From Halonotius aquaticus (GTDB taxonomy: Archaea; Halobacteriota; Halobacteria; Halobacteriales; Haloferacaceae): a DNA stretch of 64,000 nt. Each line of letters starts with the position of its first letter. Within the stretch, counting starts at the first letter, position 1. Shown piece after piece: positions 1 to 64,000 of this stretch. A program made the position numbers and the translations under genes. Location of the stretch: contig NZ_QKNY01000018.1 of assembly GCF_003605575.1 (NCBI RefSeq), forward strand, positions 1 through 64,000. Direction: 5' to 3'. The notes under the pieces were generated by a model. It made no database searches and was not told where the DNA came from. It was given only the letters and a program-made list of their open reading frames with translations.

Positions 1-618
1 GACGTGCAGTACGCCCTCGAAGGCTCGATCTTCATTACCGGTGCCGCGATCGAGTGGCTCGAAGACATGACGCTCATCGAGGACGCTGCCGAGTCCGAAG
101 AACTCGCACGCAGCGTTGATTCAACGGATGGCGTCTATGTCGTTCCTGCGTTCACTGGTCTCGGTGCCCCCCACTGGGATCAGCGCGCACGCGGGACGAT
201 CGTCGGCATGACCCGTGGTACCCGACGCGAACACATCGTTCGCGCCACGCTCGAATCCATCGCCTACCAGACCAAAGACGTCGCCGAAGCGATGGTGTCG
301 GATGCGGACATCGACCTGTCGAGTCTGCGTGTCGACGGCGGTGCAGTCAAGAACAACTTCCTCTGTCAGCTACAGGCCAACATCATCGGCACGGAGATCG
401 TCCGCCCGGTCGTCGACGAGACGACCGCTCTCGGTGCCGCCTACGCCGCCGGCCTCGCCGTCGGCTACTGGGACACGGTTGACGAACTCCGCGACAACTG
501 GCAGGTCGACCGACGCTTCCCACAAGACCCCGACGCAGACATCGAGGTCAACTACGGACGCTGGAAGGACGCCGTCGAACGGTCTGAAGACTGGGCCCGA
601 GACGAGGGAGGTGACTAA
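1..618 (+). CDS. glpK: Glycerol kinase, C-terminal part (5' end outside window)
   Basis: This is the C-terminal 205 residues of glycerol kinase, which phosphorylates glycerol to sn-glycerol-3-phosphate in the cytoplasm. The reading frame is open from base 1, so the gene starts upstream of the window. Family motifs seen are GAAIEWLED, PAFTGLGAPHWD, the helix RATLESIAYQTKDV and the ATP-binding segment LRVDGGAVKNNFLCQL of the FGGY C-terminal domain. The stop lies 2 bases before the next start, so it is cotranscribed with the membrane protein that follows. Haloarchaea use glycerol, for example from Dunaliella, as a major carbon source. Identity is very secure; only completeness is unknown. Confidence 0.96.
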   Translation, partial: DVQYALEGSIFITGAAIEWLEDMTLIEDAAESEELARSVDSTDGVYVVPAFTGLGAPHWDQRARGTIVGMTRGTRREHIVRATLESIAYQTKDVAEAMVSDADIDLSSLRVDGGAVKNNFLCQLQANIIGTEIVRPVVDETTALGAAYAAGLAVGYWDTVDELRDNWQVDRRFPQDPDADIEVNYGRWKDAVERSEDWARDEGGD

Positions 619-620
619 CG

Positions 621-1634
621 ATGGCATTCTCACTTGGAATGCTGACTGATCCGACGTGGCTAATCGCCTCATTCGCTGGCGGTGCCTTCGGTGCTGCAAT
701 CGGCGCGCTCCCAGCATTCATTTTCACCGGCTTCATGGTGATCGCTGGACAGGCAACAGCATCCCTCGGTCTCGATGGTGCTGGTGAAGGTACTGCACTG
801 ACTGCCTCCGGATTTACCGGTGTGCTTGGTTTCGGTCCTGTCTTCGGCCCACACATCAGCTTCGCCGCTGGTGCGGCCGCAGCCGCATACGCAGCCAAGC
901 AGGGCTACATTGATGACGGTAAGAACATCCTATGGGCTGCCGGTACCCAGAAGACCGACGTACTACTCGTCGGTGGTATCTTCGGCATTCTGGGACTTGC
1001 CTCACAGCAGATCCTCAACGGGATCGGCTTCCCGACAGACAACATTGCACTAACGGTGTTCCTCTCTGCACTTATTCACCGTATTGCATTCGGTTACAGC
1101 GTCATCGGTGAGATTACTGGTGACGGAATGTTCGATGTCGGTCCGTGGGAGCGAGATGAGGATGAAGCCCCTGGCATCTGGCTGCCGTGGCAGTACAAAT
1201 GGAGCGGTGTTGCCTTCATTGGCATCATCGGCGGGCTTCTTGGAGCGTTCGCATACCAAGCAACTGGCAGCGGGCTGATCGGCTTCGGTATCAGTGCGGC
1301 CAGCCTTGTCTTCCTGCAGTGCGGCGTCGATAACATTCCGGTCACACACCACATCACCCTGCCGGGTGCCGTTGGTGCAATCGGTGCATCAGGTGGTGTT
1401 GCTTCCGGGAGCCCGACGCTCGTGCTTATATTCGGCGGCCTCTTCGGTCTCTTCGGTGCCCTCATGGGCGAGATCTGTAACCGTGTCTTCTACATGCACG
1501 GTGAGACGCACGTTGACCCGCCGGCGTTCGGTATCGCAGCTTCAGGGTTGCTAGCGACGGTACTCGCCATCGCAGGTGTGTTCGGGACGGCGTTCTGGAA
1601 CTACCCGAACTCGCTCCTCGGCGTACTCTACTAA
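621..1634 (+). CDS. Polytopic membrane protein linked to glpK, putative glycerol transport/facilitation
   Basis: A 337-residue, glycine- and alanine-rich membrane protein with roughly eight to ten hydrophobic segments and short loops. It starts 2 bases after the glpK stop. As I recall, Haloferax volcanii has a similar membrane gene beside glpK (called glpX, unrelated to the fructose bisphosphatase GlpX) that was proposed as a glycerol uptake protein. It is not a recognisable GlpF aquaporin, since I see no paired NPA motifs. The function is inferred from position and topology. The frame is clean and starts at ATG. Confidence 0.75.
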   Translation: MAFSLGMLTDPTWLIASFAGGAFGAAIGALPAFIFTGFMVIAGQATASLGLDGAGEGTALTASGFTGVLGFGPVFGPHISFAAGAAAAAYAAKQGYIDDGKNILWAAGTQKTDVLLVGGIFGILGLASQQILNGIGFPTDNIALTVFLSALIHRIAFGYSVIGEITGDGMFDVGPWERDEDEAPGIWLPWQYKWSGVAFIGIIGGLLGAFAYQATGSGLIGFGISAASLVFLQCGVDNIPVTHHITLPGAVGAIGASGGVASGSPTLVLIFGGLFGLFGALMGEICNRVFYMHGETHVDPPAFGIAASGLLATVLAIAGVFGTAFWNYPNSLLGVLY

Positions 1635-1672
1635 CGAGATACGTCTGAAGCAACCTCCGCCAACCACTCCTT

Positions 1673-1691
1673 GCTCACCCCGTTGGTGAGC
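1673..1691 (+). terminator. Stem-loop downstream of the glpK operon
   Basis: Perfect inverted repeat GCTCACC-CCGTT-GGTGAGC, 39 bases after the membrane-protein stop. With the second hairpin just downstream it could end glpK-operon transcription. Archaeal termination mainly needs T-rich tracts, so the stem may instead stabilise the mRNA end. Confidence 0.4.
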
Positions 1692-1706
1692 CGGAGTCGC
1701 TGACAC

Positions 1707-1757
1707 CCGTCGCTCGACGACGGCTGTTTGGTGATGCGGTTTTCGCTTTTTCACTCA
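1707..1757 (+). terminator. Hairpin plus T-rich tract, candidate terminator
   Basis: Perfect 6-bp stem CCGTCG/CGACGG with a 5-base loop at 1707-1723, followed by T-rich sequence with a TTTT run near 1740 and a TTTTT run near 1748. This fits archaeal termination in the gap between the glp genes and the orc-like gene. Confidence 0.45.
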
Positions 1758-1833
1758 TTCCAACGCACGGATCATCCACACTGTAGTACTGACCACGAAC
1801 CACACCGAGCACTGACCACGCCGGGAGCACACC

Positions 1834-2997
1834 ATGGAACTACACGACCGAATCGCCCGTCGACAGCGTGCCGACGACGCCGACCCGGAGTACGACGCGA
1901 TCAGCCCGCTGGGCCATCCCAGCGAGCCGGTCGGCCGGGGCGCCGTCATCGAGCAGCTACTGGACATCCTCAGCCCCATCTTCGAGGCCGATCGGCCGGC
2001 CGACAGCTACATCTGGGGGCCGAAAGGCGCGGGCAAATCCGCGATCGTCCGCGCGCTGTTTGCCGAATGTAGCCGCCAGCACGGCGAGCGGTCGACACAG
2101 ATGTACACCTCGACGCGAGCGGCCCCGACAACCGAACTCCGATTCCTGTATGTTGACAGCCGACGGGCCCAATCGACGTTCGCGCTCTTACACACGGTCG
2201 TTGCGGCACTCTCCGCGGAAACGGTGCCAAAACAGGGGGTCGGCAGCGCGGCGATGCGTGACCGCCTTGCGACCCAACTGACACAGCGAGATCGACAGGT
2301 TGTCGTCGCCGTCGATCACGTCGGCGACCCCGAGACACTCGACTGTGAGACAGTCTTCGAGCAGTTCGCGCCGTTTCGATCGTCGGTGAGCTGTCTGGCG
2401 ATCGGCCGCGAGAAGCCGGGGGCTACCGCGATCAGCGACCGATCGACGATCAAGCGAATCCACGTCGAGCCCTACACCCAACACACGCTGATCGAAGTGT
2501 TGACCAGCCGAGTCACCGACGCTCAACTGCGAGCGGCGACGACGACCGAGCTGCTCACCGAGGTGGCGACATGGGCCAACGGCGATGCCCACGACGCGCT
2601 TGCGGCGTTGTTCGGCGCGGCGGTGACCGCTGGTGCGGATACCGACACCCGGATCGACGACGAGGCGTTGGCGACCGGGATGGCGGCGGTGCCCCAGCCG
2701 TGTGTCGCACTCGGCCGAGTCATGTCGCTGCCGACGAGTCGGCAACGCATCGTCGGGCGGTTGATCGGGCTGCCGGAGGCCGCACGCAGCTCGGTGAAGG
2801 CAGCCGCCGAAGCGATCAGCAGCGACGGACTTGATCTTTCGCGGGCGACGATCGAACGCGTGCTGTATGAGCTTGCGGAGGCTGGGATCATCCGTCGAGT
2901 GAAAGCCGAACAGCCCTCCGAGACCGGCCGCCCGCCGTCGCGCTTAGAGCCGCGGTTCCCGACGCTCGTCTTCGAGCAGTTGACCGAGACAGTCTAA
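1834..2997 (+). CDS. Orc1/Cdc6-like AAA+ ATPase, divergent
   Basis: A 387-residue protein with the archaeal Orc1/Cdc6 layout: N-terminal linker, AAA+ domain with Walker A GPKGAGKS at residues 62-69, lid region, and a C-terminal winged helix (about 300-385) with the helix pair LDLSRATIERVLYELAEAGII. The expected Walker B acidic pair is replaced by VVVAVDHV (156-163), giving Asp-His instead of Asp-Glu. The sensor-1 region reads CLAIGREK rather than the usual form ending in Asn. It may bind nucleotide and DNA but hydrolyse poorly. I see no G-rich origin-recognition repeats around it, so it is more likely an accessory paralogue than a replication origin marker. A STAND-type regulator is a less likely alternative. 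Confidence 0.72.
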   Translation: MELHDRIARRQRADDADPEYDAISPLGHPSEPVGRGAVIEQLLDILSPIFEADRPADSYIWGPKGAGKSAIVRALFAECSRQHGERSTQMYTSTRAAPTTELRFLYVDSRRAQSTFALLHTVVAALSAETVPKQGVGSAAMRDRLATQLTQRDRQVVVAVDHVGDPETLDCETVFEQFAPFRSSVSCLAIGREKPGATAISDRSTIKRIHVEPYTQHTLIEVLTSRVTDAQLRAATTTELLTEVATWANGDAHDALAALFGAAVTAGADTDTRIDDEALATGMAAVPQPCVALGRVMSLPTSRQRIVGRLIGLPEAARSSVKAAAEAISSDGLDLSRATIERVLYELAEAGIIRRVKAEQPSETGRPPSRLEPRFPTLVFEQLTETV

Positions 2998-3101
2998 TCC
3001 CGGCCCGCAGGCGACACGCCGAGACGACTGTCGCAGTCGGTGCGGGTGGCACATCGGTCGAGATGAGTCGGGCGATTGGACATAATAATCCGATACACAC
3101 A

Positions 3102-3109
3102 TTTATGTG
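3102..3109 (+). promoter_or_regulatory. TATA box for the transducer-fusion gene
   Basis: TTTATGTG lies in an AT-rich patch (3080-3109) otherwise absent from this GC-rich stretch. It is centred about 29 bases upstream of the ATG at 3134, the haloarchaeal spacing for a leaderless or near-leaderless mRNA. This favours ATG 3134 over the upstream GTG at 3107. Confidence 0.55.
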
Positions 3110-3133
3110 GCCCATACTGTAATGGTCGTAAGT

Positions 3134-5863
3134 ATGAGTCTACGGTGGATCACGTCTCGTCGGGGTCAGAGGGTCGACACCGGCATACGAGCCGGAAACG
3201 GGGTGCGTATCGGCCTCTGTGCGGCCGCACTCGGGCTCGCGTGGCTCGCGCGCGACCCGACAGCCGGCCTCGCGACTGCCGGCCTGTTCAGTTTTATTCC
3301 GGCGTTTTGGCGATCTGAACACGATGAGACAGCCGACGAGAACGCGACGACCGACGAACAATCGGGCTCGACCGCTGAGACGGAGCCAACGGCTGCCGAG
3401 GACACAGCGACAGCCACAACGGCGGCATCGACCACCGAGACCGGCGTCACAATCGAGGGACAGCCGCCGGGCGTGACCACCGACGGCGGCGAGGTTGTGC
3501 CGAATCAAGGCGACGACAGCGAGTCAGTCGACGAGTGGAAGGCATTTTGCGAACAGCTGACCGACGCGATGGCCGAGGGTGCTGATGGGGATCTGACCGT
3601 CCGGGTCGATCCGGACGACGCACCGGCGGAGGCGACCGAAACCGCCGAGATGTTCAACGAGTTGGTCAATGAGTTCAGCGAAACGGTACAGACGGTCGAT
3701 GACTTCAGCGATCAGGTGACCGGCGCGACAAATCGCGTCACCGGGCGGGTCGAGGAGGTCAAATCCGCCAGCAAGGATATGAGCGGTGAGGTCAACGCGA
3801 TCGCAGACGACGCCAGCAAGCAGAACACCCAACTGGAGGAGCTCTCCGATGAGATCCGATCGCTGTCAGCAGCTACCCAGGAGGTTGCCTCCTCGGCCAG
3901 TGAGGTCGCCGAAGCGTCCGAACAGGCCGCCGAACGCGGCGAGAAGGGCCGGGAGCTGGCAACGGACGCGCTGGCCGAACTCGACGATATCGACACCCGA
4001 ACGACCCGGATGTTGGAGGCCACCCAAGAGCTCGACAGCCGGATCGACGAGATCGAAGAGATCGCGGAATTCATCGGCGATGTCGCCAGCCAGACGAACA
4101 TCCTCGCGCTCAACGCCTCGATCGAGGCCGCCCGCGCGGGCGAGGCCGGCGAAGGGTTCGCCGTCGTCGCCGACGAGGTCAAAAGTCTCGCCGAGGACGC
4201 CGAGGAGGCCGCCGGCGACATCGAAAGCTCGGTGAGTACGATCCGCGAGCAGGCCGATACCACCGTCGAGGAGATGCATGAAACCCGCGAGCGGATCGAT
4301 TCGGGTGTCGATACGATCGAAGGCGCGGTCGAAAACTTCCAACAGATCGCCGACGATGTCGAGGAGACAAACGTCGGCGTCCAGGAGATCAGCGAGGCGA
4401 CCGACCAGCAGGCCAACTCACTGCAGGAGGCGGCGGCGATGGTCGACGACGTGAGTGCGATCGCCGACGATACGGCCAGTCGAACCGAAAACGCCGCCTC
4501 AGCCGCCCAACAGCAGACGACAGCCTTAGCTGAGGTGTCAACCGCGGCGACGACGCTGGATGAACGCAGTAGTTCGCTCAACCAGCTCACAACCAACTAC
4601 GAGTTCGGCGGCGTGAGCTCACAGCTGGCCGCCGACAGCGACGTGACCGTCTTCGAGTTCTGGCACGCGATGGGCGGCGACAAGGGGCTGCTGTTGGAGA
4701 ACCTGATCCGGGAGTTCGAGGAACAGGCCGACGGGATCCGGATCGAGGCGACCAACAAGGGCAGCTACCGTGGCAACCTGGAGTCGACGCTGAACGCCGC
4801 CGAGCGCGGCGACACGCCGACACTGTCACAGATCTACGAGATCGGCACCGCAAAAGCCGTCGACAGCGGTGCCTTCGAGCCGGTCGAAAACGTGTTGCCA
4901 AGCCGAACACAGCTTCGTAACTACCTCGATCCGGTCTTGAGCTACTACCGCACCGACGGCACACTGTACTCGATGCCGTTCAACTCCTCGGTACCGATCT
5001 TGGCGATCAATCAGGATGCCTTCGAGGCCGCCGGACTCGACCCGAACAACCCACCCGAAACCTTCGCGGAGGTCACCGCGGCCGCCGAGAAACTGGTCGA
5101 TGCCGGCGTCACCGACACCGGGATCACCTTCGCCAACTACGGCTGGTTCGTCGAGCAGTGGTTTGCCAGCGCGGGCCAGGAGATCGTCAACAAACAGAAC
5201 GGCCGCGCGGGGACGCCTGATACAGCCTTCTACGACAGCGAGGCCGGCGTCGAGCTCTACGACTGGTGGACAGGCCTCGACGAGCGTGGGCTCTATCATA
5301 ACCCCGGAATCGAGGCCCGCGGAAAGGCCAAAGAGGCCTTCCATGATGGCACCGCGGCGATGTTGGTTGGTTCCTCCTCGTCGTGTGGCTCGATCATCGA
5401 GGGCGCGGAGTTCGAGACGAATGTCAGCGGAATGCCCGCGGCCGGCGAGCGCGTCGGGCTCATCGTCGGCGGCGCGTCGCTGTGGGTCTCCGAGGATGCA
5501 ACTCGCGACCAACAGGAGGCCGCCGGCGAGTTCCTCGCGTGGATGACCGCGCCGGAACAGCAGGCACGCTGGCACCAAGAGACCGGGTACCTGCCGGTAC
5601 ACGAGCAGGGCGTCGAGAAGCTGCGCAACGACGGCTGGTTCCGCGAGAATCCGGGCCACGAGGTCGGGATCCAAGAGCTGCTCGGCAGCCCCGACACGCC
5701 AGCGACCAACGGCGCGCGGATCGGGCCGTTCGATACGGTGCGGACGCTTGTCGCCGAGGCCTACGAGGATATCAAGAACGGCGACACCGAAGAAGAGCTC
5801 GCCACCCTCAGCAATACGGTCGAACAACAGCTTGCAAACTACGCCGCCGAGCAAGGTCGATAA
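3134..5863 (+). CDS. Methyl-accepting transducer fused to a UgpB-like solute-binding domain
   Basis: A 909-residue single-frame fusion. Residues 25-40 and 43-59 form a hydrophobic hairpin; an acidic Thr-rich linker follows. A HAMP-like unit (about 136-191, with GDLTVRV) leads into a long coiled-coil methyl-accepting domain (about 191-485) whose tip carries [20 protein letters not shown] and [14 protein letters not shown]. From residue 502 to the end is a complete family-1 solute-binding domain resembling UgpB, the glycerol-3-phosphate binding protein: [55 protein letters not shown]. No membrane segment or signal peptide separates the two halves, so the binding domain should be cytoplasmic like the signalling domain. 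Together with nearby glpK this suggests sensing of internal glycerol-3-phosphate for taxis. An alternative GTG start lies at 3107. Domains are certain; the ligand is inferred. Confidence 0.9.
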
Positions 5864-5910
5864 CGGCGGCGACCACCCACTACTAAGCCACAGGCAGCCG
5901 CAGGAAACGT

Positions 5911-6207
5911 ATGGAACGAACAGTAACGGTTGTCCCGGAGGATGGACTGCACGCACGACCGGCAACCACGTTCGTCGAAGCCGCAGGCAACTTCGACGCC
6001 GAGATTACGGTCGAAGCAGCCGCTGACACCCGACCACCCGTCGCCGCCGACAGTATTCTCGGTGTCACCGGGCTTGGCGTCCGCCGCGGCGACGACGTAA
6101 CGCTGCACGCCGAAGGGCCGGAGGCCGAACCCGCACTCGACGCGCTGGAAAACGTTATCACGACGCCAGCGGGTGAATCCGATTTTGCCGGCGATGCCAC
6201 CGCGTGA
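5911..6207 (+). CDS. ptsH: HPr-family phosphocarrier protein
   Basis: A 98-residue HPr. The N-terminal active site reads DGLHARPAT, with phosphorylatable His14 and the supporting Arg16. The regulatory-serine region ADSILGVTGLG is also conserved. HPr accepts phosphate from PEP through enzyme I and passes it to EIIA or DhaM-type proteins. No enzyme I, EII or Dha subunit lies in this window, so its partners are elsewhere. In Haloferax an HPr gene sits near the glycerol/dihydroxyacetone genes, as I recall, which matches its position a few kilobases from glpK. It begins 47 bases after the transducer-fusion stop and may be cotranscribed with it. Confidence 0.9.
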   Translation: MERTVTVVPEDGLHARPATTFVEAAGNFDAEITVEAAADTRPPVAADSILGVTGLGVRRGDDVTLHAEGPEAEPALDALENVITTPAGESDFAGDATA

Positions 6208-6250
6208 GCGAATGTGAGCCCACGCAGGTGAAACGGGGGCGGCGGAGCGG

Positions 6251-6258
6251 TTTTTTAT
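6251..6258 (+). promoter_or_regulatory. TATA box for phosphoglycolate phosphatase
   Basis: A TTTTTTAT tract 28-21 bases before the ATG at 6279 in GC-rich surroundings. This is the leaderless spacing and decides against the longer upstream reading frame that begins at 6204. Confidence 0.55.
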
Positions 6259-6278
6259 CCGGGTCGCCGAGAGGCGGT

Positions 6279-6953
6279 ATGGTACCGCCGCTGGCACTCG
6301 ATATCGACGGCACACTGACGACTCGCAGCGACCAGATCGACCCACGGGTCTTTGAGGTGTTGCCGGCGTGGGAGGCACCGATCGTAGTGGCAACCGGCAA
6401 ATCATTTCCCTACCCGGTTGCGCTCTGCCACTTTTTGGGGATTCCGGAACAGGTCGTCGCCGAAAACGGCGGCGTTGTGTGTGCCGACGGGCAGGTCTCG
6501 TTTCAGGGCGACCGCGACCGCGCCGAACAAGCGATCGAAGCGTTTCGAGACCGCGGCGGCGACCTTGGCTGGGATGCCGCTGATACAACAAACCGGTGGC
6601 GGGAGAGCGAACTCGCCGCCCACATCGACGCCGACGAGGAGTTGCTCCGAGCAGTCGCCGAGGAGTTTGGGCTGGAGGTCATCGATACCGGCTACGCCTA
6701 TCATCTGAAGACGCCAGGTGTTGAGAAAGGCGATGGCTTGGCTGCTGTTGCCGATATACTCGGGCTGGACGCCGGGTCGTTCGTGGCGATCGGCGACAGC
6801 GAAAATGATGTCTCGCTGTTTGGGGCCGCCGGCGACTCCTATGCGGTTGGCAACGCCGACAAGCGCGCGAAAGCGGCCGCCGAGACGGTGATCGACGGCG
6901 AATACTTCGACGGAACGCTTGGCGTCCTTGAGTCACTTCAAGCAGAGGCGTAG
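6279..6953 (+). CDS. Phosphoglycolate phosphatase, HAD superfamily
   Basis: A 224-residue HAD phosphatase of the archaeal TA0175-type phosphoglycolate phosphatase family. It hydrolyses 2-phosphoglycolate to glycolate. Motif I LDIDGTLT gives nucleophile Asp8 and acid/base Asp10; motif II is ATGKSF, motif III the Lys of GVEKGDGL, and motif IV IGDSENDVSLF. The C2-type cap lies between motifs II and III. The start at 6279 is supported by a TATA box at leaderless distance; the frame is open upstream to 6204 but that extension lacks family character. The family is certain, the exact substrate likely. Confidence 0.88.
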   Translation: MVPPLALDIDGTLTTRSDQIDPRVFEVLPAWEAPIVVATGKSFPYPVALCHFLGIPEQVVAENGGVVCADGQVSFQGDRDRAEQAIEAFRDRGGDLGWDAADTTNRWRESELAAHIDADEELLRAVAEEFGLEVIDTGYAYHLKTPGVEKGDGLAAVADILGLDAGSFVAIGDSENDVSLFGAAGDSYAVGNADKRAKAAAETVIDGEYFDGTLGVLESLQAEA

Positions 6954-6999
6954 GCTGGTCGCGTCCGACTGCGGCACACAGGGTGGCGGCAGCGCGTGA

Positions 7000-7176
7000 T
7001 TACTCTGACTCCGCAAACGGGACAAACGAGCCGTTGATGTCCCATTCGTGGATGCAGTAGATGCTCCCGACGCTGTCGGTGGCGACCTGCCACGATTCGG
7101 TGTCAGCATCCCACTGTTCTGTCCGCCCACACCGTTCACAGACGCGCTCCGTGGGGTGGCGGAGACTAATCGACAT
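7000..7176 (-). CDS. HEWD family small zinc-ribbon-like protein
   Basis: A 58-residue haloarchaeal small protein named for its conserved His-Glu-Trp-Asp motif, seen here in IYCIHEWDINGSFVPF. A CxxC pair (RVCERCGRTEQW) near the N-terminus and the Cys of YCIHEW suggest metal binding. I chose the ATG at 7176; a GTG at 7197 in the same frame would add seven residues. The function of the family is unknown to me. Confidence 0.75.
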   Translation of the reverse strand: MSISLRHPTERVCERCGRTEQWDADTESWQVATDSVGSIYCIHEWDINGSFVPFAESE

Positions 7177-7197
7177 ACCTAACGGGGAGTCGTCCAC

Positions 7198-7375
7198 CGA
7201 GTTAACGCTTTCTCAGTCGGCGACAGCCACGTCGACAGCGATCCTCCAGCCGGCTATCGGTGTAAATGCTCAAATAAGAAATTACACATTCAAATTTATT
7301 GGGCTAAAATAAGACAAAATAGAATTAATATACCCTAAAGTATGGCTATTCATCCCCACAAACCCGCCGTGAGTG
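7198..7375. other. AT-rich intergenic region
   Basis: A 178-base gap whose second half (about 7262-7345) is very AT-rich, dominated by A and T runs. It separates the divergent HEWD and zinc-ribbon genes and probably carries both promoters. I find no convincing gene in it. Confidence 0.5.
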
Positions 7376-7383
7376 TTATATAC
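7376..7383 (+). promoter_or_regulatory. TATA box for the zinc-ribbon gene
   Basis: TTATATAC lies 28 bases before the ATG at 7404, the expected distance for a leaderless transcript, and supports reality of this very short gene. Confidence 0.6.
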
Positions 7384-7403
7384 ACAATCATCATTGTATC
7401 TGT

Positions 7404-7559
7404 ATGGCACTCCACTTCCCCACGCTCCACTCGGCAGCAGATACCGGGAGCCGATTTGAATGCACAGACTGCGGCACGCGGCTCGAAGAAACGGACGGCA
7501 GCCGACGGTGTCCAACCTGTGGGGCAACCGTCAGAAACATCGCTGTCCCACGAAACTGA
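7404..7559 (+). CDS. Rubrerythrin-like zinc-ribbon small protein
   Basis: A 51-codon gene with two CxxC knuckles, ECTDCG (Cys20, Cys23) and RCPTCG (Cys36, Cys39), followed by the tail TVRNIAVPR. This is the layout of haloarchaeal rubrerythrin-like zinc-ribbon microproteins. It lacks the di-iron helical domain of true rubrerythrin and so should bind only one metal, Zn or Fe. A well-placed TATA box and the family-typical C-terminus make it convincing despite its size. The role is unknown; regulatory or protein-interaction functions are typical guesses for such microproteins. Confidence 0.8.
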   Translation: MALHFPTLHSAADTGSRFECTDCGTRLEETDGSRRCPTCGATVRNIAVPRN

Positions 7560-7579
7560 CCCGTTTGCGGAGCCAGCGG

Positions 7580-7858
7580 TCAGTCCTCGCTGATCGTATA
7601 CCGGTAGGGCTGTTGAGCGATCACCGTGACCTCACCGGTTTTCGCCCGGCGGCCGAGCACCGTCGCCAGCTGGTGTGGGCTCTCAAACGTTGTCTCACCG
7701 TCATCAGCTTCAAGCGCCGCAAGAATCTCACGCGCCGTCAACGGCTCATCGGCGGCCGCAAGCACACCTTCAACACGGTCGAAATCGCTCGGTGTGGTCT
7801 GCATACACACACTTACGGTGCGATCGGTTTCAATCTGTGTGTGACGACTGTCAGACAT
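7580..7858 (-). CDS. Small winged-helix-like protein of unknown function
   Basis: A 92-residue protein. After a polar N-terminus, residues 25-90 read like a winged helix: helix DRVEGVLAAADEP, helix LTAREILAALEA, helix SPHQLATVLGRRAK, then a strand pair GEVTVIAQQPYRYTI. It could be a small DNA-binding regulator, but no effector domain is present. It converges on the zinc-ribbon gene with only 20 bases between the stops. I do not recognise a named family. Confidence 0.6.
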   Translation of the reverse strand: MSDSRHTQIETDRTVSVCMQTTPSDFDRVEGVLAAADEPLTAREILAALEADDGETTFESPHQLATVLGRRAKTGEVTVIAQQPYRYTISED

Positions 7859-7960
7859 CCGGCTGGATGGCCGATAAGAGCGCCAAGCTAGCTGTTTCGA
7901 CGAAATAAGTTCGTAACAATAAAGAAACCAATAGGCGGCGTGTGACCGTCGAGCGAGCGA

Positions 7961-8494
7961 CTACGGGGTGAACGTCTCCTCTTCGAGGTTTCGTTCCTCG
8001 CGGTACTGCTCGACAAACTCGGCCACGTCAAACTCGTGCATCTTCGCCTCAAACTCGGTGAGCGCGCTGGTGTCGTCGGCGTGGCTGACCGCATGCTCCA
8101 TCAACTCGATGACGAGTTCGACGATGCGTTCATGCAGCGTTCGGGAGTCAAAGTCGGTGATCCACAGCAGCGCGAAGCCGACATCCGGCTCCTCGGTGGC
8201 GTCGTAGGAGACGACCTGTTCGGGAAACTCCTCAAGGACAATCCCAAGCAGGTGTGGGGTTCCAAACTCCGGCATCTCCTCGCTGGTGGTTTCGATCGCC
8301 TCCTGGAGTACCGCGACCAGAAACTCCGGGAGGAACCGATCCGGCGGATGAACGTCCATCACCACAGCATGGGTTGCGCCACAGTCACAGTCGTACTCGC
8401 GCATCCCGAGATCGAGATCGGTGACGGCAACTGACTCACCGCAGGGGAGGTCGAGCTGCTCGCCGCGGTCGCCCGGGACGCGTGGGGTAGCCAT
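7961..8494 (-). CDS. DUF5815-like conserved haloarchaeal protein
   Basis: A 177-residue acidic protein. The N-terminal part carries a short Cys pair in YDCDCGATHAVVMDVHPP, followed by a mostly helical body with FGTPHLLGIVLEEFPEQVV and ALLWITDFDSRTLHERIVEL. From memory it matches DUF5815, found only in haloarchaea. There is no signal peptide or membrane segment, so it is cytoplasmic. The function is unknown. It is a separate unit 102 bases upstream of the winged-helix-like gene on the same strand. Confidence 0.72.
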   Translation of the reverse strand: MATPRVPGDRGEQLDLPCGESVAVTDLDLGMREYDCDCGATHAVVMDVHPPDRFLPEFLVAVLQEAIETTSEEMPEFGTPHLLGIVLEEFPEQVVSYDATEEPDVGFALLWITDFDSRTLHERIVELVIELMEHAVSHADDTSALTEFEAKMHEFDVAEFVEQYREERNLEEETFTP

Positions 8495-8548
8495 GGATGG
8501 TGTTCGGGTGAGGAGTGATTAAATCCCGTGTTATCGAATCGATCGCGC

Positions 8549-9169
8549 TTAGCTGTCGGCGCGCTCGGCGTCGTCGACAGCATCGCTCAGTCCGGGGGCG
8601 TTGCTCGGATCGGCGTCGGCAGGCTCAGCGGTGCCATGGCCAACGTGGAGTTCACCGTCACCGTCCTCGACGTATACGTCGTCGGCGAAGCCGGCGATGG
8701 CGTTCTCGTAGGCCGGCTGATCGCGTTTCTCTGGCGTTTCGGGGGCGTCAGGAATCCCACCGGCCGGCCGGAACTCGCCGAGTGGGTCGTCAACGCTGAT
8801 CCCGTAGCGTTTGAAAAACTCCTCGTAGCGGCGGAAGTGCTGTTCGAACTCCTCGGCAGGGATCTCCATCATCTCCGTCCAGCCGTGGTTGAAGAAATCG
8901 AAGTTGGCCTGAATGTGGGTGATCTCACGCGCTTTGGCCTCCGAGAGCCCGGCTTCGAGCGCGGCGACGTAGGTGTCCATCGTCGCATCAAAGAAGCCAT
9001 CGAGGTGGTCGCGGCGGGCCTCGCGGGCCGCTTCGTCGGCTTTCCCGAGGAAGATGTCCGTGTGCATATCGACGAGCTTGTCGTTGGCGATGTCGCCGAT
9101 CACCGGTGCGGTCAGGGCGTTTTTTGCGGCCCAGTGACGGAGGTTTTGGCGGATTTTCATCGTAGCCAC
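8549..9169 (-). CDS. DUF6149-like conserved haloarchaeal protein
   Basis: A 206-residue cytoplasmic protein, mainly helical, with the conserved block AREITHIQANFDFFNHGWTE and then GISVDDPLGEFRPAGGIPDAP, closing with an acidic FADDVYVEDGDGELHVG tail. From memory this is the DUF6149 family of haloarchaea. The start could be at codon 1 or at the Met4 of MKIRQNLRHWAAK. No function is known to me. It points away from the oxidoreductase gene, leaving a 218-base divergent promoter gap. Confidence 0.72.
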   Translation of the reverse strand: MATMKIRQNLRHWAAKNALTAPVIGDIANDKLVDMHTDIFLGKADEAAREARRDHLDGFFDATMDTYVAALEAGLSEAKAREITHIQANFDFFNHGWTEMMEIPAEEFEQHFRRYEEFFKRYGISVDDPLGEFRPAGGIPDAPETPEKRDQPAYENAIAGFADDVYVEDGDGELHVGHGTAEPADADPSNAPGLSDAVDDAERADS

Positions 9170-9387
9170 TGTTGGGGATGGACAGGCTTGAAGGCCACGG
9201 CACGGCGGTTACATCGTCAGCGTCGACAATCGGGGGCACCGGCGGCGGGATGAAATCGGGCGGAAACCCGCCCACAGGAGCGACGAGAAACACGTATTTG
9301 TCCGGTCGCAGCTCCCCGGTATGGACGGTTGTCAACGGTTCCGCGTCGATAGCAACCTCCTTTACCCCGGATCACGAACGCGGGGAT

Positions 9388-10632
9388 ATGACAGCATCGT
9401 ACGTCGTTATCGGTGACGGGATCGCGGGCAGCTCCGCCGCGGAGACACTCCGGGAAGAGGCCCCGGACGCCGAGATCACCGTCATCACCGAAGAGGGCGA
9501 GGCCCTCTACAACCGGATCCTCATCAAGGAGTACGCCAAGGGCAAACTCCCCGAGGCCCCCATTTCGATCCACGACGAGAGCTGGTATGTCGACCGCGAT
9601 ATCGACCTCCGGCTCAACACCGTCGTCACCAACATCGATCCCGACGGCCACACCGTCTCGACCCACGAGGGCGAGACGATCGGCTATGACAAGCTGCTGG
9701 TCGCCACCGGCGGCACCCCAACCCAGCTCCCGGTCGACAACAGCGACGCCGACGGGATTCATCACTTCTGGACGTTCCAAGACGCCCGGAACATCCGTGA
9801 GCATATCGAGGACGCCGACTCGGCGACCATCGTCGGTGCGGGGCTGCTCGGTGTCGACCTTGCGGCGATCTGTGGCGAACAGGAGGTCGAAGCCAACTAT
9901 CTCATGCGCGGTGACTGTTGGTGGCGGTATGCACTCACCGAGGAGGGCGCGGAGATCATGCACGACGCGATGCGGGAACGCGGCGTTACCCCCGTCTTCC
10001 AGAGCGGCGTCGATCACTTCGAGACCGACGACGAGGGCCACGTTGAGGCGACGATCGACCCCAACGGCGAGCGGTTCGAGTCGGATTTCGTCGGCATCGC
10101 TATCGGCCTCAACTTCAACGTCGAACTGCTCCAAGATCTCGATATCGAACAGGACGACGGCGTCGTCGTCGACGAGTATATGCGCACCAGTCTCGACGAC
10201 GTGTTCGCCGCCGGCGATCTGACGCGGTACTATGATACAATTCTCGGCGAGTACGCACAGAATGGCTCGTGGGGGTCGGCCAAAGAGCAGGGCACCATCG
10301 CCGCGAAAAATATGATCACCCCCGAAAGCGATGCGTTTCGCTGGGTCTCCTCATATTCGATCACACACTTCGATTTCCCCTTCCTCTCGTTTGGCCACCC
10401 GACGATCGGCGACGAGTACGTCTCACGATCCTACGGCGACAACGAGTGGCGGCGCGTCGCCATCAAGGATGGCAAGGTCGTCGGCGGCGTGCTAATCGGC
10501 GATCTTGCCCCCCAGAGCGGCTACAAGGAACTCATGCGCGAGGAGATCCCGGTCGGCGACCAGACGGAAACGCTGCTCAACGAGGAGTTCGAGGCCGACG
10601 ACATCGCACCGGTACAGGAACAACAGCAGTAG
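9388..10632 (+). CDS. FAD-dependent NAD(P)-disulfide-type oxidoreductase
   Basis: A 414-residue flavoprotein. The FAD-binding Rossmann motif VIGDGIAGSSAAETL opens the protein, with LLVATGGTPTQLP and the second FAD motif DDVFAAGDLTRYYD downstream. An NAD(P)-binding Rossmann motif, TIVGAGLLGVDLA, sits in the middle. The architecture resembles ferredoxin/rubredoxin reductases and the N-terminus of NirB nitrite reductase. No redox-active CxxC is visible, so it is not a dithiol reductase. I set the start at the ATG at 9388, just before the FAD motif; the frame is open back to 9172. The electron acceptor is unknown. Confidence 0.86.
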   Translation: MTASYVVIGDGIAGSSAAETLREEAPDAEITVITEEGEALYNRILIKEYAKGKLPEAPISIHDESWYVDRDIDLRLNTVVTNIDPDGHTVSTHEGETIGYDKLLVATGGTPTQLPVDNSDADGIHHFWTFQDARNIREHIEDADSATIVGAGLLGVDLAAICGEQEVEANYLMRGDCWWRYALTEEGAEIMHDAMRERGVTPVFQSGVDHFETDDEGHVEATIDPNGERFESDFVGIAIGLNFNVELLQDLDIEQDDGVVVDEYMRTSLDDVFAAGDLTRYYDTILGEYAQNGSWGSAKEQGTIAAKNMITPESDAFRWVSSYSITHFDFPFLSFGHPTIGDEYVSRSYGDNEWRRVAIKDGKVVGGVLIGDLAPQSGYKELMREEIPVGDQTETLLNEEFEADDIAPVQEQQQ

Positions 10633-10712
10633 CGACCACGTCGGCGAGTCACGTCCGGCACCGACAGCCGGTGAAGCGAAGCGGTTTTCGGCACCCGTAG
10701 GTTACCGCAGGT

Positions 10713-11126
10713 ATGGACGGAGGCAGCGGCGAGATGACCCTCGCATTCGAGCTTGCGGCCCTGCAATCGCTGGCGGATCCAGGGGTTGTAGTGACTGACG
10801 CCCGACAGTGGACAGAATATGTCGGCGTCGTCAGCGAGAAGCCGACCTACGTCGTGACAAATTTTACCCGGAAACACCGGGTGCGACAGGACTTCTTTTC
10901 GGGGCCCCGCGGTGTCGGTGAAAGTCTTGAAAACGTCGCCGAGCAGTTCGACACCCCTCGGCACGTCTTCGTCGGGACAGACGAAGACGACGCAGCCATC
11001 GCCGAGGAGGCTGGCTGGGAGTACCTGCCCTTAGAGGAGGCCGCCGAGGCCGCCGGGTGGGAACTCGCCGCGGAGTCGGCTGACGAGGATCACTTCGAGG
11101 GCGAGACGAGAGACGACTGGCCCTAA
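10713..11126 (+). CDS. Conserved haloarchaeal protein, DUF7124-like
   Basis: A 137-residue acidic protein with conserved-looking segments MTLAFELAALQSLADP, VVSEKPTYVVTNFTRKH and RQDFFSGPRGVGESL, then a probable alpha/beta region HVFVGTDEDDAAIAEEAGW. From memory it matches DUF7124. It has no membrane segment or signal peptide. The start may be the ATG at 10713 or the inner ATG at 10734 (MTLAFEL). It follows the oxidoreductase by 80 bases on the same strand. Function unknown. Confidence 0.65.
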   Translation: MDGGSGEMTLAFELAALQSLADPGVVVTDARQWTEYVGVVSEKPTYVVTNFTRKHRVRQDFFSGPRGVGESLENVAEQFDTPRHVFVGTDEDDAAIAEEAGWEYLPLEEAAEAAGWELAAESADEDHFEGETRDDWP

Positions 11127-11200
11127 CGGTCGACAGCAACGGGCAGCCGATCGGCACGACCAGAAAATATTCACATACCACCAGCCGATTTCAATCCAGT

Positions 11201-12271
11201 ATGAGTTCTCAGCCAACGCGGAGAGAGATCATTCTCACAGGCGGAGCCGCAACACTCGCCGGGCTCGCTGGCTGTGGCTCACCGCTGTCAACGTCGGCAC
11301 CAGAGCCGGCTACGGGCGGCGACAGCGAGACACAACCGGACGCACAGCCCGATGACTACACTGAAATCTATGAGGCGACGATCGACTCGGTTGTTCTCGT
11401 TGAGACCGACGGCCAAGGAACCGGGTTCATGTACGACGACCAGCACATCGTCACCAACGCCCACGTCGTCGGCACCGCACAGTCGGCGAGGCTTAGATTT
11501 ACTGAAGGCCGGTGGAGCACCGCCAGAGTCGTCGGCAGCGACCCCCACAGCGATCTTGCGGTTCTCGCTGTCGACGATGTGCCCGAGGCAGCAAGCCCGC
11601 TGTCGTTTGCCGACGATGACCCCGAGGTGGGCCAACGGGTGCTGGCGATCGGCAACCCATACAACCTCAACGGGACGATGACAAACGGGATTATCAGCGG
11701 CGTCAACCGCTCAATTCCCTCTCCGGCCGGCTTCGAGATCCCGGATGCGATCCAAACCGACGCCCCGGTCAATCCGGGCAACAGCGGCGGCCCGCTGGTC
11801 GATCTCGACGGCGATGTCGTCGCCGTCATCAACTCCGGTGGCGGCGACAACATCGGCTTCGGCATCTCGGCCGCGCTCACCCAGCGTGTCATCCCCGAGT
11901 TGCTCACCACCGGCGACTACGAGCACGCCTACATGGGCGTCTCCTTCGAGGACGTGACGCCAACGGTCGCCCGGGTCAACGATCTGCCAGCCTCTCGTGG
12001 GCTACTCGTCGTTGGCGTCGCGCCCGGCGGCCCAAGCGACGGTCGACTGCAACCAAGCAGCGAGATCTCGATCGTCGACGGCGAGCGTGTCCCCGTCGGC
12101 GGCGACGTGATCCGCGCGGTCGACGACACCACAATCGAAACGAGCGAGGCGTTAGGGAGCTATCTCGCCTTGGAGACCAACCCCGGTGAGACGGTCGATG
12201 TGACGGTGTTGCGGGATGGCCGTGAACAAACCGTGCAGATCGAACTTGGAACACGCCCGACTGGGGTGTAG
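11201..12271 (+). CDS. HtrA/DegP-like serine protease, Tat lipoprotein
   Basis: A 356-residue secreted protease. The N-terminus has a twin-arginine motif (TRREIILTGG) and a lipobox LAGC, with Cys25 the likely lipid-anchored residue, so it should sit outside the cell on the membrane. The trypsin-like domain has His88 (VTNAHVV), Asp118 (HSDLAVLAVD) and Ser195 (NPGNSGGPL), a complete triad. A PDZ domain follows (about 235-350, with GGDVIRAVDDTTIET). Such proteases handle misfolded envelope proteins. A TATA-like AAAATATTC lies about 30 bases upstream. Identity is secure; substrates are unknown. Confidence 0.92.
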   Translation: MSSQPTRREIILTGGAATLAGLAGCGSPLSTSAPEPATGGDSETQPDAQPDDYTEIYEATIDSVVLVETDGQGTGFMYDDQHIVTNAHVVGTAQSARLRFTEGRWSTARVVGSDPHSDLAVLAVDDVPEAASPLSFADDDPEVGQRVLAIGNPYNLNGTMTNGIISGVNRSIPSPAGFEIPDAIQTDAPVNPGNSGGPLVDLDGDVVAVINSGGGDNIGFGISAALTQRVIPELLTTGDYEHAYMGVSFEDVTPTVARVNDLPASRGLLVVGVAPGGPSDGRLQPSSEISIVDGERVPVGGDVIRAVDDTTIETSEALGSYLALETNPGETVDVTVLRDGREQTVQIELGTRPTGV

Positions 12272-12342
12272 GGAGCCACCCAGCACGCGGCGCACCCGCT
12301 GAGTAAACAGTATTAACACCCCCGACACGGAAGCCGAGGGTA

Positions 12343-13374
12343 ATGCTCGGTGGCCTGTTGCCCGCGTCGCCGGCCGTCGCCGTCGGGATGATCGTCGTCA
12401 CAACCGCGGTCATCTGGGTCGGCAGCGGCTGGCTGGAATCATCCGCCGAACAGCTGTCGGCACACTATGGGCTGCCGCCGGTCGTCCAGGGGTCGATCGT
12501 CGTCGCCGTCGGCTCAAGCTTTCCGGAGCTCTCCAGTGTCGTCTTCACCGCACTCGCTGGCGTGTTCGATATGGGCGTCGGCGGGATCGTCGGGTCGGCC
12601 ATCTTCAACATTCTTGTGATCCCCGCGTTGGCCGGGCTGGCGGCGACCGGAAACCTCGAAACAAACCGCGAACTCGTCTACAAGGAGGCCCAATTCTACA
12701 TGATCGCCGTCTCAGCGTTGGTGATCACCTTTGCACTTGGCGTGATCTACATTCCGGCCCCCGAGACACCGCCGCTTGTCGGGCAGATCACCCGCCCGCT
12801 GGCGATGCTGCCGCTGTTGCTGTATGGGCTGTATCTCTTCATTCAGTGGCAGGATGTCAGCGAGTACACCGGCGACGTCGAGCTCAGCGATGCGATCGGT
12901 CGGCAGTGGGCGACGCTGGCCGGTGGGTTGCTGTTGATTCTTGTCGGCGTCGAACAGCTTGTGAGTGCTGTTGAGATCCTTACGCATACCTTCGGTATCC
13001 CGGAGTTTCTCGCCGGCGTGACGATCATCGCCGCGGTGACGAGCCTACCGGATACGCTGGTCAGCGTGCGGGCCGCCCGCGAGGGCAGAGGGCTGACCAG
13101 CCTTGGCAACGTCTTGGGCTCAAACACGTTTGATCTGCTCGTGGCGATCCCGATCGGCGTCTTGCTCATCGGCACCGTCTCGATCAACTTCGCCGTCGCC
13201 GTCCCGATGTTTGGCGTACTCACGCTGGCGACCGTGCTGTTGTTCGGATTCCTCCGCACCGATCTCTCGTTGACAACGCCGGAGGCGTACGCGCTGCTTG
13301 TCGCCTATGGGCTCTTCGTCGTGTGGGTGATCGCCGAAACCATCGGCGTCATCAACCTCGTTGCGGCGACGTAG
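12343..13374 (+). CDS. Sodium/calcium exchanger family membrane protein (CaCA)
   Basis: A 343-residue membrane antiporter with two inverted alpha repeats, [17 protein letters not shown] with [19 protein letters not shown] in the first half and [16 protein letters not shown] with [19 protein letters not shown] in the second. Around ten hydrophobic helices are evident. The Glu of the first repeat and the Asp of the second are cation ligands in this family. It probably exchanges Na+ for Ca2+ across the cytoplasmic membrane. A GTATTAAC box 34-27 bases upstream of the start is a good leaderless promoter. Confidence 0.88.
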
Positions 13375-13469
13375 GTGGTGGGCGGCACACGGTGGTCGTC
13401 GCTGACGGTTGTGTCCGACCCACTCAGGGCACCGAAAGTCCTAATCAGGCGACACGCCTATCAGGGTTG

Positions 13470-14402
13470 ATGAGTCACCAGCTGCCCGATGTCCAGGCCA
13501 CCCAGCCGGATGTGGCCGTCGGGCTCAGTCAGGTTGGCGTAACGGGTGTCGAAAAACTGGTCAAACTTGCACGCGAGGACAAACGGCCGATCGTCCTCAT
13601 GGCCGAGTTCGAGGTCTTTGTCGATCTCCCCGGCGGTCGCAAAGGGATCGATATGAGCCGCAACATGGAGGTAATCGACGAGATCTTAGAGGAGACGACC
13701 GAGGCTGAGGCCTACCGGGTCGAGGATGTCTGTGGGGAGGCCGCCGAACGCCTGCTGTCGAAACACGACTACACCTCAACGGCGACCGTCGAGATGACCG
13801 CCGACCTCGTGACCAAAGAGGAAACGCCGGCCAGCGGCAAGCCGACCCAAAACACCGCGACGATCATCGCCAGTGCGACCGCCACCGACGACGGCACACA
13901 CGAGGAGATCGGCGCAGAGGTTACGGGGATGACCGTCTGTCCCTGCTCACAGGGGATGTCCGAATCACGCGCCCGCGAGAAGCTCCAAGAGCTCGACGTC
14001 GAACGCGAGGTCATCGATGAGTTCCTCGATACCGTCCCTCAGCCCGGCCACTCACAGCGCGGTCACGCGACGCTGACGATCACCAGCGAGGGCAGCCCCG
14101 ACGTCGACCTTGGCGACATCATCGACATCGCCCGCGATGCGATGAGCGCGCGGATCTACAACATGGCGAAACGGCCAGACGAGGATCATATGACCTTTGC
14201 CGCCCACTCTGACGCCAAGTTCGTCGAGGACTGCGTTCGCTCCCTCGCTGAAGGCGCCGTCGAGCAGTTCGACCAGCTCTCTGACGACGCTGTCGTCTAC
14301 ATCCGGCAGTCGAACGATGAATCGATCCACCAACACAACGCCCACGCCGAACGCGAGGTCACAATCGGGCAACTCCGCGCCGAACTGAACGGTACCGCCT
14401 AA
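13470..14402 (+). CDS. mptA: GTP cyclohydrolase MptA (type IV)
   Basis: A 310-residue Fe(II)-type GTP cyclohydrolase IV, which converts GTP to 7,8-dihydroneopterin 2',3'-cyclic phosphate, the first step of archaeal pterin cofactor synthesis (tetrahydrofolate in haloarchaea). Diagnostic segments are [18 protein letters not shown], the cysteine block [17 protein letters not shown] and [16 protein letters not shown] placed the start at the ATG at 13470, since upstream codons in the same frame read into low-complexity sequence. It converges with the TrmB-like gene, 6 bases between stops. The downstream F420/C1 enzymes Mer and CofE are 30 kb away, so there is no operon link. Confidence 0.93.
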
Positions 14403-14408
14403 GACTTC

Positions 14409-15224
14409 TCAGTGCTGTTTTGGCAGTTGGAGCGGATCAGCATGCTCCCACCGCGGCTGGAAGACCTCGCGGACGTCGGCCGCGAAGCTCCGATCCTTGA
14501 GGTCGATCATCGCAAACGCCTGCTGTGGATCCAGCGGGTTCGGCACCTCCAAGCAGACCTCAACGCCGTCGATCAGCGTAAACGTCCCCTCGATTGTGTC
14601 GTGGGTGCGAACCGCGTAGTTGTCGTGGTCACTCAATCGTGCGTCGTATGTCTCGATCGTGTCGTCGGGAAGGTTGGCGACAACCGCCGGGGTCACCAGT
14701 AGTTTCACGTCGACACCGCGCGCTAAGGCAGCTTCCAAGCCATCGACGATGCGGCCACTTGCGTTTCGAAGGTCAAGGCCGGCTGCCGGTGTGCCGCCGA
14801 CAATGTGTAACGAGTCGTCAGCGGCATCGATCCGCTCGACGAGCAGCTCCAGTGTCTCCTCGGGGCCGACCGCAGCCGTCCAAAACTGGCCGTTGACCGG
14901 GGCAGTCGCCTCCAGATCGTTCGTCAGCGTCTCGACGGTTTCGGCGTACTGCTCGGCCTGTTCGTCAAGTTCCCGCTGTTTGGCCTCCAGTAAGCGGTCT
15001 AACCCGACATCGGGCTCGACGGCAACGTACTTTTTTGGCCGGCTGGCGGCCTGACTCCGAACGAGTCGGTGTTGCTCAAGCCCGTTGAGCACGTCGTAGA
15101 TCCGGCCCATCGGCACCTCGCTTGTGCGTGACAACTCCTTTGCGGTTGTCGGGCCACTGCGGAGCAGCGCACGATACGCTCGGGCTTCATACTCCGACAG
15201 CCCGAGATCGCGGAGACTCGCCAT
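14409..15224 (-). CDS. TrmB-family transcriptional regulator
   Basis: A 271-residue regulator. The N-terminal winged helix (LGLSEYEARAYRALLRSG, TAKELSRTSEVPMGRIYDVL, GLEQHRLVRSQ) is followed by a coiled coil rich in Glu/Gln (about 78-105) and a TrmB-type C-terminal effector domain with LHIVGGTPAAG and VDVKLLVTPAV. TrmB proteins control sugar and other metabolic genes in archaea. It lies 71 bases downstream of livF on the same strand, at the end of the amino acid transporter cluster, so it may regulate that cluster. The ligand is unknown. Confidence 0.87.
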   Translation of the reverse strand: MASLRDLGLSEYEARAYRALLRSGPTTAKELSRTSEVPMGRIYDVLNGLEQHRLVRSQAASRPKKYVAVEPDVGLDRLLEAKQRELDEQAEQYAETVETLTNDLEATAPVNGQFWTAAVGPEETLELLVERIDAADDSLHIVGGTPAAGLDLRNASGRIVDGLEAALARGVDVKLLVTPAVVANLPDDTIETYDARLSDHDNYAVRTHDTIEGTFTLIDGVEVCLEVPNPLDPQQAFAMIDLKDRSFAADVREVFQPRWEHADPLQLPKQH

Positions 15225-15295
15225 ACATCGGTGTCGTTGCGTGGTGATAAAAACGCACCGGCGGTTTATTTGGGTCGTGCGGAGCAGATGGAAGG

Positions 15296-16012
15296 TCAGC
15301 CGCCGAGGTAGAGTCGGCCGACCTCCTCATCGTTGAGCAGTTCCTCGCCGGAGCCGGTGTATTTGATCTCACCACTGGCCAACACAAAGCCACGATCAGC
15401 GACCGACAGCCCCTTTTGGGCGTTCTGTTCGACCAGCAGGATCGTTGTGCCCAACTCGTTGAGCTGTTCGATCCGCTCGAAGACATCGTCGATGAACTTC
15501 GGTTCGAGCCCGATCGATGGCTCATCCAGCAGCATGACCTCGGGGTCGACCATCAACGCCCGGGCGAGTTCGAGAAGTCGTCGCTGCCCACCCGACAGCG
15601 TCCCCGCCTGCTGGTCGCGGATGTCGCCGAGGATCGGGAACTCATCGTAGAGCTCCTCGGCGCGGGCGAGCGCGCGGTCGTCGTCCTCGAAAACGTAGCC
15701 ACCCATGAGCATGTTTTCGTGGACACTCATCCCGGGGAAGACGCTGGCGTCCTGGAGGACGTAGCTCATCCCGTTGGCGAGATTCTCCTGGGGGGATCGC
15801 CCGGTGATCTCTCGATCACGGAGCGTGATCGTCCCATCCATTACGTCGGCGAAGCCATAGATGCTCTTCATCAGCGTCGACTTCCCAGACCCGTTGGGAC
15901 CGATGAGACAGGCGATCTGGCCGTCCTCGATCTCGATGTTGACATCGTGGAGGACAGTCGTGTTGCCGTAGCCGGCAACGACATGTTCCATTTCGAGGAT
16001 GGGTTCGGCCAT
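15296..16012 (-). CDS. livF: Branched-chain amino acid ABC transporter ATP-binding protein LivF
   Basis: A 238-residue ABC ATPase of the HAAT class, second of the two ATPases in the system. It has Walker A GPNGSGKSTL, the Q-loop region SYVLQDASVFPGMSV, signature LSGGQRRLLELARALM and Walker B VMLLDEPSIGLEP. It sits on the cytoplasmic face with LivG and powers import by LivHM. The start lies 2 bases after the livG stop. Substrate annotation as branched-chain amino acids follows the family; other amino acids or amides are possible. Confidence 0.9.
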   Translation of the reverse strand: MAEPILEMEHVVAGYGNTTVLHDVNIEIEDGQIACLIGPNGSGKSTLMKSIYGFADVMDGTITLRDREITGRSPQENLANGMSYVLQDASVFPGMSVHENMLMGGYVFEDDDRALARAEELYDEFPILGDIRDQQAGTLSGGQRRLLELARALMVDPEVMLLDEPSIGLEPKFIDDVFERIEQLNELGTTILLVEQNAQKGLSVADRGFVLASGEIKYTGSGEELLNDEEVGRLYLGG

Positions 16013-16014
16013 GC

Positions 16015-16806
16015 TTATTCCCTCCCAAGATAGGCGTCGATGACGTGTTGGTTATTTTGGATCTCGTCTGGTGTGCCGGTGGCGATCCGCTCGCCGTGAG
16101 CCAACACGTAGATCCGATCGGCGATCTCCATGACGAAATCCATGTTGTGCTCGATGAGGAAGATCGTCGCCTCCTCCTCGTCGTTGGCGGTTCGGATGTA
16201 GTCGATCAGATTCTCCAGCATCGTCGGGTTGATCCCGCCGGCTGGCTCGTCCATCAACAACAGATCGGGTTCAGCCATCAACTCCATGGCGAACTCGATG
16301 AGTTTCTGTTGGCCGAAGCTCAACCGACCGGCACGGGTGTCAGCGAGCCCGCCGAGATCGACGTACTCAAGCAGTTCGTTCGTTCGCTCCATCAGCGAAT
16401 CGTCCGGCCGCCGGAGCAGCCCTCCGATGTCGGCACCGCCCTCTTGGGCGGCCAACAGCAGGTTCTTCCGGACGCTCATCCCGCCGAAGATCCGGGTCTC
16501 CTGGAACATCCGGCCGAGGCCGGCCCGAGCGATCTTGTACTCCGGCCAGTCGGTGACATCCTCGCCCTGCAGGGTGACCCGGCCCTCATCGGCGGTGAGC
16601 GTGCCGGTGATGCAGTTGAACAGCGTCGATTTTCCGGCCCCGTTGGGGCCGATGAGTCCGACGATCTCGCCTTCGTGTACCTCAACATCGACCTCGTTGA
16701 CAGCGGTGAGGCCGCCGAACCGCTTGGTGATCCCCTCAGTTCGGAGGACAGTGTCGTCAGCGGTAGCTGTCGCCGCGTGATCGTCGGTCTCAGGTGTGTT
16801 ACTCAT
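16015..16806 (-). CDS. livG: Branched-chain amino acid ABC transporter ATP-binding protein LivG
   Basis: A 263-residue ABC ATPase with Walker A GPNGAGKSTLFNCITG, signature LSFGQQKLIEFAMELM and Walker B LLLMDEPAGGINP. The C-terminal IATGTPDEIQNNQHVIDAYLG tail is typical of LivG. Its start overlaps the livM stop by 8 bases, implying translational coupling. A polar N-terminal extension precedes LRTEGITKRFGGLTAV. Confidence 0.9.
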   Translation of the reverse strand: MSNTPETDDHAATATADDTVLRTEGITKRFGGLTAVNEVDVEVHEGEIVGLIGPNGAGKSTLFNCITGTLTADEGRVTLQGEDVTDWPEYKIARAGLGRMFQETRIFGGMSVRKNLLLAAQEGGADIGGLLRRPDDSLMERTNELLEYVDLGGLADTRAGRLSFGQQKLIEFAMELMAEPDLLLMDEPAGGINPTMLENLIDYIRTANDEEEATIFLIEHNMDFVMEIADRIYVLAHGERIATGTPDEIQNNQHVIDAYLGRE

Positions 16807-17851
16807 CGGTCGTCACCTCCTCGTCGTCAGTGGCGGCCATCCCGCCGCGTTCGTAGTAGTCCATCTCATTCGCATACGCTCGGAGGGTGCCAACGACCCC
16901 TTTCGGGAAGCGGATCACGGTCACGATGATCGCGACACCGAGCAAGACGAGTTGCCAGCCGACAAAGCTGGATTCGACGTACTCGATGATCGTATGCAGC
17001 CCGAAGGCCCCGATGACCGGGCCGGCAACGGTGCCGGTGCCACCCATCAACGCCATCGCGATCAACTCGACATTCCACGCGCCGTTGTAGGCGGTCTGTG
17101 GATCAAGGAACGTGTTGAACAGCCCGTAGGCACCACCGGCAAGGCCGGTGAACAGCGCGGCCAGCATCCACGCCGCCGTCTTGTAGTAGGTCGTGTTGAA
17201 CCCCATCGCGGTTGCCTTCCCCTCATCGTCGCGGATCGCATTGAGGATGAAGCCAAACCGCGTCTGGGTGAGATAGTAGACGACCGCCATCTCCACCACG
17301 AGGACGGCGAGGAAGAAGTAGTAGAACACGATCCCCGGCGGCACGTCGAAGAGGATCTTCCCGCTGGCACCGCCGGTGATATCAAGATTGCGGGTGACCT
17401 GCTGGATCGCCAGCAGAATCCCGAGGGTGGCGATCGCAAAGTAGTGGCCGCGCAGTCGCAGCACGATGAGCCCGTTGATCGCCGCAAAAACGAGAACGGC
17501 CACAACGGCGCCGACCATCGCGATCGGGAACGAGACGGCGGCATCCTTGACCAGGATCGCCGTCGCATAGCCACCGATCCCGAAGAAGGCCATATTCCCG
17601 AAGCTGGGGTAGCCGGTTTGTCCACCGACGATATCCCACGACAGCGCGAGGATCGCAAACAGGAACATCTCCGAGAGGACGGTCATCATATAGCCCTCGC
17701 GCAGCCCAAACACCGGCGGCAACGCGCCGACAACCGCGCCGGCACCGATAAGCTTCCAGCCGTGGGCCCCGCAGAGATCGAACAGCCGATCAAGTCGCTT
17801 GGGCGGCAGGATCGACCGCAGCAGGCCACTGGTATCAGGATCAGTGCTCAT
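16799..17851 (-). CDS. livM: Branched-chain amino acid ABC transporter permease LivM
   Basis: A 350-residue inner-membrane permease with eight to ten hydrophobic helices and the LivM block GYPSFGNMAFFGIGGYATA, followed by LRLRGHYFAIATLG and FGFILNAIRDDEGKATAMG. I chose the ATG at 17851 (MSTDPDTSG); it overlaps the 3' end of livH by 11 bases. The frame continues 14 codons further upstream inside livH, which is unlikely to be translated as livM. Confidence 0.89.
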   Translation of the reverse strand: MSTDPDTSGLLRSILPPKRLDRLFDLCGAHGWKLIGAGAVVGALPPVFGLREGYMMTVLSEMFLFAILALSWDIVGGQTGYPSFGNMAFFGIGGYATAILVKDAAVSFPIAMVGAVVAVLVFAAINGLIVLRLRGHYFAIATLGILLAIQQVTRNLDITGGASGKILFDVPPGIVFYYFFLAVLVVEMAVVYYLTQTRFGFILNAIRDDEGKATAMGFNTTYYKTAAWMLAALFTGLAGGAYGLFNTFLDPQTAYNGAWNVELIAMALMGGTGTVAGPVIGAFGLHTIIEYVESSFVGWQLVLLGVAIIVTVIRFPKGVVGTLRAYANEMDYYERGGMAATDDEEVTTDE

Positions 17852-18734
17852 TGTCAGCCCCCGTGCCGAACAGTCCCTTTGGTTTGACCACAAGCAGGAC
17901 GATCAGCAGCGTGAAGCTCACCGCGAGCGTCCACTGCGAAGAGACCAACCCGGCGGTCAACTCTTCGACGACACCGAGCAACAGCCCGCCGGTGAGCGCG
18001 CCAGGGATCGAGCCGACACCGCCGAAGACGACGATGACGAAGCTCTTCAGCGTGTAGATCAGTCCCATCTGCGGCTGAATGTTGAGGATCGTCGCGATGA
18101 ACGCCCCGGCGCCGCCGGCAACTGCCGAGGAGATACCGAACGTCACCGCACGCGTGTGCTCGACATCGATCCCGACAAGCGCGGCAGCCTCGGGATTCTG
18201 TGAGACCGCACGGATCGCCCGTCCGGTTCTGGTTCGCTGCAAGAACAGATACAGGATCCCCGTTAGGACGATCGCGCCAGCGAAGGCGACCAGCTTCATC
18301 TTCGGGACGACGAGTCCGCCGACGACCATCGACGGATCGGCGAAAGCGACCTGGATCGATCGGGGGTTGGCCGTCCACGCCTGAATCGCCAGTTGTTGGA
18401 TCGCGATACTGATCCCGAAGGTGACCAACAGCGTCAGGAAGATGTCGGTGCCGATGACACGCGACACCAGCGTTCGCTGCAGCGCGTAGCCGACGATAAA
18501 CAGGACGCCGACGACAACCGGGATCGTCGCCAAAAACAGCAGCACCGACCCCTCGGCGGTGCCGGTGGCGATACTCAACAGCCAGTAGGCGGTGTAGCCG
18601 CCGAGCATCACCATCTCGCCGTGTGCGAGATTGATGATGTCGACAACGCCCCAGATGAGCGCGAAGCCGACAGCTACGGCCGCAAACAGCGCGCCGACGA
18701 GCAGGCCGTTGACCACGAACTGCGCGATGGCCAT
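17841..18734 (-). CDS. livH: Branched-chain amino acid ABC transporter permease LivH
   Basis: A 297-residue permease. The LivH signature VGFALIWGVVDIINLAHGE lies in the first third, and RTRTGRAIRAVSQNPEAAAL is the cytoplasmic coupling loop. About eight hydrophobic helices are visible. It starts 5 bases after the livK stop and its 3' end overlaps livM. It pairs with LivM to form the channel. Confidence 0.9.
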   Translation of the reverse strand: MAIAQFVVNGLLVGALFAAVAVGFALIWGVVDIINLAHGEMVMLGGYTAYWLLSIATGTAEGSVLLFLATIPVVVGVLFIVGYALQRTLVSRVIGTDIFLTLLVTFGISIAIQQLAIQAWTANPRSIQVAFADPSMVVGGLVVPKMKLVAFAGAIVLTGILYLFLQRTRTGRAIRAVSQNPEAAALVGIDVEHTRAVTFGISSAVAGGAGAFIATILNIQPQMGLIYTLKSFVIVVFGGVGSIPGALTGGLLLGVVEELTAGLVSSQWTLAVSFTLLIVLLVVKPKGLFGTGADNEH

Positions 18735-18739
18735 CTGTC

Positions 18740-20014
18740 TTATCGCTCGCTCCAGTCCGGCATTGGGTAGAGGGGATCGGACTGTGCGACCGAGGACGGA
18801 TAGACCGTCTGGAGGCCCGGCTCAGGCTGCCATTGCCGGATCAGCATGTTCTTGGCGATGACGCCGCTGTCGTCGAAGCTCACGTCGCCATACACCGTCG
18901 AGAATGGGTCACTATCCCGGATCGCGTTGCGGACGGCGGTCGGGGTGAGTTCGTCGACCGACTGGAAGGCGTTGACAAACGTCATGATGACCGCCTCACC
19001 GGCCGCGCTGTGGTAGTCCGGCGTGTAATCGTAGTTGTCCTCGATGGCCGCCACGAAGTCCTGCGTGCCGCCGTAGACCGGATCCTCGAAGTCGGCGTTA
19101 ATGTCCCAAGAGGTCGGCCCGTAGATGTAGTCGCCGTTGGGTCCGACCTCGCCTTTGAACGAGTCGTTGAGGCTGCCGACCGTCCCCATCGCGGCGTCAA
19201 CGTTGACGCCTTGGGACTCCATCTGGTTGGCAAGGATGATGTTGTGTTTTTGGTGGGCACACAGCAGCAACACATCGGCACCCTGATCGCGGACACGACC
19301 GAGGTTCGTCGAGAGATCTGAGGTTCCCGAGGGGAACGTCTGGTCGACGACGAGCTCCAGATCGGTCTGCTCGATCTTGTTGCGCGCACCCTCCGCGGTC
19401 GACTGGCTGAAGGTGCCGTCCTCGGCGAGGATCGCGATCGACTCCGGTGTCGGGCTCTGGGCGAGCGCCATATCGATGTAGCTCTTGGCGTACTTGTTTG
19501 CCGTCGGCAACAGCCCGAAGATCCACTCGTTGCCCTGACTGAAAATCTCGGGGCTCGCACCGCCACCCTCGACCATCGGCTTCTCGTTTTCGGCGGCCAC
19601 CGCACTCGCCGGCAGCGTCACCGAACTGGAGTACGGTCCCAGCAGGTAGTCGATCCCCTCGCGGTCGATCAACTCCTGATAGATGCTCCGCGACGTGGAG
19701 GCATCGGTGCTGTCGTCCCGAAGCACCATCTCAAGTTCGTAGGTGTTGCCGTCGCCGGCCTCAACGCCACCGCTTTCGTTGATCCGATCGATCGTCTCCT
19801 GATAGGCGTCCTTATACAGCCGACCGAGGTCGGCGTTGTCGCCCGTGAGGCTCATCGAGCCGCCGAGAGTGATGGTGTCGCCGCTGCCGCCGCTGTCGCC
19901 ACCACCATCGCCGTTAGAACTGTTGCCGGCACAGCCGGCCAGTCCAGTGAGCCCCAGTGCGCCTGTCCCTCCCGCAACCTTCAGAAACGTGCGTCGGTTG
20001 TGATTGTCAGTCAT
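18740..20014 (-). CDS. livK: Branched-chain amino acid ABC transporter substrate-binding lipoprotein LivK
   Basis: A 424-residue binding protein. The N-terminus has a Tat motif NRRTFLK, a hydrophobic stretch and a lipobox LAGC, so it is exported folded and lipid-anchored outside the cell. A Gly/Ser/Asp-rich linker leads into a periplasmic-binding type-1 fold beginning TITLGGSMSLTGDNADLG. It is the first gene of livKHMGF. Two alternative in-frame starts (ATG 20026, GTG 20047) lie upstream; the ATG at 20014 gives the most typical short Tat N-region. Confidence 0.88.
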   Translation of the reverse strand: MTDNHNRRTFLKVAGGTGALGLTGLAGCAGNSSNGDGGGDSGGSGDTITLGGSMSLTGDNADLGRLYKDAYQETIDRINESGGVEAGDGNTYELEMVLRDDSTDASTSRSIYQELIDREGIDYLLGPYSSSVTLPASAVAAENEKPMVEGGGASPEIFSQGNEWIFGLLPTANKYAKSYIDMALAQSPTPESIAILAEDGTFSQSTAEGARNKIEQTDLELVVDQTFPSGTSDLSTNLGRVRDQGADVLLLCAHQKHNIILANQMESQGVNVDAAMGTVGSLNDSFKGEVGPNGDYIYGPTSWDINADFEDPVYGGTQDFVAAIEDNYDYTPDYHSAAGEAVIMTFVNAFQSVDELTPTAVRNAIRDSDPFSTVYGDVSFDDSGVIAKNMLIRQWQPEPGLQTVYPSSVAQSDPLYPMPDWSER

Positions 20015-20158
20015 AGGTTCTTCCATAGGAGTGCCGTAGCGAGACACATCCCATAAGGGAGAATCATGAAGGTCTCCGGATAAAAGTAATGATTATCTAT
20101 GTAAGTTATATATCGCTATACGGCTCGGTGTTTTCGGTGTGGTGACATGAGCCAGCGG

Positions 20159-21829
20159 CTATGTTGCCGGCGGCTCAATTGATTCGCTGACCTGTGTCAT
20201 CAGTTCCTCGGGGGTCGACGCCGTCATGTCGCTGCCGCGGACACGTGCGGTTCCGGGCTCCACGTCCGCAGCGTCAGGGACAACCACCGCTTCGTGGTCG
20301 GCGATCCGGAGCGCCGCACGGTGGAGATCCGAACCGGCTGGATCGCCAACGTCGACAACGAGATCGCCGCCGGTGAGGCGGGCGGCGACACTACCGTAGT
20401 GAGCAACCTGCACGCCGATCCGATCCCACGCGCCGGCGAAGGCCTCGACGGCGTCGGTGGCGGCCTCGCGGTAGCGATCCTCGCCGGTGATCGCCGCGAG
20501 ATCCAACAACCCCTCGGCGAACTCCATGCCCGTGTCGATGGGTCGCAGCGGGCGGTCACAGAGCCCGTGGCCACTGGCGGGGCCATCCCGGAATGCCGCG
20601 CCGTCACCCAGTGTTTCGAGGGCGTTGTCGGCGACAGCCCTTGCGACCGCGGTGTAGTCGTCATCACCGAGCACCTGTCGGGCGGTGCTCCACGCCGTGA
20701 CAACGCGAGCAGCATCCTCAAGCAGGTCGGTGTCGCCGACCGCATCATCGGTGCGATAATGGGTGACGACGCCGCTGTCGGTGTCGATGAGATCCGATTC
20801 GACGGCATCGAGAACCCGCTCGGCGTACTCGCGGGCGTGGTCGTCATCGGTGTAGGCGGCGTAGGTCAGCAGGGCGTCGGCGGCGAGTGCGTTGCCGCCG
20901 GCGAAGACTGTCAGGTCGGTTCGGGGGCCCGGCTGATCGGCACGCTCGTCGGCGTCGGCGCTGTAGTAGCTTGCGCCCTGTCCAGGGCCTTGGCTGCCGC
21001 CGACAGCGACGCCCGTCCACAGTGTGTCGGTGAGATAGTCGATTGTGGCCCCGGCGGGTTCACGGTAGGCGTCCTCGCCGGTGTACAGATAGCCGTTGGC
21101 GAAGGCGCGGACGAGCGCGGCGTTCGTCTCAAGGACTTTCTCGTGGCGAACGTCCGACCAGTCGCGTTCGGTGGCAAACCGGAAGAAACCGCCATCGACG
21201 GTGTCATAGAGGTGTTGGGCGATAGCGTCGAGGGTCTGGCGAGCCTGTTGGGGTTCGCGTTTGAGTGCGAACTCGATGGTTCGGGGGAGCGGAAACTTGG
21301 CGTCGGTGCCCCAGCCGCCGTGGTGTGGATCGAACTGTTCGGTGAGTTGGCCGGCAATATGTTCCTCAATTCGGGTATCGAGGTCGTCGGCTGGTGTCGG
21401 CTCGTCGGCGACGGCGCGGGGCACCCGACCCGCGTCGGCGCCTTTCTCGTCCCACACCTGGCGGATGCGGTCGACGATACTCCGCATCCCATCGGGCCCG
21501 AGATAGGTCGCACCCGTCAGGAGCTCGCCGGTTGGGGTGAGAAAGGCGGTTGTCGGGAAACCGCCCATGTTGTAGCGTTCCCGGACGCGTGGATTGCGGT
21601 CGACATCGACCCGAATCGGCACGAAGCTATCGTTGATGTTGGCAGCGATCCGTGGCTCACTGTAGGTGCGGGCGTCCATCTCGTGGCAGGCCCCACACCA
21701 TGTCGCCGACAACGACAGCAGGATCGGGGTCTCGGTTGCGTCCGCCTCGGCAAACGCGTCGGCACCCCACGCTCGCCACTCAACCCGTGTAGACTCCGCG
21801 GCTGCCGCGGCCGCCGTCGAATCATGCAT
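20159..21829 (-). CDS. DUF255 thioredoxin-domain protein (YyaL/SPATA20 family)
   Basis: A 556-residue cytoplasmic protein. The N-terminal 110 residues are a thioredoxin fold with the active-site motif WCGACHEM and the cis-Pro region GGFPTTAFLTP. The rest is an (alpha/alpha)6-barrel-like domain with repeated GGFFRFATERDWSDVRHEKV-type helices, as in N-acylglucosamine 2-epimerase relatives. The first Ala-rich residues are probably unstructured. The biochemical role of this widespread family is not established. It is divergent from fxsA, sharing an 80-base promoter gap. Confidence 0.88.
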   Translation of the reverse strand: MHDSTAAAAAAESTRVEWRAWGADAFAEADATETPILLSLSATWCGACHEMDARTYSEPRIAANINDSFVPIRVDVDRNPRVRERYNMGGFPTTAFLTPTGELLTGATYLGPDGMRSIVDRIRQVWDEKGADAGRVPRAVADEPTPADDLDTRIEEHIAGQLTEQFDPHHGGWGTDAKFPLPRTIEFALKREPQQARQTLDAIAQHLYDTVDGGFFRFATERDWSDVRHEKVLETNAALVRAFANGYLYTGEDAYREPAGATIDYLTDTLWTGVAVGGSQGPGQGASYYSADADERADQPGPRTDLTVFAGGNALAADALLTYAAYTDDDHAREYAERVLDAVESDLIDTDSGVVTHYRTDDAVGDTDLLEDAARVVTAWSTARQVLGDDDYTAVARAVADNALETLGDGAAFRDGPASGHGLCDRPLRPIDTGMEFAEGLLDLAAITGEDRYREAATDAVEAFAGAWDRIGVQVAHYGSVAARLTGGDLVVDVGDPAGSDLHRAALRIADHEAVVVPDAADVEPGTARVRGSDMTASTPEELMTQVSESIEPPAT

Positions 21830-21909
21830 ACCAGTGTTCGGGTGGGCCGCCGCCTAAGGCCTTCGTCCGCGACGAAAGACGTTATCACCGATGGCCCGCA
21901 ACTGGTGGT

Positions 21910-22527
21910 ATGCGCACGCGCTCCCTGCTCGCGCTGTTGCTGTTGATCCCGCTGGTCGACGCCTTCGTCCTCGTCGCCATCGTCGGCTCAGGGTGGCTCA
22001 CGCCGCTCCAAACGGTCGCGTTAGTCGTCCTGACGGGGCTGATCGGCATGATCCTCGTTCGCGCGGAGGGCCGCAACACGCTGGTGCGGTTCCAACAGAA
22101 GGCCGCCGCCGGGTCGGCACCGACCGACGAACTGCTCGACGGCGGGCTGTTGATCGCGGCGGGGGCGTTTTTGCTCACGCCGGGACTGGTCACCGACCTC
22201 ATTGGGTTTCTGCTCGTGTTGCCGCCGACACGGTACCCGATCCGGATCGCGCTCAAACGCTGGGTGGTCGTCCCCTACATCGACAACAAGACCGACGGGT
22301 TCGCCACCGGCAACGTCTGGACGTTCGGCTTTCCGGACGGCGATGGTGACAGCGACCCGTTCGGCTCCGGCGGGTTCGACGTTGGTGGCTCCGGCCCCGG
22401 AGCGGGCGGCGGCGCAGGTGACACCGGTAGCGACGATCCACTGGGTGCCAGCGGGTCGGCGACAGACGACGAGGAGTACGTCGATGTCGACTTTGAGGTC
22501 AACGACGACAACAACCGAGAGTCGTAG
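21910..22527 (+). CDS. fxsA: FxsA-family membrane protein
   Basis: A 205-residue protein. Three to four hydrophobic segments occupy the first 110 residues, with the family blocks LIPLVDAFVLVAIVGSG and LIAAGAFLLTPGLVTDLIGF. The C-terminal 80 residues are an acidic, Gly/Asp-rich disordered tail typical of haloarchaeal versions. E. coli FxsA, when abundant, blocks phage T7 exclusion by F plasmids; no function is known in archaea. Confidence 0.88.
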   Translation: MRTRSLLALLLLIPLVDAFVLVAIVGSGWLTPLQTVALVVLTGLIGMILVRAEGRNTLVRFQQKAAAGSAPTDELLDGGLLIAAGAFLLTPGLVTDLIGFLLVLPPTRYPIRIALKRWVVVPYIDNKTDGFATGNVWTFGFPDGDGDSDPFGSGGFDVGGSGPGAGGGAGDTGSDDPLGASGSATDDEEYVDVDFEVNDDNNRES

Positions 22528-22598
22528 TCGACCCGCACCGAGACGCAAACTGTGTTCTCCGAAACCGACTGACGGAACCGCGGTGGCGAAAGGAAACT

Positions 22599-22605
22599 GT
22601 TAAAC
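22599..22605 (+). promoter_or_regulatory. TATA-like box upstream of tRNA-Ile
   Basis: GTTAAAC sits 36-30 bases before the mature tRNA 5' end, which fits transcription starting a few bases upstream of the tRNA. Confidence 0.35.
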
Positions 22606-22634
22606 AGAGTCCCCCGCTACGAGCAGTTGCGTTG

Positions 22635-22708
22635 GGGCCGATAGCTCAGTCAGGTTGAGCGCTCGGCTGATAACCGGGAGGTCCACGGTTCAAATCCGTG
22701 TCGGCCCA
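22635..22708 (+). tRNA. tRNA-Ile (anticodon GAU)
   Basis: A 74-base cloverleaf. The acceptor stem is GGGCCGA with TCGGCCC, the D arm GCTC/GAGC, the anticodon stem CTCGG/CCGGG around loop CTGATAA with anticodon GAT, and the T arm CACGG-TTCAAAT-CCGTG. The discriminator base is A. No CCA is encoded and there is no intron. The anticodon reads AUC and AUU codons. T-rich sequence right after the gene (TTCGTTTTCC) may stop transcription. Confidence 0.97.
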
Positions 22709-22922
22709 TTCGTTTTCCACTCGATTATAAGCCGAGTAGAGACGTTTGCGTAAGGATCTGAAGCCACCGATATCGACTGTTCCACACATCTCTGCGTGCG
22801 CTTCGTGTGGATGAGTTCAACTGTTTCCCGAACACGGGTCTCCGCCGTCTACGATTCGTCGTCGCCGGAGTCGTCAAGAGCCGACAAGGATTGGGCTGAT
22901 CCACACCCGTGAGTAATGTAGA

Positions 22923-22930
22923 TTTATGTG
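22923..22930 (+). promoter_or_regulatory. TATA box of the VapBC-like operon
   Basis: TTTATGTG sits 32-25 bases before the ATG at 22955, at leaderless distance. Confidence 0.55.
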
Positions 22931-22945
22931 TGTAAGGATTACATA
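22929..22945 (+). promoter_or_regulatory. Candidate autoregulatory operator for the AbrB-type antitoxin
   Basis: Perfect inverted repeat TGTAA-GGA-TTACA at 22931-22943, extending with one mismatch to seven-base arms. It lies between the TATA box and the start codon, where a bound AbrB-fold dimer would block transcription. The assignment is inferred from position and symmetry. Confidence 0.45.
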
Positions 22946-22954
22946 TACAGTAAG

Positions 22955-23224
22955 ATGAGTGTTTCAGAGAGCGCCACCCTCACGAGCAAAGGACAGGTGA
23001 CGATCCCAAAGCGGATTCGGGATGAACTCGGCCTTGAAGCAGGGGCGGAAGTTGAGTTCATCCTCGATGACGACGGGTCACTCCGCGTCCAACCGAAGGA
23101 GCCGCCGATGGAGCGGTTGCGTGCGATTCAAGACCAGCTGTCGACTCACGAGATCGACATCGATCAGCTGCGCCGAGAATCGAAACAGGCCTGGGAGTCA
23201 CAGCTCACCGAGGAGGAGTCGTGA
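22955..23224 (+). CDS. AbrB/SpoVT-type antitoxin (VapB-like)
   Basis: An 89-residue protein whose N-terminal 45 residues form a swapped-hairpin AbrB DNA-binding domain: SATLTSKGQVTIPKRIRDEL, then GLEAGAEVEFILDDDGSL. The C-terminal half is helical and charged, suitable for wrapping a PIN toxin. The start at ATG 22955 is fixed by the TATA box. It overlaps the downstream toxin gene by 4 bases. It should neutralise the toxin and repress the operon. Confidence 0.88.
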   Translation: MSVSESATLTSKGQVTIPKRIRDELGLEAGAEVEFILDDDGSLRVQPKEPPMERLRAIQDQLSTHEIDIDQLRRESKQAWESQLTEEES

Positions 23225-23646
23225 TCTTTCTGGATTCGTGGGTCTGGCTTGAATACGTCTTCAGTGGTGAGAAAACCGAGGCGGCGGAAGCCGTTATCCA
23301 GCGGGCGAACACGGTCGATACCGGCGGGCTCATCGCCCCAACGGTCATCGCCGAAGTCTCCTACCGTGTTCGGCGTGTCGAAGACAACGCAACCGCCGCC
23401 GAAACCGTCAACGCGATCCACGATTTCGAGCATATCGAGAGTCTGCCGCTGGTCGACGAGATCGCCGAGTACGCCGCCGAGCTCCGGGCGAAGTATTACG
23501 ACCCCGGCGAGCGGGAGCTGTCGTACGCGGATGCGATCCACCTCGCCACCGCGATCATTCACGATGAGTGTGACGCCCTCTATTCCGGTGATCCGGATTT
23601 TGGCGGTATCGACGATCTCGATGGGATCGAGACGGTCGTGCTGTGA
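23221..23646 (+). CDS. PIN-domain ribonuclease toxin (VapC-like)
   Basis: A 141-residue PIN protein starting with GTG inside the antitoxin stop (GTGA overlap). Acidic active-site residues are in place: Asp5 (FLDSWVWLE), Glu45 (VIAEVSYR), Asp104 (YADAIHLATA) and Asp124/Asp126 (SGDPDFGG). VapC toxins cleave tRNA or rRNA. With an AbrB partner directly upstream this is a complete toxin-antitoxin pair, 0.25 kb downstream of a tRNA gene. Confidence 0.88.
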   Translation: MIFLDSWVWLEYVFSGEKTEAAEAVIQRANTVDTGGLIAPTVIAEVSYRVRRVEDNATAAETVNAIHDFEHIESLPLVDEIAEYAAELRAKYYDPGERELSYADAIHLATAIIHDECDALYSGDPDFGGIDDLDGIETVVL

Positions 23647-23652
23647 TCGTGG

Positions 23653-24237
23653 TCAGTTGCCCTGAATCGCGTCGATCACCATCGCCGCCGCGAGGATCGG
23701 CTCTTTCGGCACGCGGCTGGCATCGTCGATGGTCACCTCGTAGGTATCCTTGAGGAGCGTGAACTGGCCGTCGATCGAGCCGACGTGACCGCCCTGTGGA
23801 TCGGTGATCTCGTATTTGTGTAGGATCAACTCACCGAACGGGAGCAGATTCCGGGCCAGCGTCACCCCTGCACCGCGGGAGTCGATCTCGGCTAACGCCT
23901 CCCGCGTGTCGGGATCGCGGATCGTCCACGTATCCTGGAGCAGCGAGAAATCGTTGTCGAGGATCACAACCGGCTCGTCGGTGGCAGCATCCGAAAGGAC
24001 GTAGTCACCGGCGATGTCGATGATGCCGCTGGCGGTGACGGTGAACACCTCCGTGCCGTCGCCGTCGACAAACGGAAACTTCTCTTTGAGCTTGAACAGC
24101 TCCTGTTTGCCGCGCAGAACCGTCTGTCCGGCGGCGTCGACGGCTTTGTACTTGTTCCGGAACACGCCCTGGATGACGGTGTAGGTGTCGTCCGCAAGCG
24201 CGATGCCACTGATGTCGTAGCGGTCTTGGAGGGCCAT
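23653..24237 (-). CDS. LURP-one-related/scramblase-like protein
   Basis: A 194-residue protein with a Tubby-like beta-barrel pattern of repeated strands: KYKAVDAAGQTVLRGKQELF, SGIIDIAGDYVLSDAATDEP, TWTIRDPDTREALAEI and GQFTLLKDTYEVTIDDAS. This matches the LURP-one-related family. No signal peptide or membrane helix is present except a weak hydrophobic C-terminus (ILAAAMVIDAIQ). The function in archaea is unknown. It converges with the PIN toxin gene, 6 bases apart. Confidence 0.82.
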   Translation of the reverse strand: MALQDRYDISGIALADDTYTVIQGVFRNKYKAVDAAGQTVLRGKQELFKLKEKFPFVDGDGTEVFTVTASGIIDIAGDYVLSDAATDEPVVILDNDFSLLQDTWTIRDPDTREALAEIDSRGAGVTLARNLLPFGELILHKYEITDPQGGHVGSIDGQFTLLKDTYEVTIDDASRVPKEPILAAAMVIDAIQGN

Positions 24238-24382
24238 TGGTCGCTCCTACGTCTGTGGCAACTTGAAACCACTCGCCGCCACTGCACGGTGGACGATTTG
24301 GGTTGCTCTATCTTATAGCAAATAAAACGCACAGCGCGTCGTGCTCACGGAGTTCCTGTCGAAAAGGTGGGTAGCGACCAGC

Positions 24383-24616
24383 TCACCCCGTCGTCGCCGT
24401 TTCGGTGCCCTCCGACAGTGCCGCCTGCTCGTGGGTGTGGTGATAAAAGTACACGCACGGATCGCCGTCCTGTGATGTTGGCTCGAAACAGACCCGCTGA
24501 TATCGCTCGTTGTCGAGGAGATTCACCATCAAACTGCCACTGTGAGCGCTCACGGATGCATACGGGCGGCCACAGGCCGGGCACCGCGCCGGCGCGTCCC
24601 CCGGAACATCGTTCAT
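24383..24616 (-). CDS. Small haloarchaeal protein with CPxCGRP zinc knuckle
   Basis: A 77-residue protein with CPACGRPYASVSAHSGSLMV at the N-terminus and a later pair of single Cys residues (YQRVCFEP, DPCVYFYHHTHEQA), plausibly four ligands for one zinc. I chose the ATG at 24616; the frame stays open to 25060 but that extension overlaps the antisense lipoprotein gene and reads as a shadow. I do not recognise the family name. The HHTH cluster near the C-terminus could also coordinate metal. Confidence 0.62.
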   Translation of the reverse strand: MNDVPGDAPARCPACGRPYASVSAHSGSLMVNLLDNERYQRVCFEPTSQDGDPCVYFYHHTHEQAALSEGTETATTG

Positions 24617-24718
24617 GGTTTTGCATGCCGACACGGACGCTAAACGGTTTCGCCGCGCGCGGTCGTCACCCCCACGCCAGCAGATACGGTTACATAGCTC
24701 GCCGACCTCTCTCACCGT

Positions 24719-25366
24719 ATGTCTACGACACGACGACGCTACCTCCGGTATGCGGGCGGGAGCGCCATCCCTGCCGCACTTGCTGGCTGCATCGGCACCG
24801 TTCCCGACGACGGGCCGGACACCCCGATTGACAACGAGACAGACAACGCGACCGACGGCGACAACGAAACCCGTCCCACAGGCACTGGCGGCCCGGGAGT
24901 CACCATCAGCGCGACCGACGACGATCCCGACCTCCCGATCCGACCAGCCGTCGCGGTCGTCCGCGAGGCTGCCACAGCCGACCATCCCCCACAGCTCCGA
25001 ACGACGCTCACCAACACAAGCGATGCGGCTGTCAGCGTCGGCGAGGGCCGAGCCGTCCACTTCGAGTACGTGACCGCCGACGGCGGACTCCTGACGCTCT
25101 TGCCGCCCGCGGGCGATGACGGCTACCCCGCCGAGGCCGACTGCTGGCGGCTCACCGAGGGGATCGTCACGACCGAGGAGTACCGCACGATCGAGATCGC
25201 AGGCGGCGGTTCGAGCAGCCGACCCGTCGACCTGTATGCGACGACCGAGGCCGACGGCTGTCTCCCGGTCGGTGAGTACCGCTTCGAAACGACGATCTCG
25301 CTCACCGGCGACGACGCCGAGACCGACGACTCAGCGACGTGGGGGTTTTCGATCGTGGTAGAGTAG
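24719..25366 (+). CDS. Secreted Tat lipoprotein of unknown function
   Basis: A 215-residue protein. The N-terminus has a twin-arginine stretch (TTRRRYLRYAGG) and a lipobox LAGC, followed by an acidic Asn/Asp/Thr linker. The mature part (about 60-215) looks like a single beta-sandwich: PPQLRTTLTNTSDAAVSVGE, VHFEYVTADG, VDLYATTEADGC and GEYRFETTISLTG. Beta-sandwich lipoproteins of this type are common in haloarchaea. No catalytic motif is visible. Confidence 0.78.
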   Translation: MSTTRRRYLRYAGGSAIPAALAGCIGTVPDDGPDTPIDNETDNATDGDNETRPTGTGGPGVTISATDDDPDLPIRPAVAVVREAATADHPPQLRTTLTNTSDAAVSVGEGRAVHFEYVTADGGLLTLLPPAGDDGYPAEADCWRLTEGIVTTEEYRTIEIAGGGSSSRPVDLYATTEADGCLPVGEYRFETTISLTGDDAETDDSATWGFSIVVE

Positions 25367-25481
25367 CCACGGTGAAACCAGTCCTGAGTCTGTCTTCCGA
25401 TTGCTCGCAGCAACCACACGGTGCGGTGATGGCCACATCCACCGGAGACAATCGTTCCTGTATCCGGCTTTCACCGTCGTC

Positions 25482-26447
25482 TTAGGCGGTCGCCAACACC
25501 GAATGCAGCGCGTCCCGGTGGAACGCGATCGCCGCCTCGCGGTCAACCGGTGGATACTGTGGGTTCGTCACCCGACCCTCAGAGTCGACCGCACTGGCGG
25601 CGATCGCGGCGGCGCGATGGGCGGGACTAATCGACGGGTACTCTCGAACCGACGCATACCCCTCCCTGAACGCCGCCCGCAGCGGTTCGAGATCGTCGAC
25701 GTACCAGTCGGCGACGAGGTATTCAACTTTGGCGACCGACAACGCGGGCGGGGCCGCCAGCGGGGCCTCCCAGTCGACGACAGCCGTCACTGCGCCGTCG
25801 GCGACTAAGACGTTGCCAGGCCGAAAATCCCACGGGAACAGCCGCGGCGTGCGGTCGGTCGCCGGCGATGACGCAAGCAGCCCTCGAAGGTCGGGGGTGA
25901 GATCATCAAATGCCGACGGCAGCCGACTGATAGCGCGGCTGCCGTAGCCCGCAACCCACCCCGCACAGTCCTGCTGGCTCGCGGTTAGCCCCGCCTCGCC
26001 GCGTTCAAGCCGACCGCAAGCATCGAATCGAAAGGCCTCATGCAGGCGGGCGAGTGCGCGCCCAAACCAGCGAGCGAGATCACACCGCATCGCGTGGTCA
26101 ACCGTTGAAAACGACGCATGGAGGTCGCTGCCGGCCACGTAGGCGGTGAGCAGATAGGCAACCCCTTCGTGGCTACCCGCCGCCAACACGGGCGGCACCG
26201 GCACGAACGTACGCTGTCGGATCTCTTCGAGTAGTGCCGCCTCGGTACGGAGCCACATCGGCTCTGTCGACAGTTGTACGACGACCGGCCCGCGGGTCGG
26301 GAACCGCGCGACAGCCGTCTCCTTGCGGTTGCCACGGGTGATCAATTCGAGGGCTGTCGGCGACTCGCTGAGTGCTCCGAGCGCGAGTTCGGCCGCGGCC
26401 CGAACTGAGTCATCGCCAAACGTCTGTGCCACCAGCGGGTCGCTCAC
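25482..26447 (-). CDS. Aminoglycoside-phosphotransferase-family kinase
   Basis: A 321-residue kinase-fold protein. The catalytic loop is FPWDFRPGNVLV, with the catalytic Asp and Mg-binding Asn, and the DFG-like metal site is AVVDWEAP. The ATP-binding Lys region lies in GNRKETAVARF. It resembles APH/choline-kinase-like small-molecule kinases. The first histidine of the usual HxD motif is replaced by Trp, as in some relatives. Its ATG overlaps the stop of the HAD gene (ATGA), so the two form an operon and may act on one metabolite. Confidence 0.82.
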   Translation of the reverse strand: MSDPLVAQTFGDDSVRAAAELALGALSESPTALELITRGNRKETAVARFPTRGPVVVQLSTEPMWLRTEAALLEEIRQRTFVPVPPVLAAGSHEGVAYLLTAYVAGSDLHASFSTVDHAMRCDLARWFGRALARLHEAFRFDACGRLERGEAGLTASQQDCAGWVAGYGSRAISRLPSAFDDLTPDLRGLLASSPATDRTPRLFPWDFRPGNVLVADGAVTAVVDWEAPLAAPPALSVAKVEYLVADWYVDDLEPLRAAFREGYASVREYPSISPAHRAAAIAASAVDSEGRVTNPQYPPVDREAAIAFHRDALHSVLATA

Positions 26448-27118
26448 GACTCACCCCGCAGGACCGCTGGCAACTCCGCGAGCGAGTCGATCACATACTC
26501 CGGGTCGTAGTCGCCACGCTCGTCGTCGCCGCACAGCCACGCGACCGGCAGCCCGGCGTTTTGGGCACCAGCCACATCATAGGCCAACGAGTTGCCGACG
26601 TACAGCGTTCGCTCCGCAGCAACGTCAAGGTCGGAAACAGCCTGCTCGAATGGCTCGGCGTGGGGCTTCGAGCGAGCAAGCTCCGCCGCGTAGACGGCTG
26701 TCTCGAAGCGATCGACGATCCCCAACGCATCGAGTTTTGTCTGCTGGCGAGCTTTCGGCCCATTGGTGATAACGCCGATCGGCCCGATAGCCGATGCCGC
26801 GTCAAGTGCATCGGTCGCACCTGGGCGGAGCCCGACGGCGCGGTCGTCGATCACCGAGCGGAGCGCGCGGGCGACAGCGAGCGTGTCGAGATCGGGACGG
26901 CCGTGTTGGGCGGCCACACGAGCAAACCCTGCCGCGAAGTAGCCGACCGGATCGTCGTGATCCGGCGGGCCAGATAGCGCGGCCCAGAGGGCTGCTGGCT
27001 CGCCGACGAGCGGTTCGCCAGCCCGGTCGAAGGCCTGCTCATACATCGCGTGGGTGTCCTGTGTATTCTGACACAGCGTGCCGTCAAGATCGAAGCAGAC
27101 CGCGTCAAACGGTGCCAC
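26444..27118 (-). CDS. HAD-superfamily hydrolase
   Basis: A HAD phosphatase of about 224 residues. Motif I is FDAVCFDLDGTLC, motif II VITNGPKARQQ, motif III the Lys of ARSKPHAEPF, and motif IV YVGNSLAYDVAGAQNAG. A helical cap (about 17-90) sits after motif I. I favour the GTG at 27118, five codons before the first strand; an ATG at 27190 would add 24 atypical residues. It is the first gene of a two-gene operon with the kinase. The substrate is unknown, but a phosphatase-kinase pair suggests salvage or repair. Confidence 0.83.
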   Translation of the reverse strand: MAPFDAVCFDLDGTLCQNTQDTHAMYEQAFDRAGEPLVGEPAALWAALSGPPDHDDPVGYFAAGFARVAAQHGRPDLDTLAVARALRSVIDDRAVGLRPGATDALDAASAIGPIGVITNGPKARQQTKLDALGIVDRFETAVYAAELARSKPHAEPFEQAVSDLDVAAERTLYVGNSLAYDVAGAQNAGLPVAWLCGDDERGDYDPEYVIDSLAELPAVLRGES

Positions 27119-27207
27119 AGGTGATGGTGGTGCGAGCGGAACAAAAACCTCGCGTCGACACCACAGCACGTAGTGGGGCGTCGACACCAAAACTGGGTAG
27201 TCGCGTG

Positions 27208-28284
27208 TTACCTTGGATCAGCACCGAGCAGCCGCGGCAGTGCCGTATCGGCAAACGTGAGCGCGATCACCAACACCATCGGGGCAAAAAACAGGCCATA
27301 AAATCCCAACACGACCGGGCCGAAGATATACGCCAGCATGAGCAATCCGACATGCGTTCGGTCGCCGCTCAGATACGGTCGGAGGACGATATCCGGGATG
27401 GTATCGACGACAACAACCGCAAGCAGGAGGAAGCCGACGAGATACGCCAACAGCGGGTACTGTCCATCGAGGACAACCGGGACAGCCGCGAAGAGCGTCA
27501 GCGGGACGTAGACGATCTTCATCCCGATCACCGGGATCAGACTCGCAATCCCCGTCAGCGCGCCGGATAAGACAGGGTAGGGCACCTCGACCGCACTGGG
27601 TGCCACGGCGTTGTATCCCATGAAGACGATAGCCCCGATCAGCGAGATCACGATCACGTTCAGCAGGTTGCCGAACAACACCGCCTCCAGCTCGTCATCA
27701 GCGGCCTCGAAAAACTCGCGGGCAAGATCGTCGTCATCGAACCGGAGCAGCCACGCCCGAAACGTCGACCCCTCGATGAGCAGGTAGTAGGTGACGACAG
27801 CGATAATAAAGAGGTTCAACAGCAGCCCGCTGACGAGGCTCGTCGCGAACGACGCGTGGTCGACGCCGAACTGGATGAACGGCTCCAGTTGCCCGGCTTG
27901 ATACGCACTGATGAGCCCGTTGAACGTCAGGGCAGGAAGTTCGTTGACCCCCTCAAACCACGCCACGCTGTCGGGCACCGATTCAATCACGGGGTAGGTT
28001 TGGACGAAGTTCCGCACTTCGAAGACGAGTAGGACGATCGTATAACTGATCAACAGTACGAAGGGCACCACGAGCAGTGAGATCGTCGTGAGCGCCCGAA
28101 GCTGTCGCGGCATCCCGAACCGATTCAAGAGCTGTACGCGACTGAGCTTGTGATAGAACCCACGCGAGGAGTAGTACAGAAACACGGCGATCGTGAAGGC
28201 GGCAATGAACCGAGAGATGAGATAGCCGATGATCGCGGCCACCCCGATCCCGAAGGCGGCGACAACGACGCGTTTCTCATTCAT
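27208..28284 (-). CDS. AI-2E-family (PerM-like) transporter
   Basis: A 358-residue membrane protein with about seven to eight hydrophobic segments and the family feature of a long soluble segment between helices (TYPVIESVPDSVAWFEG...). The C-terminal helices include SGALTGIASLIPVIGMKIVY and LAYIFGPVVLGFYGLFFAPM, typical of AI-2E/PerM permeases. Characterised members export small molecules or exchange Na+/H+. It sits alone between divergent and same-strand genes. Confidence 0.85.
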   Translation of the reverse strand: MNEKRVVVAAFGIGVAAIIGYLISRFIAAFTIAVFLYYSSRGFYHKLSRVQLLNRFGMPRQLRALTTISLLVVPFVLLISYTIVLLVFEVRNFVQTYPVIESVPDSVAWFEGVNELPALTFNGLISAYQAGQLEPFIQFGVDHASFATSLVSGLLLNLFIIAVVTYYLLIEGSTFRAWLLRFDDDDLAREFFEAADDELEAVLFGNLLNVIVISLIGAIVFMGYNAVAPSAVEVPYPVLSGALTGIASLIPVIGMKIVYVPLTLFAAVPVVLDGQYPLLAYLVGFLLLAVVVVDTIPDIVLRPYLSGDRTHVGLLMLAYIFGPVVLGFYGLFFAPMVLVIALTFADTALPRLLGADPR

Positions 28285-28570
28285 ATCTGGGTGCTATCGG
28301 TGATCCTACATAAACAGCGTGTCATCGCGCCGATATCGACACCGTGGTGGTGTGCAACCAGTCGCGATCAGCGTGAAACGACTCGACACCAGGTGTTCGC
28401 AGCCATCGGATACAACGCCACCAGGTGGGAAACCGAACGATATCGACCATCAATGCAGCAAGAATTATGCCACGACCTGCCGTTCGCTTGCCATAGTAGC
28501 CAATGACGGACGTCTCACAGCGACCATCTGCCACCTGCGTCGTGGCGACCCTCAAGAGGAGCAGCATGCG
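28285..28570. other. 286-base intergenic region without a clear gene
   Basis: The gap between the divergent AI-2E permease and the GCS2-like gene. The plus frame of the downstream gene remains open through it, but the translation is Arg/Pro/Ser-rich and unlike the protein itself. I see no RNA gene. Confidence 0.4.
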
Positions 28571-30172
28571 ATGACCGACGAGCAGGCACGCACCGTCGAA
28601 TTGGTCACCCAGTCGCTCAGCCCGGAGACAGCGGCGACGTTCCGCGAGCGACTTGAGGAACAAGCCGAGTGGCTTCGCACCGCCATCAACGACGGACAGT
28701 TTGACAACGCCGACTTCGCGGTCGGGCTTGAACTGGAAGCCTACGCGGTGACCGGCGACGAGGCTGTCAGTGACGGTGGACAGCCCACAGCCGTCGATGA
28801 CGTGGGTGCCGGCGACACCTCCCACCCGCACCTTGCTCGCCTCCCGGCGACCGTCTTCGAGGAACCGGCAGCCAACAAAGAACTCGGCCTCCATAATATC
28901 GAAATCAACACCGATCCAACGCTGCTCAGCGAGGCCGGCCTCGCTGCCCAAGCCGATGAGATCCGCGAGCGAACCGCGGCGGCGCGGGCGGCCGCAGACG
29001 ACCACGAGAAAGAGATCGTTCTCGATGCGATGTGGACGGTACCGCCGGCGGAGGGGGCTGCCGCCTACCTCTCGGCGACTGAAGAGCGCGATAGCGTCGT
29101 GTTTGCCGACAACATGCGGCAGTACCCTCGCTATGTCGCCATCGACAACGATGCCCTCGCCCACGCCGACGGCGAGATCCCGTTTTCGGCCCCCGGCGTC
29201 GAGGCCACCTTTCCCTCAATCCTCTTCGAATCGCTGGCAACCTCAATCCAGCCACACCTACAGATTCCCTCGGCCGAGGAGTTCCCGGCCTACTACAACA
29301 CCGCGATCCGAACCCTCGGGCCGGTGCTTGCGTTGTCGACAAACTCGCCGTTTTTGCCGGCCGAGTTCTACGACGGGAGCGATCCGGCAGCCGTCGTCGA
29401 CGAGACACCACACGAACTCCGGATCGCAGTCTTCGAGCAGTCGGTCAATCAGACCTCCCACGCGAAAGTCAGGGTGCCGCAAGATATCGAGGCCACGACC
29501 GATATCGTCGATCGCGTCCTGGCGGACGACCCCTACGCACCGTTCCTCCGGGAGTGGCTGGCCGACGACGACCGCGAGACGCTCGCGGATCGGCTCTGGG
29601 AGTTCACCCACAAACGCGGTACCTACTGGCGGTGGCTGCGCTGTGTGGTCGGCGGCGACCACATCGACGACGCCAACGACACCCACTCGCTGCGCATCGA
29701 GTACCGTCCGATCCCAACCCAGCCGACGGTGACCGACATCGTCGGGCTACAGGCGCTTGTCGTCGGCGGGGTTCGCGGCCTCGTTGCCGCCGATCACCCG
29801 CTGACGACACTACCCTGGGCGGCCGCCGAGGAGAGCTTCTATGCGGCGATGGCCGACGGGATCGACGCCGAGTTGGCGTGGGTGACCGCCGACGGCGAGC
29901 AGACCGCCGACAGCGATGAAATCTTCGCGGAGCTGTTCGAGTACGCCCGCCACGGCTTGGAGATCAGCGGGCTATCCAGCGAGGCCATCGACGACTACCT
30001 CGCGCCGATCGAAGCGCGGGTGGATGCTGGTCTGACGCCGAGTGCGTGGAAGAAACAGCAGGTTCGGGAGCGACTCGCAGACGGCGATGGCTTCGAGAAC
30101 GCAATCGAAGGCATGCAACACGAGTACATCCGGCGAAGCCGCAGCACCGACTCGTTTGCGGAATGGCTGTAA
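28571..30172 (+). CDS. GCS2-like carboxylate-amine ligase family protein
   Basis: A 533-residue cytoplasmic protein. DFAVGLELEAYAV gives the N-terminal metal-binding GxExE motif of glutamate-cysteine-ligase-type enzymes, and KELGLHNIEINTDPTLLSE, NQTSHAKVRVPQ and HSLRIEYRPIPTQPTVTDI fit the rest of the fold. It is much longer than the roughly 360-residue haloarchaeal GshA that makes gamma-glutamylcysteine, so it is a paralogue with possibly another substrate. The start is the ATG at 28571, following sequence of different composition. Superfamily assignment is firm, reaction is not. Confidence 0.75.
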   Translation: MTDEQARTVELVTQSLSPETAATFRERLEEQAEWLRTAINDGQFDNADFAVGLELEAYAVTGDEAVSDGGQPTAVDDVGAGDTSHPHLARLPATVFEEPAANKELGLHNIEINTDPTLLSEAGLAAQADEIRERTAAARAAADDHEKEIVLDAMWTVPPAEGAAAYLSATEERDSVVFADNMRQYPRYVAIDNDALAHADGEIPFSAPGVEATFPSILFESLATSIQPHLQIPSAEEFPAYYNTAIRTLGPVLALSTNSPFLPAEFYDGSDPAAVVDETPHELRIAVFEQSVNQTSHAKVRVPQDIEATTDIVDRVLADDPYAPFLREWLADDDRETLADRLWEFTHKRGTYWRWLRCVVGGDHIDDANDTHSLRIEYRPIPTQPTVTDIVGLQALVVGGVRGLVAADHPLTTLPWAAAEESFYAAMADGIDAELAWVTADGEQTADSDEIFAELFEYARHGLEISGLSSEAIDDYLAPIEARVDAGLTPSAWKKQQVRERLADGDGFENAIEGMQHEYIRRSRSTDSFAEWL

Positions 30173-30191
30173 TCGACCGGAGAAATCCAAT

Positions 30192-31235
30192 CTACAACTC
30201 GGCGTCCTGTGGTGGCTCGACATCACCCTCGCGATCGAGCGTGAGCAGCGTCAGAAAGCCGACAAGCAGTCCCGGCCAGTATGTCGTCAGCCGGAACAAC
30301 ACCGCCGCCGTCAACGCTGTCGCTAGGTCAACCGAGTAAAACAGCGTCATGAGCCACGAGAAGGCGGCCTCGTAGGTGCCGCTCCCGCCGGGCGTCGGCG
30401 ACAGCGTGGCGATCGTCGAGAGGTTGACGATGAAATACAGCGGAACGAAGGTTGGCTCAAGATCCATCGCGAGAAAGACGACATACAGCGAGATGATCTG
30501 GGCGACGATCGCAAGATGTGAGCCGGCGATGGTCGTCAGCAGAAACGTCCGATCCCGGCCAGCCCGCTCGAAGAGAGCCTCGGTTCGGCGCACGCGATCC
30601 TGCAACGACTGCAGGACGCCCTCACCCCAACTCACTCGGCGTTCGATCGCCGAAAGGAGGCCCAATGCTGCCCGACCGAGGGTTCCATCGGGCGACCACA
30701 GGAGGTAGGCCAGGCCGCCGCCAACCAGCAGAATCAGCAGGGCGATCCAGCCAACATCGAACAGAAAGCCATGCAGGGAACCAAACAGGTAGAGGTAGAC
30801 AACCCCGCCGATCGTGAAGGTGAAAAACGGCACCGCGTTCACCATATCCGAGGAGACGACCGCCGCCAGCGCGCCCTCATACTCCGTGTCGGTTGTATCG
30901 GCGATGATGTAGGCCATCACTGGCTCGCCGCCGAACTGTCCCAGCGGCGTAATCGAGTTGAGGAAGTGGCCGCTAAAGAACAGCCGAACCGTTTTCGCGG
31001 CGGTGGCGGTGATCCCCAGTTGCCCGAAAAACCGGTGCCAGACCCACGCCCAAACGAACAGCGACGAGAGGCCAACCGCGACAGCGATCCCAAAGGTCGA
31101 GCGGTCGACACGAGCGATCGCACGTAGGAACTCGCGGGTGTCAGCGAAATATAACAGCCCGGCAAACAACAGCAGGGTGACAGCATACCAGCCGAGTTCC
31201 TGCCACGACCAGTCGGGACGGCCCGGGAGCGACAT
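30192..31235 (-). CDS. Flippase-like/lysylphosphatidylglycerol-synthase-type membrane protein
   Basis: A 347-residue membrane protein with about eight helices, matching the UPF0104 family. Typical segments are LFFSGHFLNSITPLGQFGGE, LSTIATLSPTPGGSGTYEAA and RLTTYWPGLLVGFLTLL. Bacterial relatives form the flippase half of MprF. It lies with two glycosyltransferases and an alkaline-phosphatase-superfamily gene, so a role in moving or modifying envelope lipids or glycoconjugates is plausible. Confidence 0.82.
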   Translation of the reverse strand: MSLPGRPDWSWQELGWYAVTLLLFAGLLYFADTREFLRAIARVDRSTFGIAVAVGLSSLFVWAWVWHRFFGQLGITATAAKTVRLFFSGHFLNSITPLGQFGGEPVMAYIIADTTDTEYEGALAAVVSSDMVNAVPFFTFTIGGVVYLYLFGSLHGFLFDVGWIALLILLVGGGLAYLLWSPDGTLGRAALGLLSAIERRVSWGEGVLQSLQDRVRRTEALFERAGRDRTFLLTTIAGSHLAIVAQIISLYVVFLAMDLEPTFVPLYFIVNLSTIATLSPTPGGSGTYEAAFSWLMTLFYSVDLATALTAAVLFRLTTYWPGLLVGFLTLLTLDREGDVEPPQDAEL

Positions 31236-31347
31236 CGATCAGGCGACCTCCCCAGAGGGGGTTGGCGTGGCGACCACAGTGTGGAGGGCGGTGGCAAGCA
31301 TTCGGTGGCTGGGCAAACACAGGGGAGCCACTTAGATTAGACGGACA

Positions 31348-32721
31348 TCACCGATAGCCTAAGGCTTCGAGTCGCTGTTGGATCTCCTCGTCGGCCTCGG
31401 AGGCTGCCGCATCAGGCGGGCCCCCTTCGGCTGTGCTGTCGGCTCCGGCGTCGATGTCGTCGATAGCTGCCCGCAGTGTATCGGGGAGCGCCACGGCCGC
31501 ACCCGTCTCGCGGTCGAGGGCCTGATACCGCGCGTCGCCGTGCTCGCTGACAGATTTGCGGACGGTGATGCCATCGCGGATGAGATACCGGTGTTTTCGG
31601 TAGTATTCGTCCCACGCGTCACTTGGAATGAAGCCCGTGAAGTTCTCCGGGAACTGACAGCCGCCGCGAGCCGTGTCGGCGAATATCTCGTCGGGTTCCG
31701 GCGCAAGGCCGGCGTAGTACGGCACAAGCTCGTGAAGCCGCCGGAGTTCAAACAGCTGGTCGTGACGGGTGCCCGCAAGGTCGGGATGATCGACGAAGAG
31801 AACCGTCTCGATAACGGGATCGATCGTCGTGAACTGGTGGCCGAACAAGCCGTCGTCCTCGCCGAGGGCTTGGCCGTGATCAGAGAGGACGACGACGACG
31901 GTGTCATCAGCAACGCCATTGGCCGCAAGGCTGTCGGTGATTCGGCCAACCAGGTCGTCGGTGTAGTCGACAGAGGCGTTGTAGATCCGCCGGAGCGCAT
32001 CGAAGTCGGGGTCGTCCATCGTAAACAGATCCTTCTGTCGCTGGGGAATGTCAGCGGTATCGCCCACGCCGTGTGTGTCGAGATACTCGGCTGGCGGGTG
32101 GTACGGTTCGTGGGGCTCCATCAGATTGACATAGCAGAAAAAGGGATCGTCGGCGGGTTGGGCGTCAAGATAGGATTCAACCGCGGCGACCGTCTCCTCG
32201 GATTTACAGGAGTCGTCGACGCCGAACAGCCGGAAAGCCCGATCGAGTTGCCGGCCGATCACACGTTTCGGCAGCGTCCCAAGCGAGTCGTACAGTTTCG
32301 TCGAGAGTTTTGAGAGTCGCTGGCTGATAGTGTTGTCGGCGGTGCCGAGGAAGTTTTCGACGAAATCGAAGTCGTCGGTCATCCCCTTATGTGGGGTGAT
32401 CCAGATGTTGGAGGTGATCGCGGCGGTGTCGTAGCCGGCGTCGGCGAATTCCGAAATGAACGTCTCGTGGCTTCCATCGAAGTAGCTCCGGGCGTGGGTT
32501 GTGCCGTGTTCCCACGGGTAGCGCCCGGTGAACATCGAGGCGTGGGAGGGGAGCGTCCACGGAGCCTGGGTGACGGCGTCATCGAAGACGACAGCGTCGT
32601 CGGCGAGGGCCCCGAGATTGGCGGTGAACTCGATGTCGTCGTTGTAGGCAGAGAGCCGATCCTTCCGCAGGGAATCCAACACGAGGAAGACGACATTCTT
32701 CGGCCCCGTGATCTCGGTCAT
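31348..32721 (-). CDS. Sulfatase/alkaline-phosphatase-superfamily hydrolase
   Basis: A 457-residue enzyme. The metal site starts with NVVFLVLDSLRKDRLSAY (Asp16) and the nucleophile block is APWTLPSHASMFTGRYPWEH; the nucleophile position is Thr56 rather than the Cys or Ser of formylglycine sulfatases. The second metal site is VVVVLSDHGQALGEDDGLFG. Threonine nucleophiles occur in LtaS-type phosphoglycerol transferases and phosphonate hydrolases, so it may act on phospho- rather than sulfo-groups. No signal peptide or membrane segment is seen. The ATG at 32721 is used; the open frame upstream is Arg-rich filler. Confidence 0.82.
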   Translation of the reverse strand: MTEITGPKNVVFLVLDSLRKDRLSAYNDDIEFTANLGALADDAVVFDDAVTQAPWTLPSHASMFTGRYPWEHGTTHARSYFDGSHETFISEFADAGYDTAAITSNIWITPHKGMTDDFDFVENFLGTADNTISQRLSKLSTKLYDSLGTLPKRVIGRQLDRAFRLFGVDDSCKSEETVAAVESYLDAQPADDPFFCYVNLMEPHEPYHPPAEYLDTHGVGDTADIPQRQKDLFTMDDPDFDALRRIYNASVDYTDDLVGRITDSLAANGVADDTVVVVLSDHGQALGEDDGLFGHQFTTIDPVIETVLFVDHPDLAGTRHDQLFELRRLHELVPYYAGLAPEPDEIFADTARGGCQFPENFTGFIPSDAWDEYYRKHRYLIRDGITVRKSVSEHGDARYQALDRETGAAVALPDTLRAAIDDIDAGADSTAEGGPPDAAASEADEEIQQRLEALGYR

Positions 32722-32858
32722 ACACCCGGCTACGCCCAGCGGGTAATTAGTAACTCTGATCCGCGATCGAGGGAGCCACAGCTGTTGTTGCTGACGACGG
32801 ATGGCGTGGACTCTCACGGGCGGCTTATATGCGCGGAGCGGATTGACACAGCCAGCGA

Positions 32859-33827
32859 ATGATCGAGAAGGTCGCAATCGTCTACTGGTGTGACGGCGCG
32901 GGCCACGCAGCCCGGAGCATCCCGGTCGCCAAGGAGTTCCGATCACGGGGGATCGAGGTGGCGATCGGTGGCGGCGGCCCCGGCGAGCGGTTCGTTGATC
33001 TCAACGGCTTCGAGCAGCCGGAGTTCACCACCGTTACTGTCGAAGGAAACACCCCGAAAGCGTTCCTCGAACACACGCTGTTTGATCTGGTTCCTTCCTC
33101 GGTGCGACGACTGCGAGAGGTCACGGCGTGGCTCCGCGAGGAAGAGCCAGACGTGTTGATCACCGACGACGTGTTTGCCGGCCTCGCCGCCGCTCGCCTC
33201 GGGATCGACTTCTACCGGATCGACCATCTGACGACCGATCTCTTCGGGACGGTCTGGGGGCCACCGCTGGCGTTTTACAATCAGGTCTCCCTCAAATTTG
33301 CCGAGGGCATTATCGTCACCTCGCTGTGGCCGGATGATCCCGCACCCGAGGGGACGACCCGGGTCGGACCGCTGGCACAGGAGGGCGACCCCGAGGAGGC
33401 GGTCGAACCGTACGACGTACTCCTTAATCCCGGCAGCCACGGCGACCACTTTGGGGAACTCCGGGAGCGACTGGAAGTGAAGGGGTACGACGTGCGCACC
33501 GTCGGCGACGACGATTGGGAGACCAAGCCGACGATGACGCCGTACACCGCCGCCGCCGATGTCGTCGTCTGTACCGGCTTTTCATCGATCGCCGACACGG
33601 TCGTCGCCGGCACGCCGTGTGTGATCTATCCGTTCCTGCCGTTTCAGAAGGCCCTCGCCGAACGCGCCGAGGCCAAGCATCTCACCGGGATCTCGATGGC
33701 GACGACTGTCGACCGCGTGATCGACCGCGTTGAAGAATACGTCGGAAGCGATGTCGCACCCGACTACGACAACGGTGCGCCCGCATTTGTCGACACGGTG
33801 TTGGCCGGCCTCGACGACCCAACGTGA
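32859..33827 (+). CDS. Glycosyltransferase, MJ1255/MurG-like
   Basis: A 322-residue GT-B fold enzyme. The N-terminal domain starts KVAIVYWCDGAGHAARSIPVA, a Gly/His donor-acceptor loop, and the C-terminal domain has ADVVVCTGFSSIADTVVAGTP with IYPFLPFQKALAERAEAKHL, the UDP-sugar-binding region of GT28. It is similar to the MJ1255 group of archaeal glycosyltransferases. It starts divergently from the alkaline-phosphatase-superfamily gene and precedes a second glycosyltransferase. Confidence 0.83.
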   Translation: MIEKVAIVYWCDGAGHAARSIPVAKEFRSRGIEVAIGGGGPGERFVDLNGFEQPEFTTVTVEGNTPKAFLEHTLFDLVPSSVRRLREVTAWLREEEPDVLITDDVFAGLAAARLGIDFYRIDHLTTDLFGTVWGPPLAFYNQVSLKFAEGIIVTSLWPDDPAPEGTTRVGPLAQEGDPEEAVEPYDVLLNPGSHGDHFGELRERLEVKGYDVRTVGDDDWETKPTMTPYTAAADVVVCTGFSSIADTVVAGTPCVIYPFLPFQKALAERAEAKHLTGISMATTVDRVIDRVEEYVGSDVAPDYDNGAPAFVDTVLAGLDDPT

Positions 33828-33955
33828 GCCGATACCGCAGACCACCCGCAATCACCGATCGACCCGGATAGCCGTCTATCACGGTCGATCAGCGGGGATA
33901 CCGCAAGATGCCGGCAGATTGAAACCGGATGACAACAATGAGCCGATAACGCGCT

Positions 33956-35029
33956 ATGCATATCGGCTTTTTTACGGATAGCTATTTTCCGGGGATCGAT
34001 GGCGTCACCTACACGATCAAGACCTGGCGCGAGCGGCTGGAAGCCCGCGGCCACGAGGTCTCGATCATCTACCCCGACAGCAGCCACGAGCCGGGGCCAA
34101 ACGAATACCCGGTGCCGTCGCTGCCGAACCCGTTCTATGCCCCCTACCGACTGCCGATCGGTCGGCGGCTGTCGACGCTGCCCGATCTTGATGTCGTCCA
34201 CTGCCACGGCCCGGCAACGACAGGGCTGTTGGGCCGGCGGTATGCGGCAAAACACGATCTTCGATCCGTCTACACTCACCACACCCCGATCGAGGACTAC
34301 CTCATCCGCGCGCTCAAATTCGACGGGCTCGCACAGGTGGTCGGACAGGGCTACGTTGCCTACGAAACCCAGTTTCTCCGGTCGTTCGACTGTGTCACCG
34401 CCTCAACCTCAAAGATCAGGCGCGATGTCGACCACGAGAAGCTCCCGGTCGGCATCGAGCTAGACACCTTTAGACCGCAATCCGAGTCGCTGTTTACCGA
34501 TTCCCGGCCGATCATCGGCTACAGCGGCCGGATGACAGAAAAGAAAAACGTCGACGAGATCCTCCGGGTCGCCGCCGAAACACCGGACTACCGCTACGTG
34601 TTGGTCGGCGAGGGGCCAGCACGACCGGAGCTCAAACAGCAGGCCCCCGACAACGTCGAGTTTCGTGATTTCCTCCCCCGAGAGCAGTTGCCGACCTTCT
34701 ACAGTTCGCTGGATGTCTTCGTGACCGCCTCAACCTGTGACACGCTGGGGCTATCGACGCTGGAAGCCAACGCCTGTGGAACGCCTGTGGCCGCCGCCAA
34801 CGTCCAGCCGTTCCGGGAGACAATCGGCCCCGACAACGGCGCGCGCTTCGAGTATGGTGAGCTCGATGAGATGCAGGCAGCGATCGAGGACTGTCTCACC
34901 ACCGACCGTCAGACGCGGGCCGCAGTCGAGCGGTTCGCGGTCGATCGGACGATCGATGATCTGGAAGCGATCTATCGCGGCGAGCCTGTCGCTGTCGATG
35001 ACCGCCAGCGAGTCCCATCGTCGATCTGA
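33956..35029 (+). CDS. GT4-family glycosyltransferase
   Basis: A 357-residue GT-B enzyme: FFTDSYFPGIDGVTYTIKTW at the N-terminus, GYSGRMTEKKNVDEILRVAA at the domain junction, and the donor-binding ExxxxxxxE region TLEANACGTPVAAANV. This subgroup includes glycolipid-forming mannosyl/glucosyltransferases of membranes (for example PimB/UGDG types). It probably transfers a sugar to an archaeal lipid or glycan. The start is ATG at 33956. Confidence 0.88.
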   Translation: MHIGFFTDSYFPGIDGVTYTIKTWRERLEARGHEVSIIYPDSSHEPGPNEYPVPSLPNPFYAPYRLPIGRRLSTLPDLDVVHCHGPATTGLLGRRYAAKHDLRSVYTHHTPIEDYLIRALKFDGLAQVVGQGYVAYETQFLRSFDCVTASTSKIRRDVDHEKLPVGIELDTFRPQSESLFTDSRPIIGYSGRMTEKKNVDEILRVAAETPDYRYVLVGEGPARPELKQQAPDNVEFRDFLPREQLPTFYSSLDVFVTASTCDTLGLSTLEANACGTPVAAANVQPFRETIGPDNGARFEYGELDEMQAAIEDCLTTDRQTRAAVERFAVDRTIDDLEAIYRGEPVAVDDRQRVPSSI

Positions 35030-35089
35030 CCGCGCGAGGCGGCGGGACAGTGAACAACACTTAATTTGATTCCCGAGTCGACATAGGGT

Positions 35090-35170
35090 ATGCACACGCT
35101 CGCCCGCGCCGCGTCGCCCGCCGGCTGCGACCCGGCCTCATCGCGCCGCCGGCCGCTGATCGCCGGATGA
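35090..35170 (+). CDS. Short upstream reading frame or frameshifted N-terminus of the next gene
   Basis: A 26-codon reading frame starting MHTLARAAS and ending in a TGA that overlaps the next ATG (ATGA). A TATA-like CTTAATTT lies about 30 bases before its ATG, exactly where a leaderless promoter should be, whereas the next start at 35167 has no such box. In the other frame the same DNA reads ARRVARRLRPGLIAP and runs straight into the next protein without a start codon. Either this is a coupled leader or one protein broken by an indel. Confidence 0.4.
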   Translation: MHTLARAASPAGCDPASSRRRPLIAG

Positions 35171-35847
35171 TCTTCGGTGCCTTGGTGACCGTCAGCCTCC
35201 GGGCGGTCGCCACAGCGGTCGCCTCAGCCCGCAACATCGTGGTGACGACGACCGCACTCGACACCGTCGACCCCGAGGAGCCGGTGACGATCCTCGCGCC
35301 GGTTGTTGCCGTGCTCGGCGCGATCGGTGCCGTCTTCAAACCCGGCGCGGCTCTCGCCGACAGCTACCTATTTCGGTGGATTCGAAGCCTGCTACCGCAC
35401 GCTGAGCAGGTCGCAACCGATCGGGGCTTCTACACCACATACACGATCCGCCCAGAAGCGGAGGCCGTCGGCACCTGGCAGGGCTCGCTGGACGAGCTTG
35501 AGGCGACGCTTCGAGAGAACGGCTATCATTTCGGGCTCCTGGCGTCGCACAAACAGTTACCTGATGGGCGGCGAGAGGTCAGTAGCTGGGTCGATGTCGG
35601 CGGGCCGGTCTGTTCAGGGCTGCTCGGCGTGCTCGAACTCCAGTTGCGAACGTGGCAGACCCACATTACGGTCTTTGAGTGTACTGACGGCGACGGCTAT
35701 CTCGTAACAGCCCACCACGAGCGAGCGGCGTATTCGGCGCTGACCGCCTACTGGCATCTCCGCGGCCGGGATCTCAACGTCGAGAAGGGTCGTCGGATCG
35801 TTGCCGAGCAGTTGGCCGACGAGGCACGCTTCGAACCGGTCGGCTGA
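35167..35847 (+). CDS. Conserved-looking protein of unknown function, membrane-anchored N-terminus
   Basis: A 226-residue protein. The first 80 residues contain two hydrophobic segments (MIFGALVTVSLRAVATAVA, ILAPVVAVLGAIGAVFKPGA) and the rest is a soluble alpha/beta domain with YTTYTIRPEAEAVGTWQG, LASHKQLPDGRREVSSWVDV and ITVFECTDGDGYLVTAHHE. I do not recognise a family. The true N-terminus may be about 25 residues longer (see the frame upstream at 35090). It follows the GT4 gene on the same strand. Confidence 0.6.
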   Translation: MIFGALVTVSLRAVATAVASARNIVVTTTALDTVDPEEPVTILAPVVAVLGAIGAVFKPGAALADSYLFRWIRSLLPHAEQVATDRGFYTTYTIRPEAEAVGTWQGSLDELEATLRENGYHFGLLASHKQLPDGRREVSSWVDVGGPVCSGLLGVLELQLRTWQTHITVFECTDGDGYLVTAHHERAAYSALTAYWHLRGRDLNVEKGRRIVAEQLADEARFEPVG

Positions 35848-35852
35848 CCACA

Positions 35853-36350
35853 CTACGCGTCGGGAGAACCACGATAATATCGCAGATAACACGCCGACGC
35901 CGCGAGGCCGGCAGCAACGACGACCGGCCATCGATCCGTCGAGAGAAACAGCCCATCGAAAACGGGTCGATAGGTCGTCAACGGCCACAGCACAAATTTC
36001 ATGCGGCCGGCTGGAAACGCCAACAGCGAGTCGAGAACGAGATGTGAACTCGCACCCACGGCGAGCGGTCCGAACACGCGCCGTCGATCGGTGCGGCGGA
36101 CGACGGCGACACCGATCAGCACCGACACCAGTGTGCCACCGACCGTGTGGAGCGCACCCCAATCGAAGGGCAACCCCAGCCAGGCCTCCAGCTGCCACGA
36201 TGGAACGAGGAGTCGGATCTTGGTGAGATCCGGGATGAACGCACCCATCATAGCGACGGTCACGTACGGTGGCGTCAACCACTGATACCGGACAGACAAC
36301 CCCACCGCAAGCGTGTAGGCGGCCAGCGCATGGGTCAGCAGATCCGGCAT
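35853..36350 (-). CDS. Membrane-bound metal-dependent hydrolase, YdjM-like
   Basis: A 165-residue membrane protein with three to four hydrophobic segments. Conserved histidines/acids include MPDLLTHALAAY at the start, GAFIPDLTKIRLL, WGALHTVGGTLVS and GASSHLVLDSLLAFPAG, the metal-ligand pattern of the YdjM (DUF457-like) family. I chose the ATG at 36350; the open frame extends further upstream without family character. It converges with the previous gene. Confidence 0.78.
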   Translation of the reverse strand: MPDLLTHALAAYTLAVGLSVRYQWLTPPYVTVAMMGAFIPDLTKIRLLVPSWQLEAWLGLPFDWGALHTVGGTLVSVLIGVAVVRRTDRRRVFGPLAVGASSHLVLDSLLAFPAGRMKFVLWPLTTYRPVFDGLFLSTDRWPVVVAAGLAASACYLRYYRGSPDA

Positions 36351-36466
36351 TGAATGACAGTTTTCGTCGTCGTGTTTTGTCGTTGTGGTTTTGTTTTCGG
36401 TGTCGACGGCTCCCACAATCAGTGTAGCTCGGTAGATACAAATGGACAGCCCACAACACCAGAGAC

Positions 36467-36883
36467 GTGTCGAACCCGCCACGCGATCCTGACCGGCCTG
36501 CGGCCGCCGTCGACGAGGCCGCCGATCCCGCCGACAATACGCCGACGGTCACGTGTAGTCAGTGCGATCGTACGTGGGCCCTTGAGTACGAGCTTGACGC
36601 GCTGTATGCCGGCAACCAAGCCTTCGAGCAGTTCGCCCTCGACCACAAGCGGCATACAGGCCATTTCCCCGACGACGTAACCCCCTGGATTGCCGACTGC
36701 GATCGGTGTCCCGCGACTGAACAGTATCTCGACGAGGAGCCGGCCCGGCGGTGGGCCGAGACTCATGCCCGCCACACCACCCATCCGGTGTCGCTGACTC
36801 ACAAGCCAAGCGACGTGGCCGTAACCGTTGCTGCAGACGAAACGCAGGACACGGCACCGACAGCCGAACACGACGTAGAGTAG
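36467..36883 (+). CDS. Haloarchaeal protein with two CxxC knuckles, unknown function
   Basis: A 138-residue protein with GTG start. VTCSQCDRTWALEYELDA and WIADCDRCPATEQYLDEEP supply four cysteines for one zinc; between them is a helix AFEQFALDHKRHTGHFPDDV. The C-terminus has WAETHARHTTHPVSLTH and an acidic tail. The sense of a DNA- or RNA-binding zinc protein is a guess. I do not recognise the family. Confidence 0.6.
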   Translation: MSNPPRDPDRPAAAVDEAADPADNTPTVTCSQCDRTWALEYELDALYAGNQAFEQFALDHKRHTGHFPDDVTPWIADCDRCPATEQYLDEEPARRWAETHARHTTHPVSLTHKPSDVAVTVAADETQDTAPTAEHDVE

Positions 36884-36931
36884 TCGGCGTCGGCATCGCC
36901 GGCTATGTTGTTGTCGACGACGCCTAACCAG

Positions 36932-37285
36932 CTAGTCGCTGGTCGCAGCCTCAGCCGTCTCCTTGGCCAGCCAGTCGTCGGCCCACGACTCGATTTCGTC
37001 GAAGACAGGACACAGTGACTGCCCTTTCGCTGTCAGGCTGTAGTAGGTTGCCACGGGGGCGTCCTCCTCCAGTCGGCGGTCGACAAAGCCAGTCTCTTGG
37101 AGGTCATCAAGCACCCGCGAGAGGGTTCGGGAGTTGGCGTCTGTTGAGCGTTTCAACTCGTTAAACCGTTTTTCACCCTCTTGGAGGTCATGGAGGATCA
37201 CAAGCCGCCACGGCGAGCCGATCTGTTCGATCGATTCGACGACCGGACAGGGGTCGGTCGCCTCGACTGTCGAGTGCGTTGCCAT
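36932..37285 (-). CDS. HxlR-family transcriptional regulator
   Basis: A 117-residue winged-helix regulator: CPVVESIEQIGSPWRLVILH, the recognition region RFNELKRSTDANSRTLSRVL, and the wing DRRLEEDAPVATYYSLTAKG. Cys13 at the N-terminus is the position where many HxlR proteins sense electrophiles or oxidation. It is divergently transcribed from a DoxX gene across a 160-base region holding an inverted repeat, so it probably controls that gene. Confidence 0.9.
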   Translation of the reverse strand: MATHSTVEATDPCPVVESIEQIGSPWRLVILHDLQEGEKRFNELKRSTDANSRTLSRVLDDLQETGFVDRRLEEDAPVATYYSLTAKGQSLCPVFDEIESWADDWLAKETAEAATSD

Positions 37286-37410
37286 TAGGTGTGTGCTGGC
37301 ACCGGATCAGCAAAACCGTTCCGCCGGTCGCACCGCCGTGGCTGTGTGGAGGCAACGAGGCGTATGCCGGTATCACAGCCGTTACCCGGTTGCTGTCGTG
37401 TCCGGGAATC

Positions 37411-37418
37411 GATATATA
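37411..37418 (+). promoter_or_regulatory. TATA box for the doxX-like gene
   Basis: GATATATA lies 35-28 bases before the ATG at 37446, directly followed by an operator-like repeat. Confidence 0.55.
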
Positions 37419-37444
37419 GGTTGCAGCCGTACAACTGGTTGCAA
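37419..37444. promoter_or_regulatory. Candidate HxlR operator
   Basis: Two direct copies of GGTTGCA (37419-37425 and 37437-37443), 18 bases apart, which also form the inverted repeat TTGCA-N14-TGCAA (37421-37444). The element spans the expected transcription start of the DoxX gene, where binding would repress. Assignment to the neighbouring HxlR protein is inferred. Confidence 0.4.
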
Positions 37445-37445
37445 A

Positions 37446-37904
37446 ATGTTAGTAACTGAAGCTGCGGAACTGGCGATCGGACTCACACCACTCCAACTTG
37501 GCGGCGACGGGCCGCTAACCGGCGAGCTGTTTCTGCTTGGCCGACTCCTGTTCGGCGGCGTCCTCGCGTTCAACGGGCTGAACCACTTCCTCGATGCTGA
37601 GTCGATGGCGGGCTACGCTGGCGCGAAAGGCGTACCTGCACCCGGACTTGCGGTGCCGGCGACCGGCGGGCTCCTCCTGTTTGGCGGCCTCGGCGTCGCC
37701 GCAGGCGTCCTTCCGACGTTGGCGGCTGGCGCGCTGGTCGTCTTCCTCCTCGTCACAACGCCCGTAATGCACGACTTCTGGGCGGCACCCGAAGAGCAGA
37801 AACAAAACGAGATGATCAACTTTCTGAAAAACGTCGCCATGACCGGCGCGGCCCTCGCACTGCTGGCGATCAGCACGACCGCCTGGCCGTACTCCCTCGC
37901 CTAA
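37446..37904 (+). CDS. DoxX-family membrane protein
   Basis: A 152-residue membrane protein with four helices. The DoxX blocks are LLGRLLFGGVLAFNGLNHF, YAGAKGVPAPGLAVPATGGL and TTPVMHDFWAAPEEQKQNEM, LKNVAMTGAALALLAIS. Relatives act in quinone or thiosulfate redox chemistry and oxidative-stress membranes. Its control by an HxlR regulator on the other strand fits a redox-stress function. Confidence 0.87.
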   Translation: MLVTEAAELAIGLTPLQLGGDGPLTGELFLLGRLLFGGVLAFNGLNHFLDAESMAGYAGAKGVPAPGLAVPATGGLLLFGGLGVAAGVLPTLAAGALVVFLLVTTPVMHDFWAAPEEQKQNEMINFLKNVAMTGAALALLAISTTAWPYSLA

Positions 37905-37907
37905 CGC

Positions 37908-38342
37908 TCACGACGAATCGGCGTTCGGATTGAGCACTTCGATCAGCGTGCCAGCAGGGTCACGCAGGAAGCAGATTTTCGTCCCCGTCGCGGTCGTCTG
38001 CGGCGGGCTCAACGTCTCGACTGACGCCGGTAGCGAGTCGTAAAAGTCGTCCACGTCGTCGACCTCGACACCGAGATGTGTCGCGCCCGCGTCGTTGAGG
38101 GCAGCCGGGGAACGGTCGTCACCGGCTGGGTCGTAGGCGACGAGTTCGAGCCGCACCGAGCCAAGGTCGAGGTGGACGAATTCCGCGCTTGCGTTTTCGA
38201 TGTCGACACCGGTGGCGAAGGCATCGCCGTCGACGCTGAACTCGGCGAGGCGGTCACAGTCGAAGACGGACTGATAGAATTCAGTTGCGGCATCGAGGTC
38301 GGCGACGGTGATACCGACGTGATGGGCGGTTAGATCGGCCAT
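37908..38342 (-). CDS. VOC (glyoxalase/bleomycin-resistance) family protein
   Basis: A 144-residue protein with the paired beta-alpha-beta-beta-beta modules of the VOC fold: AHHVGITVADLDAATEFYQS, SAEFVHLDLGSVRLELVAYD in the first, ATHLGVEVDDVDDFYDSLPA and TKICFLRDPAGTLIEVLNPN in the second. The metal ligands His8 and the C-terminal Glu of LIEV are in place. It could be a glyoxalase-like lyase or dioxygenase; the substrate is unknown. Confidence 0.85.
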   Translation of the reverse strand: MADLTAHHVGITVADLDAATEFYQSVFDCDRLAEFSVDGDAFATGVDIENASAEFVHLDLGSVRLELVAYDPAGDDRSPAALNDAGATHLGVEVDDVDDFYDSLPASVETLSPPQTTATGTKICFLRDPAGTLIEVLNPNADSS

Positions 38343-38403
38343 GGTACTGCTCGGCCGTCATCGCATCAAAACGCTTCGAAGACGATCAGCGACAGTTCTT
38401 GGC

Positions 38404-39933
38404 TTACGCGAGGAAGACGTGTCGCGGGCGGTCGGCCAACACGTCTCGACCCCACTCAACGGTATCCTGGAAATCATCCGACCGGAAGAAGCCCATGGCG
38501 TCCTCCTGGGACTCCCACTGGCTGGCGATGAACATGTCGTTTTCGTCCTCCTCGTTGATCATTAGATCCGTCTCAAGGTGGCCGTCCATCTCGGCGAGAA
38601 CGCCGCCGACGGTCTCGAATTTGTCGACAAAGTCTTCTCGGGAGTCGGGTTTGACCGTGTAGAACATGCCCATGGTGCCGAAGCCGGATTCCTCGCCGGC
38701 GCGTTCGACAATCCCCGGTAGCTCCGAGAGGAAGCCGGCGGCGGTGTCGGCCGCGCTGGCGGTGTCCCAGATCGAGACTACGGCCGATCGATCGCGGTCG
38801 GCGGCCTCGTAGACCGCGGTTTTGACGTGGGTGCCGTAATGTTCGAAGTTGCCGCGGAGCCCCTCAACCTCCTCGAAGAGTTCCTCGGTGTCGGCCTCCG
38901 AGTACAGCACCGTCGCGTACACGTCCTCGCCGTGGGGTTGGCCGGCGTAGATATCCATATCCGCGAGCTGGCCGCGGATCTCCTCGTCGTCAGCGTCGTC
39001 GTCGCCATCGTGGTGCCCGTCACCCTCGTGATGGCCGTCGTCGCCGTGGTGGCCGCCGGCATCGCCGTGATGGCCACCATCGCTGTCGCCGTGGTGGTGG
39101 CCCTCACCGTGACCCTCGCCGTGGTGGTGGCCACCGTGGTCGTCGTGCTCAGCAGTCGGCACCGCCTCGCCGTTGAGGTAGGCCAATAGATCCTCGGGTG
39201 GGAACCGCCGGCCGATGTAGAAGCCGGGGAACTCGCCGTACTTCGAGGTCGCCTCGTCGAACCGCATCTCGTAGACGATATCCTTGATTTTGACGGGATC
39301 CTCGGCGAACAGCGTGACGCCCCACTCGTGGTCGTCGAAGCCGATCGAGGAGGCAATGATCTGGTCGATGTCGCCGGCGTATTGCTTGCCGGTCGCGCCG
39401 TGGCCGCTCATCATCTCGGCGCGCTCCTCGAAGGGAAGGGTGTACCAGTTGTGCTCCTCGCCGCGGCGTTTGCTCATCGGGTAGAAACAGGCGTACTCGT
39501 CGTCGGGGATCTCGGGTTTGAGCTTGCCCTCGATATACTGCCGGAGGCCCTCGTTGATCTCATCGCCTTTGAAGTAGTCATCGGAGACATACCCCGAGAC
39601 CTCCGTAACTGACACGTAGGAGGTTGGCTGGGTGGTAAACTCGGCGAGAGCAGTGCGTTCGAACTGGCGTTCAGCCTTCGAAAGCAGATCAAGCGTCGGG
39701 CGAAGATGGACGATCATGAGGTCGGCCTTGTGGCCGATGATCGAGAACACCGCCGAGGTACCCTCGCCGTCGGGGCTGTCGGCGGCCGACTCGTGGCTCG
39801 CCAGATACTCACGCCCGGCGCGGGCCGCCCGCTCGCGTTTCTGCTCGGGCGCGTTTCGCCAGGCGTCCCAATCGATCTGCCGGAAGTCATGCAGCATATA
39901 CCAGCCTTCGTCGGTTTGCGGGACTTCGACCAT
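38404..39933 (-). CDS. pitA: PitA: chlorite-dismutase-like heme protein fused to ABM domains via a His-rich linker
   Basis: A 509-residue haloarchaeal fusion. Residues 1-250 are a chlorite-dismutase/HemQ-like domain with WYMLHDFRQIDWDAWR, SSIGFDDHEWGVTLFAEDP and YEMRFDEATSKYGEFPGFY; His178 in EMMSGHGATGKQYA is the expected proximal heme ligand. Residues 263-308 are a His/Gly/Asp linker with about 18 histidines. Residues 325-509 hold two ferredoxin-like ABM modules. The HemQ-like half suggests heme b maturation (coproheme decarboxylation) and the linker metal binding. The arrangement was described as PitA in Haloferax volcanii. The start is ATG 39933. Confidence 0.92.
   Translation of the reverse strand: MVEVPQTDEGWYMLHDFRQIDWDAWRNAPEQKRERAARAGREYLASHESAADSPDGEGTSAVFSIIGHKADLMIVHLRPTLDLLSKAERQFERTALAEFTTQPTSYVSVTEVSGYVSDDYFKGDEINEGLRQYIEGKLKPEIPDDEYACFYPMSKRRGEEHNWYTLPFEERAEMMSGHGATGKQYAGDIDQIIASSIGFDDHEWGVTLFAEDPVKIKDIVYEMRFDEATSKYGEFPGFYIGRRFPPEDLLAYLNGEAVPTAEHDDHGGHHHGEGHGEGHHHGDSDGGHHGDAGGHHGDDGHHEGDGHHDGDDDADDEEIRGQLADMDIYAGQPHGEDVYATVLYSEADTEELFEEVEGLRGNFEHYGTHVKTAVYEAADRDRSAVVSIWDTASAADTAAGFLSELPGIVERAGEESGFGTMGMFYTVKPDSREDFVDKFETVGGVLAEMDGHLETDLMINEEDENDMFIASQWESQEDAMGFFRSDDFQDTVEWGRDVLADRPRHVFLA
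39012..39150 (-). repeat. His-Gly-Asp low-complexity linker in pitA
   Basis: Imperfectly repeated GGCCACCAC/GGCGAC-type units encode a run of HH, HG and GD motifs (protein residues 263-308). Such codon-repetitive DNA is prone to length change, so linker length probably varies among strains. Confidence 0.6.
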
Positions 39934-40007
39934 GCCTGCGGTTCGCGCTACGCGGGTATGGAACTTACGTGTCTTTTCACCAGGTGGCAACCGACAACCA
40001 GGGAGAA

Positions 40008-41378
40008 TCAGTCGACAACGGTCGCTTCGCTGTCCGAGGCGGCGAGTTCCTGGAGATGCGAACCGAGGTGTTGAGCCAGCAGTGGTGGGACGGCGTTACC
40101 GATCTGGGTGGCGATCTCATCGAACGATCCGATGTATTCGAAGGTATCAGGGAAGCTCTGGATACGAGCGCCTTCGCGGAGCGACAGCCCGCGATTTTCG
40201 GTCGGGTGGAGCTTATCGCGTGGCACAAAATCAGTCGTCAGAATCGTATTCGACTGCCCGTCGGGATCGAGCCGCATGTATCGCGGCCGAATCCCGGATT
40301 TCGTGTTGAGGTCGTAGCCGAGGGTGTCGCCGTCCTCGTCGGTGCGGAGCCAGCCGTCGTCGTGAAGCCGCGTGAGTGCCGACTGTACCGCCGCGTCGGC
40401 GGCGTCGAGATGGTCGGCGATAAGCTCGTCTGGCACTGCCCCAACTGACTTCCCGCTCATACGGAACTCTTTCCGAGAGCGATGACGGGCGATAAATTCG
40501 AGGACAGCCTGCTCGGTGTCGCTGAATCGATGGGCGAGCAGTTCCCAGACCTGACGATACCGGTCGCCGAACCGACTAGAGCGGTACATCTCACCGGGGT
40601 TCAGCTCGGCGACGATGTGTTGGGTATCCGCGTCGCTGGCTGGCTCCTTGGCGACGTGATTCCACGTCGTGTCGGCTCCATCACGAATCTGTTGGAGATA
40701 GGCGTTGTCGGGGAACTCGGACAGCGGCGGCAGGTCGACCTCGCCGGTCTCAGTTGGCTCCGGTAAATCCGTCAGCGCGTCGGCAACGGTCGTCCAGCTT
40801 TGTACCGGCTCGCCGGTGAGTGTCTGTTGGCCGTCGCTGTGTTCGGTGTAGGGGCCCTCGGGCAAGGACGGCTCGGCTGGGAGGTCGGTTCGGACGCCAC
40901 AGTAGATCACCCGCTCGCGTGTCTGTGGCACGCCGAAATCGGCGGCATTCAGCGTCTCCCAAGCGACCGTGTAGCCGGCAGCGTCGTATTCGGATTCGAT
41001 GGCGTCGAGAAAGGCGTCGCTGATCGTCGTCATCCCGGCGACGTTCTCCATCAACACATACCGCGGCTGGAGCTGTTCGACCGCCTGAATAAACGAAAAC
41101 ACGAGTTGGTTTCGCTCGTCGTCAAGGCTGCGTTCGCCGCGAGCGTCGCTGAACCCCTTGCAGGGTGGGCTCCCGAAGACAATGTCAACGTCCTCGTCGT
41201 GGAGTTCGGCGGGCAAACCGTCGCTGAGGTCGTGGGTGATCGCTGTCGCCGCGTGGTTGGCCTCGAAGGTCGCCAGCGCGTCGTCGGCGATATCGACGCC
41301 GTAGTCGACATCGATGCCGGCCGCTTCGAGTCCAGCACTAAAACCTCCGGCCCCACAGAACAGATCGACGGCGTGCAT
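40008..41378 (-). CDS. DNA (cytosine-5)-methyltransferase with winged-helix insert
   Basis: A 456-residue C5 methyltransferase. Motif I DLFCGAGGFSAGLEAAG binds S-adenosylmethionine, motif IV is GSPPCKGFSDARG with catalytic Cys73, motif VI MENVAGM, motif VIII PQTRERV and the final motifs RIQSFPDTFEYIGS and QIGNAVPP. Between motif VIII and IX, residues about 283-352 form a winged-helix-like unit (FSDTEQAVLEFIARHRSRKE, ADAAVQSALTRLHDDGWLR) within the target recognition region. It lies 43 bases downstream of an apparent type II nuclease on the same strand, so it is the protective partner of a restriction-modification system. Confidence 0.92.
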   Translation of the reverse strand: MHAVDLFCGAGGFSAGLEAAGIDVDYGVDIADDALATFEANHAATAITHDLSDGLPAELHDEDVDIVFGSPPCKGFSDARGERSLDDERNQLVFSFIQAVEQLQPRYVLMENVAGMTTISDAFLDAIESEYDAAGYTVAWETLNAADFGVPQTRERVIYCGVRTDLPAEPSLPEGPYTEHSDGQQTLTGEPVQSWTTVADALTDLPEPTETGEVDLPPLSEFPDNAYLQQIRDGADTTWNHVAKEPASDADTQHIVAELNPGEMYRSSRFGDRYRQVWELLAHRFSDTEQAVLEFIARHRSRKEFRMSGKSVGAVPDELIADHLDAADAAVQSALTRLHDDGWLRTDEDGDTLGYDLNTKSGIRPRYMRLDPDGQSNTILTTDFVPRDKLHPTENRGLSLREGARIQSFPDTFEYIGSFDEIATQIGNAVPPLLAQHLGSHLQELAASDSEATVVD

Positions 41379-41421
41379 GTCGTATGCGGTGTTACAGACG
41401 CCCGTATTTAGCCTCCCGGGA

Positions 41422-42270
41422 CTACAGCGTCTTGTCGCCGGCCAAGGCCTGCAGCTTCTCGATGTTGTCCTCGGATTCCTCTAAGAGGAAGTTGAACAGG
41501 CCATCCATCGTACCCGGGCCGCCGAGTGCATCCCAAAAGTCCTCGGCGATCAGCATGCCGTCGCTGGCTTGCACGTCGAAAAACGCCTGTGGCGGCCACC
41601 ACTCGTAGTCAGCCAGGCTGCCGTAGGGGTTGAACGGAAACACATACCGACAGATCGGCGTCGGCTCCTCGCGGTGGCTGTAGGCCGCGACGGTCTTCAG
41701 CATCTGGCGTTTCGACTCCATCGTCTGATCGCGGTTGGGTTTCGGCGTCTTGATCTCCGCGGCAAGCGGTCGCCCGTTCTCGAAGTCTTCGACCCATAGA
41801 TCCCAGGTGATCTTCCCGATCGATTTGCGGTCGGTGTCGGCGGCGGCACCATCAGTAATCTCCGCCTGCTCCTGTTGCCAGTCCGGTTCTCTGTCGCCGT
41901 CAGCCAGCTCGGCGATGATCGTCTCGATTCGGTTCTCCGCTGCATGGCTAAGGTGGAGATCGGTACAGGCGTGCTGTGTTGCTGCCGAACCAACCGCATC
42001 GTTCGTCTCCGCAACCGCCTGCCCGAAGGCCTCGTACATCTGCTGGCCGAGTTTCTGGGTGAAGCTCCGCTCAAAGTTTGCCAACACCCAAAACAGCGGC
42101 GACGGCATCATGATCGCCTTGAACGCCTCGTTGCGCTTGAATTCATCCCAGTCGAACTGTTCGGCCTTTTCCAATGGTCGCTCGAAGAAGCCGTTTGTTA
42201 CCGCACGAAGCTCCTCTTTTGTGGCCGCATCAAGTTCGTGGTCGCCGATGTGGTCGAAACGCTGCTCCAT
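41422..42270 (-). CDS. Type II restriction endonuclease (probable, TdeIII/MjaII-like)
   Basis: A 282-residue protein upstream of the methyltransferase. The segment WDLWVEDFENGRPLAAEIKT provides Asp157 and Glu172-x-Lys174, a PD-(D/E)xK nuclease site, followed by PKPNRDQTMESKRQMLKTVA. The N-terminal part is helical with KAIMMPSPLFWVLANFERSF. From memory the layout is like TdeIII/MjaII family enzymes, which cut GGNCC, but I could not check this and the specificity is unproven. The position directly beside a C5 methyltransferase supports the restriction role. Confidence 0.72.
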   Translation of the reverse strand: MEQRFDHIGDHELDAATKEELRAVTNGFFERPLEKAEQFDWDEFKRNEAFKAIMMPSPLFWVLANFERSFTQKLGQQMYEAFGQAVAETNDAVGSAATQHACTDLHLSHAAENRIETIIAELADGDREPDWQQEQAEITDGAAADTDRKSIGKITWDLWVEDFENGRPLAAEIKTPKPNRDQTMESKRQMLKTVAAYSHREEPTPICRYVFPFNPYGSLADYEWWPPQAFFDVQASDGMLIAEDFWDALGGPGTMDGLFNFLLEESEDNIEKLQALAGDKTL

Positions 42271-42336
42271 CGAGTAGGCATTGCCGGGTAGCGGTAAAAC
42301 AATTCGTCGCGAAAAAGCGGGGTGCCAGCGGGCTAT

Positions 42337-44133
42337 TCAGTTCAACAGCCGCGGGCCAAACACCATCAACACCAGGCTAATGAGCATCATCAGCCCGACC
42401 CCGGTTGTCACAACCCGCGTGAGCGTGGGCTTCGCCGTCGTCGGCAACCGCGAGACGATCGCCTCCGTTGAGGTGCGGAGGATGTGGCCGCCATCAAGCG
42501 GGAACGCCGGGATGCAGTTGAACAATGCGAGGTTGATATTGATCCAACCAGTCCAAAACAGTAGATTTGCCAGCAGGAACACGCCGCCGTCGCCGAGGGC
42601 GGCCAGCGGGCCGACAGCCTCGTAGAAGGCCATGTTGCCGTCGACAAAGCCGGCGAAATTGTAGTTCAGGGTCGGATCGACGACCGCCGCGAACGGCAGG
42701 ATCAACAGGAACAACAGGACGACAGCGACCCCATCGGCGATCTCACCGCCGAGAATCGAGAGATACGTGCTCGCGGGATACGGCTGAATGCCAAAGCTGT
42801 CGACGCCGATGCCACTCAGCCCTGTCGCGTCGGTGATCCCGATGTAGGTGCCTGTCGGCTCCTCGGGGTGTTCAGCCAACTCGATCGTGTAGGTGTCGGC
42901 CTCGCCGTCAGCGTAGGCGACAACCTCGATCGTCTCGCCGACAGTCGTGTCGTCGAGTGCCGTTTCAAGATCACCAAATGTAACGGTGCGCTCGCCGGCA
43001 ACCTGCGTCAGGATGAGCCGGTTACCTGCTTCGGCGGGGGTCGTCGACAGCGGCCCCTCAGGGGCGACACTGCCGAGGACGCCGACCGGGCCGGTGAGGC
43101 GTTTGGTCTCACCGGTTTCGCCATCCTCGGCAGCGATCTCGACAACCGGGGAGTCGGCGTCAGCGGCCGCCGCGTGGATCTCGGCGTTGGTCTGGACGGC
43201 CGTCCCGGCGACCGCGGTGATCGTATCGTCGGTGGTGAGCTGTGGGCTCTCACCGGTCGCAAACGGCGAGTCGGCGATCATGCGAGTCACAAGCGGCCGT
43301 TGTTCGACGGTTGTTTCGGTGCCGTCGGCGAGGGTCGCTGAAACGGTGGGCGACCCGGCAGCCGCCAACGCGTCATCGAGGGCGGCGTTGGAGTCGACCG
43401 GCTGATCGTCGATCATCACGATCTGGTCGCCGGCGGCGATGTCGGCGTCGGCAGCCGCGCTGTTCGGATACACGCCACCGACACTCGCGCCGTCGGCGAC
43501 GGCGATCGCACCGACGACCGGGCCGAACAGCAGCGCGAAGGCGAGAACCGTGATAATGAGGTTGTTGAGAATCCCGGCTGCGTACATCCGCGTTCGGGGG
43601 CCGCGGGCGGCGGCGTCGACGCTGTCCTCGTCGGGTTCGACGAACGCGCCGACCGGGAGGAAGGCGAGCAGCGCGACCCCCATCGAGTCGATCTCGATGT
43701 CCTCAACGCGGCAGAGCAAGCCGTGGCCGCCCTCGTGGACAACCATGCCGACCAGCAGCCCGAAGACGATCTCCGGGGCGACAGACAGCGGTAGAAAGTC
43801 GTTGACGCCGGGGATCACAAGGACATTTTGCGGGCTCTGGAGAGTGCTTTCCATTGGCGGGGACTCGATGATCTGGGCACTCTGATAGATCAACAGCACG
43901 AAGGTGCCAACCATGATGACGAGGGCGGCCCCGACGCCAACGTTGCCGATCGCGCGCCAGAACCGCTTTGGCCGCGCCAGTCGGGTCAGAAACCGACGAC
44001 CGCGTTTGGTATGGATCGTCAGCAGCGGCCCGCTGACCGAGATAGCATCGGGAAGTAGTCCCCGGCGGTCGGCTGCAAGCACCACCGCGGTATAGATGAC
44101 GACGCCCGCAAGAACCCACGACAGCGTACTCAT
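42337..44133 (-). CDS. Site-2 protease family membrane metalloprotease with PDZ domains
   Basis: A 598-residue intramembrane zinc protease. The HExxH-type site is HEGGH (His133, Glu134, His137) in a hydrophobic helix, and the third ligand is in NCIPAFPLDGGHIL (Asp547). Between the two core halves is a long extracytoplasmic or cytoplasmic insert with PDZ-like repeats (VGGVYPNSAAADADIAAGDQ and the later GPVGVLGSVAPEGPLS region). Such proteases release membrane-bound regulators. The substrate is unknown. Confidence 0.9.
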   Translation of the reverse strand: MSTLSWVLAGVVIYTAVVLAADRRGLLPDAISVSGPLLTIHTKRGRRFLTRLARPKRFWRAIGNVGVGAALVIMVGTFVLLIYQSAQIIESPPMESTLQSPQNVLVIPGVNDFLPLSVAPEIVFGLLVGMVVHEGGHGLLCRVEDIEIDSMGVALLAFLPVGAFVEPDEDSVDAAARGPRTRMYAAGILNNLIITVLAFALLFGPVVGAIAVADGASVGGVYPNSAAADADIAAGDQIVMIDDQPVDSNAALDDALAAAGSPTVSATLADGTETTVEQRPLVTRMIADSPFATGESPQLTTDDTITAVAGTAVQTNAEIHAAAADADSPVVEIAAEDGETGETKRLTGPVGVLGSVAPEGPLSTTPAEAGNRLILTQVAGERTVTFGDLETALDDTTVGETIEVVAYADGEADTYTIELAEHPEEPTGTYIGITDATGLSGIGVDSFGIQPYPASTYLSILGGEIADGVAVVLLFLLILPFAAVVDPTLNYNFAGFVDGNMAFYEAVGPLAALGDGGVFLLANLLFWTGWININLALFNCIPAFPLDGGHILRTSTEAIVSRLPTTAKPTLTRVVTTGVGLMMLISLVLMVFGPRLLN

Positions 44134-44230
44134 TGGCTGGTATTAGAGACCGGTACGGAAAGGTAATTCGGGTCACCACGACGACTGGTGGGTGCGACGA
44201 CCGCCGCCAGCGCGATCAACACCTGAACAC

Positions 44231-44238
44231 ACATATAC
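44231..44238 (+). promoter_or_regulatory. TATA box for a small membrane protein gene
   Basis: ACATATAC lies 29-22 bases before the ATG at 44260 and supports expression of that short gene. Confidence 0.5.
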
Positions 44239-44259
44239 CGGGATCACAAAGGGTGAGGC

Positions 44260-44487
44260 ATGAACGCATTCGGCGGCTTCATCCTACGGCTGTTGGGTAA
44301 CCTCATCGAGATGCCGGTCGTCTTCGTCGAGCAGGTGATCAACGGCGATCCGATTGCGGCGATCCTGATCGCCTTCGGCAGTCTGTTTGTGCTTGGGGCG
44401 GTCGGCGGCTTCGGCTATGTTGTCGCTGGCGCGCTGGGCGTTCCGCTGCCAAATCTCGGCCGTGGGCCGTCTGATCCGGTTGAATAG
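44260..44487 (+). CDS. Small two-helix membrane protein, unknown
   Basis: A 75-residue protein with an amphipathic N-terminus (MNAFGGFILRLLGNLIEMPV), one long hydrophobic helix DPIAAILIAFGSLFVLGAVG and a Gly/Pro-rich C-terminal tail. A leaderless promoter precedes it. It is the last plus-strand gene before a convergent DUF192 gene, 4 bases between stops. I do not recognise a family; it looks real from its codon use and promoter. Confidence 0.6.
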   Translation: MNAFGGFILRLLGNLIEMPVVFVEQVINGDPIAAILIAFGSLFVLGAVGGFGYVVAGALGVPLPNLGRGPSDPVE

Positions 44488-44491
44488 CGCG

Positions 44492-45070
44492 TTATCGCTC
44501 AAACACAAGTCGATCGCCGACTGCGACGTTGTTGTCGGCTGTCCAGTTGCGGTTGACCTCGAAAACATACTGTCCGCGCCCTGGATACGTCTGCTCCGCG
44601 CCGTTTTCGTCCGGCCCCGGTTCGGGGGCGTTGTGAATCTCCGTGATCTCGCCGTCAGCGGTAGCATAGATGATGTCGAGCCCGAAGCTCATATCTCGCA
44701 TGACGTACGTGTGATCGCCGACCGACTCGTAGGTGAATAGCATTCCGCCAGCAGATGGCATCGACTCGGCCGCACTCAATCCGAGGCGTCGCTTATCACG
44801 CGTATCGGCCACAGCAGCCACGACCGCCCCGCGAACGCCGCCGTCCGCGCCGCGGACGACAACCGGTATTGTTTCGTAGGCAGCGTATGGACCGGTCGGC
44901 CAGTCGGGATCAAGTGCGTCAGCAGCGGCTTGTTCCTCGGTGGTAAAGTCGGGGATCCCGCTGGTAGTGTCGTTGATGGCAGTCTCGTCGGCGGTGCGAT
45001 CGGTCTGACAGCCAGCAAGCGCCAGCGGCAGGCTTCCAGCAAGCAGGGCCCCCAGTCGTCGCCGGTGCAT
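44492..45070 (-). CDS. DUF192-domain lipoprotein
   Basis: A 192-residue protein with an N-terminal export signal and lipobox (PLALAGC, after RRRLGALLAG). The DUF192 domain covers the second half: DTRDKRRLGLSAAESMPSAG, GMLFTYESVGDHTYVMRDMS, LDIIYATADGEI and GRGQYVFEVNRNW. It should be attached outside the membrane. DUF192 proteins have no settled function. Confidence 0.87.
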   Translation of the reverse strand: MHRRRLGALLAGSLPLALAGCQTDRTADETAINDTTSGIPDFTTEEQAAADALDPDWPTGPYAAYETIPVVVRGADGGVRGAVVAAVADTRDKRRLGLSAAESMPSAGGMLFTYESVGDHTYVMRDMSFGLDIIYATADGEITEIHNAPEPGPDENGAEQTYPGRGQYVFEVNRNWTADNNVAVGDRLVFER

Positions 45071-45118
45071 GGCGATGTCTCAACTGGTGGCCACTTAGAA
45101 GTTCGCCGCGACGGGGGC

Positions 45119-46105
45119 TCAGTTCGTCGCCTGCTCGTAGGCCTCGGCTGCGAGTTCGACAGCGTCCTCCAAGTCGGGGCCGAGTGGCGACCCAACAACG
45201 ATGCTGTCGGCGTGGTCGGTGACCGCGGCCATCTGTGCGGCCACGTCGTCGACCGTGCCGGCCATACAGAAGGCGTCGATCATCGCCGGCGTCACCAGCT
45301 CGAAGGCCGCCGAGAACTCACCCGCGCTGATCTTTGTGCCGATCGCCTCGGCCGTCTCGCCGTCGATATCGTGGCGGTCAAGGACGGGCGGGGCCGCACC
45401 CGCGGTGATGTAGGCGACCGGTGGGCGGGCCGCCTCGCGGGCGGCGTCGCGCTCGGCGGCGACACTGACACTGGCGTAGGCCGCGAGGTCGAACTCGCCG
45501 CGATGGTCAGGGCGGTCGGCCTTGCCCTGTTCAGCTTGGTCGCGTGCCCACGCGAGATCGGCTTCGTGAGAGCCGTTGAACAGCAGCCCGTCGGCGTGTT
45601 TCGCGGCCATCTGGCACATGTGCGGCCCCTCGCCGCCGACATAGACCGGGAGGTCGGCCCCGCTCGGTGGCGCGTAGTTGAGTCCGGCGTCGTCGGCCGC
45701 GAAGGTACCGTCGTTGTCGACGCGCTCGCCAGCCCACAGCTTCTGGGCGGTTTTGAACGCCTCAAGCACGGGGCGCAGCCCGCGGTCGTCGGCGAAGCCG
45801 AGGTTCCGGGCGGTTGATGGATCGCCGGGGCCGATGCCGAACACGCCGCGACCGCCGGTGGCCTCGTCGACAGTGGCGACCTTCGAGGCCAGCGTAACGG
45901 GGTGGATCTCGAAGGGGTTGGCGACGCCCGGCCCCAGTCGAACGTCGTCGGTTTCCACGCCGATGCGGTGGAGCGCGGCGAATGGGTCGCGGTTGTTGTA
46001 GTGTGAGGAGACAAACACCGTGTCGTAGCCGGCGGCCTCGGCCTGCACGCCGAGGTCGGTGATCCGATCGATCGGGTGCTCCGGCGTGAGTTCGATCCCG
46101 AACAT
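45119..46105 (-). CDS. mer: Mer-type F420-dependent methylene-tetrahydropterin reductase
   Basis: A 328-residue TIM-barrel flavin-analogue enzyme of the F420-dependent LLM class. Segments GYDTVFVSSHYNNRDPFAAL, VRLGPGVANPFEIHPVTLAS, GRGVFGIGPGD and DLPVYVGGEGPHMCQMAAKH match methylenetetrahydromethanopterin reductase. In methanogens Mer reduces methylene-H4MPT; in haloarchaea it is predicted to work on tetrahydrofolate C1 units. Its start overlaps the stop of cofE by one base, coupling it with synthesis of the F420 cofactor. Confidence 0.85.
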   Translation of the reverse strand: MFGIELTPEHPIDRITDLGVQAEAAGYDTVFVSSHYNNRDPFAALHRIGVETDDVRLGPGVANPFEIHPVTLASKVATVDEATGGRGVFGIGPGDPSTARNLGFADDRGLRPVLEAFKTAQKLWAGERVDNDGTFAADDAGLNYAPPSGADLPVYVGGEGPHMCQMAAKHADGLLFNGSHEADLAWARDQAEQGKADRPDHRGEFDLAAYASVSVAAERDAAREAARPPVAYITAGAAPPVLDRHDIDGETAEAIGTKISAGEFSAAFELVTPAMIDAFCMAGTVDDVAAQMAAVTDHADSIVVGSPLGPDLEDAVELAAEAYEQATN

Positions 46106-46872
46106 CAGGCCTCACCTCCTGCCTGGTACGACCAGCCGCGCAACGCCTGTCGAACGTAGTCACCCTCGATTTCCCGAAAGTGGTTGTCGCTGCCGGGGAG
46201 GTCGCCAAACTCGAAGTCGCGGGCGACGACCGCCGGCGTCCCGCCCGCTCCCTCGCCGGCGACGAGGTTGGCGGCGGCGGCGAGTTCGTCGATCACATTT
46301 TGCACTGTGACTCCCATCTCACGACCGTCGCGGTCGCGTTGCCCGCGCCAGTCACGGCTTGCCGGCAGGCCATCCCAGCCGATGGCGACGCCGCGTTGGC
46401 CGTAGCGGAACGGTCGCCCGCAGGTGTCGGTGATGACAACGCTGTCGGTCGGCAGGCCGTCAGCGATCCGAGCCGCGCTTTCGGAGGGTCGTTTTGGCAA
46501 CAGCAGCAGATCACCGTCGGGGACGTTCGAGCGGTCGATGCCGGCGTTGACGCCGATATGGCCGAACCGGGTTTCGGTGAGGAGAAACGGGGCTTCCATC
46601 AGGAGGTCGACGCTTTCTTCGAGGACGGCTTGGGCAAAGCGGGGATCCTTCTCCTCGCCGGTGATCGCTGCGAGACGGTCGGCGATTTCGCGGGCTCGCG
46701 GGCCGGCCGGGAAGTCAGCAAGATCGGCGATACGGCCCTCAGCCTTCGAGACGACCGTGCTGGCGACACAGACCACATCGTCTGCTCGGAGGTCAGCCCG
46801 GTCGGCGATGATCGCCGCGAGATCGTCGCCCGGTTCGATCTCGGGGATGTCGGCGACGGTAAACAGTTCCAT
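46105..46872 (-). CDS. cofE: Coenzyme F420-0:L-glutamate ligase
   Basis: A 255-residue CofE, which adds L-glutamates to F420-0 using GTP. Conserved stretches are DVVCVASTVVSKAEGRIADL, GHIGVNAGIDRSNVPDGDLL, VVITDTCGRPFRYGQRGVAI and QNVIDELAAAANLVAGEGAG. It is the upstream gene of a two-gene unit with mer, so cofactor maturation and a cofactor-using enzyme are made together. Confidence 0.93.
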   Translation of the reverse strand: MELFTVADIPEIEPGDDLAAIIADRADLRADDVVCVASTVVSKAEGRIADLADFPAGPRAREIADRLAAITGEEKDPRFAQAVLEESVDLLMEAPFLLTETRFGHIGVNAGIDRSNVPDGDLLLLPKRPSESAARIADGLPTDSVVITDTCGRPFRYGQRGVAIGWDGLPASRDWRGQRDRDGREMGVTVQNVIDELAAAANLVAGEGAGGTPAVVARDFEFGDLPGSDNHFREIEGDYVRQALRGWSYQAGGEA

Positions 46873-47040
46873 ACATTCCGGTAGGGATGCGGGCTAAAAA
46901 GGCCGGCCATAGGGGTCGAACGAACCGGTGTTGCGGGGAGCGGTGGTGCCGACAGTTGCGGTTGTCCGCGTCGCTACCGCCGACCTGTCGAAACCCCGAG
47001 AGATGGAAAGCATAGTATGGTGGGGCCCCAAGCATGGCTG

Positions 47041-48282
47041 ATGACACACGTCGTCACCACCTTCCTCAAACATCGTGGTGCGGTGCTGTTGACCCAACGG
47101 GCAGCCGACGCCGACACTGATCCCAGCCGATGGGATGGGCTGTCCGCGCCTTCTGCGGGCGGTTCGGCGGCCGCCGCAACAGAAGCCCGCAGCCTCGTCC
47201 GCGAGGCGACCGGCAACCCGGAAGTGCCGTTGGCCTCCGCAGGCGAGCCGGTGACCGTCAGCCGCGACGGCGAGGAACGCACCCACTACCCGTTCTGTTT
47301 CACCGCCCCGAGCCGCGACCTCGCGGGGCTTGCCGACGTTGCCGACACCGAGTGGACGACGCCAACCGCGATCGTCGACCGCGAAACCGTCCCCGGGCTC
47401 TGGGAGGCCTACCAGCAGATCGCCCCCTCGCCGGAGACGATCGCCGCCGACACCGCCCATGGCTCGGCCGCATTGTCGATCCGTGCCCTGGAAGTGCTTC
47501 GTGATCGCGCCGCTGTCGTCGACGACTGGGACGCGCTGGCCGAGGTCGCCGCCGACCTGCAAGCCGCCCAGCCGAGCATGGCGGTGCTCGCCAACCGCGT
47601 CAACCGCGTGATGAACGGTGCCGAGCAGTCGCCGGCGGCCGTCCACGATCGCGCCATCGAGGAGATCGACGCCGCTCTCGACGCCGACGCCGCCGCGGCC
47701 GCAACCGCCGCCGACCGGCTCTCCGGGCCGATCGCAACGCTGTCGTGGTCGGGAACGGTCAAAGACGCACTACTCGAACTCGACGCACCGGTCACTATCG
47801 GCGAGGCCCGGCCAAACCGCGAGGGGATCAATCTCGCGGAAACCCTCGCCGACGACGGTGTCGACGTGACAGTGACGACCGATGCCGCGCTGGCGTCAGT
47901 GCTCGCCCGCGAGGAGTTCGGAGCCGTCCTCGTCGGGGCCGATACGATCCTCCCGACCGGTGATGTCGTCAACAAGGCCGGGACACGCGGGCTGGCACTC
48001 GCGGCGGAGGCAGCCGATATCCCGGTGTATGTGGTCACCGCCCGCGATAAAGTTTCGAAGGACGACACGTTCCATCCCGAGGAGGGGCCAGCCACCGATA
48101 TCTACGATGGCGAGGCCGAGTTGAACGTGGCGAATCCACAGTTCGATCTCACACCGGGTGATCTCATCGAGGGTGTGCTCACCGAGGATGGCCTGCTGGA
48201 TCAACGCGGGATCGAACTCGTCGCCGCCCAACATCGCTCAAACGCCGAGTGGCGTCCAGCGGCGTCGACAACGAGCCACTGA
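47041..48282 (+). CDS. Degenerate Nudix domain fused to an eIF-2B/sugar-phosphate isomerase-like domain
   Basis: A 413-residue fusion starting at ATG 47041. Residues 1-130 are Nudix-like (TTFLKHRGAVLLTQRAADAD) but the box GGSAAAATEARSLVREATG lacks the consecutive glutamates that bind the metal. Residues about 150-400 are an eIF-2B-alpha/ribose-1,5-bisphosphate isomerase-like domain with GADTILPTGDVVNKAGTRGL and YVVTARDKVSKDDTFHPEEG, retaining the Asp and NKxGT signature. Haloarchaea use an isomerase of this group in AMP/pentose phosphate degradation. The Nudix half may bind nucleotide as a regulator. Confidence 0.82.
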   Translation: MTHVVTTFLKHRGAVLLTQRAADADTDPSRWDGLSAPSAGGSAAAATEARSLVREATGNPEVPLASAGEPVTVSRDGEERTHYPFCFTAPSRDLAGLADVADTEWTTPTAIVDRETVPGLWEAYQQIAPSPETIAADTAHGSAALSIRALEVLRDRAAVVDDWDALAEVAADLQAAQPSMAVLANRVNRVMNGAEQSPAAVHDRAIEEIDAALDADAAAAATAADRLSGPIATLSWSGTVKDALLELDAPVTIGEARPNREGINLAETLADDGVDVTVTTDAALASVLAREEFGAVLVGADTILPTGDVVNKAGTRGLALAAEAADIPVYVVTARDKVSKDDTFHPEEGPATDIYDGEAELNVANPQFDLTPGDLIEGVLTEDGLLDQRGIELVAAQHRSNAEWRPAASTTSH

Positions 48283-48443
48283 GATAGGTTACTGTAGCAG
48301 TGGGCACATCACACAGCATCGAGCGAGGGTGACAAACTGTGCGGTACGTGTCTGCCCTGCTGGCGCGGGTGGTGAAGAACCTAGCTCGTACTATTGTTTG
48401 GCTAACACACAACCGTTTTACCAGCAGGGAACGAAGTATATGT

Positions 48444-48659
48444 ATGGAACAAAACGTCGGTGGCTTTGATCGGACGGCCCGCCTCGTGGGCGGCCCCATT
48501 GTCGCGCTTGTTGGGATCTTGGCACTACTACAGTTCGTTCCCGTTGGTACCGCTGTCGGGGCCGCACTCCTTGCGGTCGGACTCGTTGTCTTCGGAACCG
48601 GAGTGACACAGTTCTGCCTGCTGCACCGGCTGTTAGGCATCAACACCTGCCAGCGGTAG
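48444..48659 (+). CDS. YgaP/DUF2892-like small membrane protein
   Basis: A 71-residue protein. The start EQNVGGFDRTARLVGGPIVA, a first hydrophobic helix, then VGAALLAVGLVVFGTGVTQF and the ending CLLHRLLGINTCQ match the DUF2892 inner-membrane family, where the final Cys motif can be a rhodanese-linked thiol. A GTTTTACC box 29-22 bases upstream marks the ATG at 48444; the longer open frame upstream is not supported. Confidence 0.82.
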   Translation: MEQNVGGFDRTARLVGGPIVALVGILALLQFVPVGTAVGAALLAVGLVVFGTGVTQFCLLHRLLGINTCQR

Positions 48660-48664
48660 GCCAA

Positions 48665-48913
48665 TTAGACTGTTCGCGCCGTCGACCGATCGGTGACCCG
48701 TTTGGTGAGCCACGCGGCGACACCGACGAGTCCCGAAAAGAGGATCGTCCCAAAGATGGCTGGATTGATGCTTTTGAGCCCTGATAGGCCGCCAAGCGAG
48801 ACGTAGAGGATCGCCGCAAGGACGACCGCCGAAAGGCCGACCAGCGCGATCCCGATGGCGTTAAACAGAAGCTCCATGCGACTGTTCGGTGTTTGTGACT
48901 GGTGATCGGTCAT
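48665..48913 (-). CDS. Small two-helix membrane protein
   Basis: An 82-residue protein with a short polar N-terminus (MTDHQSQTPN) and two hydrophobic helices, LLFNAIGIALVGLSAVVLAA and PAIFGTILFSGLVGVAAW, then a basic tail. The ATG at 48913 is preferred over an in-frame upstream start at 48994 because a TATA-like TTTTATATG lies about 24-32 bases before it on this strand. Function unknown. Confidence 0.6.
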   Translation of the reverse strand: MTDHQSQTPNSRMELLFNAIGIALVGLSAVVLAAILYVSLGGLSGLKSINPAIFGTILFSGLVGVAAWLTKRVTDRSTARTV

Positions 48914-49056
48914 ATCCACGCATAGCTGTGTCACATATAAAATCGGTACTTGGATTCCCAAAATCTGAAACTCACTCAGACAGGGCTCACTCACCGAGGA
49001 TGATGGTAGCGTACCGCTGGTTGCTGGCGATTTGATCGCAGATTAGGGTAGTAACG

Positions 49057-49205
49057 GTGGCTCAGGAAAATCCCTCGTCACACGGGGCTCGGTGGGGGTA
49101 ACTATCATCATCGCCACCATCGGAACTTTGCTGTGGGACAGTAAGAACCCACGCTTCTATGATCGATACGAAACAAAAGATGGCAGTGTGACTGGCGACC
49201 GTTAA
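49057..49205 (+). pseudogene. Candidate frameshifted small membrane protein gene
   Basis: A GTG-started frame reading MAQENPSSHGARWG then TAA ends in a run of five Gs (49094-49098). One extra G would continue in the next frame as VTIIIATIGTLLWD, then SKNPRFYDRYETKDGSV up to the TAA at 49203-49205. Together this would be about 49 residues with one membrane helix and a charged tail, a typical haloarchaeal small membrane protein. Either the gene is broken or the G run is misread. Confidence is moderate because the pieces are short. Confidence 0.4.
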
Positions 49206-49918
49206 CTCATGAAGAGCCGCCGATCCGCGCGTTCGTGGGCCATCCCTCGCACGTCGGCCAGCGGCGCGAACGAGCACATCGCCGTGAGGTCGGCGTCGTA
49301 ATACTGCTCGCAGACCTCCTCGATCACCGGGAACAGCGTCGATAGCTGCGCTTGGATCGCGGTATGGCCGAACCGACCGAGCCGCTGGGCCGCGCCGAGC
49401 AGTCCAGTGACCGAGCCGTAGGCACTCACCAGTGCGGCCTCCCGACAGCCGAGGCCAGCCTGCTGACAGACGACGCCGAGCACGACTGGGTAGTGACCCT
49501 CAGCGAGACCATCCTCACAGGCAGCCGTGTACTCGCCGAGGAATCCAGTGGTCTCGGTCGCAGCGAACGGGCCGTCGTCGATCTCATCGAGGAGTTCCAG
49601 TAGCTTGCCGCCGGCCTTCATCGAGCTATCGCGGAACTCAGCCGGCAGCGTCGCCGCGCCGAGGCGTTCGTCAGCCGCGAGCACACCGACGAGGTCGTCG
49701 GCCGCTGCCGAGCGGTGGGCATGACCGAGCGCGACAATCTCGGCGGGGCCAATAACCCCTCGAAGATAGCCTTCGATGAGCTCGCCGAGCTCGTCGGCCG
49801 TCTCGATGTCGTCCTCGTTGAGGTACTGTTCGACGCCGTAGGAGGCGGTGTAGGTACCGACCGGCAGCATCGAATCCGAGAGCCGCAACGCTGTCAGCAA
49901 CGCCTCAGAGGAGGTCAT
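49202..49918 (-). CDS. ureF: Urease accessory protein UreF
   Basis: A 238-residue UreF, part of the UreDFG complex that delivers nickel to urease. ALRLSDSMLPVGTYTASYGV at the start, IVALGHAHRSAA and EGHYPVVLGVVCQQAGLGCR are family-typical. It is the last gene of ureBCAGDEF, its ATG overlapping the ureE stop. Confidence 0.9.
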   Translation of the reverse strand: MTSSEALLTALRLSDSMLPVGTYTASYGVEQYLNEDDIETADELGELIEGYLRGVIGPAEIVALGHAHRSAAADDLVGVLAADERLGAATLPAEFRDSSMKAGGKLLELLDEIDDGPFAATETTGFLGEYTAACEDGLAEGHYPVVLGVVCQQAGLGCREAALVSAYGSVTGLLGAAQRLGRFGHTAIQAQLSTLFPVIEEVCEQYYDADLTAMCSFAPLADVRGMAHERADRRLFMS

Positions 49919-50604
49919 TGCGGTTCACCCTCCGGGGGCGCAGTCGCCGATTCGGCGTGATCGTGATCATGTTCATGCTCGTGGTCGTGGCCATGGTCGT
50001 GGCTGTGTTCATGTTCGTGATCGTGCGTGTGGCTGTGGTCGTCATCGCGGTCGGGGGCGTCGTCACCGTGTGCATGGTCGTGGTCGACGCCGTGCCCACC
50101 TGCGGCGGTGTCGTCGCCACCGCCGTCGATGAACCGTTGGGCGTCGACGGTCTCGTAACGTGTCATCGCTGAATCTGGAATGTAGGGGCCCAACACGTCC
50201 TCGATGATCGCGCGGTCGGCGTCGACCGGAATGTAGAGTGTCGCGCCGTCGACGGCGATATCCCAGTGTTGATTGCCGATCCGGTGGCCGAGTTCGACCG
50301 CCGTCGACACCGCTGCCTCGGCGGCCGGGAGCTCGATGACGAACGTCTCACGCTCCTCAAACGCGACGACGACAGCGCGGTCGTCGTTGCACAGCAGCAC
50401 GTCGCCAGCGACGAGTTCCGGCTGATCGACGAGCACGCCGAGATCGGTGCCCGCATCCGTCGTCACGCGGAGTCGGGATCGTTTGCGCTCGGTGTCGTCA
50501 AGCACGACCGTCTCCAGCGTGCCGGCTGCCTCGTGGGCGTCGACCTCGGCAGCGAGGTCTGGATCGTCGGCAACATTGCCGACGACGCTGTCGACGCGTT
50601 TCAT
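49915..50604 (-). CDS. ureE: Urease accessory protein UreE (nickel chaperone, His-rich tail)
   Basis: A 229-residue protein beginning with a UreE N-terminal domain (RVDSVVGNVADDPDLAAEVD, DTERKRSRLRVTTDAGTDLG) and ending in a His/Asp-rich tail of about 50 residues containing many HD and HE pairs. The tail should bind several Ni(II) ions. ATG 50604 is chosen; it overlaps ureD. Confidence 0.9.
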   Translation of the reverse strand: MKRVDSVVGNVADDPDLAAEVDAHEAAGTLETVVLDDTERKRSRLRVTTDAGTDLGVLVDQPELVAGDVLLCNDDRAVVVAFEERETFVIELPAAEAAVSTAVELGHRIGNQHWDIAVDGATLYIPVDADRAIIEDVLGPYIPDSAMTRYETVDAQRFIDGGGDDTAAGGHGVDHDHAHGDDAPDRDDDHSHTHDHEHEHSHDHGHDHEHEHDHDHAESATAPPEGEPQ

Positions 50605-51584
50605 CGGCCGCGACCCTCCAGTGGCGCGCCGGTACCGAGCAGTGTTTCGCGGGCTTCGTCCCACGCAGCCTCGACGGCGGCGGTCACGTCCGCGCTCCGG
50701 TCGCCGAGGGCGCGGACGGTCACACCGGCGTCGTCTTTGAGGACTGACGCACCGGCAGCGACCTCGTGGTCGGTCAGCCGGTCATGGATGGCGTCGGCAA
50801 GTGCGTCGGCATCGGCCGATGGTGCAAAGACGTACAGCGTGCCGACGACAGCGTGCTCGCCGACGGTCGCCGGATCGCGTGGATCGCGTTCGTCCGGTCG
50901 CAGGTCGACCGCGTCAGCACACACGAGCGAGTCATCGACGCGGGCTTCCAGCCGACTGTGGAAGTGGTCGAAGCTGAACGGCTCGTGGTCGGTCAGCCCA
51001 TCAGGAACAAAAACGTCGCCGACGATGACGGTCGCATCCGCGGCCACATCGACGGTCGTCGTCTGCAGACAGCGGGCGTCCTCGTTGAGAATTGTTGGCC
51101 CAGGGATGTATTCGAGATGGGCTCCCGACTCGGCGACGAGTGTCGCGTCGAGATGGGCGTAGCTCGCCTTCATCGTCTGGATTTTCGTCGCACTCTGTGT
51201 CGTGACGTGTGCGCGCGAGCAGGGGCGGGCCTCGACTGAGAGCGTCTGGCGGTCGCCTTGGGTGACCGCGCCCGTGGGATCCTGTAGACAGATCGTTGTC
51301 ATCCCGTCGACTGGGTCGCTGTCGAGCGTCCCGGTCAGGTGGTACGGCACCTTCACGAGATCCGAAATCAGCCGCGTCGGGTTGTCACCCTCGCGGGCGA
51401 CGACGAGATCAGCGATGCCCTCTTTCCCGTGACCGAAGGCCGGCGACTGCGGCAGGTGCTGAGTGCCGTACTCGCGGAACGCCGGTGGGATGGCAGGGTC
51501 GTCACTCCCGGCATCAAGATCGGCGTCGCTGTCGGTTGCCTCGCTGGGGGCGTCGCCGTCGGTACCGTCGCTGTCGGTGCTCAC
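50601..51584 (-). CDS. ureD: Urease accessory protein UreD
   Basis: A 327-residue UreD, the scaffold of the urease maturation complex. The first 30 residues are a very acidic disordered stretch seen in haloarchaea; the domain starts near [20 protein letters not shown]. Core segments are [18 protein letters not shown]-like (here [20 protein letters not shown]), [18 protein letters not shown] and [10 protein letters not shown]. It overlaps ureG and ureE. Confidence 0.9.
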
Positions 51585-52201
51585 GCGAACAGAACGCTCC
51601 GTTCGATGTTGTCGATAACCTCCTCGATTCCTTCCTCGGCTTTGCAGTTCGTGAAGATCGTCGGCTCCTCGCCGCGAACGGTTTCGGCGTCTTTCTCCAG
51701 TACGTCGAGATCGACATCGACGTGCGGGGCGAGGTCGGTTTTGTTGATGACCAGCAGGTCAGCCTGCGTGACGCCTGGCCCGCGCTTCCGTGGGATGTCG
51801 TCGCCCTCGGCGACCGAGATGACGAACATGAAGTAGTCGGCGAGTTCGGGGTTGAACGTTGCCGCGAGGTTGTCGCCGCCGGACTCGATGAGGACGACAT
51901 CCAGCTCGGGGTGGGCCTCGGTGAACTCGTCGATCTTATCGAGGTTCATCGAGGGATCCTCGCGAATGCCCGTGTGTGGACAGGCCCCGGTTTCGACGCC
52001 AGCGACGAGCTCCTCGTCGATCCGGCCGGCGAACGACGCCTGGAGTCGCTCGGCGTCTTCCTGTGTCATGATGTCGTTGGCGATGACGCCGACGTTGTAG
52101 CCGGCATCGTCGAGCCGGGGGACAAGCTGCTGGACGAGGGCGGTCTTCCCCGAGCCGACGGGGCCGCCGAGGCCGACCTTCGCCACGTCTCTGTATCCCA
52201 T
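51581..52201 (-). CDS. ureG: Urease accessory GTPase UreG
   Basis: A 206-residue SIMIBI GTPase. P-loop [17 protein letters not shown], metal motif [11 protein letters not shown] with a Cys-x-His pair, the switch region [19 protein letters not shown], and the guanine-specifying [10 protein letters not shown] are all present. It powers nickel insertion into urease. Confidence 0.95.
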
Positions 52202-52527
52202 CAGTCGAGTTGCTCCTCGGTATCGGCGCGGATCGGCTCGTGGACGGTCACGAGTTTGGTGCCATCAGGGAAGGTGGGTTCGACCTGCACCATATCGACC
52301 ATCTCGGGAACGCCCTCCATCACGTCTTCCCGGCTCAGTAGGCTCGTCGCTTCCTCCCGAATCTCGGCGACGTTTTCGCCCTCACGGGCGCGTTCACAGA
52401 CCCAATCGGAGATGTAGGCGACCGTCTCCGGATGGTTGAGTTCGATACCGCGTTCTTTCCGTCGTCTGGCGAGCTCTGCCGCCATGAAGATCGTCAGTCG
52501 TTCGTTGTCCTTGGGTGAGAGTTTCAT
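52201..52527 (-). CDS. ureA: Urease gamma subunit UreA
   Basis: A 108-residue gamma subunit: [40 protein letters not shown] and [20 protein letters not shown]. It lies after ureC in the haloarchaeal order ureB-C-A, unlike the bacterial A-B-C order. It overlaps ureC by 4 bases and touches ureG. Confidence 0.95.
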
Positions 52528-54236
52528 AGCGTGTACCTCTGTGCGAGTGGGATTTCCTCGGCCGGTTCACAGGTGACGTGTTCGCCATCGACTTCGACCT
52601 CGAAGGTCTGGGGGTCGATTTCGATGTCGTCGGGTGCGTAATCGTTGTGCAGCATGTCGGATTTGCCGACCTCGCGGGTGCCTTCGACGGGGCGGACGGT
52701 CGAATCGAGATCGAGTTCGTCGCCGATATCGTTCTCGTAGGCGGCCTTGCTGACGAACGTCGTGCTCAGGGCGTTTTTCGCCTTGCCGACCGCGCCCTCC
52801 CGGGAGCGCTGCATCACGGGTTCGCAGGTCATCAGCGAGCCGTTGGCCTCGCCCATCTCGCTGTGGACGGGGAAACCGCTCTTGATGACGTATTTCGGTT
52901 TGATGCCGAAGAATTCGGGTTCCCACAGCGCGATGTCGGCCATCTTGCCCGGTTCCAGCGAGCCGATGTACTGATCGATGCCGGCGACCTTCGCGGGGTT
53001 GATCGTGTACTTCGCAATGTAGCGTTCGATCCGGGCGTTGTCCGCGTCGGTGCCCTCGTCGGCCGGCAGCGGGCCGCGCTGGGCCTTCATCTTGTGGGCC
53101 GTCTGCCACGTCCGGCAGATGACTTCGGCCATCCGACCCATCGCCTGGGAGTCGGAGGTCATCATGCTGATCGCGCCCATGTCGTGGAGCACGTCCTCGG
53201 CCGCAATCGTCTCGGAGCGAATCCGCGATTCGGCGAAGGCTACGTCCTCCGGGACATCCGGATTCAGGTGGTGACAGACCATCACCATATCGAGGTGTTC
53301 GTCGAACGTGTTGACCGTGTAGGGCATCGAGGGGTTCGTCGACGACGGCAGCATGTGGTCGTGACCGATGAGTTCGAGCACGTCCGGCGCGTGGCCGCCG
53401 CCGGCACCCTCGATGTGGAAGGTGTGGATCGTCCGGCCGTCGATAGCGTCGAAGGTGTTCTCGACGAAGCCGGATTCGTTCAGCGTGTCGGTGTGGATAC
53501 AGACCTGCACGTCCTCCTCGTCGGCGACATCGAGTGCGCTGTCGATGACGGCAGGCGTCGAGCCCCAGTCCTCGTGGAGCTTGAGTCCGGTCGCGCCGGC
53601 CTCGATCTGCTCGTAGAGCGGCTCGGGCTGGCTGCTGTTGCCCTTCGCGTAGAAGCCGACGTTCATCGGCCACTCCTCGGCGGCTTCGAGGAACCGTTTG
53701 ATGTTCTCGGGGCCGGGCGTACAGGTGGTCGCGCCGCCGCCGTAGCCGCCGCCGAACATCGTCGTGATCCCGCTGGCGAGGGCGTGTTCGAACAGTTCCT
53801 TGCTGTTGAAGTGGACGTGGATGTCGAACGCGCCGGGCGTGGCGATGAGCCCGTCAGCCGGCACCGCGTCGGTGCTCGCGCCGATGATCAGGTTCTCGTC
53901 GACGCCGTCCATCGTGTCAGGGTTGCCGGCTTTCCCGAAGCCGGCGACTTCGCCGTCCCGAACGCCGAGATCGCCCTTCTGGACACCGAGAACGGGATCG
54001 ATGAGAACGACGTTCGTATAAACGTAGTCGAGTGCGCCCTCGGCTTGGGTCGTGCCGGGTTGCATCCCCATCCCGTCGCGCATCGTCTTCCCGCCGCCGA
54101 AGACCGCCTCATCGCCGTAGGTCGTGTGGTCTTTTTCGATTTCGGCCAGGAGGTTGGTGTCGCCGAGCCGAATCCGGTCACCCTCAGTCGCTCCGAAGAG
54201 ATCGGTGTAGGCCTTTCGGGAGAGTTCGCGGCTCAT
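52524..54236 (-). CDS. ureC: Urease alpha (catalytic) subunit UreC
   Basis: A 570-residue alpha subunit that hydrolyses urea to ammonia and carbamate at a dinickel site. Features are the first metal His pair in [14 protein letters not shown], the carbamylated Lys in [15 protein letters not shown], His ligands in [19 protein letters not shown] and the flap Cys/His of [10 protein letters not shown]. Length and the ending LAQRYTL agree with urease alpha. Confidence 0.97.
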
Positions 54237-54616
54237 TCGTCAGCCTCCATGTACCCCTGCTCGCGGGCGCGTTCGAGAGCTGCTTCCTTGATTTCCTCGT
54301 CGTCGAGGTCGCCCTCAACGAGGCCACCCATCCCTTTGAGGATGCGGTTGCCGCCGTAGGCGACGAGGTCAACGTCCTCCTCACAGCCGGGTTCGAACCG
54401 GATCGCCGTGCCGGCCGGGATATCGAGTCGCATCCCGAAGGCGGCTTCGCGGTCAAAGTCGAGTGCGGGATTCGCCTCGAAGAAATGGAAATGTGAGCCG
54501 ACCTGCGAGGGTCGGTCGCCGGTGTTCTCGACGGTGACCGATGCCGTCTCGCGGTCGGCGTTGATCTCGACCGGTTCGTCGGCGGTCAGCAGCTCGCCAG
54601 GAACCATGTCACTCAT
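54233..54616 (-). CDS. ureB: Urease beta subunit UreB
   Basis: A 127-residue beta subunit: [40 protein letters not shown] and [20 protein letters not shown]. It is the first gene of the operon. A strong Shine-Dalgarno-like GGAGGG lies 9 bases before ATG 54616, so this operon, unlike most leaderless genes here, is probably translated from a leadered mRNA. Confidence 0.94.
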
Positions 54617-54989
54617 CGAGCCGCTCCCTCCGTGTGGGCCAGTGCAGTGTGGCTGGTGAACAAACGGACATAACAAGAGCGGATTCGACCAACACTACTA
54701 AAAATATTGGCTTTAGTGTAGTAATAGTCATTGTGGCTGCGAAAAATAAAACAAAAGTATAAAATAGAGAATCAACTGAACAATATCCGATTCTGGACGC
54801 CGATACCAGCGGTAAATTCGTCGTGTGCAAACTCTCGGGGCGTTTGCCGCCATTGCGTGGAGGTGCCGGAGCGGCCGCCGGCACAGGTGTCGGGGCTGAT
54901 CATTGGGGTGCCACGATGATCGCAACGGATAGCAACGCAGATCCTCAACAGGGGCAGAAAACTGGTCGACAACGGGGGAACCCTGGTCG
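54617..54989. other. 373-base intergenic region with urease promoter
   Basis: No convincing gene. The part from 54690 to 54790 is very AT-rich and probably carries the urease promoter on the minus strand with a leader of about 60 bases or more. The segment 54790-54980 is GC-rich with short open frames on both strands, but none has a start site or family pattern. Confidence 0.45.
54697..54717. promoter_or_regulatory. Inverted repeat in the urease promoter region
   Basis: ACTAAA-N9-TTTAGT in the AT-rich part upstream of ureB. Position and symmetry suit a regulator of nitrogen or nickel genes, but the factor is unknown. Confidence 0.3.
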
Positions 54990-55760
54990 TCAGCCAACCA
55001 ACCCGGGGGTGAGGCCAGCGAGAACGTTGACCGCAAAGCCAAGGACGACCACGCCGGCAATGACCTGTGAGATCGCGTGGACACGCTCGCCCTGTGCCTT
55101 TGAGAGCCGGAACAGCGAGCCTGCCCCGCCGCCGATCAGTGCCATCGTCGCGATGATCGTCAGCGTGTAGGCGGCGACGATCCCGATCATGAGTGGTTGG
55201 CTCCCGTTGGGGATCGTCACCGAGATGAACGCGATCATCGAGACCGGCGGCGAGAGGGTAAACAGCGCGCCCACAGTACCGATCTTGAGGTATTCAAGCG
55301 TCGTATGATCGTGTGTGTGCGCCCCGTGGCCCTCGGTGGTTGGTCGAATCGATGCCGGTAGATGGAGATGATAGTGCGAGTGTGGCTCGCTCCCGTGCTC
55401 GTGGCGGTGGCGATGAACGAGCTTCCGCGTGCCGGTCACCCCGAGATACAGGCTTAGCCCCGCAAGGACGATCCCGACGAACAGTGTACCTACCTGTTCG
55501 AAGGCCGGCGGGAAGCTAGTCGTACCGAACAGTGCGTAGGCGGCTGCGATCCACACCACGACCAGCAGGGCATGGCCGGCGGCAAAACAGCCACCGACCA
55601 GCGCCGAGAGCTTCGGATCGCCTGCCTCGTGGGTGAGCGCGGTGATCCCAGCGACATGGTCAGGTTCGATCCCGTGGGTGATCCCTAACAGCCCGGCTGT
55701 GAGGAGATACCCGACACCCGCAGTCAACCCGAGCCCAAGGTCGGTCAGTGGCTCAACCAT
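54990..55760 (-). CDS. Nickel/cobalt permease-like protein (UreH/RcnA-type)
   Basis: A 256-residue membrane protein with six to seven helices. The metal signature GLLGITHGIEPDHVAGITAL holds the HxxxxDH core of Ni/Co transporters. A cytoplasmic or external His-rich loop (RHRHEHGSEPHSHYHLHLPA, AHTHDHTT) lies between helices. It is next to urease, so it most likely supplies nickel to it. Confidence 0.86.
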   Translation of the reverse strand: MVEPLTDLGLGLTAGVGYLLTAGLLGITHGIEPDHVAGITALTHEAGDPKLSALVGGCFAAGHALLVVVWIAAAYALFGTTSFPPAFEQVGTLFVGIVLAGLSLYLGVTGTRKLVHRHRHEHGSEPHSHYHLHLPASIRPTTEGHGAHTHDHTTLEYLKIGTVGALFTLSPPVSMIAFISVTIPNGSQPLMIGIVAAYTLTIIATMALIGGGAGSLFRLSKAQGERVHAISQVIAGVVVLGFAVNVLAGLTPGLVG

Positions 55761-56191
55761 CGTCCCTCACGTGCTGGCGCGACTCGCGCGGCCGCTGTCG
55801 ACAGGGATCGCTCCCGTCTTTCCGATAGTCGTTGAATTTGTGTCTCTACGTTCATATGACGCATTCAGTCGTCGGTTTTTCAGCGAGTGGCATAATCATT
55901 GACGATATCGCAATATCTGCTCGAACGTGCAGCATGATACTACTCTTGTGTACAGCCGATATCGCCCAGTGAGCACGAGAATCTACGCTGGTTGTGGCCA
56001 CTATTGAGCAAATAACAACTTAGCGAGCTATTTATTCTGCATTCCGTATTTTGATTCGATATTGGTTCAACCGATTTGGACAATTATTTACTATATAAGG
56101 ATATATTTAGTGTAATCATTCCCTCTAATCGTATATTGTCTGGTATTGATTAAGATAGAAGCGTTTATATACACTCTTTATCTCAACGGGA
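55761..56191. other. 431-base AT-rich regulatory region upstream of urt
   Basis: The gap between the nickel permease and the urea transporter. From about 56020 to 56190 it is very AT-rich with several TATA-like runs (for example TACTATATAAGG near 56090). An inverted repeat GATAT-CGCA-ATATC lies at 55904-55917. It probably binds nitrogen-responsive factors. No gene is evident apart from the short frame listed next. Confidence 0.45.
56164..56171 (+). promoter_or_regulatory. TATA box of the urt operon
   Basis: TTTATATA lies 28-21 bases before the ATG at 56192, so transcripts should begin at or next to that codon rather than at urtA. Confidence 0.6.
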
Positions 56192-56284
56192 ATGTCGACA
56201 ATGAGCAGACAAACGCTTCGGAATGCAGCTGACCAAGTTGTATATGCACAGAAAATTGTTGAATGCATGGAGGGACGTAAATGA
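56192..56284 (+). CDS. Leaderless 30-codon small protein coupled to urtA
   Basis: An ATG-started frame of 30 codons, beginning MSTMSRQTLRNAAD and ending VECMEGRK. Its TGA overlaps the urtA ATG (ATGA). The strong TATA box at leaderless distance belongs to this frame, not to urtA, which makes translational coupling to urtA likely. The GGAGGG sequence inside its last codons (ATGGAGGGACGT) could act as Shine-Dalgarno for urtA. The peptide is helical, mildly charged and matches nothing I know. Confidence 0.55.
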   Translation: MSTMSRQTLRNAADQVVYAQKIVECMEGRK

Positions 56285-57564
56285 GCGATAATCGTGTTTC
56301 TCGGCGATCAGTACTCGCAACCGGTGCAGCCGGTGTCGGCGCGGCACTGGCCGGGTGTTCTGGCGGCGGTGGCGGTGGCAGCTCGGAAAGTGACACGATC
56401 AAGATCGGCGTGCTTGAAGATCAGTCAGGTAACTTCTCACTGGTTGGGACGCCAAAGTGGCGTGCCAGCAAACTCGCCATCGAGGAGATCAACGACAACG
56501 GCGGGATCATGGGCAAACAGATCGAGCTGTTCGATCCCGATCCACAGTCAGATAACCAACGCTACCAACAGCTTACCGAACGGCTCATCCAACAGGAAGA
56601 GGTCGACGCGCTGTGGGCCGGCTACTCCTCGGCGACACGAGAGGCGATCCGACCGATCATCGACCGGGAAGATCAGCTGTACTTCTATACGACCCAATAC
56701 GAGGGCGGCGTCGCCGACAAGAACGTCTACTGTATGGGACCGACAGCCCGCCAACAGCTCGGCAGTGTCGTCCCCTACATGATCGAGAACTTCGGCACCG
56801 ACATCTACACCATCGCGGCCGACTACAACTTTGGCCAGCTGTCGGCCGACTGGGTAAAGGTCATCGCCCAGGAGAACGGCGCGTCGGTCAACAACGAGGA
56901 GTTCATCCCGCTATCGAACCAGAACTTCGGCTCGACAATCAGCAATATACAGGACGCCGATCCGGACTTCGTGATGGCGATCCTCGTCGGCAACAACCAC
57001 TCCTCGTTCTGGAACCAGCGAACCTCCGCGGGCCTCGATATCCCGATGGGCACCTCGACCGTGATGGCCCAGGGCTACCAGCACAAACGCCTCGAAGCGC
57101 CGGCGCTCAAGGACGTCTACGGCGGGTTCAACTACATGGAGGAGATCCCGACCGACCGCAACGAGGATTACGTCAGCCGGTACTACGACCGCTGGCCGGA
57201 CGCCGGCTACGCCAACGAGGAGTCCGTCAACAACTACTTCTCGATCTACATGTACAAGAATGCCGTCGAAGAAGCCGGCACGACCGATCAGGAAGCCGTC
57301 AAAGAGGTACTGAACAGCGGCATGGAGATCACCGGCGACAAATCGCCGGAAGGAGACATCTCCCTGCAGGGGCCGGTTCACCACATGACCCACAACATGC
57401 GGGTCATGAAGTGCGACGCCGACCACAACATCACCGTCGAAGACGAACGGATGATCCCCGAGCAGTTCCTCTCGGAGACGGTCGGCATCGATCTGTCGGG
57501 CAAGGACAGCGAACTGGAAAAACAGTTCACGCCGACCGAATACTACGACGCCGCAGGAGAGTAA
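56281..57564 (+). CDS. urtA: Urea ABC transporter substrate-binding lipoprotein UrtA
   Basis: A 427-residue binding protein with a Tat motif SRRSVLATG, lipobox LAGC and Gly/Ser linker. The mature part, starting IKIGVLEDQSGNFSLVGTPK, has the urea/short amide UrtA traits: GVADKNVYCMGPTARQQLGS, YIAADYNFGQLSADW-like (IAADYNFGQLSADWVK) and GGFNYMEEIPTDRNEDYVSR. It presents urea to UrtBC. Its neighbours are the other four Urt proteins and urease across the intergenic region. Confidence 0.9.
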   Translation: MSDNRVSRRSVLATGAAGVGAALAGCSGGGGGGSSESDTIKIGVLEDQSGNFSLVGTPKWRASKLAIEEINDNGGIMGKQIELFDPDPQSDNQRYQQLTERLIQQEEVDALWAGYSSATREAIRPIIDREDQLYFYTTQYEGGVADKNVYCMGPTARQQLGSVVPYMIENFGTDIYTIAADYNFGQLSADWVKVIAQENGASVNNEEFIPLSNQNFGSTISNIQDADPDFVMAILVGNNHSSFWNQRTSAGLDIPMGTSTVMAQGYQHKRLEAPALKDVYGGFNYMEEIPTDRNEDYVSRYYDRWPDAGYANEESVNNYFSIYMYKNAVEEAGTTDQEAVKEVLNSGMEITGDKSPEGDISLQGPVHHMTHNMRVMKCDADHNITVEDERMIPEQFLSETVGIDLSGKDSELEKQFTPTEYYDAAGE

Positions 57565-57567
57565 CTG

Positions 57568-58521
57568 ATGACATCGGGCTTCGGCGCAACTGGCATGCTC
57601 ACACCCCTCATCATCGGCGATGTGTTGGGGACACTCGATAGCGTTGGTGTTCCGATCCCACAGCTGCTGCAGATGGCCGATAACATCGCCTTCATCGCGC
57701 TGGCGGCGATCGGCCTGACGATCATCTTCGGGATGATGGGCGTGATCAATCTCGCTCACGGCGAATTCATCATGATGGGCGCCTACATCACAACGCTGTC
57801 GGTCAACGTGGCGTCGATCCCATTGCCGATTGCGATGCTTCTCGGCGCGCTCGGAACCGCCATTTTCGGAGCGATTGTCGAGCGCACCATCGTGCGACGG
57901 CTGTACGGCCGACTGCTGGATTCGATGATCGTCACCTTCGGGCTTGGGTTGATCCTCACACAGGGTACCAGGATCATCTTTGGCAACTCCCTACAGTCGA
58001 TCGGGACGCCATTCGGACAGGTTCCGGGGTACACCTACTCCGGCTACCGTGTCCTGTTGTTGTTTGCGGCGATCGGCGTGCTGGGGGCCGTCTATCTCGT
58101 GTTTACCCGCACCGAATTCGGTGTGCAAGCACGGGCGACGATTCAGGATCCGGAGACAGCGCAGGCGATGGGGGTCGACACCGATCGCATGTACACGATT
58201 ACCTTCGCAATCGGCTCCGGGCTAGCTGGCTTGACTGGCGCGCTGTACGCGCCCTCGGCGACGATCGTGCCGGGGATGGGACAGTCGTTCCTCGTTGAAT
58301 CCTTCGTCACTGTCGTCACCGGCGGGTCGTCGGTACTGCTCGGAACCGCCTTGGCTGGTGGGATCCTCGGGACGATCAACGCGATCTTCTCGAATCTGTA
58401 CGGGAATTTCATCGGCCAGATCGCGCTGCTCATCACGGCGATTATCGTTATCCGGCTGCTGCCGGATGGGCTGACCGGACTCGCAAACACAGTTCGTGAT
58501 AAGCTAGGTGAACGCCAATGA
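57568..58521 (+). CDS. urtB: Urea ABC transporter permease UrtB
   Basis: A 317-residue permease with the LivH/UrtB signature GLTIIFGMMGVINLAHGEFI and about eight helices, plus GVQARATIQDPETAQAMGVD as coupling loop. The start is ATG 57568, 3 bases after urtA; an inner ATG at 57595 is possible. It overlaps urtC by 4 bases. Confidence 0.9.
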   Translation: MTSGFGATGMLTPLIIGDVLGTLDSVGVPIPQLLQMADNIAFIALAAIGLTIIFGMMGVINLAHGEFIMMGAYITTLSVNVASIPLPIAMLLGALGTAIFGAIVERTIVRRLYGRLLDSMIVTFGLGLILTQGTRIIFGNSLQSIGTPFGQVPGYTYSGYRVLLLFAAIGVLGAVYLVFTRTEFGVQARATIQDPETAQAMGVDTDRMYTITFAIGSGLAGLTGALYAPSATIVPGMGQSFLVESFVTVVTGGSSVLLGTALAGGILGTINAIFSNLYGNFIGQIALLITAIIVIRLLPDGLTGLANTVRDKLGERQ

Positions 58522-59702
58522 CTGACGGACGCCTGCCGTCACGACTCGACGGGATCGCTCGCAAACTAAACGGCCCGAACACGCTCGGCAACTCGAAGGC
58601 GTTCTGGATCGCCTTCGCTGTCGGGATGGTTGGGATGATCGCTTATCCCCTCATCCGTGGCTCCTACGCAGCGGGACAGACCTCGCTGTTTCTGGTCTAC
58701 GGGCTGCTCGCGCTGTCGCTGTCGCTCATCTGGGGCTACACCGGCATTCTGAGCTTCGGGCAGGTCGCTTTCTTCGGGATCGCTGGCTACACCTACGCGA
58801 TTGTGAGCCTCAATCTCGGCGGCGCGTTCGGGCAAACAGTGGCCTTGCCGGTCGCCGTCGCGGTTGCGACGCTGTCGGCGTTTGTGCTCGGCTACTTCAT
58901 GTTCTACGGGGGCGTCAAGAACGTCTATGTGGCCATCCTCACGCTCGTCGTCACGCTTGTACTGGAGACGTTTATGGCCCAAACCGCTGGCGCGGAGTGG
59001 GCGATCGGAAGCGTCCAACTCGGCGGGTTTAACGGGATTCCCGGGATTCGGAACTTTGCCCTCGGCGTTGAGGGGGCCTCGATCAGCCTGTCAGGGTCGG
59101 GGTTCTACTGGTTTGTGTTGGCCCTGTTGCTCGTCGCCTACCTCGGTGCCCGAATGCTTGTTAACAGCCGCTTTGGCTACACGCTGGTAGCGATCCGGGA
59201 AGACGCCGAGCGAACAACAATGCTCGGCTACAACGTGAAGCGAGTGAAGCTAGCCGTCTTCACGCTGTCCGGCGCACTCGCCGGGCTTAGCGGCGTGCTG
59301 TATGCGACGTGGGGCAACTACATGGATCCGAGCGTGTTCACCATCGTCTTCGCCACCATCCCCATCGTCTGGGTCACCCTTGGCGGCCGTGAATCGCTGC
59401 TCGGGGCGATCGTCGGTACGGTCATCATCGAACGACTCCGGCTGTGGTTTTCGGTCAACGCCTCGGAGTTCGCGATCGTCTTCGTCGGCGTGATCCTCAT
59501 GACAACGGTGCTGCTGGTTCCGCGAGGGATCCTCCCGGGGATCAGAGACGGCTACGTGTTCTTCAGCGAACACGGCATCCGCGAGGGGATCGAACGCGGT
59601 CGGCTGACGATCCAAACACGGCTCCAAGCGCGATTGGCGTCACTTGGAGTTGGAGGAACAGAAACAGAGACCCCACCCAGTTCGGAGGCGGTTCGTGAAT
59701 GA
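58518..59702 (+). CDS. urtC: Urea ABC transporter permease UrtC
   Basis: A 394-residue permease of the LivM/UrtC type: LIWGYTGILSFGQVAFFGIA, LVAIREDAERTTMLGYNVKR and VWVTLGGRESLLGAIVGTVI. About ten helices are seen, with a Thr/Glu-rich cytoplasmic C-terminus. It overlaps both neighbours. Confidence 0.9.
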   Translation: MTDGRLPSRLDGIARKLNGPNTLGNSKAFWIAFAVGMVGMIAYPLIRGSYAAGQTSLFLVYGLLALSLSLIWGYTGILSFGQVAFFGIAGYTYAIVSLNLGGAFGQTVALPVAVAVATLSAFVLGYFMFYGGVKNVYVAILTLVVTLVLETFMAQTAGAEWAIGSVQLGGFNGIPGIRNFALGVEGASISLSGSGFYWFVLALLLVAYLGARMLVNSRFGYTLVAIREDAERTTMLGYNVKRVKLAVFTLSGALAGLSGVLYATWGNYMDPSVFTIVFATIPIVWVTLGGRESLLGAIVGTVIIERLRLWFSVNASEFAIVFVGVILMTTVLLVPRGILPGIRDGYVFFSEHGIREGIERGRLTIQTRLQARLASLGVGGTETETPPSSEAVRE

Positions 59703-60472
59703 GCACCCCACAAGATCCAAACGTCAGAGAGCAGCCAGCGGTCGCCGCTACCGGAAGCAGCCGCGAGGCGATCCTCTCGACGAACGGGCTCAAGAAAAAG
59801 TTCGGCGGCCTCACCGCCGTCGACAGCGTTGATTTCACCGTTGACGAGGGTGAGATCCGCTGTCTGATCGGCCCCAATGGGGCTGGCAAATCCACGCTGC
59901 TTGAACTGATTACGGGACAGCTTTCGCCCACGGATGGCGACATCTACTTCGATGGTAACGATCTGACCGATATGGAACCCCACCGGCGGATGGACGCCGG
60001 CATCAGCATCAAGTTCCAATCGCCACACATCTACGAGAGCCTCACCGTCGAGCAGAACCTTCGGGTGCCGCTGCAGCGAACCGACCGCGATATCGAGGCC
60101 GTGTTGGAGCGAACACTTGCTCGGATCGCGCTGGCCGAGAAGGCCGACGAGCCGGCCAGTGATCTCTCCCACGGCGAGAAACAGCGGCTTGAGATCGGGA
60201 TGGCGGTGACGCTTGATCCAGCACTCATGCTGTTGGATGAGCCCGTTGCAGGGATGTCAGTCGACGAAACGGCTGATATCGCCGAGCTGATCCAGTCGCT
60301 GCACGACGACGGGATGACGTTCCTCGTCGTCGAACACGACATGGAGTTTGTTCGGAAGATATCCGAGCAGGTGACGGTGTTGAACCAAGGCTCGGTTCTC
60401 ACACAGGGCCCGATTGAAGCCATCGAGAACAACGAAGAGGTTCGCCGAATCTACCTGGGTGAAAACGCATGA
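59699..60472 (+). CDS. urtD: Urea ABC transporter ATP-binding protein UrtD
   Basis: A 257-residue ATPase: Walker A GPNGAGKSTLLELITG, signature DLSHGEKQRLEIGMAVTL, Walker B ALMLLDEPVAGMSVDETADI. The SHGEKQRLEIGM form is typical of UrtD rather than LivG. Confidence 0.92.
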   Translation: MSTPQDPNVREQPAVAATGSSREAILSTNGLKKKFGGLTAVDSVDFTVDEGEIRCLIGPNGAGKSTLLELITGQLSPTDGDIYFDGNDLTDMEPHRRMDAGISIKFQSPHIYESLTVEQNLRVPLQRTDRDIEAVLERTLARIALAEKADEPASDLSHGEKQRLEIGMAVTLDPALMLLDEPVAGMSVDETADIAELIQSLHDDGMTFLVVEHDMEFVRKISEQVTVLNQGSVLTQGPIEAIENNEEVRRIYLGENA

Positions 60473-61167
60473 GCCTTGAAATCTCGAAGCTCAACGCCGG
60501 CTACGATGGAACACCGATCCTCAGAGACGTTTCTTTCAGCGTCGACGACGGCGAGATCGTCGGGATCGTTGGCCGTAATGGCGTTGGGAAAACAACGCTG
60601 TTGAAGTCGATTATGGGGCTGCTTGAGCCGGAAACTGGACGCATCCAGTACAACGGCGAGGAGCTAACGGGTCGTTCACCCGACGAACACGCAAAGCGCA
60701 GTATCGGCTACGTCCCACAGGGGCGTGACGTGTTCCCAGATCTCTCCGTTGAGGAGAATCTGCTGGTTGGTGAATCGGTCGGCGACGATGACGAGACACG
60801 CTACGAGCAGGTCTACGACTACTTCCCGATCCTCGAAGAGCGCGCCGGGCAGGACGCTGGGACGATGTCGGGCGGCCAACAGCAGATGCTCGCTATCGCC
60901 CGCGCGCTCGTCGGCGATCCCGACCTGCTGTTGGTTGACGAACCCTCGGAGGGTGTCCAGCCCTCGATCGTCCAGTCGATCACCGAGGATCTCAAGCAGA
61001 TCAACGACGAGTTCGGCACGACGATCCTCTTTGTCGAGCAGAACCTGTCGGTGATTCAGGGCCTCGCCGAGCGGTGTTACGCCATCGATCACGGCACCAT
61101 CGTCGACGAGATCACCGGCGACGCCGTCTCCGAGCGCGACCAACTCGAGGAGTACCTCGTCGTCTAA
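60469..61167 (+). CDS. urtE: Urea ABC transporter ATP-binding protein UrtE
   Basis: A 232-residue ATPase: Walker A GRNGVGKTTLLKSIMG, GYVPQGRDVFPDLSVEENLL, signature MSGGQQQMLAIARALV and Walker B LLLVDEPSEGVQPSIVQSI, the last being characteristic of UrtE. It ends the operon; a T-run follows. Confidence 0.92.
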   Translation: MSLEISKLNAGYDGTPILRDVSFSVDDGEIVGIVGRNGVGKTTLLKSIMGLLEPETGRIQYNGEELTGRSPDEHAKRSIGYVPQGRDVFPDLSVEENLLVGESVGDDDETRYEQVYDYFPILEERAGQDAGTMSGGQQQMLAIARALVGDPDLLLVDEPSEGVQPSIVQSITEDLKQINDEFGTTILFVEQNLSVIQGLAERCYAIDHGTIVDEITGDAVSERDQLEEYLVV

Positions 61168-61183
61168 GCGATCGCTGCCACGG

Positions 61184-61190
61184 TTTTTTT
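61184..61190 (+). terminator. T-tract terminator after urtE
   Basis: Seven consecutive Ts 17 bases after the urtE stop, a typical archaeal transcription stop. It overlaps the end of the convergent nosY-like gene. Confidence 0.55.
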
Positions 61191-62010
61191 ACCCGATCCG
61201 CCACCGGAGGAGCCCGGCCGCCGCCCCGAGTGACGCAACCGTCCACAACACCAAGCCGATCATGCTGATCAGCGGCGACGCGTAGCCGGACTCACCGGCC
61301 GACAACACGCCGACAACAGTCTCGAAGACAAGCCCCCGATACGCACTGTTCGGGACGAATCCAAGCGCCAGCCGCAGCGTCGCCTCGTTGAACACCCCAT
61401 CAAGGACACCAAGCAGGATCGCCGCCTCACCGCCGACTACAACGACAAGGACGGCCCCGATCGCAGCAACGATCGCCGTTCGCGCGCTGGTCACAGCGAT
61501 CGAGGCCACGAGCACGACAGCCACAAGCGCGTTGCCAAACAACAGCGTCACCACCAGAAACCGGCCAAAGAGGATCGGCGAGTCGACGCCGGAGTGTGTC
61601 GCAAACACGCCGGTATCCGGGGCGGCGACGGCAGCGACGACGAGCCCAACAACAAGGAGAGCAACACCAACAATCGCTGAGAGGACAGCCGCGCGACCAA
61701 GATACACCGCACCAACGTAGGCAGACGGCGAGACGGCGTAGGTATCGAGCATCGCCACCTCACCGCGGTCAAGATCTGAGGGGACTGCCCGGTAGCCGAT
61801 GGCGACTGCGACGATCGGAACGAGCACCTCCAGTGGCAACAGCAGATCAACAACAGTCGGGATGTAGCCCGTGGCGGCCCCACCGCCGCCGAACGTTAGC
61901 CCGAGCAGAATTCCGCCGACTGCAAGGCCAAGCAGATAGTAGCTCCGTGTTCGGGCAGCCGTGCGGAGTTCACGACGGATCAGCGTAGACATGATCGTCA
62001 GCGAACTCAT
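61189..62010 (-). CDS. nosY: NosY-like ABC transporter permease
   Basis: A 273-residue membrane protein with six helices: LIRRELRTAARTRSYYLLGL at the start, LLLPLEVLVPIVAVAIGYRA, GEVAMLDTYAVSPSAYVGAV and LVVTLLFGNALVAVVLVASI. The RGEVAMLDTYAVSPSAYVG stretch resembles NosY of nitrous oxide reductase assembly. It is coupled to nosF by a 4-base overlap. Confidence 0.78.
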   Translation of the reverse strand: MSSLTIMSTLIRRELRTAARTRSYYLLGLAVGGILLGLTFGGGGAATGYIPTVVDLLLPLEVLVPIVAVAIGYRAVPSDLDRGEVAMLDTYAVSPSAYVGAVYLGRAAVLSAIVGVALLVVGLVVAAVAAPDTGVFATHSGVDSPILFGRFLVVTLLFGNALVAVVLVASIAVTSARTAIVAAIGAVLVVVVGGEAAILLGVLDGVFNEATLRLALGFVPNSAYRGLVFETVVGVLSAGESGYASPLISMIGLVLWTVASLGAAAGLLRWRIG

Positions 62011-62864
62011 GACTGTCCTCCCGTGTCAGCAGTCGCATCGGACGCCACCGACTCTCGCTCCGTGGGCCCGTCGTCGCCGCGACGAGCAGCCCCGTCACTC
62101 GTCGCCGGATCGTCACCAGCCGTCGGGTCGATGACGGTGTCGTATACGTCCCAGAGATCAGCGGCGTCGTACCGCTCGATCAAATCAGTGGGTGAGCCGG
62201 CCGCGGCAACACCGCCTGATTCGAGAATAACGACGTGATCGGCGTACGTTTCGACCAACGACAGCGTATGGGAGGCGACGACGACCGCCATCCCGTCGGC
62301 GGCTCGCCCAGCAAGACTCTCGAAGACCCGCCGGGCCATGCTTGGGTCGAGCCCGCTGGCGGGCTCATCACAGCAGACGACCGGTGGGTCGCCAAGGACA
62401 GCCTGTGCGACCGCCAGCAGTCGACGCATCCCGCCCGAGAGTGCGGACACCCGCCGGTTTCGAGCCTCGGAGAGGTTGACCTCACCTAAGAGGCGCTCCG
62501 TGTCGACGGCGGCGTCGACCAGCGAGGCGTAGAAGTCGACGGTTTCGTTGACGGTGAACTGCGGGCGAAACGCCGGCTCCTGTGGCAGATACCCCATCGG
62601 TCGATCCACGTTTGGGCCGGTGTAAGTCACCGTGCCGGCCGTGGGGTCGACATGGCCCAACAGTGTCTTCAACAACGTTGTTTTGCCGATCCCGTTGGGG
62701 CCGATCACAGCGGTCATCGCGCCGGAGGCGATATCGAGGTCGACACCCTCGAAGATGGGTCGGCCCCCGTATTCTTTCGTCAGTCCTGTGGTCGTGACGA
62801 CCGAGGTGTCTCCATCGTTGTCGGTCGGTTCACCCCTGGATGTGGCTTCGTCAGCGTCGGTCAT
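62007..62864 (-). CDS. nosF: NosF-like ABC transporter ATP-binding protein
   Basis: A 285-residue ATPase: Walker A GPNGIGKTTLLKTLLG, signature ALSGGMRRLLAVAQAVLG and Walker B VVCCDEPASGLDPSMARRV, with GYLPQEPAFRPQFTVNETVD as Q-loop region. Acidic, Thr/Ser-rich extensions lie at both ends. It sits between nosD- and nosY-like genes, and probably feeds copper/sulfur assembly of NosZ in the N2O reductase pathway. Confidence 0.82.
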   Translation of the reverse strand: MTDADEATSRGEPTDNDGDTSVVTTTGLTKEYGGRPIFEGVDLDIASGAMTAVIGPNGIGKTTLLKTLLGHVDPTAGTVTYTGPNVDRPMGYLPQEPAFRPQFTVNETVDFYASLVDAAVDTERLLGEVNLSEARNRRVSALSGGMRRLLAVAQAVLGDPPVVCCDEPASGLDPSMARRVFESLAGRAADGMAVVVASHTLSLVETYADHVVILESGGVAAAGSPTDLIERYDAADLWDVYDTVIDPTAGDDPATSDGAARRGDDGPTERESVASDATADTGGQS

Positions 62865-62941
62865 GAGAGATGAGAGTGTGCGTGCTGCGCGCGATCTTCG
62901 TATGTGCCGTTGCCATCGCTACTGTGGAGTGGTATCATTGG

Positions 62942-64000
62942 TTAGGGTGGTGATGCTGTCTCAGAGACGCCAGCAAGCCCGTCGGTGTGGAGGGCCGCTG
63001 TTGTCTCAACGAGCTCAGGATTCTGTGGGGTCTCGACTGGGTCAGGATCGAGGATGCTCCCGGATCGAAGCCCCGGCGAGGCACCGGTGAGTTCGCGGAG
63101 GCCCTGGTACACCGGCGAGGCGGCGACCGTCCGGCGGGCCATCGAGCGGTGTCGTTGGCCATCGACCGGATCGGTCGGCATGTACGCCCGGTCGGCCGTC
63201 CGACCGCTTGGCGTCGTCAACGCATCCTCCCAGTAGTTGCCACGCCAGACACGCAGCGGGCCGGCACTCGCGCCGGCGTGGCGATCGTTGTCGACGAAAT
63301 CGTTAGCGGTCACCTCGCTGGTCGCCACGACCGACCCGGTTCGCATTCCCTGATTGTTGTGTCGGACGACGTTGTGCTCGTACAGCGAGTTGATCGCGGT
63401 CGTCGTGATCCCGATCCGGCTGTCGGTGACGCCGTTGTGAGCGATATAAGAGTTCGAGCCGCTGGTCGAGATCCCGGTCGCCGTGTTGCGAACGAGGTTG
63501 CCGACGATGGCGTTGCGGGTCGGATCGGTCATCACCGTGATCCCACCGTACTCCTGGCCGGCCATGCGGTTGTCGGCGACCAACACCGTCGAAGAGTACA
63601 TCAGGTGGACGCCGTAGCGGTTCTCCCGAAAGGTGTTGTTGCGGATGATTGTCCCATCAGATCGGTGGAGATAGACGCCGTCACGCCCATCGGTGACCGC
63701 CGAGTCCTGTATCACAGTCGGGGAGTACATGGCGATAACGCCCATGAAGCCATCGTGCCAATCCTCGGGGCCGGCCACCGAGAGATTCGTCACGACCCCA
63801 CCGGGGCTCCGTCGCAACAACACGCCGTTGGCGGGTGTGTGTGGGACGGTCACGTCGGAGATGAGTGTCTCATTTGCGCCGGTCGCTTTGATCGCCGCAT
63901 CGCCGTGGCCGTAGCCGAGTTCGATATTCGCATCCCAAGCGTCGCCGGCGACAGCGTCGGGATTGCGGGTTTGGTTGCCAACACCGGTGATCGTGAGCCC
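62942..64000 (-). CDS. nosD: NosD-like parallel beta-helix protein (5' end outside window)
   Basis: At least 352 residues of a right-handed beta-helix protein of the NosD/CASH type, with repeated coils such as GTIIRNNTFRENRYGVHLMY, GGITVMTDPTRNAIVGNLV and TTTAINSLYEHNVVRHNNQG. The frame is open to the window edge, where it reads GLTITGVGNQTRNPDAVAG, so the N-terminus and export signal lie outside. It precedes nosF and nosY as in nitrous oxide reductase maturation clusters; nosZ itself is not in the window. Confidence 0.88.
   Translation of the reverse strand, partial: GLTITGVGNQTRNPDAVAGDAWDANIELGYGHGDAAIKATGANETLISDVTVPHTPANGVLLRRSPGGVVTNLSVAGPEDWHDGFMGVIAMYSPTVIQDSAVTDGRDGVYLHRSDGTIIRNNTFRENRYGVHLMYSSTVLVADNRMAGQEYGGITVMTDPTRNAIVGNLVRNTATGISTSGSNSYIAHNGVTDSRIGITTTAINSLYEHNVVRHNNQGMRTGSVVATSEVTANDFVDNDRHAGASAGPLRVWRGNYWEDALTTPSGRTADRAYMPTDPVDGQRHRSMARRTVAASPVYQGLRELTGASPGLRSGSILDPDPVETPQNPELVETTAALHTDGLAGVSETASPP

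Follow-up and report, generated by a model that had tools for sequence, protein, structure and literature searches.

Solute-binding proteins normally act outside the cytoplasm, and the ligand domains of chemoreceptors usually lie at the N-terminus, outside the cell. The locus described here raises the question of what a chemoreceptor would do with a solute-binding protein at its other end: whether such a chain is real, on which side of the membrane its binding domain sits, what it would bind, and how binding could be passed on to the signalling tip. The gene lies in a 64,000-nucleotide stretch of Halonotius aquaticus DNA (contig NZ_QKNY01000018.1, positions 1 to 64,000; hereafter, the window). 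A sequence-only reading had proposed that it encodes, in one frame, a hydrophobic hairpin, a HAMP-like unit, a methyl-accepting coiled coil and a UgpB-like domain that faces the cytoplasm and reads the glycerol-3-phosphate pool made by a neighboring GlpK. The frame is indeed uninterrupted (Table 1), and all protein motifs quoted in that reading are found in the sequence. The protein is almost certainly a fused intracellular receptor, and it fairly probably belongs to a widespread haloarchaeal family in which an ABC-type solute-binding protein was turned into an intracellular sensor at the receptor's C-terminal base, with cells navigating by their pool of sn-glycerol-3-phosphate (G3P) or sn-glycerol-1-phosphate (G1P).

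Table 1. Features around the fused receptor gene, in window coordinates (residue numbers refer to the receptor protein)
Feature	Position	Strand	Remark
3' part of glpK (glycerol kinase), truncated by contig start	4..618	+	94% identical to the full-length glpK of L015
Multi-span membrane protein	621..1634	+	no Pfam/NCBIfam match; kept beside glpK in relatives
Orc1/Cdc6-like AAA protein, winged-helix-like C-terminus	1834..2997	+	conserved in the glycerol cluster
Fused receptor gene	3134..5863	+	909 aa, one uninterrupted frame; same fusion in relatives
Weak N-terminal hydrophobic hairpin, residues 22-58	3197..3307	+	hydropathy and low-confidence model helices 22-40, 42-48, 51-54
HAMP-like unit, residues about 141-180	3554..3673	+	PF00672, E 4e-4, 21 bits (Pfam cut-off, 25)
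Methyl-accepting coiled-coil hairpin, residues 165-488	3626..4597	+	MCPsignal 275-443; conserved tip from about residue 322
Short linker, residues 489-503	4598..4642	+	disordered in model
UgpB-type binding domain, residues 504-889	4643..5800	+	structure matches, alignment
ptsH, phosphocarrier HPr	5911..6207	+	downstream of the receptor

Both halves of the receptor are recognizable by profile and by fold. The signalling half carries a Pfam MCPsignal domain (residues 275-443, E 8e-41), and in a search of solved structures residues 198-489 resemble the cytoplasmic domains of bacterial methyl-accepting chemotaxis proteins (MCPs). The conserved tip motif and at least one methylation-site-like consensus motif in the coiled coil (a motif match only) occur in all 43 receptors compared. 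The C-terminal half matches SBP_bac_8 (residues 524-824, E 2e-40), and among solved structures E. coli UgpB comes closest to residues 504-889 (4aq4, E 7e-62), followed by a UgpB double mutant and then by Phaeobacter UgpB solved with glycerol-1-phosphate, which bears out the UgpB-like identity proposed for this half. The NCBIfam UgpB model scores the domain at 235 bits (E 2e-69) against a cut-off of 411, so that we treat it as a homologue of UgpB and make no equivalog call. The architecture proposed for the remainder of the chain stood in part: the coiled coil and its tip are clear, whereas the HAMP-like unit stays below the Pfam cut-off and the hairpin falls below the hydropathy threshold in the window protein, being clearer in relatives. 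Upstream of the gene, a TATA-like TTTATG at 3102-3107, i.e., 27-32 bases before the receptor ATG, would fit a leaderless transcript from near 3134.

If this chain were an artefact of assembly, a missed stop codon or a frameshift between two genes, close relatives should carry the two halves as separate genes; they carry the fusion instead. The same full-length fused gene is present in Halonotius pteroides, roseus and terrestris, and a full-length fusion (defined as an open frame of at least 780 residues holding the binding domain) was found in 66 of 394 sampled genomes of the class, distributed over 14 genera and three families, with four further cases in this sample being short. The unmasked part of a scaffold from the uncultured archaeon A07HN63 (L014) carries the fusion as well, the remainder of that region being masked. 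Matches in a wider phylum sample of 247 genomes were confined to the same order as the haloarchaeal fusions, and a plasmid collection yielded no fusion, only free-standing relatives or MCPs lacking a UgpB-type domain. In a tree of 72 binding domains, all 43 fused ones fall on one side of a branch (support 97/99; 98% of bootstrap trees), with free-standing haloarchaeal binding proteins as the neighbors of the fused clade, and a single fusion event is the simplest reading of this tree. Further, dN/dS values of 0.06-0.18 between Halonotius species for both halves of the receptor indicate that both are under purifying selection. Independently assembled genomes from many genera show the identical layout, the fused domains form a single clade, and selection acts on both halves; an artefact therefore has next to no chance of being the right explanation, and it is ruled out by the presence of the fusion in other Halonotius as well as in some 60 more genomes.

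The location of the binding domain is the next issue, since the domain could be outside the cell, sensing external glycerol phosphates as ordinary solute-binding proteins do; its close relatives are external lipoproteins, and the Halonotius receptors do have an N-terminal hydrophobic hairpin. Against such an arrangement, no hydrophobic segment leads from the cytoplasmic tip to the binding domain: neither hydropathy nor sequence revealed a membrane helix or signal peptide between the receptor halves, and the 19-residue mean hydropathy of the window protein never rises above 1.01 beyond the tip. Among the 43 receptors compared, the N-terminal hairpin is seen only in those of Halonotius and of the genera coded g11 and g9, and the rest have no such segment and appear to be soluble. 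One receptor (L070) is an exception, with a single mild hydropathy peak within its binding domain; it lies near a contig end, and its start is either absent or wrongly placed. A twin-arginine (Tat) signal and a lipobox cysteine stand at the beginning of nearly all 20 free-standing haloarchaeal relatives (the start of one, L118, was called too far upstream for its export signal to be judged), whereas the receptor has neither, which argues that the export signal was lost at fusion. There is no membrane segment between the halves, most homologues lack such a segment altogether, and the signalling tip must face CheA; the binding domain is therefore placed in the cytoplasm, as had been proposed. 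We consider this a strong inference from sequence and topology; an external domain is rejected on the same topology and seems very improbable. Residues 22-58 are the only possible membrane part of the window protein, and this weak hairpin may anchor the receptor to the membrane with both domains still inside.

As for what the domain would bind, the ligand of Phaeobacter UgpB is contacted by Tyr64, Glu88, Ser143, Trp188, Trp191, Ser266, Gly303, Tyr342 and Arg393 (PMC12718374), with which Y545, E569, S619, N668, W671, S747, G780, Y819 and R870 of the window protein align in the same order. Eight of the nine are invariant across all 43 receptors, and the Trp188 position is Asn in 38 receptors and Thr in five, as well as Asn in all 20 free-standing relatives. 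Since 67 of the 409 alignment columns are invariant, the invariance of eight pocket residues exceeds general conservation (P 3e-6, although columns are not independent). The contacts to phosphate and glycerol are thus retained in the predicted pocket, whereas the tryptophan clamp is incomplete. A degenerate binding domain is rejected by this conservation coupled to purifying selection, and judging from the aligned pocket residues a glycerol phosphate or its diester is quite likely the ligand.

Glycerol is a chief carbon source in haloarchaeal brines, and the receptor gene stands in a glycerol neighborhood. The contig starts inside glpK, and consequently the upstream part of the cluster (where a divergent glpA is expected) lies outside the window. 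The gene for the membrane protein starts three bases after glpK, and its product may be a glycerol entry protein; by description, it resembles HQ1732A of Haloquadratum, a membrane protein adjoining glpK whose homologues are reported to be always associated with glycerol genes (PMC5496347). The AAA protein comes next; across many genera its gene remains a neighbor of glpK and the receptor gene, and its role there is perhaps regulatory. Downstream of the receptor, ptsH overlaps a phosphoglycolate-phosphatase-like HAD gene by four bases (5911-6953).

With glpK present in 345 of the 394 genomes, genome co-occurrence is uninformative, and gene distance was used instead. A search across Halobacteria for fusions near glpK, which the sequence-only reading had suggested, placed glpK within about 10 kb (in the fetched flanks) of 18 of the 43 receptors, in seven genera, and these receptors share a glpABC/glpK/ptsHI/dhaKLM neighborhood. 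Two main layouts were seen: one with glpA divergent from glpK - membrane protein - AAA protein - receptor - ptsH - ptsI, facing dhaM-dhaL (complete in L071, partial in L060-L062 and Halonotius), and another with glpABC divergent from receptor - glpK - membrane protein - AAA protein (L076, L077, L080-L083, L087 and L098), while L073 and L091 show other layouts. Gene order thus differs between genera; for instance, ptsH is followed by ptsI in L071 and by the HAD gene here. No common neighbor theme was found for the remaining receptors (more than half of the 43, many of them in the large genus g2). The scanned near neighbors of the receptor included no importer genes, and at the thresholds applied, this genome showed no other UgpB-type protein.

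Based on these data, we propose that in a single event, with loss of its export signal, a haloarchaeal UgpB-type protein became joined to the coiled coil at the latter's C-terminal end. The binding domain would then be located in the cytoplasm, where the signalling hairpin has its base and close to the HAMP-like unit. Incoming glycerol would be phosphorylated by GlpK to G3P, and G3P would close the two-lobed binding domain. Closure would then act through the short linker of near-fixed length on the coiled-coil base and change CheA activity, with methylation resetting the receptor. Swimming would, under this proposal, be steered by the glycerol actually taken up and phosphorylated. On balance, we favor the view that the protein is a chemoreceptor for the intracellular glycerol-phosphate pool, which may signal via the coiled-coil base, and G3P made by GlpK is probably, in our estimation, the main signal. 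Structure prediction had been proposed earlier as a check. In the full-length AlphaFold2 model (16 sequences), confidence is mostly good in the binding domain, a long hairpin of helices is seen, and the linker (490-501) is disordered; the top Foldseek match of the binding domain is UgpB 6x84 (target TM-score 0.92), which upholds the UgpB fold, whereas the pTM of 0.50 for the whole chain leaves the arrangement of the two halves unestablished. The spacing from tip to binding domain is 180-187 residues in the 38 receptors measured, with 201 to 384 residues ahead of the tip across receptors; such near-constant spacing would be required for mechanical coupling via the coiled-coil end, though it is no more than suggestive of it.

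Alternatively, the same receptor might answer to another internal ligand, either G1P, the backbone of archaeal lipids, or a glycerophosphodiester released in lipid turnover, in which case its signal would reflect glycerol catabolism less than the lipid or phosphate status of the cell. Phaeobacter UgpB binds both G1P (Kd 2.4 uM) and G3P (0.8 uM) in the same pocket, so the receptor sequence cannot decide between the two, and loss of the second clamp tryptophan accompanied a narrowing to small glycerol phosphates (PMC12718374). Three observations stand against G3P as the main signal, namely the Asn or Thr in place of one clamp tryptophan, the binding of G1P by UgpB, and the distance from glpK of more than half of the receptors, and all three also suit another internal ligand. 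That the receptor gene recurs alongside glpK, glpABC and dha genes in several genera argues the other way, and we regard a different internal ligand as possible but rather doubtful. The earlier proposal that the receptor reads the pool made by GlpK therefore survives in its general form, through the kept pocket and the link to glycerol clusters in several genera, but is weakened by the same three observations as regards sn-glycerol-3-phosphate itself.

It could also be that the binding domain is kept for a job other than sensing, either without control over the receptor or in an array that does not drive swimming. Cytosolic Htr11, 13 and 15 of Halobacterium, which were recovered mainly with CheW2 as bait but not with CheA (PMC3579733), provide a possible precedent, but this reading is unlikely given that the pocket is invariant, the tip intact and the spacing between tip and binding domain fixed. 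The distribution of cheR also speaks against it, since the gene is present in all 66 genomes with a full-length fusion vs. 249 of the 328 others (relatedness inflates this contrast), and this genome has one CheR only. From the intact signalling tip and the universal co-occurrence with cheR, we infer that the receptor is coupled to swimming.

The glycerol-phosphate receptor favored here shares features with several known systems. It is like UgpB (E. coli 4aq4/6x84, Phaeobacter 9lff) in fold, in about 31% identity over the domain and in eight of nine ligand residues; unlike UgpB, which is exported and feeds an ABC importer, it carries the domain C-terminally without an export signal and with one clamp tryptophan replaced. 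Of the 18 transducers of Halobacterium, six lack a membrane segment and are presumed to respond to internal signals, with Car reading arginine (PMC3579733). The receptor resembles Car and these membrane-free transducers as a haloarchaeal MCP with no or a minimal membrane part, but differs in sensor type and ligand, with no solute-binding-protein domain being described for the Car type in that study. It also resembles BasB/BasT and CosB/CosT, in which a separate external binding protein is paired with an Htr-type transducer (cited in PMC3579733), but is one chain, without a lipobox and with the binding domain inside. One genome (G151) has a two-protein version in addition to the fused receptor, with a gene for a free-standing UgpB-like lipoprotein divergent from an adjoining HAMP-containing MCP gene (L114:6072-7448 and 7534-10146).

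Our search of the open-access literature on MCPs with solute-binding-protein domains, haloarchaeal receptors and glycerol found no published description of an MCP fused to a UgpB-type domain, in agreement with the earlier statement that no receptor of this design has been described. Database entries for the fused receptor surely exist under generic names, and the new element is the sensor, i.e., a complete solute-binding protein, intracellular and at the C-terminal end of the receptor. Thus, an entire binding protein whose ligand chemistry is known has been relocated to the inside of the cell and to the opposite receptor end, and kept there in 14 haloarchaeal genera. If the model is correct, the coiled coil of an MCP is driven at its C-terminal end by a two-lobed clamp, a geometry for which we found no described case, and swimming is tied directly to glycerol flux or lipid synthesis. 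Because the pocket is known, the proposed ligand comes from a neighboring enzyme, and glycerol has the nutritional importance noted above, metabolism-dependent taxis becomes directly testable in this system.

Finally, two other apparently soluble receptors were encountered. A protein of Natronomonas pharaonis plasmid PL131 (L121:2765-5155, NC_007427.1; WP_232503995.1), annotated as "urea ABC transporter substrate-binding protein", consists of Peripla_BP_6 followed by an MCP signalling domain; by its domain content, it is a second, unrelated case in which a receptor that seems to be soluble carries a binding domain, and we found no described function for it. Like the receptor studied here, it joins a periplasmic-binding-protein domain to an MCP domain without a predicted membrane helix, but its binding domain is of an unrelated family and N-terminal. 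The same genome as the window also encodes a soluble protoglobin-MCP fusion (L006:769-2310; G000 contig C10, about 497730-498542), a HemAT-like oxygen sensor.

Follow-up and report, generated by a model that had tools for sequence, protein, structure and literature searches.

A short upstream frame overlapping the haloarchaeal urtA start, conserved across the class in frame and position, probably delivers ribosomes to the urea transporter genes

The urtA gene in the stretch of DNA analysed here (the window, 64,000 nucleotides from the contig NZ_QKNY01000018.1 of Halonotius aquaticus) is preceded by a small open frame that ends on the urtA start codon, and this frame can be traced through 29 genera of haloarchaea, with the frame and its overlap kept and the peptide drifting, a sign that ribosome delivery is in itself a selected function. 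We consider it probable that the frame, 27 codons in its conserved form, is a cis-acting element that loads ribosomes and delivers them to urtA by termination-reinitiation. At the level of sequence, the comparisons establish the architecture, its class-wide conservation, the coding-like composition of the frame and the absence of amino acid conservation. The UrtA protein of the window has 96% identity to UrtA of genome G057 and 94% to that of G058, and the source is a Halonotius-like haloarchaeon. The features of the locus are as follows.

56092-56104, plus strand: TATATAAGGATAT, upstream block found in the majority of the 16 relatives whose frame has 27 codons (alignment); candidate operator or second promoter
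56131-56141, plus strand: GTATATTGTCT, second upstream block common to the 27-codon group (alignment)
56164-56171, plus strand: TTTATATA, TATA box of the predicted promoter (sequence reading and distance counts)
56192-56194, plus strand: first in-frame ATG, at leaderless distance, retained in few relatives (sequence, relatives)
56201-56284, plus strand: conserved upstream frame, 27 codons and TGA, 30 codons if counted from 56192 (comparison of relatives)
56207-56215, plus strand: AGACAAACG, match to GGACRAACG, an element lying 38-44 bases 3' of the TATA box independently of reading frame (motif search)
56237-56250, plus strand: GTTGTATATGCACA, inner block more conserved than its flanks in the 27-codon group (identity by segment)
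56269-56274, plus strand: GGAGGG, Shine-Dalgarno (SD)-like, within the final codons of the upstream frame (sequence)
56281-56284, plus strand: ATGA, overlap of the urtA start and the upstream-frame stop (sequence)
56281-57564, plus strand: urtA, archaeal urea-binding Tat lipoprotein (TIGR03669; NCBIfam)
57568-58521, plus strand: urtB (TIGR03622; NCBIfam), 3-base gap from urtA
58518-59702, plus strand: urtC (TIGR03727; NCBIfam), overlapping urtB by ATGA
59699-60472, plus strand: urtD-like ATPase (best model UrtD, below its cut-off), overlapping urtC by ATGA
60469-61167, plus strand: urtE-like ATPase (best model UrtE, below its cut-off), overlapping urtD by ATGA

The assignment of urtA is clear of the TIGR03669 cut-off (650.3 bits against 494.8). 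The signals around the small frame that an earlier, sequence-only reading had pointed out are all in place: the centre of TTTATATA lies about 24 bases 5' of the ATG at 56192, the stop codon TGA at 56282-56284 overlaps the urtA ATG at 56281 as ATGA, and GGAGGG stands in the last codons of the frame, about 7 bases 5' of the urtA start. That reading also saw no box at leaderless distance from urtA, and we found a weak TATATG only, 40 bases before the gene; across the class, 48 of 80 loci have a TATA-like box 5' of the small frame at a distance of 26-41 bases (13.1 expected from mononucleotide shuffles), versus 6 of 80 with one before urtA. The blocks TATATAAGGATAT and GTATATTGTCT are AT-rich, lie 5' of the promoter, are conserved in the 27-codon group and are possible regulator sites.

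The description of the frame as leaderless and 30 codons long stood in part. A frame of 30 codons does run from 56192, but the start that relatives conserve is the second ATG, at 56201, which gives 27 codons. Exactly this length, with no insertion or deletion between start and urtA ATG, is found in 16 loci of Halonotius, Halohasta, Haloquadratum and Halorubrum types and of one genome from another family (G363), though their peptides differ widely; outside the group the frame has 26-35 codons, mostly 30-33. G057, G144 and G363 likewise have an ATG in frame at the position corresponding to 56192, and in G058 a nearby ATG in another frame opens three codons that run by ATGA into the conserved start. 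Counted from its first base, the TATA box is 28 bases from the ATG at 56192 and 37 bases from that at 56201, so that the transcript would be leaderless for the former or, for the latter, carry about 9 bases of leader, and the strictly leaderless reading is supported for 56192 only. In this contig, TATA boxes ahead of long frames cluster weakly at 27-30 bases from the ATG (six boxes there), and in 51 loci the conserved ATG lies 31-42 bases from the box.

The extent of the layout depends on where the search begins. A search with the 30-codon peptide matched 8 of the 170 genomes of the family (E ≤ 1), six of the matches being the window itself or lying directly 5' of a urtA gene that the urtA search had found; the seventh (G157, locus L003) is an intact 27-codon frame with ATGA ahead of an apparently broken urtA start, and the eighth (G144, L008) bears no relation to urt. 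Starting from urtA, in the 170 family genomes and 391 genomes of the class, revealed a much wider distribution. The resulting 99 loci comprise one urtA match per genome and three paralogues, and 96 loci remain at one per genome. Not included were L033, whose match in G077 starts within the gene, L037 of G057, G362, and second copies from G231, G271, G385, G390 and G416. In 69 of the 96 loci, which cover 32 genera in all, a frame of 20 codons or more starts with ATG and overlaps urtA by 1 or 4 bases; the addition of GTG starts brings the count to 74 (five more), and that of GTG starts and 8-base overlaps to 83. Under this wider rule 29 of the 32 genera have at least one such locus, and the genus count is the safer figure, since many of the 96 loci are closely related. 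Conservation among close relatives, on which the sequence-only reading had staked its case beforehand, was thus checked, and the frame survived.

Dinucleotide shuffles of the upstream DNA predict a frame in 7.5 of 99 loci, against 68 of 99 observed (the 68/99 and 69/96 counts rest on slightly different search spans). None of 29 genes for dipeptide-binding lipoproteins (SBP_bac_5) of the same class has such an upstream frame, and neither does any of 7 Tat lipoprotein genes in 400 kb of the same contig, the 7 being those judged genuine by the analyst among 35 frames caught by the pattern, most of them spurious, of which 2 had a frame by rule. When 424 kb of the contig was scanned for a TATA box, a short frame and an NTGA overlap before a real gene, urtA was the sole case; one further match stands before the 80-codon remnant of an open frame and is probably spurious. 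Counts given on smaller sets (80 loci for TATA boxes, 76 for GGACRAACG, 51 for the comparison of distances) refer to subsets that each require further features. Four annotated plasmid records from haloarchaea (Haloarcula marismortui, H. hispanica, Halarchaeum sp. and Halomontanus rarus) contain the frame in their DNA without annotation and agree with us on the urtA start; the missing annotation carries little weight, as the PLSDB tables are incomplete. The more distant urtA-like gene of Natronomonas pharaonis has no upstream frame.

The ribosome-delivery reading predicts the following course of events: (i) transcription would begin about 25-30 bases past the TATA box at 56164; (ii) a ribosome would initiate at the ATG 56192 on a leaderless transcript or, following the majority of relatives, at 56201 after a few bases of leader; (iii) after translation of 27-30 codons, it would terminate at the TGA within ATGA and reinitiate at urtA, aided in about half of the loci by the SD sequence in the last codons; and (iv) urtB, 3 bases on, and then urtC, urtD and urtE would follow by their ATGA overlaps. 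With such a short gap and further overlaps, a single point of ribosome entry may be enough for all of the operon. We infer the transcription start, the translation of the frame, the reinitiation and the setting of the operon's level at this entry point. In Haloferax, reporter constructs, in the part of the study drawn on here, found overlapping or close gene pairs to be strictly coupled in 9 of 9 cases, the translation of the second gene depending on the first (PMC6728339). The earlier proposal that urtA is translated by coupling to the short upstream frame is well supported by comparison, with frame, overlap and promoter placement recurring in 29 of 32 genera. Removal of the SD sequence is reported to alter reinitiation to varying degrees (PMC6728339), and SD sequences in Haloferax 5'-UTRs are described, in the text cited, as not used for de novo initiation (PMC3986360), so an SD sequence some 80 bases into the transcript is readily understood as a signal for reinitiation. 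In 34 of 83 frame-bearing loci a GGAGG lies no more than 18 bases from the urtA start, versus 1 of 29 control genes, and the 16S rRNA of Haloarcula marismortui ends in CCTCCT; on the other hand, an SD core (GGAG or GAGG) is found in 45 of the 83 only. Against the coupling reading it counts that the wider rule does not hold for 13 of the 96 loci and that a recognisable TATA box accompanies no more than the 48 loci mentioned, and urtA could have another transcription start that escaped us.

The closest parallel known to us from the cited literature lies in mycobacteria, in which unannotated leaderless small frames are coupled to the next gene by an RTGA overlap and ribosome delivery has been proposed, with one example keeping the linkage and not the peptide (Shell et al. 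2015, PMC4633059). The two systems share a small unannotated frame, which at urtA would lie at or near the predicted transcript start, the RTGA overlap and an unconserved peptide: the window has the RTGA-type overlap, 74 of the 96 loci have a 1- or 4-base overlap with an ATG or GTG start, and before urtA, too, the linkage is kept more than the peptide. The urtA case differs in that it is archaeal, concerns one gene through 32 genera rather than two species, usually has its conserved start behind a short leader, includes a promoter-anchored element and, in some genomes, a relay of two frames, and is described here at the level of sequence. By analogy, the frame may work like the mycobacterial coupled small frames, in archaea and class-wide. 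The termination-reinitiation pairs of Haloferax (Huber et al. 2019, PMC6728339) share the ATGA overlap and the internal SD sequence, and the later urt genes overlap likewise; a 4- or 1-base overlap, often with an internal SD sequence, is what we find at urtA. The upstream partner in those pairs, as reported in the part cited, is a normal gene, whereas the frame before urtA is in most cases 27-34 codons long and has no conserved product. Differential RNA-seq of Haloferax volcanii turned up 16 short frames within leaders 150-250 bases long (Babski et al. 2016, PMC4983044), similar in having 15-31 codons and in preceding larger genes, several of them transporter genes; the portion of that report consulted gives no overlap or conservation for the 16 and names no urt gene, and the Haloferax-like urtA loci in our set lack the frame.

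In the literature covered, archaeal upstream frames appear mostly as isolated entries of transcript maps. The urtA loci add a natural set of variants, with 26-35 codons, 4- or 8-base overlaps, ATG or GTG starts and one or two relay frames, and they raise the question of why reinitiation would be used where a leaderless urtA start, as in the Haloferax-like genomes, would seem simpler.

Regulation through the upstream frame is plausible. In its explicit form, nitrogen status or urea would alter initiation, elongation or termination on the frame and hence urt expression; this is compatible with ribosome delivery, and we regard it as possible though rather doubtful. Within the scan of 424 kb the layout is confined to urtA, a leader that is translated stands out beside the mostly leaderless genes that the cited part of the dRNA-seq study describes for Haloferax (PMC4983044), and something may act at the frame start, over which GGACRAACG, allowing one mismatch, lies in 34 of 76 loci against 0.5 expected. 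The sequences argue against a gate of the classical kind, the amino acid attenuators, which have in common with urtA a short translated leader ahead of an operon (also PMC4633059). An RNA switch or attenuator was rejected: RNAalifold predicted no conserved pairs in the 16-sequence alignment, the leader of the window folds no better than its shuffles (z = +0.5) and no Rfam family matches it. No run of codons for one regulatory amino acid is dominant in 56 non-redundant frames, the enrichment of Asn, Ser, Asp and Glu in them being general, and amino acid conservation is likewise missing. Without RNA structure or an amino acid-specific signature, classical attenuation is unlikely.

The element GGACRAACG also bears on a second alternative, in which the region is mainly an operator or promoter over the transcription start and the open frame a by-product. 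Relative to the frame start it is offset by 2 in part of the loci and by 6 or 9 in other loci, so its reading frame is not constant, and its spacing from the TATA box (38-44 bases, mean 42.2, sd 1.8) varies less than that of the ATG (sd 3.7; 51 loci); GGACRAACG is therefore a promoter-anchored DNA or RNA signal rather than a peptide motif, and our guess is that it may be the binding site of a regulator. For the same reason a candidate N-terminal peptide motif, M-x-G-Q/R-T, was rejected, the DNA motif being found in another reading frame as well. The further conserved blocks TATATAAGGATAT and GTATATTGTCT upstream also favor a DNA element. As the principal explanation it is nonetheless quite unlikely, as it leaves unexplained that frames of differing length share an end on the urtA start, that their composition is coding-like and that a two-frame relay exists; a DNA element and a ribosome-delivery frame can both be true. 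Two other roles for GGACRAACG were tried and dropped. As an operator common to other genes of the genome, a longer pattern matched this site and one site with 3 mismatches only, and a loose pattern matched 40 sites versus 23 for the reversed control, with a comparable promoter and upstream frame in 0 of 7 regions inspected. As a sequence pairing with 16S rRNA, it has no complement in that of Haloarcula marismortui; a search for the window genome's own 16S found none.

That the product of the frame might itself be functional, for example as a regulator of the transporter, is highly improbable. The frame is conserved, the peptide of the closest relative is 80% identical, and the acidic bias resembles that of haloarchaeal proteins. 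However, purifying selection on amino acids, looked for in both length classes, was not detected: substitutions in independent pairs are spread over codon positions 1, 2 and 3 as 60:60:67 in the 27-codon group and 44:40:46 in the 33-codon group of Haloarcula, and of the changed codons 18 are synonymous and 102 non-synonymous (n = 120) in the former and 14 and 69 (n = 83) in the latter, no excess over the roughly 20% synonymous share expected for random single changes. With substitutions equal over the codon positions and no synonymous excess, the amino acid sequence is without detectable selection; the peptides are, moreover, unrelated between genera and have no Pfam match, which speaks against a conserved small protein family. 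The suggestion that the peptide acts on the transporter accordingly finds no support in these changed codons (120 and 83).

The frame is, on the other hand, coding-like in its composition. After removal of the first six and last eight codons from the 56 non-redundant frames, composition by codon position gave a chi2 of 119, as against a mean of 23 and a maximum of 48 in 300 stop-free shuffles, with purines favored at codon position 1, Asp, Glu, Asn and Ser enriched, and Arg, Pro, Leu and Trp depleted; this could partly mirror further DNA signals. Judged by these comparisons, the small frame is real and selected, not neutral DNA, and a frame that is kept while its sequence is free is the pattern expected of an element that needs only to be translated through. 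A chance frame in an AT-rich leader, for which nothing speaks beyond the general ease of finding short frames, is refuted by the class-wide conservation, the shuffles, the SBP_bac_5 control and the contig scan, and its probability is practically nil.

A variation of the layout accounts for part of the exceptions. In five genomes of one genus, g73 (G286, G292, G295, G359 and G399), and in G261 (loci L137, L141, L144, L151 and L155, and L149), a promoter-near frame of 29 codons, beginning MIGQS, leads by ATGA into a frame of 17 codons, which leads by GTGA into the GTG start of urtA. A near-relay is present in G207 and G224, in which the first frame, of 26 codons, stops four bases short of the 17-codon frame or just within the longer form of the latter. 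Five of these eight relay or near-relay genomes fall among the 13 loci without the simple layout; the other exceptions are three Haloferax-like genomes, in which urtA is started directly, G369, which has no frame, and four genomes of family f9 with a shorter frame and another overlap. In the literature searched, mainly open-access, we found no description of a class-wide archaeal case, of a two-frame relay or of an upstream frame of haloarchaeal urtA. Taken to its furthest extent, the layout would be a class-wide archaeal translational entry gate, in which one start on a sequence-free frame feeds urtABCDE by a chain of reinitiations, GGACRAACG lets nitrogen status open or close the gate, and one genus, together with a few further family f4 genomes, has an extra 17-codon relay; as a whole, this picture is speculative and, in our estimate, unlikely.

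Several minor observations concern individual loci and the neighbors of urt. In L003 (G157:C170, about 7117-7197, minus strand), a 27-codon frame with promoter and ATGA precedes a urtA start with an altered signal peptide, after which the gene's frame apparently soon breaks; it is possibly a decayed urtA that has kept its leader. A second urtA-like gene of the Halonotius roseus-like genome (L034, G058:C2:505555-506817) has a 26-codon frame of unrelated sequence, with a TATA box 30 bases before the frame and an 8-base overlap. In the window, the gene at 54990-55760 (minus strand), between the urease genes and urt, resembles the Pfam families NicO (nickel transport) and LysE weakly, below their cut-offs, and may serve nickel supply to urease. 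On the other side of urt, 61189-63853 (minus strand) holds a frame with no NCBIfam match, an ABC ATPase and a NosD-like gene (NosD match below cut-off), which suggests that these genes are part of a nitrous oxide reductase maturation cluster.
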